A DNA stretch of 64,000 bases from Glomus cerebriforme (Eukaryota > Glomeromycota > Glomeromycetes > Glomerales > Glomeraceae), in contig QKYT01000007.1 of assembly GCA_003550305.1 (NCBI GenBank), positions 100,412 through 164,411 on the forward strand, in the 5' to 3' direction. Below the pieces are notes generated by a model. It searched no databases and was not told the origin of the DNA. It worked only from the letters and a program-made list of their open reading frames with translations. Positions 1-64,000 of the stretch are shown here, piece after piece. Each line of letters opens with the position of its first letter. The first letter of the stretch is position 1. A program made the position numbers and the translations under genes.

Positions 1-2793
1 GTCTCAATAAACACTTTGATAATTATTATGAATATATTAAATTTTTGAAAATTGGGGCAAAAGGTTCAAAATATTTATTACAAGTTTTGGCATAATTTAT
101 GATATTTCTAACTTTATTTCTTTTATTTTTTAAAAATTCTAATTAAATTGTAGAATAACTGAATTATTTTATCAGTTAATATACTGTGTTAAATTTTGTT
201 TAAAATTTTTATTTGTATTGTATTTGTATTGTATTATTTATATATTAATAAAATAAATAAATAATTACTATTATTATATTTGTATTGGTGTATTAACACC
301 GAATGTTAGTTTAAAAGTTACAAAATTCGATATAATGAATGCTGATAATAATATTACAGAAGTTTAATAGTAGTTTAATCAAAATTTACATCTGAGTAAT
401 ACCGAAGAGTGTTGGATATTTGCTTAAATATTAACCGATTAGTTGTTATAAAATTTAACATAAGTTTAATCGAAATCTACATTTAAATAGTATCTGAAGA
501 GTAATATAGATTTCAACTAGCATTAAAGTATAATTCAGCCTAAAATCAGATAGCTGAAATTTAGCTGAAATAGACTATTTTGACTAGTGATAATAAAGTT
601 GATTAATCTATTTCATTATATGACTTACTACTTAATATTAAAGTTCACATTAGAAATAAAGAATATCTTAAAAATTTTAAAATTAAATAAAATACCATAT
701 TCACAATTGGTATACTAATGTTAAATACAAGATTCTTTAGCACTATGGATGATATTATGAAAGGTTTTTTAACTGTAATACTTAAAAATAAAGATTATAA
801 ATGAACCAATTTGTATATTATTATATTAATTGGATTACAGAATAATAAAATTTAATGAATGTAAGTTAGAACTTAAAAGTTTAGTTTTGATTAGTATTAG
901 CTTAAACTAAGGATTCATATTTCTATTACTTATAAATAAAAACTAATCATAAAGAAATAAATAGTGAAATTAAAGAACAGAAAAAAGATATGTGACAAAT
1001 TCTTTTCTAATCATTAGTCAAGATCATACCATTAGAAGCAATTTTAGAAGTATAAAATATTTGAATAACTAGAATTTAAAAAATAGGTTATTATATGATT
1101 TTTTTCAATAAAGATACATATTTATGTATTTGCCTTCTTTTGATTAATAAAAGGTTAGTATATCATCATTTTTTTTTGAGTTAGTATTTATTTTTGATAT
1201 GCTACATTTCAAATAAGTATAATTCTAAATTGGATTTTGATACTATTAATATAAATAGTCTTTTGTAGCAATATTCTTTCATTCCAGTTTATAGTATAAT
1301 GCTATCAGATAATAATATAGAATTTAAAAATAACATTAATTTTCACCATTTTTTTTCATTTCAGTTTGATTTATTTAATCCTCAATCAAATATAAATTTA
1401 ATTAAAATCATATATGTAGAGTTATTTGGGTTATCAAAGAAAACTGTTGATATGCTCTTAAGTTTAATATGTAATGTAAATTATCAAGCATACTTAAGAG
1501 TTTTATATATGACATTCAGAATAAGATAAAAATAAAATTATCTAATATTATTAATAATTTAACTATTATTAGGTACAAAGAATAATTACCAAAAAGGTTT
1601 AAATCAAATGTTAAAGTAGGTTTATCTAAAAGATCAAAATGAGTATTAAAAAATAGTATACAGGTTAATATACTGTAATAAATAATAATATTATAGATGA
1701 GAAGATATGAAAATTGTAAGTAGTATGCGCATTATTTAGTTTATTTAATTATTCTATTTTTTTTGTGTTTATAGCATGTATGCATGTATATGTACATTTT
1801 TGTATGTGTTTTATATTATATTTAATTTTACAAATAAAAAAGTTTTGGTTTAAGTCACATGATTTTATTAAATACTAATATCATATAATCTGTATTTAAA
1901 TAGCTTATATATAAATAGAAATTGCTTTTTACATAATATTAATTGTTTTTAAGTATAAAATCTCTGCTAAAAATTATGATTTTCTTGTATTTTATATTGT
2001 AATACTAATTTTTCTTTTTCTGATTTTTTATACAAATATTTATTATTTTTTTTAAAATAATTATAATATATATATTATGATTTTTGCTATAATTTTATAA
2101 TAATAATGATTAGTTTATTAATTTATAATACATGACATGATTTGTATTTAATATATGATATAAACAGATTTTTATTTTCAAAAGAAATTATTATTGAATT
2201 TATAAAATAAATAGTATCTTTTTGTTTAATATTTTATTTTTTTTTAGCAAATAATTTATAAAAATGATTTTAATTAAATATAAAATAAATTTAAAATTTT
2301 CTAATGCTTTTTTTTTATAAATTATATCATTATCAATAAATCATATACTAATTAATTGTAAATCTTTAGTTCTATTATATTTTTAAATTGATTTATTTAT
2401 TATATTTATTAATATATATAAATTTCAATTTATATTAAGTTATATTTTATATTTTTATGATTATTAAATATTAAAAATATTTAAATATTTTTTTTTTAAA
2501 AATTAATTTTTCATAAATTAGCTCTTAAGTATAAATATTATATACTATATAACTTTATTTAAAATATTAAATAAGATTTATTTAACTTTTATATATAATA
2601 TATAAAAAAATATATATATTAAAACAATATATAAGTATACTATTTGAATTTTTTTATAAATTATAATTAAATACTTAAATTTTAATTAATATTAAAAAAT
2701 ATTTAATTATTAGATGCAAATAAATTAAATAATTTTATAATACAATTAATATATTACAATTAATATATTACAATTTAAATTAAAAATAAAATC
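1..2793. other. AT-rich intergenic region, no gene seen
   Basis: About 2.8 kb of very AT-rich sequence with A/T runs and simple AT tracts. The longest open stretch with a start (1299-1529, 76 codons) has no recognisable domain, no splice partner and ordinary low-complexity composition, so I do not call it a gene. Confidence 0.6.
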
Positions 2794-2811
2794 AAATAAT
2801 ATAATAGTAAA
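2794..2811 (+). repeat. Target-site duplication, left copy
   Basis: An 18-bp sequence repeated without mismatch at 3016-3033. It flanks the truncated LINE at 2812-3015. Confidence 0.85.
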
Positions 2812-3015
2812 GAGGAGTTTGAATAAGTATAAGTAAGGATCTAATGCTAAGGACCCTTAGTAACAAGAGCCATCTTTAGTCTTTATAAATCTGCTTCTTA
2901 CATGACAATATGCTTTTCTATATAGAGGATATATTCATGATTTATCATACTATAATTATGTATTCTTTATAGAATTTTGTTAATTATAATAAACTTGATT
3001 AACTTGTCTAAAAAA
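2812..3015 (+). mobile_element. 5'-truncated LINE insertion (about 204 bp)
   Basis: Seen: an 18-bp direct repeat, AAATAATATAATAGTAAA, lies exactly at 2794-2811 and 3016-3033 and brackets a segment ending in an A-run. About 20 nt before the A-run is an AATAAA-type signal followed by TTGATTAACTTGTCT. The last ~150 bp closely match the reverse complement of 47213-47345, the 3' end of a LINE copy elsewhere in this window. Known: LINEs insert by target-primed reverse transcription, giving 5' truncation, a poly(A) end and variable-length target duplications. Inference: this is a dead-on-arrival copy of that family. A SINE borrowing the LINE tail is the alternative; I see no clear pol III A/B boxes at its 5' end. 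Confidence 0.8.
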
Positions 3016-3033
3016 AAATAATATAATAGTAAA
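3016..3033 (+). repeat. Target-site duplication, right copy
   Basis: An 18-bp perfect copy of 2794-2811, directly after the A-run of the inserted element. Confidence 0.85.
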
Positions 3034-4463
3034 ATTAATTTAATAGCATTTATTAAATATAAGGTAAATTGAAATTTAATTAACAAATACTTAAATAAAT
3101 ATTTTTAAAATAATTAACAAATATTTAAAAATATTTTAATTAATTTTATAATATAAAAACTAGAATTAAAATTAAAACTAAAGATTAATTTAAATAAATT
3201 TAAAAAGTTAAAATAATATATTAATATAGTATTTGTAAAAGATTAGATTTAGAATTATTATAAGTTTATAATCACATGATATCAGTTGATTACTATTAGT
3301 GATAAATAGCAAGTTTCATAAAAATACTAATTATAAAATAGTTTGTATTTTAAATGAAAGAAAAATTATTTATAAAATATATATATTAAAATTTTTAATG
3401 TAAATTTAGAACTTTTCTAAGATTGAATCCCATAAAAAGAGAGAGTTCTAACTCAAGAAATTTTATAAATATAGCTTACTATATATATATGGTAATATTG
3501 ATTAAAATATTTAACTTATTATGTATATGTTTTAATATTGCTTTTCTTTACAAAAACTAGCAAAAGTTTATTGATACCTGTTTTTATATAAATTAAATTT
3601 AAATTCAGTAAGATACAAATCTTAATAAGCAACAAAAATAGTCAATTTACTCTTTTATAATATTGGTATTCTCATATGGTATACCTTATATTATGGTTTA
3701 TAGATGCAGCTATGCTTAAAATTTTGTAATTAGTTTCTTTGTTTCTTGTTTTATTAGGCAAATAAATCATGATTTTACAAATTTTGTCCGGAATTATCAC
3801 TTTTTAGCATTTTTTGGCGCACATCGAGTCTGATTAACGTAACATAACAGTGAACTAATTTCTTAGACTAGATAATATAAGTAAAATTTTTTCACAATAC
3901 ATGATGGAAAATTACTTAATATATGAGATAATTTAAAAACTAACCATAAAGCGTTGACTAAAATTACCCTGGGGTAATTACAGCAAAAAAATCGGTTTCT
4001 TGTCTAATTAAAAGCGTGATAATTTATGCAGTGATATTTAAAGTTTATTTGTTAATAACTGTATGCAACTTGACATCATTACATACATGATGTCATCGTG
4101 TGTAGCCATCAAATTTAATAAGACTAGCCAATAACGTATAACGAATTCTCTAAATTAAAACGATTGACTGCGCCATATATTATATAATTCTTTTATTTTT
4201 TTTTTCAGTGTACTGTATATCTCATATTAGATGATTTGGTGAAAAACGAGGGGCACTGACGAGAATGATAATAAATTTACTTTGAAAATATAAGTAAAGA
4301 AATATTCATACTTCATGTATATTAATATTTTTTTAAAAAAAATTTTTTTTTTACAAATTTATGACGTTCTGCATAATACCTTGAAGTGGAATATTTTAAC
4401 GAGCTTATTTTTATCACCAATTGTTTTATAGTTTCCGTGATAACGATTAAGTCTCGACACGAA
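3034..4463. other. Intergenic region upstream of the MIR-domain gene
   Basis: AT-rich, no open frame of note. A small palindrome TTACCCTGGGGTAA lies near 3965. GC content rises slightly from about 3780, which probably marks the promoter side of the next gene. I see no clear TATA box. Confidence 0.5.
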
Positions 4464-5645
4464 ATGGGCACCACAGAGAACCATAAAGATGTCGGTAACT
4501 TTGAAGAAAAACAAATATCTATACAGCCTACGACTACTCAAGAGTCTTCATTGCAAACACAAAAACATTCACATTTTCAACCACAGACGTCTGGGTCAAA
4601 CACTTCTAGGTCGACAGCTGACGAACATATAAGAATTGGCTCTTATATTGCTTTACAACATGGCACTACGTCAAGATATTTATCAAGTAGATCGCTTGAT
4701 AATAATGAATCATCAGCGAAGGGAAATATTGACCAGGTTTGTTTGAAGCCAAGAATATAATTTAGAATGTAGTTCAAAAGGTTTGAATTGAAAAAAAGTC
4801 ATTACTTAAAAAATCAACTGCTTTAAATAGAACAAATTCTTGTCAATTATAACGTCATTTGTGAATTGAAGTTGTGGAAATAATTTAGAGTTATTAGGGT
4901 ATTGAAAAAATATCTTGGAAAGAAAATTTCTTTGTACTTCGCAATCCCGCTGAGATTAGTCCATAGTCGCGATTTGAAACTTAAAAATAAAATTATCAAC
5001 CATATTTCTTCGCTATCCTTCATCTTGATAGGTATTTGCAACTCGGCGGAAAAACGAGAATGAATTGTGGATAGTACTACAAGCTTACGGTGAACGACGC
5101 CGGCTAAAAACAGACGATGCTGTTCCATATAACGCCCAAATCCGACTTAGGAATATGGTATCACGACGTAATCTGCGTTCACATCCAGATTATATTTCTC
5201 CAATAAGTAATCAACAAGAAGGTAAAGAAACATAATATTTTAATTACTAATTAACTAATTGTTTTAGAAATATGCTATATATATATATTACATATTATTT
5301 CTTTCAATTTTTTTTCCAGTAATCTGTCATGGCGATGAAAATATCAGTGACTTGAACGATAATTGGCTTGTTCAAAGACATAGCTATACTAACAATTATG
5401 ACAACTCTGGATATTGGCTAGCCAGCGACGCGATTACCTTAAGGCACATTCAAACTGGAGCTACTCTGCACAGTCATAAAATAATGATAGACGATGATGA
5501 TCAAGAAGTTACGTGCTATGGACCAGGACATGAGGAAAACGATAAGGTAAGAATAGTTATGAAATTAGTTAATTGCCATATAATTTGGTTTATTAAATAT
5601 TTATATATCCTTATTTATAATAAATAGTGGAAGGCCGAATATTAA
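4464..5645 (+). CDS. MIR-domain protein (four exons, 235 aa)
   Basis: Exons 4464-4736, 5032-5221, 5320-5546 and 5628-5645, all joining in frame with GT/AG borders; the last exon adds only WKAEY and a stop. MIR repeats are the beta-trefoil modules of protein O-mannosyltransferases, SDF2 and IP3/ryanodine receptors. Visible here: a disordered Ser/Thr/Gln-rich N-terminus (1-54), then repeats starting near IGSYIALQHGTTSRYLSS (about 59-76), NAQIRLRNM with LRSH in exon 2, and DAITLRHIQTGATLHSH in exon 3; the motifs QQEV and QEVTCYG close two of them. No mannosyltransferase domain or obvious signal peptide is seen. 4464 is the first ATG of the frame; the open frame upstream lacks one. Stand-alone MIR proteins may be an expanded family in mycorrhizal fungi (from memory). 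The ligand or substrate is unknown. Confidence 0.85.
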
Positions 5646-6315
5646 ATGATTTTATTAGAAGTTCATATAATAAAAATAAATATGTATATTCTTCTTTATA
5701 TGACCTCACCAGCTTATTTAGTTTGGTCTTTTTAAAAGAATTTTTTTTTGTGTAAAGCCCGAACATCGCCACGTATTTATACTACCGGAAAATTGCTTTA
5801 ATAGGAGAATGTGATACTATAACTGTAAAACAAAGCTGCCCCTTTCTATAGTATTAAATATCGTATTTGGTAATACGACATCCGGAGCGAGGAAATCTGA
5901 GGTTTTTTTTATATTTAAACCAGAATCTTCTCGAAGTTTACTTTATTAGCGCTTACTTGATATCCTTGCTTCTTTTTTAAAGAATATTATTGTAGCAATT
6001 AAGCATTCGTATCACCAAAACTCCGATTTAAACGAAGGTCTAATTTTATAGATAGATTATTGATATAATACAATAATAAATATTTTTTTACCTTATTGCG
6101 TTTTTCACAAGCCACTTTACCACTTTTCACCAATTTAAGTTTACACGTGTTGCGTGACGTGCATCCATTGCGGTTGTAGATCCTTATCTTACGTCCGGAT
6201 TTTAATTGCGAGTTTCAACATTTCGTGAAAAGAGGAATTACGATTCATCATTTTAAATAATCATTTCACCTCCCTAAGTTCACCCCCTTGGGAACATAGT
6301 AAAAAATATCAGAAT
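5646..6315. other. Intergenic region
   Basis: Moderately AT-rich, no open frame or RNA gene recognised. It separates the MIR gene from a transposon end. Confidence 0.5.
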
Positions 6316-6444
6316 GTGCACTTAGAGAGTAAAGAGCAAAATATATGGAGCTCTTATAAGTTGGATCAAGCCTACCGTGCACTTAAAGAGAATTTATATA
6401 ATGTGTGCACTTATAGAGCGTGCACTTATGGAGGTCTTACTGTA
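6316..6444 (-). mobile_element. Solo pogo/Tigger-like transposon end
   Basis: Four copies of GTGCACTTA followed by an AGAG- or GGAG-like tail begin at 6316, 6377, 6405 and 6420. The stretch ends in GGAGGTCTTACTG followed by TA, so on the minus strand the element starts TA-CAGTAAGACCTCC. Known: pogo/Tc1-mariner elements start with CAGT, target TA and often carry repeated subterminal transposase-binding sites. I find no matching second end nearby, so this looks like an orphan end or a strongly decayed MITE. Confidence 0.5.
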
Positions 6445-6659
6445 ATGATTATACTTTTTTCTGTGTCGCGAACTTTGTTAGATAAAATCATTAGAGATAT
6501 TCATTAAATACAACGAAATTTAGCTAAATCAATAAAAAACAATAAGAATTAAATTTTTTTTTACGCGAGATTAAATTGATTAATGGGAATGAATTTCAAT
6601 TTGTAATGGTAACAATATAAATAGAAAGAAGCCAACTATACTACGATTAAAACACTGTG

Positions 6660-6665
6660 CACGTG
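6660..6665. promoter_or_regulatory. CACGTG box upstream of DBP4
   Basis: A palindromic CACGTG inside GTGCACGTGAC, 63 bp before the ATG at 6729. The same class of box recurs upstream of neighbouring conserved genes. Confidence 0.4.
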
Positions 6666-6728
6666 ACTATTTTCAAAAATGAGATTTAGATTTTAGATTT
6701 ACCCCTTTCAGTTGATAAAGCATAAAAA

Positions 6729-9700
6729 ATGTCAGTTCAACATCGAAAAAAATCTAATAGATCTAATGAATACCGTAAGCTTAAACGTGAACAAGCATTA
6801 AAAGAGTTAGAAGTTCTAGAAGCAAGGTGTCAGGATCTGGTAATTCTCTCTCTTTATAACTTTTTTTTTCGTTCTAAGTTGAACGCGATTTCTTTAGTCA
6901 TTAGATTCGGAGTGTGAAAGTTTTCTGGAGTTGCCTTTATCCCTTTTGACCCAACAAGGTCTACAGCAAGCGAATTACATTGAAATGACGGAAATTCAAC
7001 GTAAAGCTATACCTATTGCTTTACGCGGTCGTGATATTTTGGGTGCCGCGAAAACCGGCAGTGGCAAGACATTAGCTTTTCTCATTCCAGTAAAGTAAAC
7101 AATTTTAAATATTTTTTGTCAGTTTCGATAAAGATAAATAACATCGCATTAACCAATCATTATAGTTGATTGAATCATTATACAGGAAAAGTTGGTCACA
7201 GTTGGATGGCTTAGGTGCTTTAGTCATAGCACCAACACGAGAATTGGTAACGATAAAAATATTTTGTTTACTCAATTAGAGAAGATATAATTTACTTTAA
7301 TTTTCGATAGGCTGTTCAAATTTTCGAGGTGCTTCGTAAAGTAGGAAGAAAGCATTCCTTGTCTGCTGGTCTGGTGATAGGTGGAAAGGACGTAGACGTA
7401 GAACAGGAACGTATAAATAGAATGAATATTCTCATTTGTACTCCCGGGCGTTTATTACAACACATGGATCAAACTGTAAACTTTAATTGTGATAACATTC
7501 AAGTATTAGGTTAGTAATTACTTTTACACAACTCCTCAAGTTCAATTTGTACTTAACACACTTAAATCTATAAGTTCTTGATGAGGCGGATCGTATTCTC
7601 GATTTGGGGTTTGAAAAGACTGTAAATGCCATAATTGAAAATTTGCCAAAAGAACGTCAGACTTTGTTGTTCTCTGCTACTCAAACAAAGTCCGTTAAAG
7701 ATTTGGCTCGATTAAGTCTTCAGGTATATTATATAGAATTAATTTTGGTTTCAATTAAATACATTTTATATTTATATTTTTAATTTATTTAAGGATCCCG
7801 AGTATGTTTCTATAATTGAAGGGTCAGAACATAGCACACCACCTAATTTATCGCAGCATTATTTAGTTTGTGAACTACCACAAAAATTGAATATTTTATT
7901 TTCATTTATTAAATCACATTTACAAACAAAAGCTCTTGTATTCTTATCTAGTTGCAAACAGGTGAAAAAAAATAGTTTTTTTTTGATATTTATTTTTAAA
8001 ATTTTCATCAGTAAATAAATGATCTTAATTATTTTAGGTTCGATTTGTGTTTGAAACTTTTTGTAAATTGCATCCAGGAGTCCCGTTACTTCACTTGCAC
8101 GGCAAACAAAAGCAAACAAAGCGGTTGGAAATTTTTGATAAATTTTCTTCTATGAAAAATGCCTACTTGTTTGCTACTGATATTGCAGCGAGAGGTTTAG
8201 ATTTTCCTGCTGTTAATTGGGTAATACAAGTGGATGCACCAGAAAATGCAGAAACATATATTCATAGAGTTGGGCGAACAGCAAGATATGAAGCTTCAGG
8301 TCATGCTCTATTATTTTTATTGACAAGTGAAGAACAGGGGATGAAAGCAGCTTTGGATAAGAAAAAGGTGCCAATTGATAAGATTAGGGTGAAATCCAGT
8401 AAGACAATTAGCATTCAAAAACAATTGCAATCGCTATGTTTTAAGGATCCTGAAATTAAATATCTTGGACAAAAAGTATGAGCTTTTATTAAATTATATT
8501 AAAATAAATAAAAAATTTTACATAATAATTCTTGTTATTGTTAGGCGTTTGTATCGTATATGCGATCGGTATATCTTCAAAGTGATAAATTCATATTTAA
8601 TGTAGATAAATTACCTGCAGAGGATTTTGCTGCTTCTCTTGGATTACCTGGCACTCCTAAGATAAAATTCGTTAAGGTTTGCTTATAATAAGAATTATTT
8701 AACCTATTTAAGTTATTTTTTTAATTTTAATAATTTTCTTTAATATTTAGAAATCACAGTCTAAAAACGTTACTCGTCAGAAACCAAAAGAAGTCCTTGG
8801 GTATTCAACTTCTGATGAGGATGAAGGAAATTCTGTTAAGAATCCTAAAATGAATAATGGTTTATCTGATTTTGGTGGACAAGAAAAAGAGGGAAAGGAA
8901 ACTAAACCAAGAACGAAGCTAGATAAAATGTTCAATCGTAAGAATATGTCTGTTTTTACAGATCATTATAAAAAATTGGTAGATCAGGAAGCAGAAAGTG
9001 ACGAAGAATTGATTACCCTTAAACGAGCTGACCATGAATTACCGGATGAACTTAAACAACCGGTATTCCTTATTTATATATTTATATATTTATTTGTATT
9101 TTCAATAACTAAAAGTCATTCATTTTAGGGTCGTGATCCATTATCAAAACGTAAGCTTATGAAAGCTACATCAAAAAAGTTTGCAATCAAGAATGCACCT
9201 AAAAGCAAAAGATTAATATTTGATGATGATGGAAATGTAATTTTATTATTTATTATTATTACTCTTTGTATCTTCAATTTATTAATCTCAATTATTATAT
9301 AGCCTCATCAGATATACGAACTTCAGGATGAAAAGGCTTTTCGTTCTGCAGGAGATATATTATCTCAAAAGAAAGAATTTCTCGAGAAAGAATTTGAGGT
9401 CATGAAGAAAGAAGATATTACGGATAAAATTATTGCAAAAGATAAGAGACGAGAAAAAAAAATCAAAAAAAAATCTAAATTAAGAGAAGGATTGGCAGAG
9501 GAAAATATGAAATCTGTAGTAACTTTATCAACAACTTTACCTATGAATGAAGAATTTTATGAAAGCGAATCAAATAAAAGTGTTGAGAGAGTTCTTGGGA
9601 AATCATCAAATGAAGAATATGAAGGATTAAGTAACAAGAGACAAGCTGCTTCTTTATTGAAACGGGATCATCGAAGTGATTTAGATGATAACGAGGATGA

Positions 9701-9806
9701 TATTGAGATTCTGATTAGTAAAAAACGAAAACTATTGGAAATAGAAGAACCAGAAACTTTAGAGGATCAAGAATCATTAGCATTAAAATTATTGAATCGT
9801 TTGTAA
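6729..9806 (+). CDS. DBP4: DEAD-box RNA helicase DBP4/HCA4 (DDX10 family)
   Basis: Eleven exons: 6729-6839, 6898-7089, 7166-7246, 7311-7509, 7575-7723, 7794-7961, 8038-8475, 8545-8676, 8751-9062, 9129-9236, 9303-9806; 797 aa (yeast Hca4 is 770). ATP-dependent helicase of the nucleolus; the yeast protein acts on U14 snoRNA release and 18S rRNA processing. Visible: upstream F46 and Q-motif around EMTEIQ (66-71), Walker A AKTGSGKT (88-95), [23 protein letters not shown] (197-200), SAT (228-230), ARGLDFP (351-357), HRVGRTAR (376-383). The [13 protein letters not shown] and SSCKQVRFVFE signatures are typical of this subfamily. The C-terminus is charged with an acidic stretch ([11 protein letters not shown]) before LALKLLNRL. 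An AATAAA at 9823 follows the stop. Every exon joint is in frame with GT/AG borders. Confidence 0.96.
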
Positions 9807-10442
9807 TTAGAATTTTGCGTTAAATAAAATTCAAATAGAATTTCAGCTACTATTTAAGTTTAGCTTAATGCTAAATATAGGATATATGTAAATCAAATTA
9901 TGTGGTACAAATATAAAATCTATTATCAAAGATTTTTTGTGTAGCAATCGATCTCTGATTTTTCAAATTATAACGGATAATTAATTTAACAATTAAAATT
10001 ATTAAACGTGGTAAATTATTAAAGGTTTGAAGCAATAGATGCCTCATTATTGAATTGTTTATTTGCATTCTTAAATGGAATCGGTGTTTATATGATTTAT
10101 AAATACCAATATTTAATTAGATGCGCAACCTTAATGACCAAGCGAAATTTTGAAAAGATATTCAATAAAGAACTAAACTATAGAATAAAATTTATAATTT
10201 AAAGATTCATTTGTGCCAGCCAAGTAAAAATTGCAGTTAGAAAAAAAAATTTCCCTACAGGCGATGTAAAAAAGAATTCTCGTTATAATAAAAAAATCGA
10301 TTTAGATTAAACCTTCCGAGAATGGAACCAGTTTCATATATGCAATATATAGATCACGGGCTATTCAACTGATCATAAAACAAAATCATGTGATTTTATT
10401 GTCCATCGATATTCTGAAGTATTTTTTCTTTTGCAGCAGCAT
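9807..10442. other. Intergenic region, DBP4 3' end to Josephin promoter
   Basis: Contains the DBP4 polyadenylation-type signal (AATAAA at 9823-9828) and, on the right, the presumed promoter of the next gene with CATGTG at 10387-10392, 50 bp before its ATG. No gene seen. Confidence 0.55.
10387..10392. promoter_or_regulatory. CATGTG box upstream of the Josephin gene
   Basis: Lies within the near-palindrome AATCATGTGATTT, 50 bp before the ATG at 10443. Confidence 0.35.
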
Positions 10443-11520
10443 ATGGAAGAATCCGTAAAGAAAACCGCTCGAGAACCGTATCATGAACGTCAAAGTTTAT
10501 GGTTCTGCGGACAGGTAAATTTTACATATAGATTCTCGGTAAAAGAACCATTTAATAAATTATTAATCATTAATCTAAAAATAGCATACATTAAATAATC
10601 TAGTAAGTATCTTAAGAAAGGCATTTAGTATATTCTTGTTTGCTAGTATTGTATTTCTTCTATTAATTATTTGTATAGTTTCAAGATGAAGTTTTCACAA
10701 AGGAACAACTTGACAATATTGCCATAAAATTGACCAAGCAAACTAGCTTAGAAGTTTCGACATGGAGCTCTTATTTCATTAATCCACACAAAAGTATTTT
10801 GTGAGTTTTTTTTATATGATATAATTTTATTATTTAGAATTATTAAATCGTTTTTTTTCTTTTGAAATTTTATAGTGGAGGTAATTATGACATTAATGTT
10901 TTGGAAATGGCTCTAATGAATAAAGATTTGGAAATACAATGGTTCGATGTTAGAAAAGGTATCCCAAAACAGAAATTTAGGTTTTCCTTTCAACCTATTT
11001 ATAATTATCACTATTGTATGAAGTGAATGCGACAAGCGACAAGTAAGAAGATTTCGCGCGCATAAATACAATAACGATAACGATGTTTAGGAATGGGAAT
11101 GCTAATTATTCGGTTACTGGAAAAATAGTTTATCTAATAATTTTATTTAGATATTCGAACTGTTATTCAATTTACCGACAAAACTCTTTTTGGACTTATC
11201 CTGAATGTTCCATCTTCACGTTTTTACTTTTGGACATCTTATCATTGGATTGCCATTAAGCCCTTTCTTAATCAAGATAACGGGAAAGCTGCTGAAGTTT
11301 ATAATTTGGATTCAAAGCTAAGCGGACCTAAAAAATTCGAGAACTTGGAAGAGGTAAAGAACAATCTTAATCACGTAATAATTTGTTGATAAAATACATA
11401 TATATTCAATTTAAAATATTTATTTTTCAGGCTTATAAGTATCTTGAATCTGTCATGTATAGTAAAAATGGAAATATTCTTCTTGTAAAAACATGTAAAA
11501 AAGGCGAAGATTATGAATAA
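10443..11520 (+). CDS. JOSD: Josephin-domain deubiquitinase (JOSD1/2-like)
   Basis: Six exons: 10443-10514, 10585-10602 (18 nt), 10679-10800, 10876-10958, 11151-11353, 11431-11520; 195 aa, close to human JOSD2 (188) and JOSD1 (202). Josephin proteases cleave ubiquitin conjugates with a catalytic Cys, His and Asn/Asp. Visible: YHERQSLWFCGQ ending exon 1 with the catalytic Cys at C22; HTLNNL encoded entirely by the microexon; FQDEVF at the start of exon 3; GGNYDINVLEMAL; SYHWIAI with the catalytic His at H130; YNLDSKL around D152. The order and spacing match JOSD proteins rather than ataxin-3, and there are no UIM repeats. Without the microexon the conserved CGQHxLNN block would be broken, which supports the call. 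An AATAAA at about 11798 could serve polyadenylation. Confidence 0.92.
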
Positions 11521-12204
11521 TGAAATTATTCGTTTATTATGTTAAAGAAAACGTAGTCTAGACTCAAAATTTTAATTGTAGGAGTTTCTTGACTTCACTC
11601 TGACATAAACCAACTTTTTTTTAGATTAATTAGGAACTTTTATATTAATTAAAATATAAACCTTTGACTGATTCCTTGATATGTAGACCTTAAGGCCTTA
11701 ACCTAAACTGGGTGTATCCGTGTATGATAAGATTTTATAACAGATAATATTAATAATAATTATATTGTTATTTTACGCATATAAAAGTGAAGAAAAAAAT
11801 AAACTATTTATACTATTAGACATTTCTATTTTAGTTTGCAATAGAGGAAAAAATGTAAAGTTTAAATGGTGGAAGTTTATTTAATAGAGCTTTAATGTCA
11901 AAACTTTTATTACGGTATTTAATTTTCTTCATTCTCTTTTTTAATAATTCTTTTTTAATAATTTTTCTTTGAAAACATCGCAGTATTTAATTTTTTAGCG
12001 AAAAATAAACATCGCGAGAATTTAAGATTAAAATATCCAATAAAATTCTTGTACAACCCAGTTTAGATTATCCTTCAAAGACGCGTCTGTCATGTGATGT
12101 TTCCTATTACGTTATGTTTATATAAAGCTTCGACCGTGAACTTGTAAATAATAACTTGAAAAAAAAGTGTATTTTAAAGCAAAACCTCTAGGGAAAACTT
12201 TGAC
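11521..12204. other. Intergenic region with promoter of the NuSAP-like gene
   Basis: Holds the 3' end of the Josephin gene and, on the right, CATGTG at 12091-12096 and a TATATAAAG box at 12119-12127, 77 nt before the ATG at 12205. No gene seen. Confidence 0.5.
12119..12127 (+). promoter_or_regulatory. TATA-like box
   Basis: TATATAAAG, 77 nt before the ATG at 12205, with a CATGTG box 22 nt further upstream. The placement fits a TATA element, but the region is AT-rich, so chance matches are common. Confidence 0.4.
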
Positions 12205-14689
12205 ATGGAAGAAAATATTAATACGACAATTTTGACACCCGCTATACTTTCTTCTATTTCTTCTATGAAACGTTCTGAACTTCAAAAACTATGTAAGAAA
12301 TATGGACTTAAAGCTAATGGGAAGGTAGTCATTATTTAGTCTATTCTTCTCAAATATATCTTTTATTATAAAAGCAAACGCTAAATACTATGTTTTAAAT
12401 TTGCTCTTACAGAATACAGACCTACAGAAAAAAATAAAACAATATGCATTAAATTCTGAGGGTAGTACTAAAGACATGGAAGATATAGAAATGATGGACA
12501 TAGATAGGTCTTCATCACGCAATCAATACGCAGATAGTGTATCAGAACCTACTACTCCCCAAACACCAAGCGCAATTCCGTTAGAACAACAAAATAAAGT
12601 TAGAAGCTCTCTAGTTGATGATTCCCCAATAAACATAAAAACAAGTGAATCATTTGCAGGAGACTTAGTTCCAATGGAACAATGTCTTGCTCTCATCCCA
12701 TATAAAGAATTTATATTCTCTGATTTAGTTAAGGAACAAGATGGTTTGTAATTTATTATGTTATTATATTTTATTTCTGATAGGAAAATTAAAAAAAACC
12801 CGTAATTTTTAGAGAACATAATTGATGATGTGAATATTCAAAAATTAACCATTGATACTGATCAAACAGATGATACTCTAAAAGTTGCAGAAATGCGAAT
12901 TAATGAGCCCTTAGTTTCAGGTAGCTTTCTAAAATTATTTCATCGAATTATGTTACATATCGATTAATTTTGATATTAATCTTTTGTCACTTAAAAGGTG
13001 AAAAGAACGATTTGAACACTATAGTTTCCAATCCTGTCTTAGAACAGGTTGAAACGAATAGTAAGATTTTTATCCAAAATTGGTCTAAATCATTTTGTTT
13101 ACTATTATTAATGTTACATATCGATTAACTTGATATTAATCTTTTGTTCACTTTAAAAGGTGAAAAGAACGATTTGAACACTATAGTTTCCAAACCTCTG
13201 AATCCTGTCTTAGAACAGGTTGAAGCAAATAGTAAGATTTTTATCCAAAATGGATTTAAATTATTTTGTCCACTATTATTAATCAATGTTAATCAATTTA
13301 GAACCACCCGTTATGGCTAATACTCCACTAAAGTCTTCCAGTAATTTTATATCAATTGGTAAACATTCTTTAAAATTTATTATTTACATTCCAAGTTTTT
13401 TTTTTGTAACATTAATATTTAATTTATATAGAGCCACAAACTCCTCCTTCGAAACATATTAGATCACTGGAGACAGAACGCGCATCAACAAATTTTATGG
13501 CACGTCTCACTGCTACACCAGTTCCAAAATGTGGAGGAGCTAATTCTTTGCCAGGAAGTTGTTATGAAAACAAAACTGGACCTGCACTTGATAAAAATTC
13601 CCCATTTATCACACGTGAAACTAAATTAAATTTTGAAACTATGCAAAATTCATTACTAATTCAAGAGAAAGAAAATCGCGAAGACACAGAAAATGAAGGA
13701 GATCCAATGGATATCTGTGATGAGCAATTAAAAACTACAGAGACCACAGATGTTTCATTATCTAACAGCGAAATTATTAATATTACTGCTTCTATTTATA
13801 AAGAATTGGATGATCGAGTTGCTCAATTAAAAGCTTTGCCAACTCCTGAACGTAAGAAGATTTTGGGAATGGATAACGTAAAAACCGAAATTCCTACAAT
13901 AACTCCTTTTAGAAAAAATAGCGAGTCTTCTTTAATTAAACAAACTAGTTCATCATCAGTTAATCGTTTCACACAAGTTCATGAGAAAGTTTTTTCAAAG
14001 ATGCCGTCAATTGTGACGCATTATGCGGCTCAAAGAACAAAGAAAGTTGAAGAAACTCAAGATGAAATCAATAGGAAACGCAAAGATCCAGACGATTCGC
14101 AGTCATCGTTTAAAAAGCAAAAATTGGTACATAGTATTCAAGATAACCAAGTTACTAAGGCTGCGAAGGATATCTATAAGAAGGTTGAAAAAGACAAAGA
14201 AACTGTCAAACCAGTTATGAAGAGGACATATGATAGAAATAGAACTACAAGTAATATTCGGTCGTCAATACGTCTTAATTTAGCGAAAGGCAAAAATGCT
14301 AGCCAAGTTGAACCCAGTGCAAGAACTTCCTCTAATGTACAAGAAAGTCAAAGGAAACAGCTGAGTTATGTACAACGGAGAGGACCAGTTAAATCCATTA
14401 TTCCAAATCCAGATGAACAAAGGAAAAAAAAACGGGAAGAGCTTGAAAAACGCAAACAGGCTGCGAGAAATGGTATGCTATATTTATACTAAGCTTGAAT
14501 TAAATTTAGTATTTTTAACAACTAATATATACTCAACACATTAAATAAGTTGCTCAACCTGTCTTGGAAAAGATGAAAAATCAAAGAAAGTCAAAAGAGA
14601 ATATTGAGCAGAAGCAAAAAGAATCACAAATTACTCAAAATGGCAAAATTAAAGAGAAGAAATCATTATTGCCTAAGAGAGCAAAGTAA
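12205..14689 (+). CDS. NuSAP-like spindle protein with N-terminal SAP-type motif
   Basis: Eight exons: 12205-12324, 12413-12743, 12813-12920, 12998-13060, 13160-13231, 13302-13358, 13432-14472, 14550-14689; 643 aa, all joints in frame. Residues about 19-46 (MKRSELQKLCKKYGLKANGK and what follows) form a SAP-like helix-turn-helix as at the start of NUSAP1. The middle is Ser/Thr/Pro-rich. RFTQVHEKVFSKMPSI resembles the NuSAP block with HExxFxKMxSI, followed by a basic helix rich in K/R and EERKKKR-type stretches. Known: NuSAP binds microtubules and chromatin in mitosis. Inference: a spindle or chromatin protein here. Exons 4 and 5 are near-identical tandem copies. Some acceptors end AAG (before 12998, 13160 and 14550). 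An alternative is a generic SAP-domain chromatin protein. Confidence 0.65.
12951..13272 (+). repeat. Tandem intragenic duplication of an exon with its introns (unit about 161 bp)
   Basis: The unit beginning TGTTACATATCGATTAA occurs at 12951 and 13112 and contains exon 4 (12998-13060) or exon 5 (13160-13231) with matching intron flanks. Intron sequence after exon 5 again resembles that after exon 4, so a third partial unit follows. Copy 2 carries an in-frame 9-nt difference that adds a KPL-type insertion relative to copy 1. Confidence 0.85.
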
Positions 14690-15008
14690 TTTTGACAGAA
14701 AAGTGATGTTTCGGTATAAATTACAATTTATGTCATATGTTGGTTTCTTATCATTAGTTTGTAGGTTATGTCACAATAAATTGTGTATTATTATTAGTTT
14801 ACATTAATATTATAGTTACATAGAATAGGGACTTACCGCTTTTTTTTTTGTATATGTAATCCATTATCCAATTACATTCCCTAGTAAAATGGATCACGTG
14901 TCAAAATAATGCGTAAAGTTTGATCATCAATTTTTGAAATTTGCATTTGACACGAAATTTCTTTAAAATTTTTTCATATAAATTGCATAAAAGGAGCATT
15001 CCACTAAT
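14690..15008. other. Short intergenic region with promoter of the NUR1-like gene
   Basis: 319 bp without a gene; CACGTG at 14895-14900, 108 bp before the next ATG. Confidence 0.5.
14895..14900. promoter_or_regulatory. CACGTG box upstream of the NUR1-like gene
   Basis: Lies in GGATCACGTGTCAAA, 108 bp before the ATG at 15009. Confidence 0.4.
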
Positions 15009-15892
15009 ATGAATGACGAAGAAGAAAGGTTATCGTTTAGTGATTACCTTACTATGCTTATAGACACATATATTTCACTAGATTTGAGTAGTTGGCAGAG
15101 CATTATGGGCTTGTTCGTAGCATTTTTATTAAACACTATTTTCATTATAGTGAGATATTTGTACGCGGATAGTTATTCTACTATAGAATATATTTTAATG
15201 ATATTAAGTATTCTAAATGTAATATATTTATGGTTGTGGAGTTATAAAATATATCATTTTTTTTCTCAAAACATAGATGAAACTCCAAATATCCCAAATG
15301 TTAATTTGGTTGGTATAGACTTGCCGTGGTATGCTCGAAATCGTCTTGGATATTATATGTAAGAATTGTTTAATTTGTTTTTAATTAAATGATGATTTGA
15401 TAATTAATAACGATGCTTTTTTTTGATAGGTACCAACAGTATTACGAGTTGAATTATGACAAACCATATAAGGAAGGACAGAAAGTTTGGGAAATCTACA
15501 TTTGGAATCCAAACAAATTTTCACTTAATCTATTCTATGGATTCTCTCCAGTACAAGTTGGGATCTTTATGCTCATGAACAAGGGTACTGAGATATACAG
15601 CATCATATTGGTTGGATTCTTGGCTATACAAATGCATTTTTATACAGAAAAATTTATTTCACTTATTCGAGATAAGGAAATTATATTTAGAGAAGTACAA
15701 CGTGAATATGATATGAAATTTGTTAAACCACGAGTATTTCGACAAAGAAAGAATGTTGAAACTCAAACAATACAAACAGAAATCACGAGAGAATTGTTAT
15801 ATCATAAACCGGATGAGGAACGTTATAAGTATCCGAGGAGATTCGATAATCCGTGGGTTACTGACGCTAATAGTGCTGGTACAACATTATGA
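15009..15892 (+). CDS. NUR1: NUR1-like nuclear membrane protein
   Basis: Two exons, 15009-15358 and 15430-15892, joined in frame; 270 aa. Two hydrophobic segments (SIMGLFVAFLLNTIFIIVRYLYA and YILMILSILNVIYLWLW regions) lie in the first half. A third and fourth follow the block KVWEIYIWNPNKFSLNLF, which resembles the W-x-W-P/N block of the fungal Nur1/DUF2418 family. The C-terminus is basic and probably soluble. Known: yeast Nur1 sits at the inner nuclear membrane and, with Heh1/Lem2, tethers rDNA and heterochromatin. The family assignment rests on that one block and the topology, so it is moderate. A Clr2-type silencing gene lies about 4 kb downstream, beyond a minus-strand lipid enzyme. Confidence 0.65.
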
Positions 15893-16561
15893 AATATCAA
15901 CAATCATTGATACTACATCATCACCGCACCAAAATATATTTGAGGATACAGTTTATGTACGTTCATTCATTCTATCACAAAAAGGAGAAATAAAGTTCAA
16001 TTAAAATTTTACGTGTGGTAGATAATCTAATTATCAAATTAACCAATTTAATGGATTAATTTATAAATCATCATCACTTGAATTGTAAACTTGATAACCT
16101 CCCTTTGATTAAAGAAGGCACTAAAGTTATTAAGGGCATAATCTGATATCATCATCATCATCTACCAGTATCAATCATTATCAATCATTATCAATCATTA
16201 TCAATCATTATCAATCATCAAAACAGCTAAGTAATGCGATTCAATTAATTAGAGAAAATAGAATTAACATAAAAAAGTATAAATTTTAATAAATACTTGT
16301 AAGTAAATATATACACCCTCACTCATAAATTTATTATAGTCACCGAAATATAGACAAAACATGTAATAATGTAATATAAAATATAATAAATAAATACAAA
16401 GGAATAATTAATACAAAGGAATAATTGTAGGAAAATAATACATGTATAAACAAATAAATGCTATATAAATAATGTACTTTGTTTTATTCTATGATTTCTA
16501 TGTAATCAATAACAAATAAAAGTAAAAAAATAACTCCAATTCCAAAATAAATCGTTATAAT
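15893..16561. other. Intergenic region between convergent genes
   Basis: 3' regions of the NUR1-like and the minus-strand acyltransferase genes, with a short tandem repeat at 16171-16220. No gene seen. Confidence 0.55.
16171..16220 (+). repeat. Short tandem repeat, 10-bp unit, five copies
   Basis: Unit TCAATCATTA repeated four times exactly plus one variant ending CATCA, preceded by an ATC triplet run near 16150. Confidence 0.9.
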
Positions 16562-18664
16562 TTAATCTCCATTATCGACCCATCTACAAACTCTGATGGT
16601 TAACTCTTCTTTCCAAGCAGTTATTGACTTACGTTCTTTTGGATTAAATAAACTCCAAATACCGACCCAAACTCTTTTACCAACCCAACACAATCTTTCC
16701 CAAAATAAAATAGTAGCATAAGCAATAGTAGTCCAAAAAAATGCAAATATACTAAACCCAAGTATGAAAACATCTTTACGATTATAACATTCATATAAAT
16801 CATATTCTCTAATAAAATGTACCATAATAATAGAATATAATATATCAAAAGTAATGAATAATACCAATCCTGTCATCATTTTCCATGTCGCTATAACATC
16901 TCTACCCGGCCATCTTGTTATTGCTAATGAATTGTCATCATATAACATTGCATTTTCTCCTTGTTTTTTACCAACATATTTCGCTATTAACCCAATCGGG
17001 AAAAATAAAATTAATCCCGGTATTGTTAATATTAAAAGAATTATGAATAATGGCAGATAGAAAAATAATGATAATGGAGTCGTGGATATGTGTGGTGGCG
17101 ATAATCGATGACTACGAAGTTTTTGTGTGTACGTAACAACATCATACATTAATTTACGCGCTTCATCTGTTGGTGGTGTATTTGCTGTATATTTCTATTA
17201 TAACGTAAAAAAAAAAAATAATTTTAGAAATTTAATTACATAATTCGATAGAAAAAGAAAATTTCTTACTTTAGCTATTTTCCTCAATAATGCTAGTTTT
17301 TCAGAAAAACTTAATTCATTTGGTAAATTTTCTCGATATAAACGTGAAGCGGTCTTAAAGAACAAAAGAGTATTATAATCTGGCGCGTTAACAGTTAATT
17401 CAGTTAAAGAAGTTTGGATAGTTTTCAAAAGTTCTTGACAAGCTTGACGTTTTCCTTCACCACCAGATCTATATAAATCAACTAATCTTTGTTCAATTTC
17501 AATAGGATGACCGACATCAACAAATACACGACTTCTAAATCTATGACGATTAAAAAAATTCAAACCACAAGGTACAAGTTTTAATTTTCTTTCTTTGCCA
17601 AAAGCATCAGGTTCTTTTGAGGCCAAATAACCCAAACTCATTACAGCACAACCATATTTTAATGATAACATATGTTCATTATCATGTGAAGTCCCTTCGG
17701 GAAATATCGCAACACATTGTGATTTTGAAAAATGATTATATACTGCAGAATATACTTCTGAATTTGGTGGCATATGTGTGTAAGAATATGTTGTTGGTAT
17801 GTCTGGTACAGAAGGAAAATTTGGTTTATAAGTTGATGTTGATCTGGCTGAAGGTTGTCTGTGATGCGATGATGATTCATTAACATTTAACAGAGGTGTT
17901 CTTTCTGTTGCTTCAGGATTTTGTGGACACACAACAATTTCATCAGGTTGACCGTCATCGATCGGAAAAGGTAATCTGCCAGGTGAAGATGATAATCTAT
18001 CCCAACTTCTGCTTACACTTTGTGTTACTGATTTTGGTATAAAATTTAATGCTTCCAACGATTTTAATGTATTACCTCTTTCAACTCTAACAAATACATT
18101 ACCGTATTCGACTAATCTTCTAAATTTTCCTTTTCTTCTTCCTTTTGTCAACCATTTCATACCAGGTTCTTTTATACGTACTAAATCATCATTCATAATC
18201 TCTTCTACTGTACCACTTGCTTCTTTTAACATCTCGTTATTATTTGGTCCTTCAAATTCAACATAAAGTGTGTCTCCTACTTGTAATATTTTTCCAAGTC
18301 CTTCCCCTGTTACCATTTTCCCTTCATCTATGACTTTAACCAATCCATCTCCGTTAACTCTTTCTACGTCTTGTGGTCTCGTTACTGGTATACATCCAAG
18401 TATCGTTATTATTGTTCCAAATATTGGATAATTAAAATTCGATTTTGCACTTAAGAAATACATTTGCCGTGGACATGCCACAAAAATTGTTATTGCATCC
18501 ATTAAAAAATTTCCATGTGGTGCTGCTATAAATAATATAGGTGTACCATCATCTCTTGGAAAATTTTCTCGATGAAATGCTCCATGGTCTCGATAAAATA
18601 TTGTAAAAATTAATTTTGCAAATATCCTTATTATTGAATAAAATACTCTCCTTACTATGGACAT
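16562..18664 (-). CDS. SCT1: Glycerol-3-phosphate O-acyltransferase, fungal SCT1/GPT2 type
   Basis: Two exons on the minus strand, 18664-17270 and 17194-16562; 675 aa (yeast Sct1 and Gpt2 are 759 and 743). It would make lysophosphatidic acid from glycerol-3-phosphate or dihydroxyacetone phosphate at the ER, the first step of glycerolipid synthesis. Visible: motif I APHGNFLMDA with H50 and D56; VTRPQD at 95-100, the acyltransferase block II/III region; a ~200-residue insert typical of the fungal enzymes; FPEGTS at 321-326; VDVGHPIE. The second exon holds three or four membrane segments (LFFYLPLFIILLIL region, MTGLVLFITFDILY region, FILGFSIFAFFWTTIAYA region). I start at ATG 18664 because the open frame upstream has no ATG. 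The Ser/Pro-rich stretch at 255-300 may be disordered and regulatory. Confidence 0.9.
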
Positions 18665-19568
18665 TATATTAATACGTATAATGTACAAATATTATTAAAA
18701 AAAAAAAATTTTTTTAAAAAAAAAAAATACGTTCACAGAATGGGTCTTATTAAAGGAAGAAATCGATGAATAGATATATAGTTGATTTAATCTAAAATCA
18801 ATTAAGTACAATTACCGAATTCGAAATTTGGCGTTATCGATAGTACAAATAAAAAATTACACAAATTATGACACAAGAGCTCAATTTAAATAAAGTATTG
18901 TCTGGTCCATACTTACAATGTTAATGCCCCTGAAATTTCTGCACATTTACATAAGTCAAAGTTGCTTTAGGCAACTTTTTTTTTCTTATCGCGGCCAACC
19001 TGCAGGATGCATAACACGTTTTTATCTTCATAGATATATCAAAATCTGCTATCAAAAACATCCAAACACGATTGAATAAAGTTATTGTTTCCCAAAAAAT
19101 TTTGAATTCTTTTAAAGGAATTTCTTTTCAAAATTCCAGCTTCGGAAAATTTTTAGCATATGAGAAAGGAAAAAACGAAATAAGAAATAAATTATCAATT
19201 AACTTTTTTCACGTGTTATCGAGTGACTCAGATTATCTCTCGATTTGGCGTATGAGATCGTATGAGATTAAAAATTAATCGAATTTAGTTATAGAGCTAA
19301 AGATTGTACAACAAAAGAGCACGTAATGTCACGTGATAATTTTGACCATTAAACCTTTTAAAAACGTAATGACTAATGAGTAATGAATATATCAAATGAT
19401 TAATTTAATGAATCTTTTAATTGGACAAATGATGATCTACGAAATTCTTGAATATTGATACACACAAATCTATTTTTGTAAACAATTTAAACAATTAAAC
19501 TTCACTTTTTCAACTTTGCTCAGATCTTTGTTTAATTGTCTAAGAAATAGATATCATTCTAAAAAATA
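18665..19568. other. Divergent promoter region (acyltransferase / CLR2)
   Basis: 904 bp between divergent genes. Poly-A/T tracts lie next to the acyltransferase start. CACGTG boxes occur at 19210-19215 and 19330-19335. A 68-codon open frame at 19072-19278 shows no domain and overlaps one of these boxes; I leave it out. Confidence 0.5.
19330..19335. promoter_or_regulatory. CACGTG box in the divergent promoter
   Basis: GTCACGTGATAA, 233 bp before the CLR2 ATG at 19569. A second CACGTG lies at 19210-19215. Confidence 0.4.
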
Positions 19569-21670
19569 ATGTATACTTTTGCTAATGTAAAAGTTGAACC
19601 AGAAGGTCTAACGGTTACTGCAACTGATGCTACGAGTGAAAATTTTCCAACTAATAACACTCCTGGTACTCCAGACGAAGAAGGAAGACAAAGCTATTAT
19701 AGGCCTGTCGAGATGCGTGAGGCAAAATGGGATCTTTACTGTAACAAACTTGGTGCTGCATTAGCACGCGAGTTAAAAAGAGCTAATAAAAAGATTGTTA
19801 TTCACAATGGTATTTATAACAGTGTTTTAAATAAATTAATTTTTCAGATATTTGATTATTTTTCTAATTAATTTTTTTTAGATGTATTAACTGATTTACC
19901 TGAAGGATATCGACTATTTGAACACGTCAAGAATTATATTAATGAACCAAAGAAACGTAGAACAGACACGTATTTGTATGGTGAGCGCCTCTATGGATCA
20001 ATATTTTCAAAGAATATATATATGTATATATATTTATATTGATTTATTAAACCATCTCGTGTGTATATATAGGTTTTGGCTCTATCAAGTTTCGATCTCC
20101 CGCAGAATTTGAGGATCATTTGTTATGGTTAGCATCAGATCAATCTACCCATTGTTCATGTAAATATTGCTTTAAAGATTCAACACCAAGAAGGAAAATA
20201 CAATCTACACGATCTACACCGCAAGGTAACCAACGGACTCCACAAAAAAGTTCCAGTGCAGTAACTCCATCTTTAACACCTACTACGACACCTAATCAAA
20301 TAATACAAGCTATACAACCCATATCAAAAGGATCTATCCAATGGAAGCCTCAAAAAAGCTCCCGTGCAATAGCCCCATCTTTGGCGCCTGCTACAACGCC
20401 TAATCAACCATTTTTATATTCAAAATCCAAATCACAACTTCCTTCCGACATAAATCATTCTAGTCGAAACGGAGAAATAGTCTGGATTAAAACATCACTT
20501 GTTCTATCTGAAAATTATTTAAAAGAATTGAAAAAAGGCAAAGTAAAAATTGAACATTGGCCAGGCTACGTTGTTGAACGACAAAAGTTTTCCCAAATTT
20601 TGAATATCGCGTCCTCTGGACCATTGATTGATAATATATATTATAAAGTACAGCCTCTTAACATGGCTGGGACTCAGAAAGCATCAGAAGAGCAAATAGT
20701 TCCTTGGCTACTTTTATCATCGGAGAGCCTTGTAGAAAAAATTTATAAAATAAGGGATGATCCTGATGCAAATCAAAAAACAGGTTCTTCTACATTAATG
20801 CGAATTATCGACTTATTCTGTTCAGCATATGATACTGCTAGGAAAATTAGTAAGACCTATACTCCATTAGATTCTTATAAATATACATTGCCTCCATTTT
20901 TCCTATCAAAAATTGAAGATTCGAAAGAAAGACAGTTACTTCAAGAGATGGAGAATTATACGCATTACAAAACACTATGCTTTGGTTCCGAAATTTTGAA
21001 GGAAGATGATTATGTTAGAATGAATGATGTCGAGTCCAAAGGGGATAATATCCGGATTTTCAAGATTAACACTATATATAAAAATTTCGATAATAAGATA
21101 CTATTTAATGGAGATATTTACTTAAAAGCGTTTGCGAAAGGTGATATGATCAGCTGGAGCAGATTGAATGATGAAGATAAAGAATACTTTATTGAACTTA
21201 AAGAAATTTCTGGTCGTTTTTATGATAAATGTCCATACATTAATAAGAGTATGGAAGTTAATGAAGCCATTAGCTTTAAAGAAAGGAAAGAATTAATAGA
21301 AGGACAAGAGAAACCTGATCCTTCTCAATCTGTAGTTACGAAACAAACTGCTAAACGTTCAATTCATTTCGAGGATCTACTCGATACTCCTACAAAGAAA
21401 CTCAAAATACAGAATGAAAACACGACGTCCCAACAATCCCAACAACAGAACAACCAGCAAGAGAATGACGCACGAGAAAATAATGATTCAAATAATGACG
21501 AATTGGATTATATGGATGTAAGAGATGTTCAACAAAAAGTTGATCCGATAATTATTTCACCGACTATTCCATTTTTGGATGAATCTGAGGATGAGATAAC
21601 AGAAGAGGAAAGCAGTTTATTTGAAATGCTATCTAATAATCCTGAAAATCCTCAACTTACGGCAAGATGA
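19569..21670 (+). CDS. CLR2: Cryptic loci regulator 2 (Clr2)-type silencing protein
   Basis: Three exons: 19569-19809, 19882-19980, 20073-21670; 645 aa. Known: in fission yeast Clr2 is part of the SHREC complex (Clr1, Clr2, Clr3, Mit1) that deacetylates and remodels heterochromatin. Visible: the N-terminal Clr2 signature LPEGYRLFEHV, then RRTDTYLYG, then FGSIKFRSPAEFEDHLLWLA and CSCKYC, which span the two introns in frame; a Ser/Thr/Pro linker (about 130-200); a second conserved block beginning EIVWIKTSLVLSENYLKEL and running through EEQIVPWLLLSSE, FGSEILKEDDYVRM and ILFNGDIYLKAF, which resembles the C-terminal Clr2/BAH-like part; and a Gln/Asn/Asp-rich acidic tail. Start at the first ATG, 8 nt after an in-frame stop region. 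A degraded homologous domain elsewhere was not seen. Confidence 0.85.
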
Positions 21671-22034
21671 TGACTATTATAGAAATACTATCATCACATT
21701 AGCAAATAATTTGGTCATATAAAAATTTAGTGAATTGTTATATATGATAGAATTTTTGTAATTTTGGATTTAAGCTCCGTTATATTTGCTAGAAATTGCA
21801 ATTGTAAATGCTTAAATTTTGCTCATACTTTATATATAAAAATCATATAATAGTAATATCAAAATATCATCAACTAAGTTTTGCGCAACTGTATAAAGTA
21901 TAATTGTTTAATAATATAATAATTTAGTTTTTTCCGCTCAGGCTTATGTAATTCATTTAGTTGCTTTTCTAAAGTAGCAATGATAAAATAAATAAGTTTT
22001 TTAAAATATGATTCCTATTACGCTTGTAATCATA
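21671..22034. other. Intergenic region
   Basis: 3' flank of the CLR2 gene; AT-rich, nothing else seen. Confidence 0.5.
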
Positions 22035-22450
22035 CAGTGCATACAACCTAGCCCCAACAAAAATTTTTAAGCGACCAAATTTTTTATATTATGTAATACT
22101 TAAACTCGTAATTTTATTGGTCAGATTTATATAATTTAAGTTATAATTCTTAATTCTAGCCAAAATTATATAGTTAATAACTAAATGAAAGTAATTTTGG
22201 CCAGATTTATGTATAATTCTGGTCAGAATAAAAATGGCCAAATATTTAATTTAATAGTAAAATATTCCAACTTTGAATTACTACTATTTTATTAAAAAAT
22301 ATTTTACAGGAAATTTAAAAACGTAGTTTATTAAGCTTAATCTGTTATATTATTATAAGTTTATACTTTATGTTTATCTTTTTTTTTGAGTAAGTAGTAG
22401 TGATTTAACTTTTATCAAATTTTGTTGCTGGGACTAGGTTGTATGCACTG
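22035..22450. mobile_element. TA-flanked MITE, 416 bp
   Basis: The left end CAGTGCATACAACCTAG and the reverse complement of the right end are identical for 17 bp and stay similar for about 30 bp. TA dinucleotides flank both sides (22033-22034 and 22451-22452). There is no coding capacity. Known: CAGT termini with TA target duplication are typical of Tc1/mariner-derived MITEs. Confidence 0.8.
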
Positions 22451-22885
22451 TAGCCAATTAAAGGAAGTTTTTGAATTCTTTTTAACAAAAGCAGATATAC
22501 CACTTACTTATCATTCAAGTGTTTAATAAGAGTATAAGTTAGTAAAAGATAACAAAATATACGAAATTTCTAAATTCCTGGTTCCTAAAAAAGAAGAAAC
22601 ATTCTTTGATCTCTCTTAACTATGTAGGATTGTTTTGACCAAGTTTTCTTTGATATACTATAGCCCTGTTCAGAAAAAATGTATCGATATCGGTTTGATC
22701 GATCCCAGGAAATCTGCGAAATGTTATAGTAAAACTAGTAAATAAAACAATCTCGATTGACAGGTAAACAAACCAGCTTTTATCATGACGTTTACTAGAA
22801 TTACAAAACAATATATAAATACTGGTAATATCACACTACCTTTTTTATACGTATATTTATTGAAAGAACAATATTCTACTTAAAT
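22451..22885. other. Intergenic, no gene seen
   Basis: AT-rich; a 63-codon minus-strand frame at 22620-22811 has no recognisable domain. Confidence 0.45.
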
Positions 22886-23246
22886 ATCGATTCTATCAAA
22901 GCATTTAAAAAGAGTGCTAAAATCCATATTGAACAAGCAGATGAACTCAAAAATCAATTCAATGAACTGAAATCTCTTATCGCGCAACAACAGTTCCTAC
23001 ATCTCGTCATGTAAACCGAAGCCGTGTTCGTAGACCCAACCTTATCCTTTAGTTTCTTCTCATAAATCATCTATTCAAACATCAATAAATTAGGTTATAG
23101 TTCTTCATCCTCAACAAATGAGTATCCCTGCTGCGACAGGCTTTTCTGACAATGAATCTTTCTCTGTCAATTCAGAGAATTATAATGGCAATAATACCAC
23201 TTACGATGCTCATGAGTCAAATGATTTTGATAGTATTATTAGATAA
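22886..23246 (+). pseudogene. Decayed coiled-coil coding remnant
   Basis: 22886-23013 reads as a Gln/Glu/Leu-rich helix (for example EQADELKNQFNELKSLIAQQ) to a stop. A shifted frame then continues with a basic Arg-rich piece and, from about 23105 to 23246, an acidic Ser/Asn-rich tail ending at a stop. I do not recognise the family. The style resembles gag-like remnants further right, but I see no direct match. The upstream start is not identifiable. Confidence 0.3.
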
Positions 23247-23780
23247 CTCTCTTTCTTATTATCATTATTATTTATTTTTATTATACTGTATATTGCGGTC
23301 CGCAGTACCCGATAATATACAAAGGGTTTCTCCCGGTATTTTTTAGTTACGGGTTAGATAACCTTGATAATGTCTACAAGATTGGAAAATACCAGTATTT
23401 TTTCTAAGTAAACATTTAATTTAATCAAAAAATTTTGCAATTTGCAAGTCTACAGTAAAGTTAGCTCTCTATTAATTATATTATACTACAAAATGTGGTT
23501 TATTTCGGATCATTTAGAAGTAATAGAAATGATAATTTTGGTGGATCTATTGGTTAAATTTGTTTCAATCATATCATACAATATGTTACACTTAAAAAAA
23601 CTAGGATGGGAAATTAAGATATGGTAACAACAACAAATTATTGATTAACTTTGCATCGAAATTTGGAATATCAGATTGATCATCCAATCACATGAAAGAT
23701 TGCCAAATTCAGTATTTCGGACGTAATAATAAATAGCTGTTTTTTCTGTTTGTAAAAATTTTTTAATATCTTACTTAACA
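23247..23780. other. Intergenic region with XPO5 promoter
   Basis: No gene seen. CACATG (the complement of CATGTG) lies at 23689-23694, 86 bp before the XPO5 ATG. Confidence 0.45.
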
Positions 23781-26700
23781 ATGGACAACGAAGGTACTAC
23801 TTATTAATTTTTTTTTAAAAAAAGAAGGAAATAATATGAAAATTGTATTAGTTTTAGTATTTGTCTTCTAGAAAAAATTATTTGTATCATAAAAAATATA
23901 AATTAAATAAAATTAATTAAATATTCAATATCAAATATATCCAAATATTATAAATTAATTTTCTTTATTAAATGATATTAGTATTAACACAAATTATTCA
24001 AGCATTGGATATAATTTATAATCCATTGACTACAAATGAATCTAGGATTAAAGCTCAAGAGGTTTGCTTTTGTTCTTTATATTAATAATTCTATTTTAAT
24101 CACTTTAACGAATATATATATATTTTTTTTAAAGTATTGCGATTCAATTAAAGATCATCCACTTTCACCAATTTATGGAAGATATTTGGCTCATTCAGAA
24201 AATAATCTATCCCCTATGTCACGTCATTTTGGACTACATTTATTAGAAAATGCAGTTAAATTTAAATGGAATGATGGAACTTACAATAATGAAGAAAAGC
24301 ATCAAATTAAACAAGCTATAATTGAATTGATTGAGAGGGTAATAGATAATTATTTATTAATCCTTTGATATATATTTATTTATTTATTTTTATACATAAA
24401 ACTAAAATAATTTATATTAGGGAATTCAAGACATATTGACAGAACAACTATTTATTAAAGAAAAAGTTGCAAAATTATTTGCTGAAGTAGCAAATAAAGA
24501 GTGGCCATTAATATGGAATGATATGGATAAATTATTACAAAGGCTTTATAGTGAAAGTGTACGTCTTTTATTAGAGAATGTTAAACATTTATTTTAAGAA
24601 ATTTATAATTTTGTTTATTTATTACAGCCAACCACACAAGAAATTGTGTTATTTATATGTCGTTATTTAGCAGAAGAAACTGAAATACGAGATTCATTAC
24701 AATGTGTAATTGTGAGTTCAAATATATTAAGAATTCAATATCCTGATGGATTAAAAAAAGAAAGTAGACGAGAAGATTCAGGAAATGTTACTATTATGTT
24801 TGGAGATGATCCAAATAATGAAGGATGGTTGATTAGATGGACAAGAAGTTTAGAACAAACTGTTGGTGAATGTCAAAATCAGGTTAATAGATATTTTTTT
24901 TTTTTTGAAAAAAATAAATCGTATCTGGTTATAAAGTGAATTTAAATGAAATTTTGTATTTATTAATTTAGAAAAGGTTGCCAAATCCAAATATGCAAAT
25001 AATTTTAGTACAGGAAAAATTAACAATTGCTATTTTAAATACTTTAGCTGCTACATTGGATTGGGTTCTTATAAGGTATTTTAATCTTAAATATATGAAT
25101 ATTGTTTTTTATTTTTGAATTTATTTTAATTTATTTTAATTTAATTAGATCAATCGCAGAATCAAATATTATATTCATTCTTTGTAATTGTTTATTAATT
25201 GATTGCTATGAAATAAGAATGGTAAATTAATATTCATATGTTTTCAAAAGATTGGAAGTATGATTTCCTTACAAACTTTTTATTAAATTATATTATAGGA
25301 AGCAATCGAATGTCTTGCAAAAATTTTTTCACGAAATTTTCAAGGAGCGGAAGATCGTGCAATCGTTTTTGAACCATTATTTGAAAAAGAATGTATGGAT
25401 TTATTATACAATGCATATAACAAAATACAACCCGCTGGAAAAGAAGTATTGTTAAAAGATGATGAATATACATATTTGAAAAGATTTACTGAAGTTCGTA
25501 TACTTTTATTATACAGTTAGCATTATTTATAAAGTAATTTATTTTATTTTATGTAGACTATAACTGATTTGGGAGTAAGACATATTTGTTTTAAGAATAT
25601 CTCAGTGATGCCGAAACAATTTCCAAAGTATTATTTATGTATTTAATTTTAAGTCATTATTTTTTCAAAAGATTTTTCGTTTATGATCTTCTGTTTTATT
25701 TAGATATTTGGAATTAATTTATATAATTTCGAAACATTCATCAAATATGATAACTTCTATATCAATAGAATTTTGGCATGCTGCAATGAAGAACAATTTT
25801 ATCTCAAAGGTAAACCCGGATTTTTAATAAGTTTTATATTTATTATTTTTTTTTTTAGGATTAAGTTTTTATTTTTTGTTAGATAATAAATGAACAGGAA
25901 AGATTGCCAATTATGTTGTTGGAATTATTTACAGAAAGGCTTTCGATTGTAAGTATCTCCAATTCTTCTATTTGTTTTTTTTTTGAATTAGAGTATTTTA
26001 GTAATTAATAGGCAACTTTCTTTAATAAGTTATTTCAACCTTCAGAACATATTGAAACTCCCACATCATATTATATGAATCTTGATTTTGATTCACAAAA
26101 TGATTATCGAATATTCGGTCAAATATTACGTTCAACAAAAGTTATTGAAATTATAAAAAGTGTTACAATTATGAGACCTATTGAAGTTTTTAAATGGATG
26201 ATTGATAGAATACAAATTACATTTAATGTGAGACCAAATATCGAAAGTTTAGATGGTAAGCAAAAATAAAGGCTTAGATCCGAGTTTATTTTTTTTATTA
26301 TTATTTTAAACTGTTTTTTGTTCTTTTAGTTGATGGAGTATTAAAGATTGATTCTGGATTTTATATAAAATTTGATGCTGAAATGATTTTAATGGAATCG
26401 GTTGTTATCGGATTAGGAAAATTAATTAAAAATGTTGATAATGAAAATGGAAATATCAATGATGAAGATAGAAAACAAATTTTAAATGAAATGAATAATT
26501 TATTACAAATGTTGTTAGAAATTACATATGAAGTAAGAAATAAATGGGATTGACATTTTTTTTTTAAAAAAAAAAAAAAATTTTTAAACATATATATATT
26601 TTTTTTCAACAGGATGTGCTAATGACACATAGATATTTAACGGCATTAGAGGCATTCGAAGATATTTTACAAATTGATTCAAGATTATTGTTTCAGGTGT

Positions 26701-29700
26701 TACAAAAGGTGAAATCTACGTTTTCTTTTTTCTTTTTTTTTTATATTTAACATTTGTTAACCAATTTTAAATATATATTTATCTTTAGATGTTTACATTT
26801 GTGACATTTTGTCCATCAGGACATGTTGTTTCAAAAAATCCTTTATTACCTTTCCCAATAAAAAGATTAAGATTTGGAGCTATTACTACTTTAATTAAAT
26901 TTGGAGTTGCTATGCCTGATAATTTAATTGTAAGGAAAAAAAATTCATATTTGAATTAAATAGTTCTGTATAAATAATTTGATTATTATCTTTTTTTTTT
27001 CTTTAGAATATATACTCCGATATCTATAATTATATTAATGGAATAATTGATAAAGATAAACATCTTGTCACTGGAAAAGAAAAAAGTTCTTTACTAGAAT
27101 TTTTAATATCAATTGTGTAAGTTCTTATTATTAATTCTTCTTTAAGATTTTATTTATTTTACTCATTTAAAATTGATTTTTATTTAGATATTTTTCTAAA
27201 ATTCCATTAGAACAGAAAAAACCATTATTTGATTCAATAGTTTGTCCAATTATTAATAATTTACAAAAAATAAATGTAAATTCAATTCAAGAATTCTTGG
27301 ATAATACTGGTTTTAGCTTTTTGATTAAAATGGGTAAGTCAGTCCTTGATAATATGATTATCATTTTAAAAAATATATTATTTTTAACTAATTTATGATA
27401 TTTTTTTTTTTTTAAAAAAAAAAGTTAATGAAAAAGATGGAACATATGCATATAGTGAAGGAGAACGTATTTCTAAATTGAATAGGAATATAACTTGGTT
27501 ATTAACTACTATTTTAAGTTGGTTAAAAAGGACCACGGAATATCCTTCCAAGGTAATAAGAAATACAATATATGTATTAATTCATTTATTAATTTTCATT
27601 TGTTATATTATAGGAAGAAAGTAATACAGTAATGATTGAAGCATCAAACTTATGGCAACAATACATACCTTCTATATTAACTATAACACTAAGTTTTATA
27701 AGGTAAGATATATGAAAAGTTTTCACATTGTAATATTTTTTAATAATGAGTATATATTTGTTTAGAATGTTACACCAAGTTTGGAATACTGAAATCTGGA
27801 GAGAATTTCCCATTGAAATACATTCTATCATATCATTATCTAACGAAGATAAAGCTAAAATTATAGGTGCGTAATTATACATTTAAATTACTCAATTATT
27901 TAATCATTAAATATGCATATATATTATTTAATAGGAATGTCACAAAAATCTACGATGATAGAATCACAGCATTCAGTTGATGGGATGATTGATTCACTTA
28001 GGAAATGGCTTTCAAGTACCAGAATTGACTGGTAATTATAAGATCGTTTTTATTTATTGTAACAATCTATAAAAAAAATTAACTTATTTATTTTTTTTAA
28101 GTTACTATATACTTGGCCGATTGCCACTTCTTGGTTCCAATTTTTATACAGCATTACCAAACGTAAATGAATTATTAGCCCAGTCATTATTTGAAAATGC
28201 CGAATGGATTAATAATATTCATTGGAAATTTTTACTAAATATCCTTAATTATTATTATTTTTTAATAAAAATTATTTTTATTATAAATCCTTAACCTGAT
28301 GATTTTAATTTTTTACATATAGTAATAAAACCATATATATTAAATTGTCCTACACCTTCAATACATTCAAGTTTTTTACCACAATTACTTAAGTATATTG
28401 ATGAAAAATTATCAAAAGAATGGAATGCTTTAGTAATAAAAGGTGTACAAATTTCTACTATGGAAGAGTAAGCAAATTGATTTATTCAGTTATTAAGTTA
28501 TCAATTGTTTAAACCAATTTAAATAACATGACTTTATACTTTTTTTATAGAGCAATAACATTGGAACAAAGTTTATTAGAAATAAATAGTGATGAATTTG
28601 AAGAAATATTCAATGAAAAAGTTTTAAGAGATTTAACAAGAGCTTATGTGGATTTATTGGAACCTATTTTTGGAAATTCTGTAAAAAAAGGCGGGAAAAT
28701 TACAAATAAAGGAGTAGCTGTCAATGGTAAGTTTAATGATTGGTTTAGTAATTTAATATATAATAAATATATATTTTTTTAATTAAATTTTCAAAAATAA
28801 AATTAGAAAATAATGAATTAAAAGAATATATGTTGGATTACATGGTAAGCTATTCTTAACTAATATTCGTTCAATATCGTAAAATCAATTTTTATTTAAA
28901 AAATTAATTTGTTATAGCCTATAACAGAACCTTTCTTGATGAGTTTATGTCACTTAATAACATACAAAGATTCTGTATCATGTATACGAATAACACGATT
29001 ATGTGCAAAATTGCTACCAAGTTTAATAAAACAAGAAGGATTAAGAGAATTTGTTGGAAAAGAATTGTTAACTTCTGCTTTACAAGTAAAAAAAAAAATA
29101 CATATATACATTGTTTAATTGTTCGTTTTTGATTTTTTAAAAACAGATCAACTTGTTTAATTTAGGCATTGCATGATGGTTATCATAAAGAAGCTCATCC
29201 TTCGATAATATCTTTAATAACAGATATTTATATTGATTTAAGACCCATTTCTTCCGTTCCTTTTGAAACATTTGCTAATTTATTAAATATGGATTATGGA
29301 AAATTACAAGTAAGAAATTAAATATAAAGTATTTTGAATTTTTATTTTCAAAATTTTTAATTTTTTTTTAATTTAGAAATTTGAAGTTGATTTAAGTCAA
29401 GCAACTGAATCCAAAACAAGAAAAAGTATTGTAAAGAAATTTTTAGAAAGAATAACAGGAGTAAATATATTTCAAATTAAAACTTATTTATATAATTTTT
29501 TATTAAAAAGGTTAAAAATATATATATATATATATATTTTTTGCAAAATTTAGGTTTCAAAAGGTGAATGGTTTAAAATAAATACTACAGAACAAAATAA
29601 AAGTTCAAAGAAAACTTTTGTAGGTAATTATACAAAACCTCAAATTGGAATATTGGATGTTGTAAATGATTCAGGACAAGTTGGATTAGATAATTTGTTT

Positions 29701-29709
29701 GATGAATAG
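23781..29709 (+). CDS. XPO5: Exportin-5 / MSN5-type nuclear export receptor (29 exons)
   Basis: Exons: 23781-23793, 23982-24061, 24135-24338, 24421-24558, 24628-24882, 24972-25075, 25149-25221, 25299-25493, 25557-25627, 25704-25809, 25883-25948, 26012-26255, 26330-26532, 26613-26708, 26789-26929, 27007-27116, 27188-27333, 27425-27552, 27614-27702, 27766-27866, 27935-28031, 28102-28238, 28317-28467, 28551-28726, 28807-28844, 28918-29085, 29166-29309, 29377-29460, 29554-29709. They sum to 3714 nt, 1237 aa (human XPO5 1204, yeast Msn5 1224). Karyopherin-beta that exports tRNA, small RNAs or phosphoproteins with RanGTP. Visible: RHFGLHLLENAVKFKWN near residue 70, typical of the XPO5 N-terminus; VAKLFAEVANKEWPLIWNDM, the XPO1-type block; then helical repeats to the end. 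All introns are GT-AG except the one after exon 22, which has AT-AC borders. The first exon is only 13 nt. Confidence 0.93.
28239..28316 (+). other. Putative U12-type (minor spliceosome) AT-AC intron in XPO5
   Basis: Between exons 22 and 23 no GT donor exists. The intron starts ATATCCTT at 28239, the exact U12 5' splice-site consensus, and contains TCCTTAAC at 28288-28295, the exact U12 branch-point consensus. AC at 28315-28316 lies 22 nt after the branch adenosine; AG at 28321-28322 is the in-frame alternative, 6 nt further on. Retaining the intron gives a TAA in frame at 28291. Removing 28239-28316 joins the exons in frame as FLLNIVIKPYILN. Confidence 0.85.
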
Positions 29710-30290
29710 ATAACAAAATTTCAAATTAGAATGGAATATTAGTTTGTTATAAATGATTCAAAACGTTGTTTGAAAAAAAAATAATTTACTTTATTTTTTA
29801 TGTAATCGAAATAAATATATTTACATTTCATTATCCAACCGTAAAATCATGTAATTAGACTGAAAAGTAGAATCAAATACCAATTATAAAAATGATCAAC
29901 ATTCAAGTTTTATTACGTAAAACAATTTAGAAATTTACAGTATTTCTTGCTATGATTATGGTAAATAAAAATAAATATTGGTAGATGGCAGACACAATTC
30001 TTGTTATTCCTTTTTATTTACTTGAAAAGTAATATGATGAGCATTTATTTTCTTCTTGAAGATGATCAAGTAAATCCAACTTATTTCATCATTGATTTCT
30101 CGTTTTCTGGATTAAACAAGTTGACATTCTTTTTGAAGCCTTTCTTTCTAGAAATTTCAAATAATCCCTTACATCATCCATTCATTTTTAAGAGAATAAT
30201 AAATTAATTATAATAAAATAATTTATAATGATAGTTGTGGGTAAAGAGTTGATGAATTTGTTACCTGTTAAATCACAAGTTTTTACCGTA
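29710..30290. other. Intergenic region
   Basis: 3' flank of XPO5 with AATAAA at about 29809; a 68-codon open frame at 30001-30207 has no ATG-proximal support or domain. Confidence 0.45.
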
Positions 30291-30411
30291 TAGCACTGCC
30301 TAAATACCCCGGATCTAAATCAATTAAATTGAATTATACCGGTATTATACCCGGGTATTATAATGGGAGTACGGCTGGTACGGCGAAAAGGGGATCTTTT
30401 AGTCAGTGCTA
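30291..30411. mobile_element. Very short TA-flanked MITE (121 bp)
   Basis: Begins TAGCACTG and ends CAGTGCTA; the imperfect inverted ends extend about 20 bp and TA lies on both sides. The inside carries CCCGG-type GC blocks in both orientations that could fold back further. Confidence 0.55.
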
Positions 30412-31070
30412 TAAGGTATATGCTTTATGATAAATAAACCTTCTGTTAGAAAATGAGGTATAATACGAGACGGAGACGAACTTCAATTGGCTTAATAAAA
30501 TTAATACAGTTGATTTGTATACCCGCAGAACACGTATAGTTACAATAAAATTACGTGTAAATATCCACATTATTAATGGAATATTCTAAAATAGTTACTT
30601 CCGATCCAAATATTGAAAATCTAAATAATAATCGTAACAATTTGACCCGGGAAATAAAAGATGGCTTATATTAATGACTAAGCCATTACATCGATTTTGC
30701 CCGAATAATAAATATTATTACATAGCCATTGGCTGGCTGAGAGATTTTCTTTGCTAAGCCGTTTAAAAATAACAAATAAAATTTTTTTATATATATTAAT
30801 TAAACTTGATATTCGCTTAATTTGAAAAAAATGGAATTGTTCATAGCAAATAAATGATTATATCCGTTCCCGTTGAGCAAACGTGTTCAGTAGGGGGTAA
30901 GATACCTGAACACAGAATTTAACGAAAATAATGTGGCGAAGGATTTGATCAAACATTCGACAAAAAAAAAAATTTTTTGCATTTAATGAGACCGCATGAG
31001 GATACTTATATATATATATTTTTTTTGTAAAATTCAGTTCAAAAAAAAAAAAAAAAATCAAAAATTAAAT
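30412..31070. other. Intergenic region upstream of the F-box gene
   Basis: No gene seen. Immediately before the ATG at 31071 is a long A-rich leader (from about 31041), a pattern shared by other gene starts here. Confidence 0.5.
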
Positions 31071-32921
31071 ATGGGTCATTATTGTTTTTTACTTCGTCGT
31101 ATAATTGATTTATTAAATTATAAAACAAAATCAAAAACAGAATTAAAATCTAAAGAAACATCAACTATAAAGAAACAGAAACAATTCTTTGAAATTGATA
31201 ATGATCAAGAATTATTTAATGATTTAGGAAATTATGGATATGAAAAATTAGAATCTTTAGAAAAATCAAATTTAAGAGATTTTTCATTAGAAATATCAAC
31301 AATTACAACAGAATTATCATCATTACCAACAGAATGTCTTACACAAATATTTCAAAATGTAGGATTTTCAGGATTATTCTCATGTTTATTAGTTTGTCGT
31401 GCATGGTGTAGAAATGTTATTCCTATATTATGGTCAAGACCTTTTGATAAATTATCAAAAGATTGTAGATATCAACTTATTAGAACTTATATCACTTGTC
31501 TTTCAGAAGAAGAAAAATCTTTTTTAAATACTTTACTTTTGAAATATGGATTTAAAATTCCTAATAAATCACATAGTTTATTTAATTATTCAATTTATTT
31601 AAAAGAATTATCATACGTAGATTTATATCAATCTGTTGATTCAGGAATAAAATATTATCGTAAATCTTTTATTGGACGTAATACTTATAAATTAACATTT
31701 TTAATAACAAGATCTTTATGTAAAATGTTTTTAACAAAAAATATAACGGATCCTTCTTATCATTTACAATCATTCATGATAGAAAAATATTTTATTCAAA
31801 TTGATGATATTTTTCCTGATATTGAATTATTTTCAAAAGTTTATCCTGGATTATCACAAATTACTAAATTTTCTTTTAATTATTATAATCCAATTTCTGA
31901 TAACCTTTTTAAATTTTTACAATATTTCCCTTCTTTATGTAAAGGTTTATATCATTTAGATATTACTTTACCTTATTTTGAAAATAATCCAATTATAATA
32001 GATTTATTAATTTCTATTATAAAAGCTCAAAAATCTTTACAAGAATTTAATTTATCTGGTGCTAGAATTGGAGCAAATTTTATTATACCAGTCTTATTTT
32101 CTTCTCATTATAATAGTTTAACTTCAATTAAATTTCAAAATATTAATTTTCATAAGGTTAATTTACGTTCAATAATTTCTTGTAAAAAATTAGAAAATCT
32201 TACAATTTATCATTGTACTGGTTTAACTAAATCTAGTTTACCTTTATTAGTAAAAGATTTTAATTCTTCTCATTATTATAATTATAATAATGGTATGAAA
32301 TTAAAATCTTTAAATATAGGTTGTTCACCAAAATGTTCTCAAATTCCAAAATTAATTCTTGAATCTTCTCTCGCTATATCATGTCAAGAATTATGTTTAG
32401 ATTTAATCACTCCAGAAATTGTTAATGCTATTAAGAAACAATGTCAAAATGTTATTAATTTGAAACTTCGAGATTTTTTTATCGATAATAATGATATTAC
32501 AATAGAATCATCATCTTCTACTTCTAATTCTTTATTATATAATTTATTTCATGGTTTATTTTTAGAAAGATTAACTATTAGTATTAGTCCAAAAAATAGT
32601 GATTATGAAGAATTAAGTATTCGTGCTAAAGATTTACCATCAAGTTGTTGGTATTTGAAATTACAATGTGGTTATTCTGTAAGACAATTATGTGAATTAT
32701 TATTAAGTGATGAATGTGTGGCTTCGATTAAAGTATTAATTATAGATTATTTAAAATTAGATATTTCTCATTTGATGATCGTAAGAGATTTTACTATGGT
32801 TAAAGGAACTTTAAAATATTTTGGAATTGGTGGAAGAAATGATTTTGATAAAGATGAATTAGATGTTATTAAAGAATTACGATATAAATATAATGTTATT
32901 GTTAATTTAGAGGAATCATAA
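31071..32921 (+). CDS. F-box protein, leucine-rich-repeat type (single exon)
   Basis: 616 aa with no intron. The F-box lies at about 84-125 (LPTECLTQIFQNVGFSGLFS, then VCRAWCRNVIPILWSRPF). The rest is Leu/Ile-rich with irregular repeats such as LHLDITLPYF and LNIGCSPKCSQIPKLI, which suggest an LRR-like substrate-recognition part. Known: F-box proteins link substrates to Skp1-Cullin ubiquitin ligases; single-exon F-box/LRR genes are, from memory, a large family in Rhizophagus. The start is the first ATG after an A-rich leader; the open frame upstream is an AT-rich extension. The substrate is unknown. Confidence 0.88.
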   Translation: MGHYCFLLRRIIDLLNYKTKSKTELKSKETSTIKKQKQFFEIDNDQELFNDLGNYGYEKLESLEKSNLRDFSLEISTITTELSSLPTECLTQIFQNVGFSGLFSCLLVCRAWCRNVIPILWSRPFDKLSKDCRYQLIRTYITCLSEEEKSFLNTLLLKYGFKIPNKSHSLFNYSIYLKELSYVDLYQSVDSGIKYYRKSFIGRNTYKLTFLITRSLCKMFLTKNITDPSYHLQSFMIEKYFIQIDDIFPDIELFSKVYPGLSQITKFSFNYYNPISDNLFKFLQYFPSLCKGLYHLDITLPYFENNPIIIDLLISIIKAQKSLQEFNLSGARIGANFIIPVLFSSHYNSLTSIKFQNINFHKVNLRSIISCKKLENLTIYHCTGLTKSSLPLLVKDFNSSHYYNYNNGMKLKSLNIGCSPKCSQIPKLILESSLAISCQELCLDLITPEIVNAIKKQCQNVINLKLRDFFIDNNDITIESSSSTSNSLLYNLFHGLFLERLTISISPKNSDYEELSIRAKDLPSSCWYLKLQCGYSVRQLCELLLSDECVASIKVLIIDYLKLDISHLMIVRDFTMVKGTLKYFGIGGRNDFDKDELDVIKELRYKYNVIVNLEES

Positions 32922-33648
32922 TAGTTTTAATTAATCATTTGTAAAAGAAAGTTGTATATATTGTCAATTTAACGTACATTATGTTTTCAATAAAAAAAAA
33001 TTTGTTTTTAAACGTGTAACCATTCAAGGAATTATTGCCTCAGATTAATAAATTTACTAAATTGAGTTATTTATTTATTATCTTGACTCCTGGATCAAGA
33101 ACAATCAGTTATTGTTTTTTCCAGGAATTTGTTCATTATCACCTGATTTGTCGGTTTCGATAAGTAATAAATCAGTTCGATTTGAATCGTGCTTTTTTTA
33201 TGTTCATCTCAAGGTTATATGGGTTATATGGAATATCGTATATTACATTACTTATTACAATAAATGTTATTAATAAATCTTTTTCTTGTAAATAATGCAT
33301 CTTTATTCTAATATTAGACATAATTAAATGAATTTAAATTGAACATTTGATAGCAAAAAAAAAACACTGAGGGAGACATTGTTTTTAAAATAAATTCTTA
33401 AATAAATACCTAGAGATCTATCACTATGATTATGATAGAAAGATTACTGAACAAAACTGTACAATTTGTTGATTTTTTTTTTATTATATATTCTGCAAAG
33501 GAAAACAGCGATAATAAAAGTAAAATAAAATTTTATTCGAAACAATCGGCATGATGCGCACCAAAGAAGGTAGTTGAAAATGAAATTCACTATCAATGAC
33601 TGCTTTGTTACAAGAAATAAAGAAAAAACGGTATAATCGTATAAACCT
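32922..33648. other. Intergenic region, 3' side of the IFI6-like repeat
   Basis: No gene. From about 33345 the sequence belongs to a tandem duplication shared with 34278-34494 (for example CATTTGATAGCAA in both). Confidence 0.5.
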
Positions 33649-33865
33649 TTATGGAATAGGAGCTAACATAGCAATAGAAGTCAATTTTGCAATAATAGAA
33701 CCTACAGCAACGTTGTCAACGTAGGCTTGGGCTCCAGCTGCAACACTTCCAGCAACAACACCAGTCTTAGAGAAACCTAAGAGACCAACTACCAAGGGGG
33801 GCGCCTCCGACGGCAAGAACAGCACCACCAACAACCCCAACGACAGCGGCAGCGAATAAACCCAT
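33649..33865 (-). pseudogene. IFI6/IFI27-like small protein, frameshifted copy
   Basis: Starts at ATG 33865 with MGLFAAAVVGVVGGAVLAVGG, very like the intact neighbour at 34495-34710. It then loses frame in a run of six C (GGGGGG on the plus strand, near 33796) and stops early. With one base fewer in that run it would continue as GAPLVVGLLGFSKTGVV and end at 33649 with LTSIAMLAPIP, matching the neighbour throughout. Either a recent one-base insertion or a homopolymer sequencing error. The hydrophobic Gly/Ala-rich protein resembles the ISG12 family domain. Confidence 0.7.
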
Positions 33866-34494
33866 TTTTCAGTTTTTTACGTAGTATGTAAAAGCAAGTA
33901 AAATGAGATTGAGTTATTTGAATATTTGAAATCATGAGGTAAGAGGTAGTCTGTTTACGCAAAACTATGGTGAATTGACGAAAAATAAAAACTAGAATAA
34001 CCAAAATACGAACAAGGCAACAAGCAACATGTTGTTATCATCTTATCATCAGTGTTGTGTGAATTATAATTACAATTATTGATTTTAAGAAAACGCGAAA
34101 AAAAAACGAATATTATATCACGCGAAAAAAAAACAAAGTAAAAATAAAAATAATATAATATCTAAAACGAAGAATAACTTCGTATATGTCCTATGAAACT
34201 GAATGATTTATATTTTTAAAATCTTTTCTTGTAATATTCAACAGGATTAAGTAAATGAAAAACAGTCCATTTACATTGAGCATTTGATAGCAAGAGACAT
34301 TTGTTTTAAATAAATTTTTTTATTGAAAAATTGAAGTGAAATAATTTGAATAATTTGAAATAAAAAAATAAAAATAATAAATAATAAAAAAAATTTAATC
34401 GAAACAGTCGGCATACGAAGGTAACTGAAAAATGAAATTCACTATCAATGACTGCTTTGTTACAAGAAATAAAGAAAAGAAAAACGGAATACCT
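33866..34494. other. Spacer between the two IFI6-like copies
   Basis: Promoter side of the frameshifted copy and 3' side of the intact copy. Direct repeats such as CGCGAAAAAAAAAC lie near 34095 and 34120. No gene. Confidence 0.45.
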
Positions 34495-34710
34495 TTATGG
34501 AGTTGGAGCCAGCATGGCCATAGAAGTTAATTGTGCAAGTATAGAACCTGCTGCAACGTTTCCAACGTAGGCTTGGGCTCCAGCTGCAAGACTTCCAGCG
34601 ACAACCCCAGTTCCAGAGATGCCTACGAGACCAGCCACTAATGGACCAGCTCCAACCGCAATAGCAGCACCACCAACAACTCCAACGAAAGCGGCAGCAA
34701 AAAAACCCAT
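34495..34710 (-). CDS. IFI6/IFI27 (ISG12)-like small membrane protein
   Basis: 71 aa from ATG 34710, preceded by an A-rich leader on its strand. It is almost entirely Gly/Ala/Val with two hydrophobic stretches, AAAFVGVVGGAAIAVGAGPL and a second through VAAGSLAAGAQAYVGNVAAG. The block GVVAGSLAAGAQAYVGNVAA resembles the GVxAGSxAAxxQSxxGNVxA core of animal interferon-inducible IFI6/IFI27 proteins, which sit in mitochondrial or other inner membranes. Its function in fungi is not known to me. The near-identical copy on the left is frameshifted, so this may be the only working one. Confidence 0.7.
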   Translation of the reverse strand: MGFFAAAFVGVVGGAAIAVGAGPLVAGLVGISGTGVVAGSLAAGAQAYVGNVAAGSILAQLTSMAMLAPTP

Positions 34711-35150
34711 TTTTTTTGTTTTTTTTTTTGTGGTTACGCGGTATTAAAAAGTAAGTAAATGAGTAAATAGTTATTATTTGGAAAAACAACTTATTTTTAA
34801 AAGTTTGAAAGCATGAATTAAAGAAGAGGAAATTGTCCAAGTTTTTAAAGCTTTCGGGGCAAGCCCAAAAACTCCGAATTGGTTTAATGTACAACATGAC
34901 ATCTAAACTTCCATATGGCGAATTTGACGCCTAAACTTCCATTTTGGTTAAAAACATATCTCTTATTGTTTCCAATTTTATTATGTTGTTTTTAAGAATT
35001 CCGGAACTCTATACGAAAGAACAATTCTTTCATCAAGTGGCTGAAACAATATTAACATAAATGGTTAACACTCAGCGGTCATATAAGGTGTAGATCACTA
35101 ATTAAAAAATCATACGGCAAAAATGATCAAAGTTTTCTCTCAAGTAGAGG
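34711..35150. other. Intergenic region
   Basis: Upstream flank of the IFI6-like gene; no gene seen. Confidence 0.45.
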
Positions 35151-35275
35151 TTAGAACCGAATGCACCAAACCGGTTTTGGACCCGGTTCCAACCGGGTTT
35201 CTCGTAATTCGGGTCAACCGGTTTCAGATTACGAAAACCGGGTTGCGTTTAAACCGGGTACCCGAATTGAATATT
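35151..35275. repeat. Cluster of ACCGGGTT-type motifs in both orientations
   Basis: Within about 125 bp there are at least seven variants of AACCGG, ACCCGGTT, AACCGGG and GGGTACCCG, several of them mutually complementary (for example GACCCGGTT and AACCGGGTT). Strikingly GC-rich against the AT-rich surroundings; it could fold into alternative hairpins. Confidence 0.6.
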
Positions 35276-37089
35276 TTTAAATAAAAACAACAAAAATAAA
35301 GGCAAAAATATAGGAAAGAAAATGAGGAATAGAAGGATTAAAAAAACGAATCGGAGGAACAAATAATAAAAATGGCAAAAAAATAATATAAATAGAAATA
35401 ACAAGAAATTAATGTCAAAAATAATAGCAGATAGATACATAGAAAAATTAATAAGAAATACTAGAATACAGTTAATAGGTAATATTAGAATAGGATAATA
35501 TATATAGGATTTATATAAAAATTATATGAATTTTTAATTATATATATATATAGAGCTTTATTTTTAATTACATATATTATATTATTTTTAGTTTATTTTC
35601 TTAATTAAATTAATAGTTAGTGTGATAAAAATCAATTAGCAGTATTTTATTTTCTGTTACCATACATCACATCACTTTAATAACAGTATCATTAAATTCC
35701 ATTAAATTATCTGGTCAATAACCATTAATTCGTGATTCGTGAGTCAACTGCAAAAAATTTATATTTAATTTTGGTGCAATTTTATGTCAATCACTAATTA
35801 ATTTTCAGTGGAACCCAGTTTTCCATCCTTGAGTAACCATGTTTAATTTTGACTTAAACTTTAAACTTAATATCTTTTAATTAAATATATTTTAAAAATT
35901 TCTATGCAATGGTTATCTAATAGAGTTGAAGAAATTATAAAAAAGATCTGAATCATTAGCTACTTAAGTTTGAAATGTGATGAGAAATGATAGTACCTCT
36001 GATAATGAAAAGTATTTAGGAATAATTTCTTAGAAGATAAAAAATCCTTATACTCATTAACAATATGATACATATAATGCTAAATTGCATACTATAATTA
36101 ATAAAGAATATAATTATCTATTATCATAAGAGTATGTAAAATATTATTATCTTAAACTAAATAATTCTGTATACTATAATTAGAGATTATATAAAAAAAA
36201 TTAATTACGAAATAAATTAATTAATGTAGTATTTGAGTATGTTAGAAAATTATTATAATAATAAGATTATAAACTTATTAATCCTTCACAATAATATATT
36301 ATAATAAAATGGTTACAGAATCCCAAATATTATTTTAATAATAAAAATAATCTTAATTGCAATTTTTTTGTAAAAACATAATAAATTTTATTCATCAACT
36401 TATTTTGTACTATTTTATAAAATATATAATAATGTAATCTGCATATACTGATCGCCTAATGAAATATATCACTTGCATATTTATGTAAGTGTAAAATTGC
36501 AATCTGCCTATTCTAGGTTAACTCCTGAGCTGTTCACACTAAAATAGCATTATGCTAATTTGTAATATGTATATTATAAAACTCAAATATATGTGTTTTT
36601 AACTAAAAATAATTTAATGCATCTTTCCTTATTTGCCTCTTTTTATAAAAGATCTAAGAGTAAGTTTGATATGTATATTAATTATTTTTTGCTTTTTTAT
36701 ATCTAATCAATAAATCATTATATCTTAACTATTTCTTTTTAGTTAAAAACTGGGATACTGAGATTTTTATTATTTTTTTATATGAATTAAACTTAAACTT
36801 TGATGAAGAAAACTTTAAAATTCTTTGTAAATAGAAAATAGATAGATAATTATATAATATCATATTGTATTTTTATAGTTATAATATATTTATACAGATA
36901 TAATTATGTTGAAATACCAAAATAATTTTAGCAATCAAATTTGATTGATCAATAAATCAGATTCAATTATTATTATTTTTTTTCTATCAATCTTTTTTTT
37001 AATAAAAAAAAATAATATTTTTTTTTTAAATTATTTTTTTCAGTTTTTTTTAAATCAAATTTTTTTAAAAAAAAATTTTTTATAAGAAA
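35276..37089. other. AT-rich intergenic region, no gene seen
   Basis: About 1.8 kb of AT-rich sequence with short repeats; open frames are low-complexity only. Confidence 0.5.
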
Positions 37090-37480
37090 TGGATGTCTAG
37101 ACTCTTGGAATAAATATTGGTTAAGTTTTAAGAAGAAATTTATAAAATTAATTTAAAAAACATTTTAATATTTCTTTTTTTTCTTTATTTTTGTAAGGAA
37201 TAGGTTTAAAAATCTTGAATATATCATAATAGTTAGAAGTTTGGAAATTAACTTAAAGAAATGTTCTAATGTTTCTTTTTTTCTTTATTTTTGTAGGGAT
37301 GGTCTTGGAAATCTCAAGTATATTACAATAGAAGGGAAGTTTATTAAAGAAATGGTTTACCATTTTTTTCTTTGTTTTTGTATGGAATGGCCTTGAAGAT
37401 CTTGGGTATATCACAATGAAAGGGGAGTTTGTTAAAGAAATATTCTAATATTTCTTTTTTTCTTTATTTTTGTAAGTAAT
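37090..37480 (+). repeat. Degenerate tandem repeat, about four units of 90-100 bp
   Basis: TTTCTTTTTTTCTTTATTTTTG-like tracts recur near 37172, 37273, 37363 and 37452. Between them is a similar sequence of the type GGAATGGTCTTGGAAATCT, then TATATCACAATAG, then GAAGTTTGTTAAAGAAAT. Confidence 0.75.
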
Positions 37481-37643
37481 AAAATTTAATTTGAAAATAT
37501 GAATTTAAAATTTATTATAATAAATTAAAATATGAATAAAATTAAAATTATATAAAATTTAATTTAAAAATTATATTATATACTTTTTTATTATTAATAT
37601 AGATCAATAATTTTATGTTTAAAATAAACTTGGATATACTATA

Positions 37644-37823
37644 CAATCAAAGCTCATTATAGTGAATCTCGTTATAGTAAAATCGTGGTATAGTAAACTT
37701 TTTCTGATTTCCCAATTCATTTTTTTATAATAAATTTCTCTTGTTATAGTGAACTCAATAAAATCTCATTATAGTAAACAAAAATGATCAGAACCGAAAG
37801 TTCATTATAATGAACTTTGACTG
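37644..37823. mobile_element. TA-flanked pogo-like MITE with internal motif repeats (180 bp)
   Basis: The left end CAATCAAAGCTCATTATAG and the right end, read in complement as CAGTCAAAGTTCATTATA, form about 25-bp imperfect inverted repeats flanked by TA. Inside are at least six variants of TTATAGTGAA/TTATAGTAAAC in both orientations, as expected for subterminal transposase-binding sites. Confidence 0.75.
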
Positions 37824-38121
37824 TACTATTTACTACTACCTAAATCGAAAATCATTTTATAAATCTTTGTTAGACGTAAAACCTGTTTATGTCGATTATT
37901 TGATTAACAGAAAATTACACGTGACCATTAAGAAATTTCACCCTAAATTATAAATGTATAAATGTCCTACAATTCATTCCGAAGTCCGGACAATAAATCT
38001 ATAACATTTTAGTTTAATAGAACATTCCTGATTTAAACAAGTTAGCAAAAGCCCCATTTAGGTAGAAATTACTTTAAAAAAAAAAAAATTTTTTTTTATA
38101 TTATTAATTAGAAAGATAAGA
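37824..38121. other. Short intergenic region next to the tRNA
   Basis: An A-run at 38076-38088 (T-run on the minus strand) about 34 nt beyond the tRNA 3' end could serve as a backup pol III terminator. Confidence 0.4.
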
Positions 38122-38194
38122 CGCCCAACGTGGGGGTCGAACCCACAACCTTGAGATTAAGAGTCTCACGCTCTACCGATTGAGCTAGCCGGGC
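38122..38194 (-). tRNA. tRNA-Lys (anticodon CTT)
   Basis: A 73-nt minus-strand cloverleaf: acceptor stem GCCCGGC pairs with GTTGGGC (two G-U pairs), discriminator G, D-arm with TAGCTCAATCGGTAGAGC (A box), anticodon stem-loop GAGACTCTTAATCTC with CTT, T-arm GTGGGTTCGACCCCCAC (B box). No intron; CCA is not encoded, as expected for eukaryotes. Confidence 0.97.
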
Positions 38195-38756
38195 TTATTT
38201 TTTAATACTTTTAAAAGAGTAAAATGAAAAAATTATATCAATATTTTATCACCATAATTTAATTATATGTCTGCCGTAAAAAATGTTGCGTCATTAATAA
38301 TGAAACTAATGATTGAAATATTACGATTGTGGCAAATTACAAAATAATTATAAAATTCTCATATTTAAAATTAGTAGTAAATCGGCACATGGAAGTCATA
38401 AAAAAAAAAAAATTCGAAAAGAAACTACAAAAGCAATAATTTTAAAAGAGAGAATTTTTAAAAACACTACTTTGTTATCTTCGTTAATTCTTTTAACTAT
38501 CACACGTATATATATATATATTTTTTTTGATGAAACTAAAATACTTTTTAATTGCTCATTTTTTACGTGTCATTGTTTTTTTAAACTAATAATTATTTGA
38601 TCCTAACTTAAAATGTTCTAATATTAATAATTATGAATTATTTATAAAAAAAAAATAAAATTACTAAATGAATATATGAAGTGTTCTATTTATTATTACT
38701 ACTCTAAAATGTATAACACAAAAAAAAAACAAAATTACTAATACTATACTTTTTTT
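38195..38756. other. Intergenic region
   Basis: Low-complexity A/T-rich sequence; a 95-codon plus-strand frame (38313-38600) is Lys/Ile/Phe-rich and lacks domain evidence. Confidence 0.5.
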
Positions 38757-40283
38757 TCATACAATCAAGTTCATTAAATTTGGTCTTCTTGGAATAACTT
38801 GAAATACTTCGTATTCATCAATACTAAAATTATTAGTATCCTTTCTAATCGGAAATTCGTAATCACCTTGTTTACAACAACATCTTAATTCAGTTTTGAA
38901 ATTACCAGTCATTTTCAAATCATCTCTACCAAAAGAAGGACCATAATTTTCGTAAAAATTAATAGCCTTGGTAGGATCTTTAACTCTACTCACAATACTT
39001 TTCTCACCAAGATAAAAAATAAAAGATTCATTAGTAAAACCCCAATCATTTCGCGATGACCAATTAATAGGAGTAAATCCACCAATCAACTCTCCAGTAT
39101 TAGAAATCTTCATTATGGTAACAGTAGCAGATTTTGAATCACATTTTTTATGAAATTCTGTACCAGTAAAACCATCCCTACTACCTCTAAGTAACAATTT
39201 AAATTCATAAGGATTATCCAAACAACGATATTCGTCCCTTTTATCTTGAGGAATTTTATCTTTACCATCAATCCAACTTGCGATTAAAGCGGCATGTTTT
39301 CTTTCAATAATAATAGAATCAACGGTTGCTCTTTTAGGTTGAATTAAATCACTAGAAGGTTGATGACCTGGTACAAGATGATATTGTAATATATCTTCAA
39401 ATAAACCAATAGGTAAACATTGAGCAAAAGGTTTAACCCTTTTATAAAAATCACCACTAGAAATATGTAAAAATCTAATATGAGGAATAAATTTTTCAAT
39501 TTTTTCAGCCAATATTTCAAATTCTTTACTAGTCCAATCAGGTAAATCAGTTAATATTCCAGCACGAGTGATACCCCATTTAATTAAATGATTCCAAAGT
39601 ACGACTTCATCTTTTAATAAATCATCTCTTTTCAATAATGATATTAAAGTATTTTCTTCAATAGAATTAAAATCTTCAGAAGAAAATACCAATTCAGGAT
39701 CATTTAATATTAATTCATTACAATAATTCAATAATTTGATAAAAGTATTCGAATGTTCCATAGCAATCTTATGAGTGATAGAAAAATTACGTTGTATCCA
39801 ACCAGGTTTATAAAGTAAAAGATAATTTTGTGCATATTCGATCAATTCTTGTAAACATAATTCATCAGCCGCTATCATAACTTCTAAGATAGACATAGTA
39901 TCAGAACTAATATTTTCATCCAATATTATTGTACCAGTATAAATATATTTTAAAATTACTTCAAATATTTTTGGATTAATATTTGGTTTATTAAACGTAA
40001 TATAATTATTTTCGATTTTAGCCCATTCTGATGATAAAGCAACTCTGAAATATGATGAACGTACTCGAAGTATTATAGAATGTACTTTAAATTGTTTAAC
40101 GTTTGGATATTCACCAACGTTGATTATCATATTATAATCTTCATTTTCTGAAAGTAATAATGATAAATCTTTTGAAAGGTTTGGTAAAAAATCTGTACAC
40201 ATTATGAAAGGAGGTGGAGTTGAAGAAGGAGTTTGCGGTGGTGTAGAATAAATTGAACTTGATCTAGAAAGTGATGTAGACAT
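38757..40283 (-). CDS. BTB-BACK-TLDc domain protein (single exon, 508 aa)
   Basis: Start ATG 40283 after a long A-run leader on its strand; an alternative start is Met28 (MCTDFL), which would drop a Ser/Thr/Pro-rich leader. Domains: BTB/POZ about 30-150 (DYNMIINVGEYPNVKQFKVH, then HSIILRVRSSYFRVALSSEW, then FEVILKYIYTG); BACK-like about 165-300 (FIKLLNYCNEL, then LLKRDDLLKDEVVLWNHLIKWG); TLDc about 325-505 (LLLRGSRDGFTGTEFHKKCD, then GGFTPINWSS, then FGRDDLKM). Known: BTB proteins often serve as Cullin-3 adaptors; TLDc domains relate to oxidation resistance and V-ATPase regulation. This architecture is, from memory, strongly expanded in Rhizophagus. The partner is unknown. Confidence 0.9.
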   Translation of the reverse strand: MSTSLSRSSSIYSTPPQTPSSTPPPFIMCTDFLPNLSKDLSLLLSENEDYNMIINVGEYPNVKQFKVHSIILRVRSSYFRVALSSEWAKIENNYITFNKPNINPKIFEVILKYIYTGTIILDENISSDTMSILEVMIAADELCLQELIEYAQNYLLLYKPGWIQRNFSITHKIAMEHSNTFIKLLNYCNELILNDPELVFSSEDFNSIEENTLISLLKRDDLLKDEVVLWNHLIKWGITRAGILTDLPDWTSKEFEILAEKIEKFIPHIRFLHISSGDFYKRVKPFAQCLPIGLFEDILQYHLVPGHQPSSDLIQPKRATVDSIIIERKHAALIASWIDGKDKIPQDKRDEYRCLDNPYEFKLLLRGSRDGFTGTEFHKKCDSKSATVTIMKISNTGELIGGFTPINWSSRNDWGFTNESFIFYLGEKSIVSRVKDPTKAINFYENYGPSFGRDDLKMTGNFKTELRCCCKQGDYEFPIRKDTNNFSIDEYEVFQVIPRRPNLMNLIV

Positions 40284-43069
40284 TTTTTTTTTTTTTTGAA
40301 TTTTTTTTTTTGTTTATATGTATATATATATTTTTTCAAAAAAGGAGGTTATATGATTTTTCTTTGTTTTAAAAAAGCTATTTATCATTTTTTTATTTAT
40401 TAAAGAATTTAATACTTAACCCAGTAAGCATTAAACCTTTTTTTTTTACTAGTATAAAGATAAAACTGACGTCAAAATTATGATTATCACGCTTTTTCTT
40501 TTTGATAAAAATAAAAATACGGTAAAAAAGAGAAAAGAGTATTTTTTTTAAAAAAAAAAGATAAAAAAGATATAGAAATATTTAAAAGTAAAATAGTTAC
40601 ACGCATAATGAAGTCAAATAAGGAAGATTGAGTAAAGTTTCATTTATGCAAAAGTAATACAACAATTCAAACAACGATCAATTATGTTTCACAATAATAT
40701 ATGAAATATATTATTGAGATAAGAGTACTGTACCAAATTTATATTGGAAAAAATGACGAACAAAATACAAATTATACAATACCAGGGAAAACTTTGTTTA
40801 AAAAGAATTTAAAGTGGCGTTTTTTATATGAATTTATAATATAGATCATGGCGCGTTAAGTTGGGCCGATCTAACAATGTGATTTTGTTTATCAAAAAAG
40901 AAATAATTGTCAGACGACTTAAATTTCTCCAGGTGGAAGAAAAATTTATATCTTCCTTTAATCTGACTTTTATAGAAAACAAAACTTTTAAATTGGTAAT
41001 TCGGGGTGTGATCAAATGATCAACTTAATCAAATTTGGGTTATACGATAACAATTTGATCAAATGACTCATTATTTATAACACAACGTCATAAATTACAA
41101 ATCATTTTCGCTGAACTTTAAAAAATATTTTAAATAAAGTAACCTTTCGGAAATCTGATTTTGGTCATGTACTGCCACTTTAAAAAATTGAGGCAATGTG
41201 ATACGACTTCCCGGAATTCAACGGTTTTAAAAAAAGTAATTATTTATTATTTATGGATAAAAAGAACATCCAATAAAAAAATATTTAAAAGAAGATTGGT
41301 ATAAAATCATATGAATTATTTGATCAATTACTTGATTCCCTTTTTTTGGTTCATTGTTAAATGAATGCACCTCAATAAAATCTTCTTTAAATCGATTTAT
41401 ATAACCTTTTTTTACGAATTAATTATTTATCCGAAATAATCGGTTCCCGTTTCATACTTTCTTTTTTTTGTAAATTATCGTGGGAGAATAATTTTTATAT
41501 GACTTACTTTGGATAATAATGAATCAATAAATCTCTATTTGGTTAAAATTATTTATGATTCGGGAGGTTTAATTCTTAGATCTTCCCGGTTTTAACAAAC
41601 AAAATCTTGTAATCTCGTATTATAATGTATAACCATAATCTGTAAATTATGATATTCATTCCTTTAAAAATTTGTTTTGTAAATTCATCTTGTGATCAAA
41701 TTTTCAAAAGAATAAGCCAAATAAATCCATTCCAAAAAAGGAAACAGTAAAATTTCATGAAATCAATCATATTTTCATCACTATTGTGATATCATTTATA
41801 TATATAGGTGACTTTTTCGGTTTTTCAAAAATTATGCATATTTTACTCTTCGCGTATTTGCTATATTGCTGACTAAACCAATTTTATGCAATTCATAAAT
41901 ATTTATTTGTTTAAGGGATCTTTTTCTTTAAAAACCCGATTCAGGATTTCTTTGTTAATTTACTAGTCACTACATATTATTCCGCTCATCATTTCATCAT
42001 TTTAATGTGCCCTTTTTTATTAATGAATTAGTTATTTTTATGAGCATGATATCACATATTTACTCTTAAACGGATCAGTTTATTATTTTTGTAAAGAAAA
42101 CTAATTAACATGAACACATTCAAAAACTACTCTAGCCAAGATAGTAAGTCCCATAATCAGTATTTAGACTTGTAATATTTAACTACTAACCAACCTTCTA
42201 GTCCTTATTTCTTATATAAAAGAGTAAAACAATAAGTAATTATATTATGGATTCTTGAAAGCTAATCATAATATTTTTGTTGCTTTAACATTATTTGCAA
42301 ATATATGGAATAGTTTTATGTGGTTCCTAGCTAAAAGGAGCAAAATTACTGGGTTTCTTTTATTGAAAAATAAGATATATATATTTTTTTATTTTGCAAA
42401 GTAAAGATAACCTCTAGTTGACCATATCTTAATTCAGGAGAATTACTGGATTTGTTTACTTTGTACTCACTCAAAATTCTTAATATTTAGACATTCTAAC
42501 TTTATTGTTGATAAAGGTTTGTTGATTTTGAAGATTCTTTAGTACTAAATAAACATTTAGTATGTATATTAACAACATTTTTTTCTTGTCTTATTTAAGA
42601 AAATTTACCTTCAAATTTATTGGATATTTTAAGGAGACTATTAAAGGAAAAAAACAAAATGACTTTACTGACATTAATGAAGATAAGCTCAAGTTATAGA
42701 AATAAAAATTTCTGATAATTATAATGATTAGCTGAAAAATCTTTATTTCAAAATAAAGATAAATTTTTTATAATAAAAAAAAAAAAATAATTTTAAAATA
42801 CTTTTCAAATTTACTAGCTGAAAAATACATTCATATTATTATTATTTTACTAAAATTATAAAAGTTAATAAATTAAATAAAAAAATTTTAAAAAGTATTC
42901 AATAAGTTCATATATAGCAGTATATTAGTTATACTAAAGGAAAACTTTATAATTTTCCAATTAAAATATACTAATATTACTGTATAATATAAAATTCAAT
43001 TATAATTAAGCTTAAATATATAAAAGAATTTGTAATATAAAATAAGTAAATTTTAAAAATTTTAAGATT
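40284..43069. other. AT-rich intergenic region, no gene seen
   Basis: About 2.8 kb between the BTB gene and the first LINE copy; only short open frames without ATG or domain support. Confidence 0.5.
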
Positions 43070-43087
43070 TAATATATATTAAATATT
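43070..43087 (+). repeat. Target-site duplication left of the LINE pair
   Basis: TAATATATATTAAATATT, identical to 46846-46863. It brackets copies A and B together. Confidence 0.7.
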
Positions 43088-43261
43088 TTTTTTTTTTTTT
43101 TTAAGACAAGTTAAACATATTTATTGTATATGGAGTCAAATGACAAATACATTCTATAAATTACGTATATACCCTCTAAAAGAAAAATGTAACTTGTCGT
43201 GCCAGATTATCAGTTTGTAAAGGTAAAAATTGAAGCAAATTTCCTTTAGCACGAGTGGCCC

Positions 43262-44281
43262 TTACGCTCTACTATCTGCCAACCCTGTACCAATGTAATT
43301 ATTTAGATCAATATTATCTACTTGTCTATCTACCCAATTTTGATCTACTAATTTACCATTAAAATGATTATTACTAGTATTAATATCTATGATGCAATTA
43401 TTACTATTACCCCTTGAATCCTTCTCAAGGCCCACGAACTGCAATATCTCTTTACAATGCATACTTTGAATCTTGTCTGACAAATGATGTATCTTTTTGA
43501 AGAAAAATTCTTTATAAGCTATTTCCTTGTTAACAAAATCCTGAACTACTTTGAAACCTTGCATAGCAGCTTGTTGAAGTCTGGTTGTTATATCTAACAC
43601 TGGATGTTTGAACTCATCATAAGGAATATTGTTATGAAAATAAACAATTTTCTTGTTGTATGTGAGGTCAGTAGTTGAAGATGTACATGTACTTCTTGGG
43701 TTGGAGGACAAACTCTGGTTGAATTCCTATTCTTTAACTAATGTACAACGTGGTATCCAAAGTTGATCGTAAAAGTTCTTTATAAAAATAAAAGTAAATC
43801 TGTCCATAATTTGGAAAGATAAGTTAAGTGAGTGTATAATTTTATTGATAGAGTCATATGCGGAGGAGTTGACGATGGAGCGTAGAAAATAGTAGGATAA
43901 GGAATTGTTTCCATTATTATCAATTATATCGAATATAGAGAAAAATTTTGAGAACCAATTTTTGAGTGAGGTAATGATGCATTTTGCCTTATCTGGATTA
44001 TTATTTAAACGAGTAAGTTATTCATCTAATTATTATGAAATGGTAGTGATTGATAAGCTTTATATGGTAGTCCAAATGTGAGTAAGTTCAGGGCAAACTG
44101 TTAGATAGTATAGAGTTTCCCTATTCTGAGAACAATAGATACATTTAAATGATAAATAAAGTTCTGGATTTCTTTCAGCCATGATAGTACCCACTGGTAA
44201 CAATAAGTTAGATAATTTTAGTCTATGCACGAAAGACGTGTGGATATCAGTATTGAAATATAGATTGTTGTTACGCATCAT
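43262..44281 (-). pseudogene. LINE C-terminal zinc-binding and tail remnant
   Basis: 44281-44060 reads HRLKLSNLLLPVGTIMAE and then CIYCSQNRETLYYLTVCPEL, a C-x2-C-x7-H/Y-x4-C pattern like the zinc-binding segment after RT domains of LINEs. 43711-43262 continues with IHHLSDKIQSMHCKEILQF and an Asn-rich tail. The two are separated by stops. The same blocks recur in copy B. Confidence 0.7.
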
Positions 44282-44404
44282 AAAGGAAGACTATACAAAA
44301 GACCATTCGGCGAAAGGGTATGTTGAATCAAAAAAATCCTGGTTGTAATATAATGAAGCCCACTCTGCACTTATAGAAATATTATGTAGAAGTTTTAGAA
44401 ATCT

Positions 44405-45252
44405 TCATGGATTACTATCAATAAGTGTGTCTCCATTCCATATAAGAGAGTGAGGAAGACACGTTCTATGGTAAGATGGATAAGTTTCTATTGATAAGTC
44501 AGAATTGACACCAAGTTTAGCTAAAAAGTCTGCAGTATCGTTGCCTTCAATACCTGAATGTCCTTTAATTTTAATAAAACTAATATCTAAATGTTTTTGA
44601 GTAATAAAGTACCAAATATCTATCAATAAATTATAATTATAATAACTAAATAAAGTGCACGTGTCTCTAATTGATCTATTATCTAAACTATAATTGAATA
44701 CTATTTCTTTAATTTCCCTAAGAGCATCTAAGGCGCATTGACTATCAGTATATATTATTGCAGAAGAGTAACACAGTAACATAAAAACGGCTGTCAGGAT
44801 TGCTCCTAATTCAGCTTTAGTTGAAGATGATAGAAAGTGACAACTACCCGAAAAACACATGTGTAGATGTGTGATATTAACCCATCCCAGTCCCATCTTA
44901 TAGCCATCATCTTTCGTAAATCGAAGAGAGCCATCCGTGTATAAATCAAAGGATCTGTCTGTAATAGATAGGTGTTGGTGTAAAAGGTCTATTAACTGTT
45001 TAGTTATGATATCGTTAAAAAAATAGTTTCGGATAAGTAATTCAGCTAACGGATCCTCATCTGAAGAATATTCGGTGAGGTTAATTTCTGGCGTTGGTAT
45101 TGAAAGAGCAAGTTTTAGAGGGATTGTTGGTGAATCAATTGGTACGTAGTGAAACGAAGAAGATTTCTTAGTAGAGTCTAATAGAGATGAACTAATCTTT
45201 GAAAGAGTATTGAGGTGTGACCTGTCCGTCCTGAAAAAACAATTGGCGCTCT
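44405..45252 (-). pseudogene. LINE RNase H domain remnant
   Basis: An open frame of about 280 codons with the RNase H order of acidic residues: YTDGS, SSTKAELGAIL, IYTDSQCALDAL, and KGHSGIEGNDTADFLAK near the end. Known: these carry the D-E-D-D metal-binding residues of type I RNase H, found after the reverse transcriptase in several LINE clades. It has no start of its own; the upstream part was lost at insertion. The catalytic residues look intact although the element is dead. Confidence 0.85.
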
Positions 45253-45270
45253 CTAATATATATATATATA

Positions 45271-46845
45271 TTTTTTTAAACAAGTTAAACGTATTTATTG
45301 TATATAATGTTAAAAGACGAATATATGCTATAAATTATGTATACATCCTCTAGTAAGGAAAATGTAACTTGTTGCGTAAGATTATCAGTTTGTAAAGGTG
45401 AAAATTGGAAACAAATTTCCCTTAGTATGAGTGGCCCTTACACTTTACCTTAAATCTTCTGACTATGTACCAAAGTAATTATTTAGCCTAATACTATCAA
45501 CTTGTCTAAAAATTCTATTTTGACCTGAACCATTACTACTCGAATTAACTAAATTATTATTTATATTTTTAGAAGAATTAATATTATCTAAATTATCATT
45601 TAAACTAAAATTACAATTATCTTTATTATTATTAACAGAAGATCTCTCATTCTTCCAAAGGCCAATGAATTGCAGAACTTCTTTGCTATGCATACTTTGT
45701 ATTTTATCTGATAGATGATGAATCTTTTTGAAGAAGAATCCTGCATATACACATCCTTTGTAGATGTAATCCTGAATCATCTTATAACTTTAAGTGGTAG
45801 CTTGTTGGAGTCTGGTTTGTTTATCCAATACTGGATGTTTGAATTCATCAAATGGAATGTCATTCACATAATAAGAGACTTTCTTATTATACTGGGAAGT
45901 GGGAGGAGAAGAATCTGATAAGCTTTGCTATGAAAGGATCGAGATCTTATTGGCTTCCCATTCTTTAAATAGTTTACATTGTGATATTCAGAGATATTCA
46001 TAAAATGCCTTAATAAAGACAGAAGTAAATCTATTCAAAATTTGATAAGACAAGTTTAGTGAGCATGTAAGATTTCGAAGAGAGCTGAAAGTTGAAACAC
46101 GAATGATAGAACGCAAGAGATAGTAGGATAGAGCGTTATTTCTGTTATCATCAATTATATCAAACATGTCAAAGAAGTTGGAAAACCAAAGCTTAATTTC
46201 ATCAATAATACATTTCGCCTGTTTCTTGTCCTCGTGTAGTCGAGGTAACCATTCGTTCAATTGGTGCAAAATGATTGTGATCGAAAACCTTCTTATGTTT
46301 GACCAAATGTGATCAAGAGCAAGACAAACCATTAAATGATACAATGTTTCCTTTTTATGAGAACAGTACAAATATTTAAATAAAGAATATAATGTAGGAT
46401 TTCTTTTAGCCATGATAGTGCCCACTGAGATCAACAAATTTGATAACTTCAGCCTGTGGATGAAGGAAATATGGGTATCATTATTAAAGCAAAGATTGTT
46501 ATTACGGGTCATGAATGAAGACCAAAAAAAGGAACATTCTGTAAAGAGATATGTAGAATCAAAAAGGTCTTGATTATAATATAAGGAAGCCCAGTCTGCA
46601 CTTAATGAAATGTTGTGTATAGTTTTCAAAAATTTTTTTGGATTAAGATCAATAGAAATGTCCTCATTTCAAATAAGAGAGTGAGAAAGATGCGCTCTAT
46701 AGTAATAGGGTTGAGTATTGATAGATAAATCAAAATTGATATCTATTTTAGCTAAAAAGTCTGCAGTATCATTGCCTTCAATACCAGAGTGTTCTTTAAT
46801 TTTAATAAACCTAATAGCTAAATGTTTTTGATTAATAAAACTTTC
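45271..46845 (-). mobile_element. LINE copy B, 5'-truncated (3' about 1.6 kb)
   Basis: Same family as copy A. Minus-strand order: the end of the RNase H domain (EHSGIEGNDTADFLAK, with H preceded by E instead of G), the zinc-binding segment (CSHKKETLYHLMVC, 46629-45988), the helical tail (FFFKKIHHLSDKIQSMH, 45780-45463), then AATAAA and a short A-run (45271-45277 on the plus strand). The 5' junction at about 46845 abuts an 18-bp direct repeat that also lies beyond the 3' end of copy A. Confidence 0.85.
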
Positions 46846-46863
46846 TAATATATATTAAATATT
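46846..46863 (+). repeat. Target-site duplication right of the LINE pair
   Basis: Perfect 18-bp copy of 43070-43087, at the 5' junction of copy B. Confidence 0.7.
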
Positions 46864-47202
46864 AGATCTTAGACTTTAATAATAATAGAATAATATTTAA
46901 GTATTTAACTTTATTTATAATAATAAAAATTACTTTTTTTTTAAAAATAATTTAAAATTTTATAATATCCTTCATATAATCACCTAATTGGTTCAGTTCT
47001 CACAAAATTAGTGATTGTATAAAAGTGTGACTGTATAAAGAAAACCTTTATACAATCACTGCCATATTAAAAATTATGTATGGTGACTATATAAAGATCA
47101 ATTAATAAAAAATAATATATAAATGTTAAATAAAATTAATACAATTTAATAATTTTTTTAATAAACTTTAATATATAAATATTTATAAATACAAATGCAA
47201 AT
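46864..47202. other. AT-rich spacer between LINE copies
   Basis: No gene. Contains a short inverted pair, GATTGTATAAAAGTGTGACTG and TTTATACAATCACTG, near 47010-47060, possibly a MITE fragment. Confidence 0.4.
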
Positions 47203-47762
47203 TTTTTTTTTTTGACAAGTTAATCGAGTTTATTATAATTAAAGAAATTCTGTAAAGAATATATAATTATATAAAGATAAATCACAAATATACCCTCTAT
47301 AAAAAAAAGTATAACTTGTCATGCAAAAAGCAGATTCTTGAGAAAACCCTTGTTGTTAAAGATGACTTCAATCATTATCTAACTCAACTCGACCCTGTAC
47401 TAGTGAATTATCAAAGTAATTAACTAGTTTATTAAATGCCTGAGAGCCTCTATGTAAATCTAAGTCTAAATCTAGTCTTTCATATAACGTACTATTATAC
47501 ATACTCTCTATTAATTTAGATAATTTTAAAACTTTTTTAACAACAATATCCCCTACTCGAAAACCCTCCCTTATAACCCTATGTACACTATTTCTTCATC
47601 TAATTTGAGCATAAAGGGCACATGATGCTGAAGTTTCGATTGGATGAGTAAATTCCTCCATAGGAGTATCTGCAATATAATAGTAACTTTACTGTGGAAT
47701 GATGGGTGAGAAGGTGCTGGAGAAGTTAGATTGGTAACCAAAGAAGCTTCCAGCCATTTATA
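47203..47762 (-). mobile_element. LINE copy C, 5'-truncated (about 560 bp)
   Basis: T-run at 47202-47213, then the complement of GATTAACTTGTC and AATAAA. The remaining coding remnant matches the tail of copy A (PMEEFTHPI against PYDEFKHPV) but is broken by stops and shifts. This copy's 3' end is the closest match to the small insertion at 2812-3015. It ends at a perfect 28-bp palindrome. Confidence 0.8.
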
Positions 47763-47790
47763 ACTAAATAATATAATTATATTATTTAGT
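47763..47790. repeat. Perfect 28-bp palindrome
   Basis: ACTAAATAATATAA followed directly by its reverse complement, at the border between LINE copy C and the minisatellite. The arm shares the ACTAAATAAT word of the minisatellite. Confidence 0.85.
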
Positions 47791-47829
47791 CATAAACGGC
47801 TTAGATTAGGTTATTTAGTAATAAAATAA

Positions 47830-48480
47830 TCTAGATATAACTAAATAATCTAAAATATTTCTAAATAATCTAAAATATAACTAAATAATCTAAAATATAA
47901 CTAAATAATCTAAAATATAACTAAATAATCTAAAATATAACTAAATAATCTAAAANNNNNNNNNNNNNNNNNNNNNNNNNNNNNNNNNNNNNNNNNNNNN
48001 NNNNNNNNNNNNNNNNNNNNNNNNNNNNNNNNNNNNNNNNNNNNNNNNNNNNNNNNNNNNNNNNNNNNNNNNNNNNNNNNNNNNNNNNNNNNNNNNNNNN
48101 NNNNNNNNNNNNNNNNNNNNNNNNNNNNNNNNNNNNNNNNNNNNNNNNNNNNNNNNNNNNNNNNNNNNNNNNNNNNNNNNNNNNNNNNNNNNNNNNNNNN
48201 NNNNNNNNNNNNNNNNNNNNNNNNNNNNNNNNNNNNNNNNNNNNNNNNNNNNNNNNNNNNNNNNNNNNNNNNNNNNNNNNNNNNNNNNNNNNNNNNNNNN
48301 NNNNNNNNNNNNNNNNNNNNNNNNNNNNNNNNNNNNNNNNNNNNNNNNNNNNNNNNNNNNNNNNNNNNNNNNNNNNNNNNNNNNNNNNNNNNNNNNNNNN
48401 NNNAAATATAACTAAATAATCTAAAATATAACTAAATAATCTAAAGTTAATAATCTAATTATGATTAAATAATCTAATTA
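47830..48480 (+). repeat. 20-bp minisatellite spanning an assembly gap
   Basis: Unit AAAATATAACTAAATAATCT repeated on both sides of an N run (47956-48403). At least five units precede the gap and two follow it before the repeat decays. The true length is unknown. Confidence 0.9.
47956..48403. other. Assembly gap (448 N)
   Basis: Run of N inside the minisatellite; the repeat probably prevented assembly and the gap length may be an estimate. Confidence 0.99.
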
Positions 48481-49841
48481 AATAACCTAATTGTGGCAAT
48501 TTTTTATATCTATCTATTTTTTCTTATTATGTTTCTTACCTTTAAAATCAGATTTCTTTTCCTGTTTCTTATTTATTATTTGTGATCATATGATTAAATA
48601 ATCTAATTATGACTATAACTAAATAACCTGAATATATCCTTTTTTATTATGTGCTATGTGTTAATAAATGCTTTCTGATATAATTTATACTGGTAGAACT
48701 CCATGACTGATTGGTTATTAAGTAGGTGGTAGTTTGTTTTCCATTTTAAAGCCTTTTGATTGCCTGCTGAGCACGTAGTGCTGTACTATCCTTCTTGGTT
48801 GCCAGTATTTGGCCAGCCAATTTGGATGTTAGTTCTATATTAAGAATTTGCGCCTATTTGGTTCTTTTTAAAATGCCAAAATATGATAAAAAAATATCAT
48901 GTCAGGTGGTGCAGTAAATTGCAGATCTGATTTTATTAGCCGGCACTATGGCATAATTCAGGCTGATCTTTAGAGCATGTGATTTAAAGATCCAAGCTGG
49001 CATCATGATAGTGACTTGGTAATATCCTGGAGCTGTCATGAAACTGGCAGGAAATCTGAATATTTCTATTAGTTTGCTAGTTTCAGGCCAGTTTGAATGC
49101 TGAGTTATTATGTTCAAGGATCTGGCCAAATTTATGTGTTGGTCAATTTTATACTGCGTCTTACTGCATTAATCACGTGCTTCAGTTTCTCACCAATTTC
49201 AGGCATTTTCCCGTTACTTTCCTATCACTTTCAAGTAACTTTCAAGAGCCTGATTTGGTAGTCAATTGGTTAGAAAATTAGAGGTGTAATTTGCATTATA
49301 TTGATCAGTCCATATATTTTTTGCCATTTCTTGATTATCAGATGAGGCACGAAGTGCCAAATTTGCAATCCATTTATTTGCTAAAGATATGATGCAATCC
49401 ATTCACTCACTTTTTGATTGCCAGTCAGACATAAAGTGTCGATGTTGTACCATTCTTGCAATTCCGCCCATGACCCTTTTGATTGCTAAGAATGAGGCAC
49501 AAAGTACTAAATTAGTTCTGACTATACAGCTTTCATACCCTTTTTTTGTGTATTCTCCTAAATCTTTCTGTCTTTCCAATCTCTTTCCTGCCTATTGGCG
49601 GTAGTATTCCAAGTTGTAATTTCTTATTTTCTTTCTATATATTATTCTAACTTAAGTTACTACCAATTTTATATCTTATTTTTCACCTGAGTCTTCCTAG
49701 AATTCTTTCTTGTATAATTGCTATGAAGGGATACTTTGGAATACTACTACATCGATTACTTTTAGGCATTATTATATTGATTACTTTGGAGTACTACCAC
49801 TGATCCAATTTATTGGCGATCATATTAATTTTTTTTAAACT
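48481..49841. other. Transposon-like non-coding region, no gene seen
   Basis: Base composition is less AT-rich than the intergenic DNA on the left. Contains a family of degenerate motifs (see 48757-49515) and a repeated GATTACTTTGGAGTACTAC-like phrase near 49730-49800. Open frames are short and lack domains. Confidence 0.4.
48757..49515 (+). repeat. Four dispersed copies of a TTTTGATTGCC/GGCACGAAGTGCC motif
   Basis: Copies near 48757, 49331, 49410 and 49469 pair a TTTTGATTGC-like block with a palindromic core of the type GAGGCACGAAGTGCC (variants GAGCACGTAGTGCT, GACATAAAGTGTC, GAGGCACAAAGTAC). Regular enough to be protein-binding or hairpin units of a mobile element. Confidence 0.5.
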
Positions 49842-50290
49842 TTGCAAATTTCTTTATTATTTTATACTGCTTTCTTGCATATACACCATGCTTCTTACAC
49901 AAAAAAATTATTTGTTACTACTTATTCCAACAAGGAAGAACACCTGACTAATAATGCTTATTACCAATTATTCCTCAATGCGCTAGATAAACAAGAAGAA
50001 TCCATCTGCTTAAAACTTTCATCATTGCTTAAAGAAATTTCTGAGGTTAATATAAAGTATAGAATCAGTATATATAAATTAATTACTAAGAAGCGAATAA
50101 TGTCCTTAGAATAATATTTAACATCATATTATTTGGATAAGTGTAAGTTACTAGCAGATTTCTGAAACACATGGTACAAAGTGGTTGGCCTAGAAATCAC
50201 ATGCTATCGAACATTATCGAAGTTACAGGATGGCAAAAAAGATAATTCGTCTAAAGCAGATATAGACGAGATCATTGAATTATATGGTTA
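49842..50290 (+). pseudogene. Unrecognised helical ORF remnant
   Basis: An open frame to 50114 (YYQLFLNALDKQEESICLKL, then SSLLKEISEVNIKYRISIYK) followed in the same or a shifted frame by pieces such as VVGLEITCYRTLSKLQ and KADIDEIIELYG up to about 50290, with stops between. Likely one transposon-associated protein in decay. Family unknown; the start of the real protein is unclear. Confidence 0.35.
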
Positions 50291-50927
50291 AGTACTCTTA
50301 GTGGGATATGGCAATTTCAGCTAAGAAAACTTAGTCATAAGGCACTTCATATAATATTATTTATATATTTTTTTTCCTCCTGCAATAATACCGGCTAATT
50401 TCAATTTCTATCTTCGAACTTCTAATCTCTGATCATATAGCCCGGCCTCAGATATGCCCAGAGATGATCATTAGTATTTTTGCATATAATAATTTGGCAA
50501 AACTGTTAACTAGATAATGATCAGCCGAAAAAATTTACATATTTAAAGATAAGCTTTATTGGTATAATGGCTGAACTACGTGACTAAGTTTTCTAGTATA
50601 TAGGTTTTGAACCTAATAAAATTCATCTTTCGATCACAGAAGAGGATAGACAGGGGTCTCTTGTGAGACCATATCAGAACAGGAAGTGATGGGAGATATT
50701 GTAATGGATGACTATTGATTTTTACTACAGCATGGGCATAATGGTACGTAAGGGAGGTGACTGAATTCATATTGGTAGAGTTGCGATCCGTCAATCTGTA
50801 AATAAACACATTTCTGCCATTCTACGAATATTAAGTCAATAAAAAGAATGTTTTTTTTTGAGATATCTTATAAATATCTATCAATACATAATATGATAAA
50901 AAAAATTGTCTTTAAAAATAAAAGTAG
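50291..50927. other. No gene recognised
   Basis: Contains a 77-codon minus-strand frame (50576-50809) without a domain. Otherwise nothing seen. Confidence 0.4.
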
Positions 50928-50995
50928 AGAGAAAATTAAAACGGATTGAAATTCATCCGGATTGGATGAAAAATCAATCCGTTTTTATTTTCTCT
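50928..50995. repeat. 68-nt near-perfect hairpin followed by a T-run
   Basis: AGAGAAAAT..AAAACGGATTGA pairs with TCAATCCGTTTT..ATTTTCTCT, and inside it TTCATCC pairs with GGATGAA around a GGATT loop. T8 follows at once. Part of the stem (GATTCATCCGGAT) recurs at about 51128. Confidence 0.7.
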
Positions 50996-51115
50996 TTTTT
51001 TTTTGTATTAAATAGTAATTTTTTAAATTACTAGATTGTGCATTGGAATGCAGACTTATAATATATAAAAAACAATTTAATCTTTATTAATTAAAATCTG
51101 TGTATAATTGCCAAA

Positions 51116-51295
51116 ATGTGCCTTTTCAGATTCATCCGGATCATAACTCTACATATTGGTTGGTTATTAGTATGTACGGTATTCCAAGCAGAAAAAGTCT
51201 TAATAAATCTATCTGAAAATTTACCAGAAAAGATATTGGCTCACATTAAAAATAGATTAGAAGAAGTTCCACTTGCGCCAGTACTTATACGGTAG
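51116..51295 (+). CDS. Small ORF with signal-like N-terminus (59 aa), function unknown
   Basis: ATG at 51116, stop TAG at 51293-51295. The N-terminal ~28 residues (RFIRIITLHIGWLLVCTVFQ) form a basic-then-hydrophobic stretch like a signal peptide or membrane anchor. The rest is a short amphipathic part ending LEEVPLAPVLIR. The stop faces the stop of the minus-strand coiled-coil frame only 4 bp away. It may equally be an exon or a transposon remnant. Confidence 0.3.
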   Translation: MCLFRFIRIITLHIGWLLVCTVFQAEKVLINLSENLPEKILAHIKNRLEEVPLAPVLIR

Positions 51296-51299
51296 TCGA

Positions 51300-52300
51300 T
51301 TAGGATTGAAAATAATAATGATCTGGTCTGGCTGAGAGGTGCTTTGCATAGTTCCTATTTATATAATTTCCATAGGTAAAAAATTGGTTACTTTTTTTCC
51401 ATATATTCCATAGCTTTTTTCTGATCACAATCCATATAATTGCAATTAGTAGTAAAGTAAGTATAGGATATATTATTATCGGTGACATCAAGAAGTTTAC
51501 GATAATAGGAACAGTTGCTGGTAAAGACACCGCTTCTGCATCACCTATAGAAATTATTTTGGATGAAAGATTAAGAATGAAAAGGGTTCCTTCAGGATCA
51601 AGTTGCGATAATTCATTCATAGGCAGGAGTGGAGAATCTACTTTATTATTTTTTTTGACGTTAACTGATCCCTGAGAGACCTATTTTCATTTATTAACTT
51701 TAATCACCCTAAAGACAGAATATCTATTTTCCATTTATACATACTATTTAATGACTCTATCCCTTTTTCTATACATTCTATTATATGTTCTTTTGAACTA
51801 AGATCCTCATTCGCTCGGTTCAATTCAAGCCTGAGAGAATCGATCTCTTTGGAATCAGATGAATTTATTTGGACTGGCTCTTCTAGAAGTCCTTCCACTA
51901 CATTCGAATTATGGAGCACCTGTTCTAGTTTTAAGTCATCCAACTTACCTTCCAATTCACGTACTTTAGCTTTAAGAGAGAGAATCTTGATCTTGTCAGC
52001 GGACGAAGCTTTCTGGGCCAAAGTTGCCTCTCTCTTTAGTGTTTTAATATTTGATTTGAGCGATTTGATTTCAGTAGTATATTTGGCTTTAAGTTCATGT
52101 TGACTTTCAGAATGAGACTTTCATTCAGAAATAAGTTGTGATCTAATTTTAGTAGTTGATGCATTTAACTGGCTAATCTTATTTCCAATATCACTATAGC
52201 TTTGCTGATACTTCTTTTTCCGCTCATTGTATTTTTTAAGCTCTTACTCATATACACTACCCAGCTGATGATCAGATTTTTTATAAGAATCACCCTCTCT
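51300..52300 (-). pseudogene. Coiled-coil plus transmembrane protein remnant
   Basis: Reading the minus strand from about 52300: long heptad-like Glu/Lys/Leu helices (KAKVRELEGKLDDLKLEQVL, IDSLRLELNRANEDLSSKEH) with in-frame stops near 52244, 52123 and 51704. A frame change in an A-run near 51655 leads to an intact C-terminal frame (51620-51300). That part has one strong membrane segment (IIIYPILTLLLIAIIWIVI) followed by basic residues. Family unknown. A transposon-encoded or host membrane protein in decay are both possible; I know of no named match. Confidence 0.5.
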
Positions 52301-52585
52301 ATCTTTTATATTAGCATGGTTATATATTAAAAACAAAAAATGCACGAATAAATTTCTGAGATAATAGACATAATCTGTTTATTCAGAATAATACATTCTT
52401 TTTGAATATCCTGTTTATTCCATATATCTTATACATCTGGAATATTTCTTCCTATATATCCTATATATCCTATATATTCAAAATAATACATTCTTTCTAT
52501 ATATCCTATTTAATAAATTATTTTGGAGTATTATATTAGATATAAAAAAATATTGCTACTATGCTTAGATGATGCATGAGATATA

Positions 52586-53008
52586 ATGCCTTTTATTTTT
52601 CACCAGCCCAATTATGATCATATTATGCAATGTACTGAAAAAAAGTCTAGAGATAAAGTTTTAAAGGATACAGATAAATATCACATATTACAAAAATGTA
52701 TTTATCAGATCTGGAGAGGTGAAAAAAAAAATAGGATTGTGTGGAATCAACCAATTCATGTGTCAACAGCTGGTGTTTCACTTTCTAATATAAATGTTAT
52801 AGGCAGGTAGACCGAGCCAAAGATCCAAAACCAAGATATTTCTCCATTTATAGAACTGGAAAAACAAATATGTGATGTTAAGATAGAGTCTAGTAAATCT
52901 ATTGATTCAGTTTCGAAAGAAGGTGGGAAGGTGAAAAAGACTGGAGGGAAGAAATCAAAATCCAAATCTGCATTAGCAGAGCTAATTCCATCTCCTGTCC
53001 AGACTTAA
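52586..53008 (+). pseudogene. Basic-tail ORF with one internal stop
   Basis: Starts MPFIFHQPNYDHIMQ; a TAG at 52808 interrupts a frame that continues without shift to 53008, ending in a Lys/Gly/Ser tail (KKTGGKKSKSKSALAELI). 140 codons if the stop is read through. Convergent with the minus-strand protease module at 53095. No family recognised. Confidence 0.4.
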
Positions 53009-53094
53009 CCAATTTTTATATCACATGAGAAGATAGTCAAAAGAAACATAAAAATATAGCGAATATGAAAAATATATTAGAAAAATAAACTTGC

Positions 53095-53208
53095 TTATTC
53101 TCTAAGAAGTTCATTATATTGTGTCTGTAATCTTTCACAATACTCATTGATTTCTGCATTATACTTAAGAGTGTTATATAGCATTTTTTCAAGCTCCTCG
53201 TAACTCAT
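53095..53208 (-). CDS. 37-aa helical frame overlapping the protease stop
   Basis: Starts at ATG 53208 in the ATGA overlap with the protease frame. A charged amphipathic helix (MSYEELEKMLYNTLKYNAEI, then YCERLQTQYNELLRE). Probably a tail of the retroelement coding region rather than an independent gene. Confidence 0.35.
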   Translation of the reverse strand: MSYEELEKMLYNTLKYNAEINEYCERLQTQYNELLRE

Positions 53209-53846
53209 ATATATTTTTTTAATATGTCAACATCACTTATGTCTTGCGAATCCTGAGAAATTTTGTCTGAAGCTGAGAAATCGTCATATTCAGAAATGAT
53301 ATTTGCACAATTCACCTCGAGCTTATTCTTGATCTTATGCATGATTACTAGGATAATATAATCCTTGCCATTATGAAAAATTTTTAACTCATCCTTGTCC
53401 CAATCAATTGCGCATTTATATTTCTTAAGAAGAGGGTTCGAAAATATCAGCATTGGTTTAGAGTATTTTACGACTATAAAATCTTCATATATAGTAAATC
53501 CAGGAGCTAAGGTTATCGGTAAATTGTGGACAACCCCAATTGATTCAACTGGCATAGTAGCGATACCATACTTTATGGATTTATCAATGTTAACCTCTAT
53601 GCGTAATACAATATCCTTTGTTATGATAGTGATTTCAGAGCAAGAGTCCAATGCCATGGCTAAAATTTTTAGGTAACCAATCTTGCATTTTATAGATGCA
53701 ATACTTGTAGATAGTTCTTCCTTTTGAACAAAATCTATCTCTATAAGATCATCAATAGACTCATCATCCAAATCTTGAGTTGAAATAGGCTCAGGTTCAC
53801 ACTTTTTAACCTGCTGAATTATGTATATATGGAAGAAAATTCTCAA
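53205..53846 (-). pseudogene. Retroviral-type aspartic protease domain, altered active site
   Basis: A 200-codon open frame. ILAMALDSCSEITIITKDIV corresponds to the hALDSGSExxxI block of pepsin-like retroelement proteases, but reads D-S-C instead of the canonical D-S/T-G. Strands around PITLAPGFTIYEDFIVV and MLIFSNPLLKKYKCAIDWDK match the second half, ending with the LLxxxxxxIDW-type block. The frame has no ATG at its left end, as expected for a domain of a longer polyprotein. Its TGA overlaps the ATG of the next small frame (ATGA). Confidence 0.6.
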
Positions 53847-54323
53847 ATTCGCTTTAAATAATTTTGTGAATAATTTCTTCTAGCTAAAGACACTCGTTTA
53901 CCTTGGTTATTTTTCTTCCTTCAGTTTGATGATACATTATGAGCAGGAGATGAATTATCATTCTGTTCTACCTTATGCAAAGCGCCTTTTGGCTGATTAA
54001 AAGCCTTAAAGCTTGAGAACTTATTGAAATATCCACTTTGCTCAGCACACTCATTACACTTCACTTTTTTTTCCATGAGTTATGTAAATATTCATATCAT
54101 ATTTTCTGAAGTCTGAACTGGCTGACGAACTATCAGAGTTATAATCATTGTCCTTAGGTTTTGATATGTTATCATCAGAAAAAATGGGATCAGACTGTTC
54201 ATATGCTGTAGTCATATGAACTTGTCCACTTTTGGATTTGGAATCTTTGATAAGTTTAGCTAGAAAGGCTTCGATTCGTCCTAATCTTTTTTCCAATCTC
54301 CTATTGGTTGAAGATTCTGAGCG

Positions 54324-56038
54324 TTAACGCTGAGATGATTTGGTACCTCTGGTATCTTTTCTGGTAAGTTTGGCTAAATGAGTTTTAATTTGCTCTAATC
54401 TTTTATCCATGCCATCATTACTAAGAATATTGGGATCTAGTAGGGACTCAATATCTCTGATACCTTCCTTGGAAAGTTTGGCAAGATGCATTTCAACAAC
54501 ACCCAATCTNTTTATTAATTCGTCAGTAATATATTTATCTAAGTACGAAGTATCTTTTGGTACATCAAGTAGTATTTCCAAACGTCCTGCAAGTATATGC
54601 ATTCTGTCTAAGACATCATTATTTTGAAGTTGTACCTGTACTTGAGCTAGTTGGGCTTCAAGGAAAGCTATTTTAGCATTCAACTTATCAATTTCAGTTG
54701 AGGAGTTATTCTGATAATTTTGACCTACATTTAAATTAGGAATATGCTCCAATCACATATTTTTTAATTCAGCAAAAAATGCATCAATACCTTCTGGATT
54801 TGCAATTCTTATCCATGTAAATAGATCACCTGACAAGTGACTTTTAAGAAATCCTAAAACTCACACATTATTATCTGCTATGCCCAATAATAATGGTCGA
54901 ATCCTAGTTTCATACATATCTGAACTATCCGTAGGTAAAAATCTTTCTTGAGTTAATCTCTGAATGGCCACTTGTTGCCTACCTACTGTTTCACACTGAT
55001 ATTTTGCATTTATCCATACTTGTAGAGTGGCTGGTGAATTTATAGCAGGGTTTTCAGATGTATAGGGATCATTATTTGGAACTGGTATATACTTTCCTCC
55101 CAACTTGGATTTTAAAATAGCAAATTTAATCGTATCATTAAAGTCCCCAACATTAGCATTTTCAAGTGCTGTCATATTTGGCTCTAAATATGATACAGAG
55201 TTCCAAATTTTATCTAAGTATTCATTAGGAGGTTCCTGCCCAGTATATTGATTATATTTAGAAAATGTAGTTACTATTATATCATATAATGGTTGTCGTC
55301 TAGCCTCTGCCATATTTTCTAATAGTAGATTATTTTGTAAATTAATAATTATAATTTGCCATGAATTTATTTCTCTGGCCTTCCATTTTTGATATTGATT
55401 AAATACCCATGATCGGTTAAATTCTGCCAAGTCAGCTTCAGCTTTACACTTTCGATTTATTATTTGAAGGACGAACTTTTCACGTACTAATTTATTAATA
55501 TGAGCTTGCTTTCTAGTATTATTGTTAATCATAGCACCTTCCAATCTTTGGGCAATGTCATGCCATTTCTGGTGTTCCCTTCTTTTATTTCTACATTCCC
55601 TACTCCACCTTTAAGCCTGTTGAACAGCACATGTATGCTATTTTTTCCATCTTTCAGTATCATTATTATAATGTACAGTTAATCTATGTGCAGTCCTCCT
55701 ATACTCATCCTGCTCTCTTTAAGTATTAACTAATTCAGCCTGCCTATCTTGTGCCAATTGCCAATACTCCTTATGTACTTTCATTTCATTATTTAAAGCA
55801 ACTGTATGCATCTGCATAATTTTTTCAGCCTGAGTTCAAGATTTATCTAACAAATGTTGTAAGCGTAAATTCTGATTTCTACTATCCCTTAACTGATTCC
55901 TAAGATCCGTTTCCAGTTATTTGTATCATTTAATATGTTCTGATACTGATCATGCTTGGCCATAATATTTTGCAAAGTTACTTGAATAGTATTTAATAAG
56001 CCTCTGATACTGTCTAATATATTAGCAGGATTTTGCAT
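54324..56038 (-). pseudogene. Gag-like helical polyprotein remnant
   Basis: Minus-strand frame from MQNPANILDSIRGLLNTIQ (ATG 56038) through long Gln/Arg/Glu-rich helices and a gag-like core (YDIIVTTFSKYNQYTGQEPP, LDKIWNSVSYLEPN, then LKSHLSGDLFTWI) to a repeated block of the type LEQIKTHLAKLTRKD, LGVVEMHLAKLSKEG and, further on, LGRIEAFLAKLIKDS. Broken by stops near 54860, 54754 and several between 55560 and 55860, plus one shift near 55915. Upstream the same frame resumes beyond the inserted element at 56931. Confidence 0.55.
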
Positions 56039-56045
56039 AGATGTA

Positions 56046-56931
56046 CAGTCGCGTCAGAAAGTGTTGCTCAATTACTTACAGATGAAGGTTATAATTATTT
56101 ACCACTATGGTTATCCCAACATCCAGTGATCAGAGTTTAACAAATTAAGGTTATTGGATTCATCTCATCAAGACGAGTCCAATGTTAGTTGAATCATATC
56201 TTTAGGTCCAATAGATGCCAAGATATACCTCCAAACATACTTTACCTGAAAATTTTTTGAAACTCTGAATTTCATAAAATTGGAAATAGCTCACTATTCA
56301 GTGATCTAATTTTAATAATCAAAGCTCATTGGATTAGTCTCGTCGAGATGCATTGAATGGTGGCCAGCCCATGTATATAACATCGATATATCACGAGATA
56401 ATGCCAAAACATCTAAAATATATTTTAATGTATATCTTGGCATATATTAATCCTAAAAATATGAACTGACCACCATTCAATTCATCTTGACGAGACAAAT
56501 CCAATGAGCCCTTATTTATCAAATTCGGATCACTGGATGCCAAGATAATCATGAGTAGTAAGATAATTATAGATTTCATCTTTAAGCAAAAATCAGTTAA
56601 AATTAAATAAAATTGCAACTACTGATTTGCCAACAAATTTATTTGGTTTAAACAAAGTAGAGAACAATTAGAAATGAACCAATATATTATTCAGAAGTGT
56701 GACCTCCTTCCAAGAGCTGTAGGCAAACTTAAAGCTGTACTAAAGAAAAAATGAAAATTTAAATAGTTCTGTTTTTAAGAAGGCTGCCACCCTGGAATTG
56801 TGAAAATTTGATATAGTATAAAAAGCAAACTAGATATAAATTTTTTATTAATGTATATACTGATGAAAAAATACAAATATATTTATTTTTGTCTTCATTT
56901 TCAAATCAGGCATTACTTTCTGACGCGACTG
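56046..56931. mobile_element. Tc1/mariner-type MITE (886 bp) inside the gag frame
   Basis: Ends CAGTCGCGTCAGAAAGT on both sides in inverted orientation, flanked by TA at 56044-56045 and 56932-56933. Internal inverted repeat: CATTGGATTAGTCTCGTCGA (about 56328) against the complement near 56475-56510. Only a 75-codon frame inside; no transposase. Excising it with one TA restores the gag reading frame. Confidence 0.85.
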
Positions 56932-57179
56932 TACCAATGCTTCCAATATGATCCTCAATCCGATTTAATCCTCTGTTAATATTTCCAATAAGATCAGCTG
57001 TTGCCATATCTAAATTATCTATTAAGATTTTTTTATTTATGAGAATCCAGATTCTTGCCTTGAGACACTCAACCTTATTTTTAAGCTCTATAATTCAGCT
57101 ATCCTGAATAGATCCAACCTCATCTTTGAATTTTTTATCTTGCTGTAATATTCTAAATTGTTTTTACAGATCAGATATT

Positions 57180-57699
57180 CACTGGTCAAAAACTGATCTA
57201 TCTTACAGATATCTTATAAATATCAGGTACCTAAAATGCAGAAAATCTGCTATATATCGGGTACCCAATATGTATACTATAGAATTAAAAAATACAATTT
57301 ATTAATTATCTCGCTATTTAGTAATTATAAAAAGATGAAATATAACTCATTCAATTCGCTTCACTGAGACGTATCGAATGGTACTAATTTCACATTTCTA
57401 GGTGTAATAAATGTTGAGATATTCAATAAATCGTAAAAAAATAAACAAAAAATGCAATATCTTGATATTTATCGCACCTAGAAATGCGAAATTAGTACCA
57501 TTCAATATGTTTCAATAAGGTGAATCGAATGAGTTATATTTCATCCTTTTATGATTACTGGATAGCGAGATAATTAATAAATTGTATTTTTTAATTCTAT
57601 AGTATATATATTGGGTACTCCCTATATAGCAGATTTTCTGCATTTTGGATACCTGATATTTATAAGATATCTGTAAGATAGATTAGTTTTTAACTAGTG
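57180..57699. mobile_element. Foldback element: 520-bp near-perfect palindrome
   Basis: Arms of about 245 bp: the left arm starts CACTGGTCAAAAACTGATCT and the right arm, in complement, starts CACTAGTTAAAAACTAATCT. Similarity persists to the centre near 57440 (for example GGTGTAATAAATGTTGAGAT against the complement of the matching right-arm part). Immediately flanked by AT-rich dinucleotides; TA is clear on the right only. No coding capacity. Confidence 0.85.
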
Positions 57700-58249
57700 T
57701 ATATATCAGTCACTGCACATGTAACCCCCTAATTTTTTTTACTATGATAGACATAATATAAATTATAGTGCAGCTTAATTAGTAAATATATAGTATATAT
57801 ATGTAGATTAAAATCAGTCAAATTAATTTTAACTGGTTAAAATTGTCGATCTTTGAATTATAATTCTGGGCAAAATTTTTTAATTCTGGCCAAATTCATA
57901 ATGCTGACCTAAAATCATTTAAAATTGAAAATTTTAGGTCATATGTAATACTGCATTTATGCAATGTAGTAATGCTTCAAACCTGAAAGTAAAAAAATAA
58001 ACTTATTAACTTCTTTTACGAACATATTAAAAAAAATTTCATATAACCTCTATTATTGAAGTTGGATCTCAACTAGAAGTTTATGTACTTTTTGTATTAA
58101 AATAAATAATAAAAGAGTTATTCTTTGGTTTTTTCATTTTATTCTTTTCTATTTACCTTTTTTTTTTAATATATATATATAGATTTTGCTTGAAACTATT
58201 TCTTTTTTCTGGATTTTAGATGCTGGACTTTTTCTTTTTATGATTTAGG
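57700..58249. other. AT-rich region, possible decayed MITE
   Basis: 57716-57960 has CTGCACATGTAACCCCCTAA at the left and GCATTTATGCAATGTAG at the right, vaguely like the MITE at 22035 and sharing a TTCTGGCCAAATT-type inner sequence, but the ends do not pair convincingly. No gene. Confidence 0.4.
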
Positions 58250-59540
58250 TGATTTGGAATTGTATTTCATGGGTAGTTGTGTTGTACCAGTTATTTTAAT
58301 GGAAGTTTTATTATTTTTTCTTTATTAATTTTTTTTCTTTATTTTTAGGGATGTTTTGGAACTTTACTTTTAGATTTTAAGTATGTGTTTTGTAGGTGAA
58401 AGTCTTTTTATTTCTTTTAATTAATTTTTCTTTTATTTAAAAACAATTCAGAACTTTTCTTTGTTTTTAAATAATTTGGAACTTTTTTTTCAGTTTTAGG
58501 TATAAATTTTGTGGTAGGGGTCACTATTTTTTTATTAACTATATTTTTATTTTTATTTTTTTTTATTTAGAAACGCATGTTTTGGGATTTCACATTAAAA
58601 CTTTTAGGTATGAGTTTTGTGAGAGGGTGGGAGGAAGACATATTTTTCTTGATTAATTTTTTTTTTATTAGAATACTTCAAGATTTTTTAAAGACACTTC
58701 AGAACTTTTTTAAAGACTTTCAGGTATGAATTTCATAGGTGAGACATGGGAGTCATTTTATTTTTTTTAATTAATTTTTTTTTTATTAATTAACTTTATT
58801 TTTTTTTTATTTAGAAACACATGTTTTGGGACTTTATATTGAAACTTTTAGATATGAGTTTTGTGGAAGTAAGACTTATTTATTTTTCTTGATTAATTTT
58901 TTTTTTATTTAGAATACTTCAAAATTTTTTAGAGACACTTCAGAACTTTTCTAAAGATTTCCAGATATGAATTTCGTGAGTGAGGATTATCAACTAATTT
59001 TTTTTAACTAATTTTTTTTAACTAAGAACACTTTAGGATTTTCTTTTTTTTTTTTAAAAAAAATACTTTGGGACTTCTCTTTTGGTGGAAGTTTTATTTT
59101 TTTTTTATTAACTAATTTTGTTTTCATTTTTTTTTTATTTAGAAACGCGTGTTTCAGAAAATTACATTGAAACTTTTAGGTAAGTTTTATGAATAAAAAA
59201 CTTTTTTATTTTTTTTTGTTTTAATTTTTTTTTATTTAGAACACTTCAAGACACTTTAGGACTTTTCTAAAAACTTTTAGGTATAAATTTCATGGGTGAG
59301 AGCTATTTTTTTATCAACTAATTTTTATTATATATTTTTTTTTTTAATTTTTTTGCTAATTTTTTTTTTTTTTTAACTAAGAATGCTTCAGAATTTTNTT
59401 TTTTTTTAAAAAAAAATACTTTGGGATTTCTCTTTTGGATTTCAGGTATGATTTTGTAAGTGGGAGACATTTTTTCATTAACTAATTTTTTTTTTTTATT
59501 TAGGACTTTCTTTTTTTTTTAAAGATACTTTTTTTATTTT
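58250..59540 (+). repeat. T-rich degenerate tandem array, about ten units of 110-120 bp
   Basis: The phrase TTTTAGGTATGAATTTCGTG (variants) recurs near 58260, 58375, 58497, 58603, 58720, 58848, 58960, 59176, 59276 and 59440. The copies are separated by long T-runs with TTAATTTTTTTTATTTAGAA and ACTTCAGAACTTTTCT-like pieces. An N lies at about 59398. It ends shortly before an ATG at 59647. Confidence 0.8.
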
Positions 59541-59646
59541 AAGACTTAATATATATTTTAGTGATATAAAACTAATTTTTTTCTTGAGTAATTGAACATT
59601 AATTAATTAAGAAAAAATTTTTTTTTTACAATAAAATTAATAGATA

Positions 59647-62600
59647 ATGTCTTTAATTGATAATTTAAATGTAAATTCAGTTGATAACTTTTTTGATAAT
59701 ATTGCTGATTATAAAGAAGATTTTAGTTTTATACGAAACAATGAAAGTGCTTTTTACTTTGCAAAGAAAAGAGCATTAGAAAATAATAGCAATAGTTCAA
59801 CAGATGACAATTTTGAAGATGAAGTAAATAACAATCAGTCAGAAACTACAATTAGTACTGATATTGATGCTGAATATGAAATTGCACAAATTATAACTAC
59901 AAATTTATCCAAATGTATAATTATAGATATAGTTGATGAAAAGCTACAAAGATGTAATTCAGATTTAAAATTACGAGGTTTGTGACAGTTAATAGGTACT
60001 TGGCAATTGGATAATCTTGCTGTTTTTCAAGCTGGTAGAGATTTGAATAAGCTTGGTATTTGTTATTCCCATTTTATGTTTGATCAAAATCAACTTCATG
60101 AAGCAGGTGCAAAGAAAGAAAAGGATATAAGATAAAGTTTAATTCATTCTTGCAAGTATATATTTTGTAGAAAGGATCATTATTTTTTAGCTATCATGGA
60201 AAATATTGTAAAGAACATTTCTGAAAGGTATTAGGCAAAGAACTTAGATTGGCTTGTACTGTATTTGTTAAAAAAGATGTAATGCATTAAAACAATTTGA
60301 TCCAATAATAATGCCAACTAATTTTAATAATAAATATAATAAAATACGATATGTATGTTGTAAATGTTATGAAGAAAATGGTGGTCATCTTTATGTTAAA
60401 CCAGAAAAAAGTAAAAAGGCTATACACTGCAGTGAAACAAAAAATCATTCAGGAGAAGTGGTTATATTATTAGAATTGATGGGTAATTGAATTTTACAAG
60501 TTGCATATGAAGGAAATTCTGAATATCAAGAAAGAATCTTAGCTATAATTACACCTGCTCTTCAACAATTAGATAATATAGATAATTCATTACAAAAAAA
60601 CAATTCTTCATCTGAAAATAATATAACAGATAATTTATTACAAGCAAACAATTTATCATCTGAAAAAAATAATTATTTAAAAATTCCAAGTTTTTTTGTA
60701 ATTAAATCAGTTTTTAAATTATATCATATTAATTTAAATAAGTTTAATTTGAAAAATTGCTATTCATTTGGAAATGAATTAGCTGAATTTTTTTTTAAAA
60801 ATCATCAGCATTTATATAATAACAAAGTAATTTTAAAAAATCCACAATCATTAAATGAATATCAAAATGCAATTTCAGCTGAATTATATAATCTTTTTGA
60901 AGGAATTGTAAGAAAATTACTATTTAATTAATGTCAAATAGCAAATAAAGTTGCTAAATCAAGAAAAAAAAAGTATATACCTAAGGAAGTAAATTAAAAA
61001 AAAGTACAAAAAATAAGTATTGTGCTTAATTCAATAATATTAACAATAGGATTTACTAATACATCTTTTTGGTTTACACAATCACTGGCAAGTTTATGTT
61101 GAAAATCATGTTTTCTTTTATTTTTACATTGAGTACTTGAATCTGTAAGCATTATTTCACATTTTATTTCTCATGAAAGAAAACTAGAAACTATTTGAAT
61201 GTCAATGTCAAATCCTCAATCTAGAATAATATCTGGACCAAAAATTTGGAATGTATGTGTTATAGATAATATTGATTTCAAGTAAAATTCTTTTATATGA
61301 GGTAATATTTATAATACTACAAGATCAACAGCACATGCAACTTTATGACTTCTTTTTCAATTTATTCTTCCTATTAAATTAACATCAATTTCTAATAATT
61401 CAATTGAATTATTAGAAGATACTTTTATTTTTGGACAAAATCAAGAAGCAAATGAAATAATACAAGTTTTTGAAAAAGTTATTGAAGGATTTTTTTTTAT
61501 GGAAATTAAATAATGAAAATATATTAAATTGGAATCAAGATTTTAATATGGAAATCATTAATAAAAAAATTATAGAAATATATAATAATGGTAATTTATT
61601 ACCACCTGCAAATGTAGTAATTTTAAAAGCAGGTGGAAATCTAAATAATAATGATGATATTGAAAAAGCATGTGATCAATATTTTACTGATTTGAATGTT
61701 AATAATAATGAAAGTATTAATATATGTTGTGATGAAGCAATTTTTAGACAAGTAATGCGATATCATTTAATTAATCTAAGAGTTTGTCTTTTATTAGGCC
61801 AGTGGCATATTAGTAAAGATATATGTAGTGTATTATTAGTTATTTTTTCAAGTTATGGAATTTATAATCTTGCTGCTTTTCTTGAAGTAAAATTTTTAGA
61901 TAAGTTAGAACAAGTTGTAGATTATAGATCAACTTGTCATATTTTTGATTTATTATGGGGTGCAGTTGGTTATGCACTTAATATCTACGTAAAAAAAAAT
62001 AATCTTTACTTTAAAGATAGAATAAATAAAAATAATAATTTATTAAAGGTTTGGTATTACTTTTTTAGATGGGGAAGCTATTGGAAAGAACATAGAGTAG
62101 GAATTCGAACTGGAAATTCTTTACTTCAAATTCAATGTCTTGCTGCTTTTGCTCCTTTATTTCCTTCAGCTGGAAAAATGTAAACTATCTTGCATTATTA
62201 ACCAAATATCCCAAACTTCGTATACTTTTAGGATTTGCTTCTTTAGTTAATCTTACTCATGATGGGCATTTTTATGCATTTGACAAGACATTGAAACCTT
62301 TGGGATTAAATATATAAAAGAAAATATTACAGGAAATACTTATAATATTGAAAATCTTAAAAGATAAATAAAAGTAGTTCAAGAAGAAAAAAAAAGAATG
62401 TATTTACTTTTTGAAGAATTTATAGGTGATATAGTAGTATCCAAAAAAGATCGAGCAGTTGATGGAAGACGTGAATCATTTTGGACTCTTGTTAATTCTT
62501 TATTAGCTGTATTTGATTCATCAAATCCAACAAATCTTTCTTTATTTCAAAATTGCAAGGAATTAACTGAAAGTGGTTATGACAAATTTTTTTTATGCTA

Positions 62601-62928
62601 TAACAAAAGAAAAGAAAGACTTATGCAAATTTATAGACAAGAGGTATTAAAAATTGATTCCATTAATACAAAAGGAAGAAGGACTAAGGAAGTAATTATA
62701 ACTAAAATAAAAGATTTAAAAAATGCTGAACATATATCTAAAAAATGCCCACCTCAATCTGAAGTAAAACTATTTACCATCACCACTACTAAATCTAAGA
62801 AATCATGGCATGTAACAACAGATGAAGAAAAGTCCATTCTGATACCTTATCTTACTAATCCAAATCCCAGTAATGAAGAGACTGAAGCAGTATTGGAATC
62901 ACTTTTAAAGCTATCATCAAATTATTGA
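59647..62928 (+). pseudogene. Decayed transposase-like ORF set (possibly DUF6589-type)
   Basis: A reading frame starting MSLIDNLNVNSVDNFFDNIA at 59647 and interrupted by many stops and shifts. Recognisable parts: an acidic Asn-rich N-terminus (to 59985); a Cys/His segment YVCCKCYEENGGHLYVKPEK near 60350; then 61470-62183 with INICCDEAIFRQVMRYHLIN, LLLGQWHISKDICSVLL and WGAVGYALNIYVKK, an alternation of acidic and G-x-W-H motifs; then a continuation at 62200-62320 in a shifted frame; and a C-terminal frame 62398-62928 ending in a basic helix. From memory, G-D-W-H blocks occur in fungal DUF6589/KDZ-like transposon proteins; here the Asp is Gln. Dead element. Family assignment is tentative. Confidence 0.5.
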
Positions 62929-63059
62929 ACAAGGAAAAAAGTTAGGGCAGCATGGGGATATGTACAAAAAAAAAGCAAAAAATCAATTGGTTAAGTTTTC
63001 TTTTTTAATAAAATAAAATTTTTATTTAAATTAATTAAAATTTACAAACATAAATAATA

Positions 63060-64000
63060 TTTAATTAAGTGAATGATAATCACTTTCATCTACCACTACT
63101 GTTACAAAGGAATCGAAAGTAAGAAAAAAATAAATAAAAAAACAAAAACAATCATAAACTGACGTTTTCAAATTGATACGTAACCTAAAATAAAAAGAAA
63201 ACAAAAGTGAGAAATAAAAAAAAAGCAAAAAAAAAAATTGGTTGACTTATCCCAATCATGAATCACCATTTCAAACTGATCCATAGTCTAAATAAAAGGA
63301 AGAAAACAAAAGTGAGAAAAGACTGAAAAATTAAAAAGAAAAAAAAAAGATTTAAACTCACCCCGATTGTGAACTACCATCAAACCGAACTGTAGTATAA
63401 AATAAAAGGAAGAAAATGGAAATGAGAATGAAGAAATAAAAAAAACAAAAAAAAGGGTTGACTTATTCCGATCTTGAACTGACGTTCCAATCCATAGCTA
63501 AATAAAAGCAAGAAAATGAAAGTTAGACAAAAATGAAATTAAATAAAAGAAAAATAACGAAACAACAAAAAATTGGTTAGCTTACTCTGATCATGAACCA
63601 CTATTCAAACTGATCCATAGCCTAAATAAAAAAGAAAATGAAAGTGAAAAAAGACTGAAGATTTAAACTCATCCCGATCATGAATTACCATCAAATCTAT
63701 CTGCAATCTAAATAAAAGCAAGAAAATGAAAGTGAAAACAAAATTAAATTAAAAAAATAATAACAAATTAGTTGATTTACCTGATCATGAACTACCATTT
63801 CAAACTGATCCATAGCCTAAAATAAAAGGAAGAAAATGAAAGTGAGAAAAGAATGAAAAATCAAANNAAAAAAAAAAGGGAAAAAAAAGATTTAATCTTA
63901 CCCTGATCGTAAACTACCATCAAACCGAACTGTAGCCTAAAATAAAAGAAAGAAAATGAAAATGAGAACGAAGAAACAAAAAAAACAAAAAAAAAGGGTT
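63060..64000 (+). repeat. A-rich degenerate tandem array, unit about 108 bp (runs off the window)
   Basis: The phrase TGATCCATAGCCTAAATAAAAGGAAGAAAATGAAAGTGAG (20-base parts vary) recurs with starts near 63177, 63281, 63391, 63491, 63614, 63702, 63811 and 63931. Each is preceded by CATGAACTACCATTTCAAAC- or CATCAAACCGAACTG-type sequence and followed by A-runs and GGTTGACTTA. Two N at 63866-63867. At least eight units. Confidence 0.85.

Follow-up and report, generated by a model that had tools for sequence, protein, structure and literature searches.

Structure of the XPO5 gene

The window, a 64,000 nucleotide stretch of contig QKYT01000007.1 of Glomus cerebriforme, carries on its forward strand a gene for an XPO5/MSN5-type karyopherin at positions 23781-29709, which was modelled with 29 exons and 28 introns. 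The conceptual translation matched Exportin-5 (PDB 3a6p, E = 2.2e-66) and yeast MSN5 (9d43, E = 9e-45), and homology to these proteins extended along the length of the product in comparisons with both PDB and public protein sequences. The top public match, at 99%, was to a protein of G. cerebriforme, a species in Glomeromycotina.

Intron borders were set by eye, seeking GT and AG, and reproduce the public G. cerebriforme protein exactly, except at introns 1 and 11. The disagreement at intron 1 arises from another first exon in the public model, which opens with an upstream exon (MSIPAATG...) at about 23118-23232 of the window. A Rhizophagus irregularis XPO5 entry is without that exon, which, judged by eye, may have been joined in error from an unrelated reading frame further upstream. 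For intron 11 (25949-26029), 26029 is a more probable end than 26011, since six residues that the shorter intron would leave in the product are absent from the public protein. Elsewhere in the window, the sole Rfam match at gathering score was a tRNA gene at 38122-38194 on the minus strand.

A probable AT-AC intron between exons 22 and 23

It had been predicted from the sequence that all introns of this gene but one have GT-AG borders, and 27 of the 28 modelled introns do start with GT and end with AG. The remaining intron, at 28239-28316 on the forward strand, has the borders AT-AC. It is 78 nt long, lies in phase 1, and was recognised by its motifs, by the reading frame and by homology of the flanking exons. 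Exon 22 (28102-28238) aligns with its homologues and ends in HWKFLL plus one base; exon 23 (28317-28467) starts with the remainder of the split Asn codon, followed by IVIKPYILNCP.

The sequence ATATCCTT stands at 28239-28246, where it would form the 5' splice site, and is complementary to the 5' end of U11 and to the AAGGA of U6atac. The putative branch-point motif TCCTTAAC, complementary to U12, occupies 28288-28295 and begins 29 nt upstream of the intron end. The AC at 28315-28316 follows the second A of the branch motif by 22 nt, and there is no GT within 28239-28316; among the GT dinucleotides listed, the nearest were at 28183, in the exon, and at 28322, at the opposite end. All of these particulars agree with the original prediction. 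So does the reading frame, in that retention of the intron introduces an in-frame stop at codon 951 and removal of either 28239-28316 or 28239-28322 leaves the frame open. An open frame is weak evidence, however, because 134 pairs of a donor (GT, GC or AT) and an acceptor (AG or AC) at 45-200 nt give joins free of stops.

The consensus of U12-type introns is RTATCCTT at the 5' splice site and TCCTTRAC at the branch point. The AT-AC intron matches both with 0 mismatches, whereas each of the other 27 introns of the gene has at least two mismatches to RTATCCTT and at least two to TCCTTRAC. Taken singly the motifs are not rare in the window, where ATATCCTT occurs 11 times and TCCTTAAC twice, counting both strands. 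At a spacing of 30-60 nt the window holds the pair just once and none of 100 shuffles has it, and at a spacing of 20-300 nt it was found 0.023 times per simulated window (300 simulations). Under relaxed criteria the minus strand offered a second candidate at about 9885-9757; it was dropped, as a simulated window should hold approximately 2.9 such pairs and the sequence itself was unpersuasive.

Choice of the acceptor site

The original prediction had left open whether the intron ends with the AC at 28315-28316 or with an AG at 28321-28322. The two alternatives differ in the predicted protein, which would be two residues shorter with AG. The protein joined at AC is LLNIVIKPYILNCP, which aligns with human exportin-5 without a gap; the stretch is likewise free of gaps against two Basidiobolus proteins, one from Gaertneriomyces and one from Synchytrium (in an alignment of 21 of the 30 proteins found). 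If intron 11 is taken to end at 26029, joining at AC reproduces the public G. cerebriforme protein P0001 without a difference from LTQII onwards, which joining at AG does not do; the origin of the public model is not given, so this identity cannot serve as independent proof that the intron is spliced. We favour the AC at 28316 over the AG at 28322, since only AC would preserve the length of the human and fungal homologues and it is AC that agrees with the public protein.

Minor spliceosome components in the genome

The original prediction had proposed searching the same genome for the four minor snRNAs. In the 112.5 Mb searched (1117 contigs), Rfam models identified U12 (70.8 bits), two copies of U11 (77.0 and 69.2 bits), U6atac (77.2 bits) and U4atac (55.9 bits, against a cut-off of 53), all above their gathering cut-offs. 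A genome devoid of every minor spliceosome component, which had been named as contrary evidence, is thus not what was found. None of 14 prokaryote control genomes exceeded the cut-off for any of the four snRNAs; below the cut-off, matches were obtained in seven controls for U12, three for U11, 11 for U6atac and 11 for U4atac.

Nucleotides 5-19 of U4atac could pair with U6atac at 15 of 15 positions. Set against the letters of the Rfam consensus, a C-G pair is replaced by U-A through a change on each side, and two positions that are mismatched in the consensus are complementary here. These changes are read as a sign of function, since the two genes lie on different contigs. Duplexes were also computed for U11 and U6atac with the 5' splice site and for U12 with the branch motif, their energies being values without a control; the U12 duplex pairs AUCCUUA and displays no bulged branch adenosine. 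The U11 genes, both found as Rfam matches, lie on the minus strand of L004 (1501-1646) and on the plus strand of L005 (1501-1644). The two loci share 85% identity across a 267-column alignment, and one difference between the copies falls on the third position of their matched 5' ends (UAAAAGGG and UACAAGGG), adjoining the region that pairs with the 5' splice site.

A search for the U11/U12 proteins 65K, 31K, 25K and 20K had also been suggested, and in this case the outcome was partial, in that a 25K relative was found (Pfam 54.1 bits; PDB U11/U12-25K, E = 9.1e-6). The set searched comprised 25K, 48K, 59K, SCNM1 and CENATAC; we know of no specific Pfam model for 65K, 35K, 31K and 20K. A 48K candidate with a CHHC zinc finger (zf-U11-48K) scored 35.9 bits against a cut-off of 21.1, which was also passed by one of the 14 prokaryote controls, and in PDB it matched GTSF1 (3.3e-5) better than 48K (1.1e-3). 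A candidate exon for PDCD7 (59K) stayed below the cut-off of 27, with 22.5 bits genome-wide and 26.5 bits on the exon alone, and had no match in PDB. Nothing in the genome exceeded the cut-off for SCNM1 (17.1 against 27), and no match to CCDC84/CENATAC was obtained in the genome or in the controls; profiles were searched exon by exon, so that missing SCNM1 and CENATAC matches do not equal absence.

Genome-wide occurrence of the AT-type signature

The signature ATATCCTT, 30-60 nucleotides of any kind and TCCTTRAC was matched 32 times in the genome, against six matches for a control with the pattern reversed. This count covers the AT-type signature; the GT-type signature (GTATCCTT) falls outside it. 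The distance from branch to acceptor was examined at 29 loci, these being 30 of the 32 matches less L041, which is near-identical to another locus. An AC lay 8-24 nt past the branch adenosine at 26 of the 29 loci, where random positions within these loci would give 15.7. Within a bin of 22-24 nt, which was picked after inspection of the data, an AC was present at 12 of the 29 loci against 3.8 expected (L024, L026, L027, L029, L031, L035, L038, L043, L046, L048, L050 and L052). It was the first AC in seven of these 12, and a nearer AC was also present in the other five.

Spliced models ending in AC could be built for 27 of 30 loci (all but L025, L040 and L051), each taking the AC that yields the longest open frame, which biases the set towards open joins. 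Ten of the 27 models, picked as recognisable, were scanned against Pfam; nine had a match at E ≤ 0.001, one of them only under its cut-off, and one had none. In six of the ten scanned segments the match spans the joined AT-AC junction, with DHHC, ChAPs, MT-A70, RabGAP-TBC and WD40 over the cut-off and ANAPC4 WD40 under it. L040 and L041 carry near-identical signatures approximately 1 kb apart on contig C528, the former having no AC model and the latter a short one, and probably represent a tandem duplication, not minor introns.

Minor introns of animals and plants typically have a branch-to-acceptor distance of about 10-20 nt. U12-type AT-AC introns of these organisms share the ATATCCTT and TCCTTAAC signals and the AT-AC ends with the XPO5 intron, which differs in its longer distance of 22 nt from branch to AC and is short, at 78 nt. 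It is conceivable, if rather doubtful, that this lineage has a subset of AT-AC minor introns with a longer spacing of 22-24 nt, XPO5 included, alongside a class with 11-14 nt, perhaps with another way of selecting the AC and with no recognisable CENATAC. Passages of PMC8280824 describe CENATAC as promoting A-type minor introns in human cells.

XPO5 proteins of related fungi

Sixteen glomeromycete XPO5 entries, some of them from one species, were compared at this junction. In two, P0001 and P0002 (R. irregularis), the sequence shows the join expected from the AC model. A further six (P0003, P0004, P0005, P0007, P0010 and P0012) continue from HWK.LLN into I-L, a run-on that fits reading into AATATCCTT; P0003, P0007, P0010 and P0012 stop no more than nine residues later, whereas P0005 inserts a single extra residue before it resumes. 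The HWK..LLN stretch is missing from the remaining eight (P0006, P0008, P0009, P0011, P0013, P0014, P0015 and P0019). These entries suggest wide conservation of the intron, its 5' motif included, in Glomeromycotina. Protein models from Endogonales (P0020, P0021, P0023 and P0025) break or diverge near the junction or earlier.

Interpretation and alternative explanations

The exact motifs, the four snRNA genes, the 25K relative and the genome-wide excess of the signature argue for the reading originally put forward, and we regard 28239-28316 as very probably a U12-type AT-AC intron of XPO5 (probability about 0.96). Against it count the branch-to-AC distance of 22 nt, which is rather long although an AC at 22-24 nt is frequent at the other signatures in this genome, the missing matches to CENATAC and SCNM1, a 48K candidate closer to GTSF1 and a 59K candidate below its cut-off. 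That the lineage would retain a working U12 system, as had also been proposed, fits its gene content and the signature excess. From known biochemistry we infer that the intron is spliced in vivo and in what order the events would take place. U11 would pair with ATATCCTT and U12 with TCCTTAAC; U4atac would bring in U6atac, which would displace U11 from the 5' splice site; attack on 28239 would come from the branch adenosine (28293 or 28294), and the exons would be joined from 28238 to 28317.

The same U12-type intron might instead end at the AG at 28322, joining 28238 to 28323. The frame stays open in this AT-AG form, and passages of PMC8280824 attest the existence of AT-AN minor introns, but two residues would be lost where human XPO5 and the proteins of two Basidiobolus, Gaertneriomyces and Synchytrium align without a gap, and the product would not be identical to P0001; we consider this ending unlikely. 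There is very little likelihood that the major spliceosome uses an exonic GT donor, removing 28134-28322 or 28183-28371. Both choices keep the frame open, and the absence of the HWK..LLN stretch from eight of the 16 models is what gene finders forced to other borders might yield; yet in both cases the exons would lose parts alignable with human XPO5 and with other fungi, and the exact pair of U12 motifs would be left unexplained. GT-AG options running through exon 22 were rejected on the grounds that residues aligned with homologues would go.

An AT-AC intron removed by the major spliceosome is not known to need an exact minor 5' site together with an exact minor branch motif. Such a U2-type intron is quite improbable at this position, for while major AT-AC introns are known (as passages of PMC8280824 state), the exact minor 5' site and branch motif are both present and minor snRNAs are encoded. 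The interruption might finally be a sequencing error, or the mark of a pseudogene, in a single broken exon. This seems scarcely credible for a gene of more than 1200 codons that is otherwise open, and glomeromycete entries give either the same joined product (two of 16) or the N-I-L run-on (six of 16).

Relation to known minor introns of fungi

A minor-intron survey covering R. irregularis appeared in Nucleic Acids Research in 2023 and is reportedly the work of Larue and Roy. The portions of this paper available in PMC10639083 report 205 minor introns, all four minor snRNAs and many minor spliceosome proteins, with phase 1 as the commonest phase, into which the XPO5 intron also falls. R. irregularis is a different species from G. 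cerebriforme, within the same phylum and with the same four minor snRNAs. The words exportin and XPO5 do not occur in the main text of PMC10639083. Minor introns have also been described in Rhizopus oryzae and Phycomyces blakesleeanus (in parts of PMC2846911), likewise early-diverging fungi with U12 introns, which number about four in the former and about 20 in the latter (as restated in passages of PMC10639083). The original prediction had cited Rhizopus alone as a fungus with minor spliceosome components; its account of the fungal background needs to be updated with the R. irregularis set reported in 2023 (portions of PMC10639083). Searching the literature for XPO5 together with terms for minor introns gave no XPO5 among the matches listed, and PMC10639083 was the sole paper found to combine 'minor spliceosome' with 'arbuscular mycorrhizal'.

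Since the report on R. irregularis exists, the minor spliceosome system is already known from that species, the XPO5 intron is a further example, and the biological surprise is small. The genome of G. cerebriforme adds a complete set of minor spliceosome RNAs in another glomeromycete, together with an XPO5 intron that allows a test of conservation across the subphylum. As 14 of the 16 glomeromycete entries depart at this point from the expected protein, it is suggested that gene prediction confined to GT-AG borders spoils the models of such genes in these fungi.
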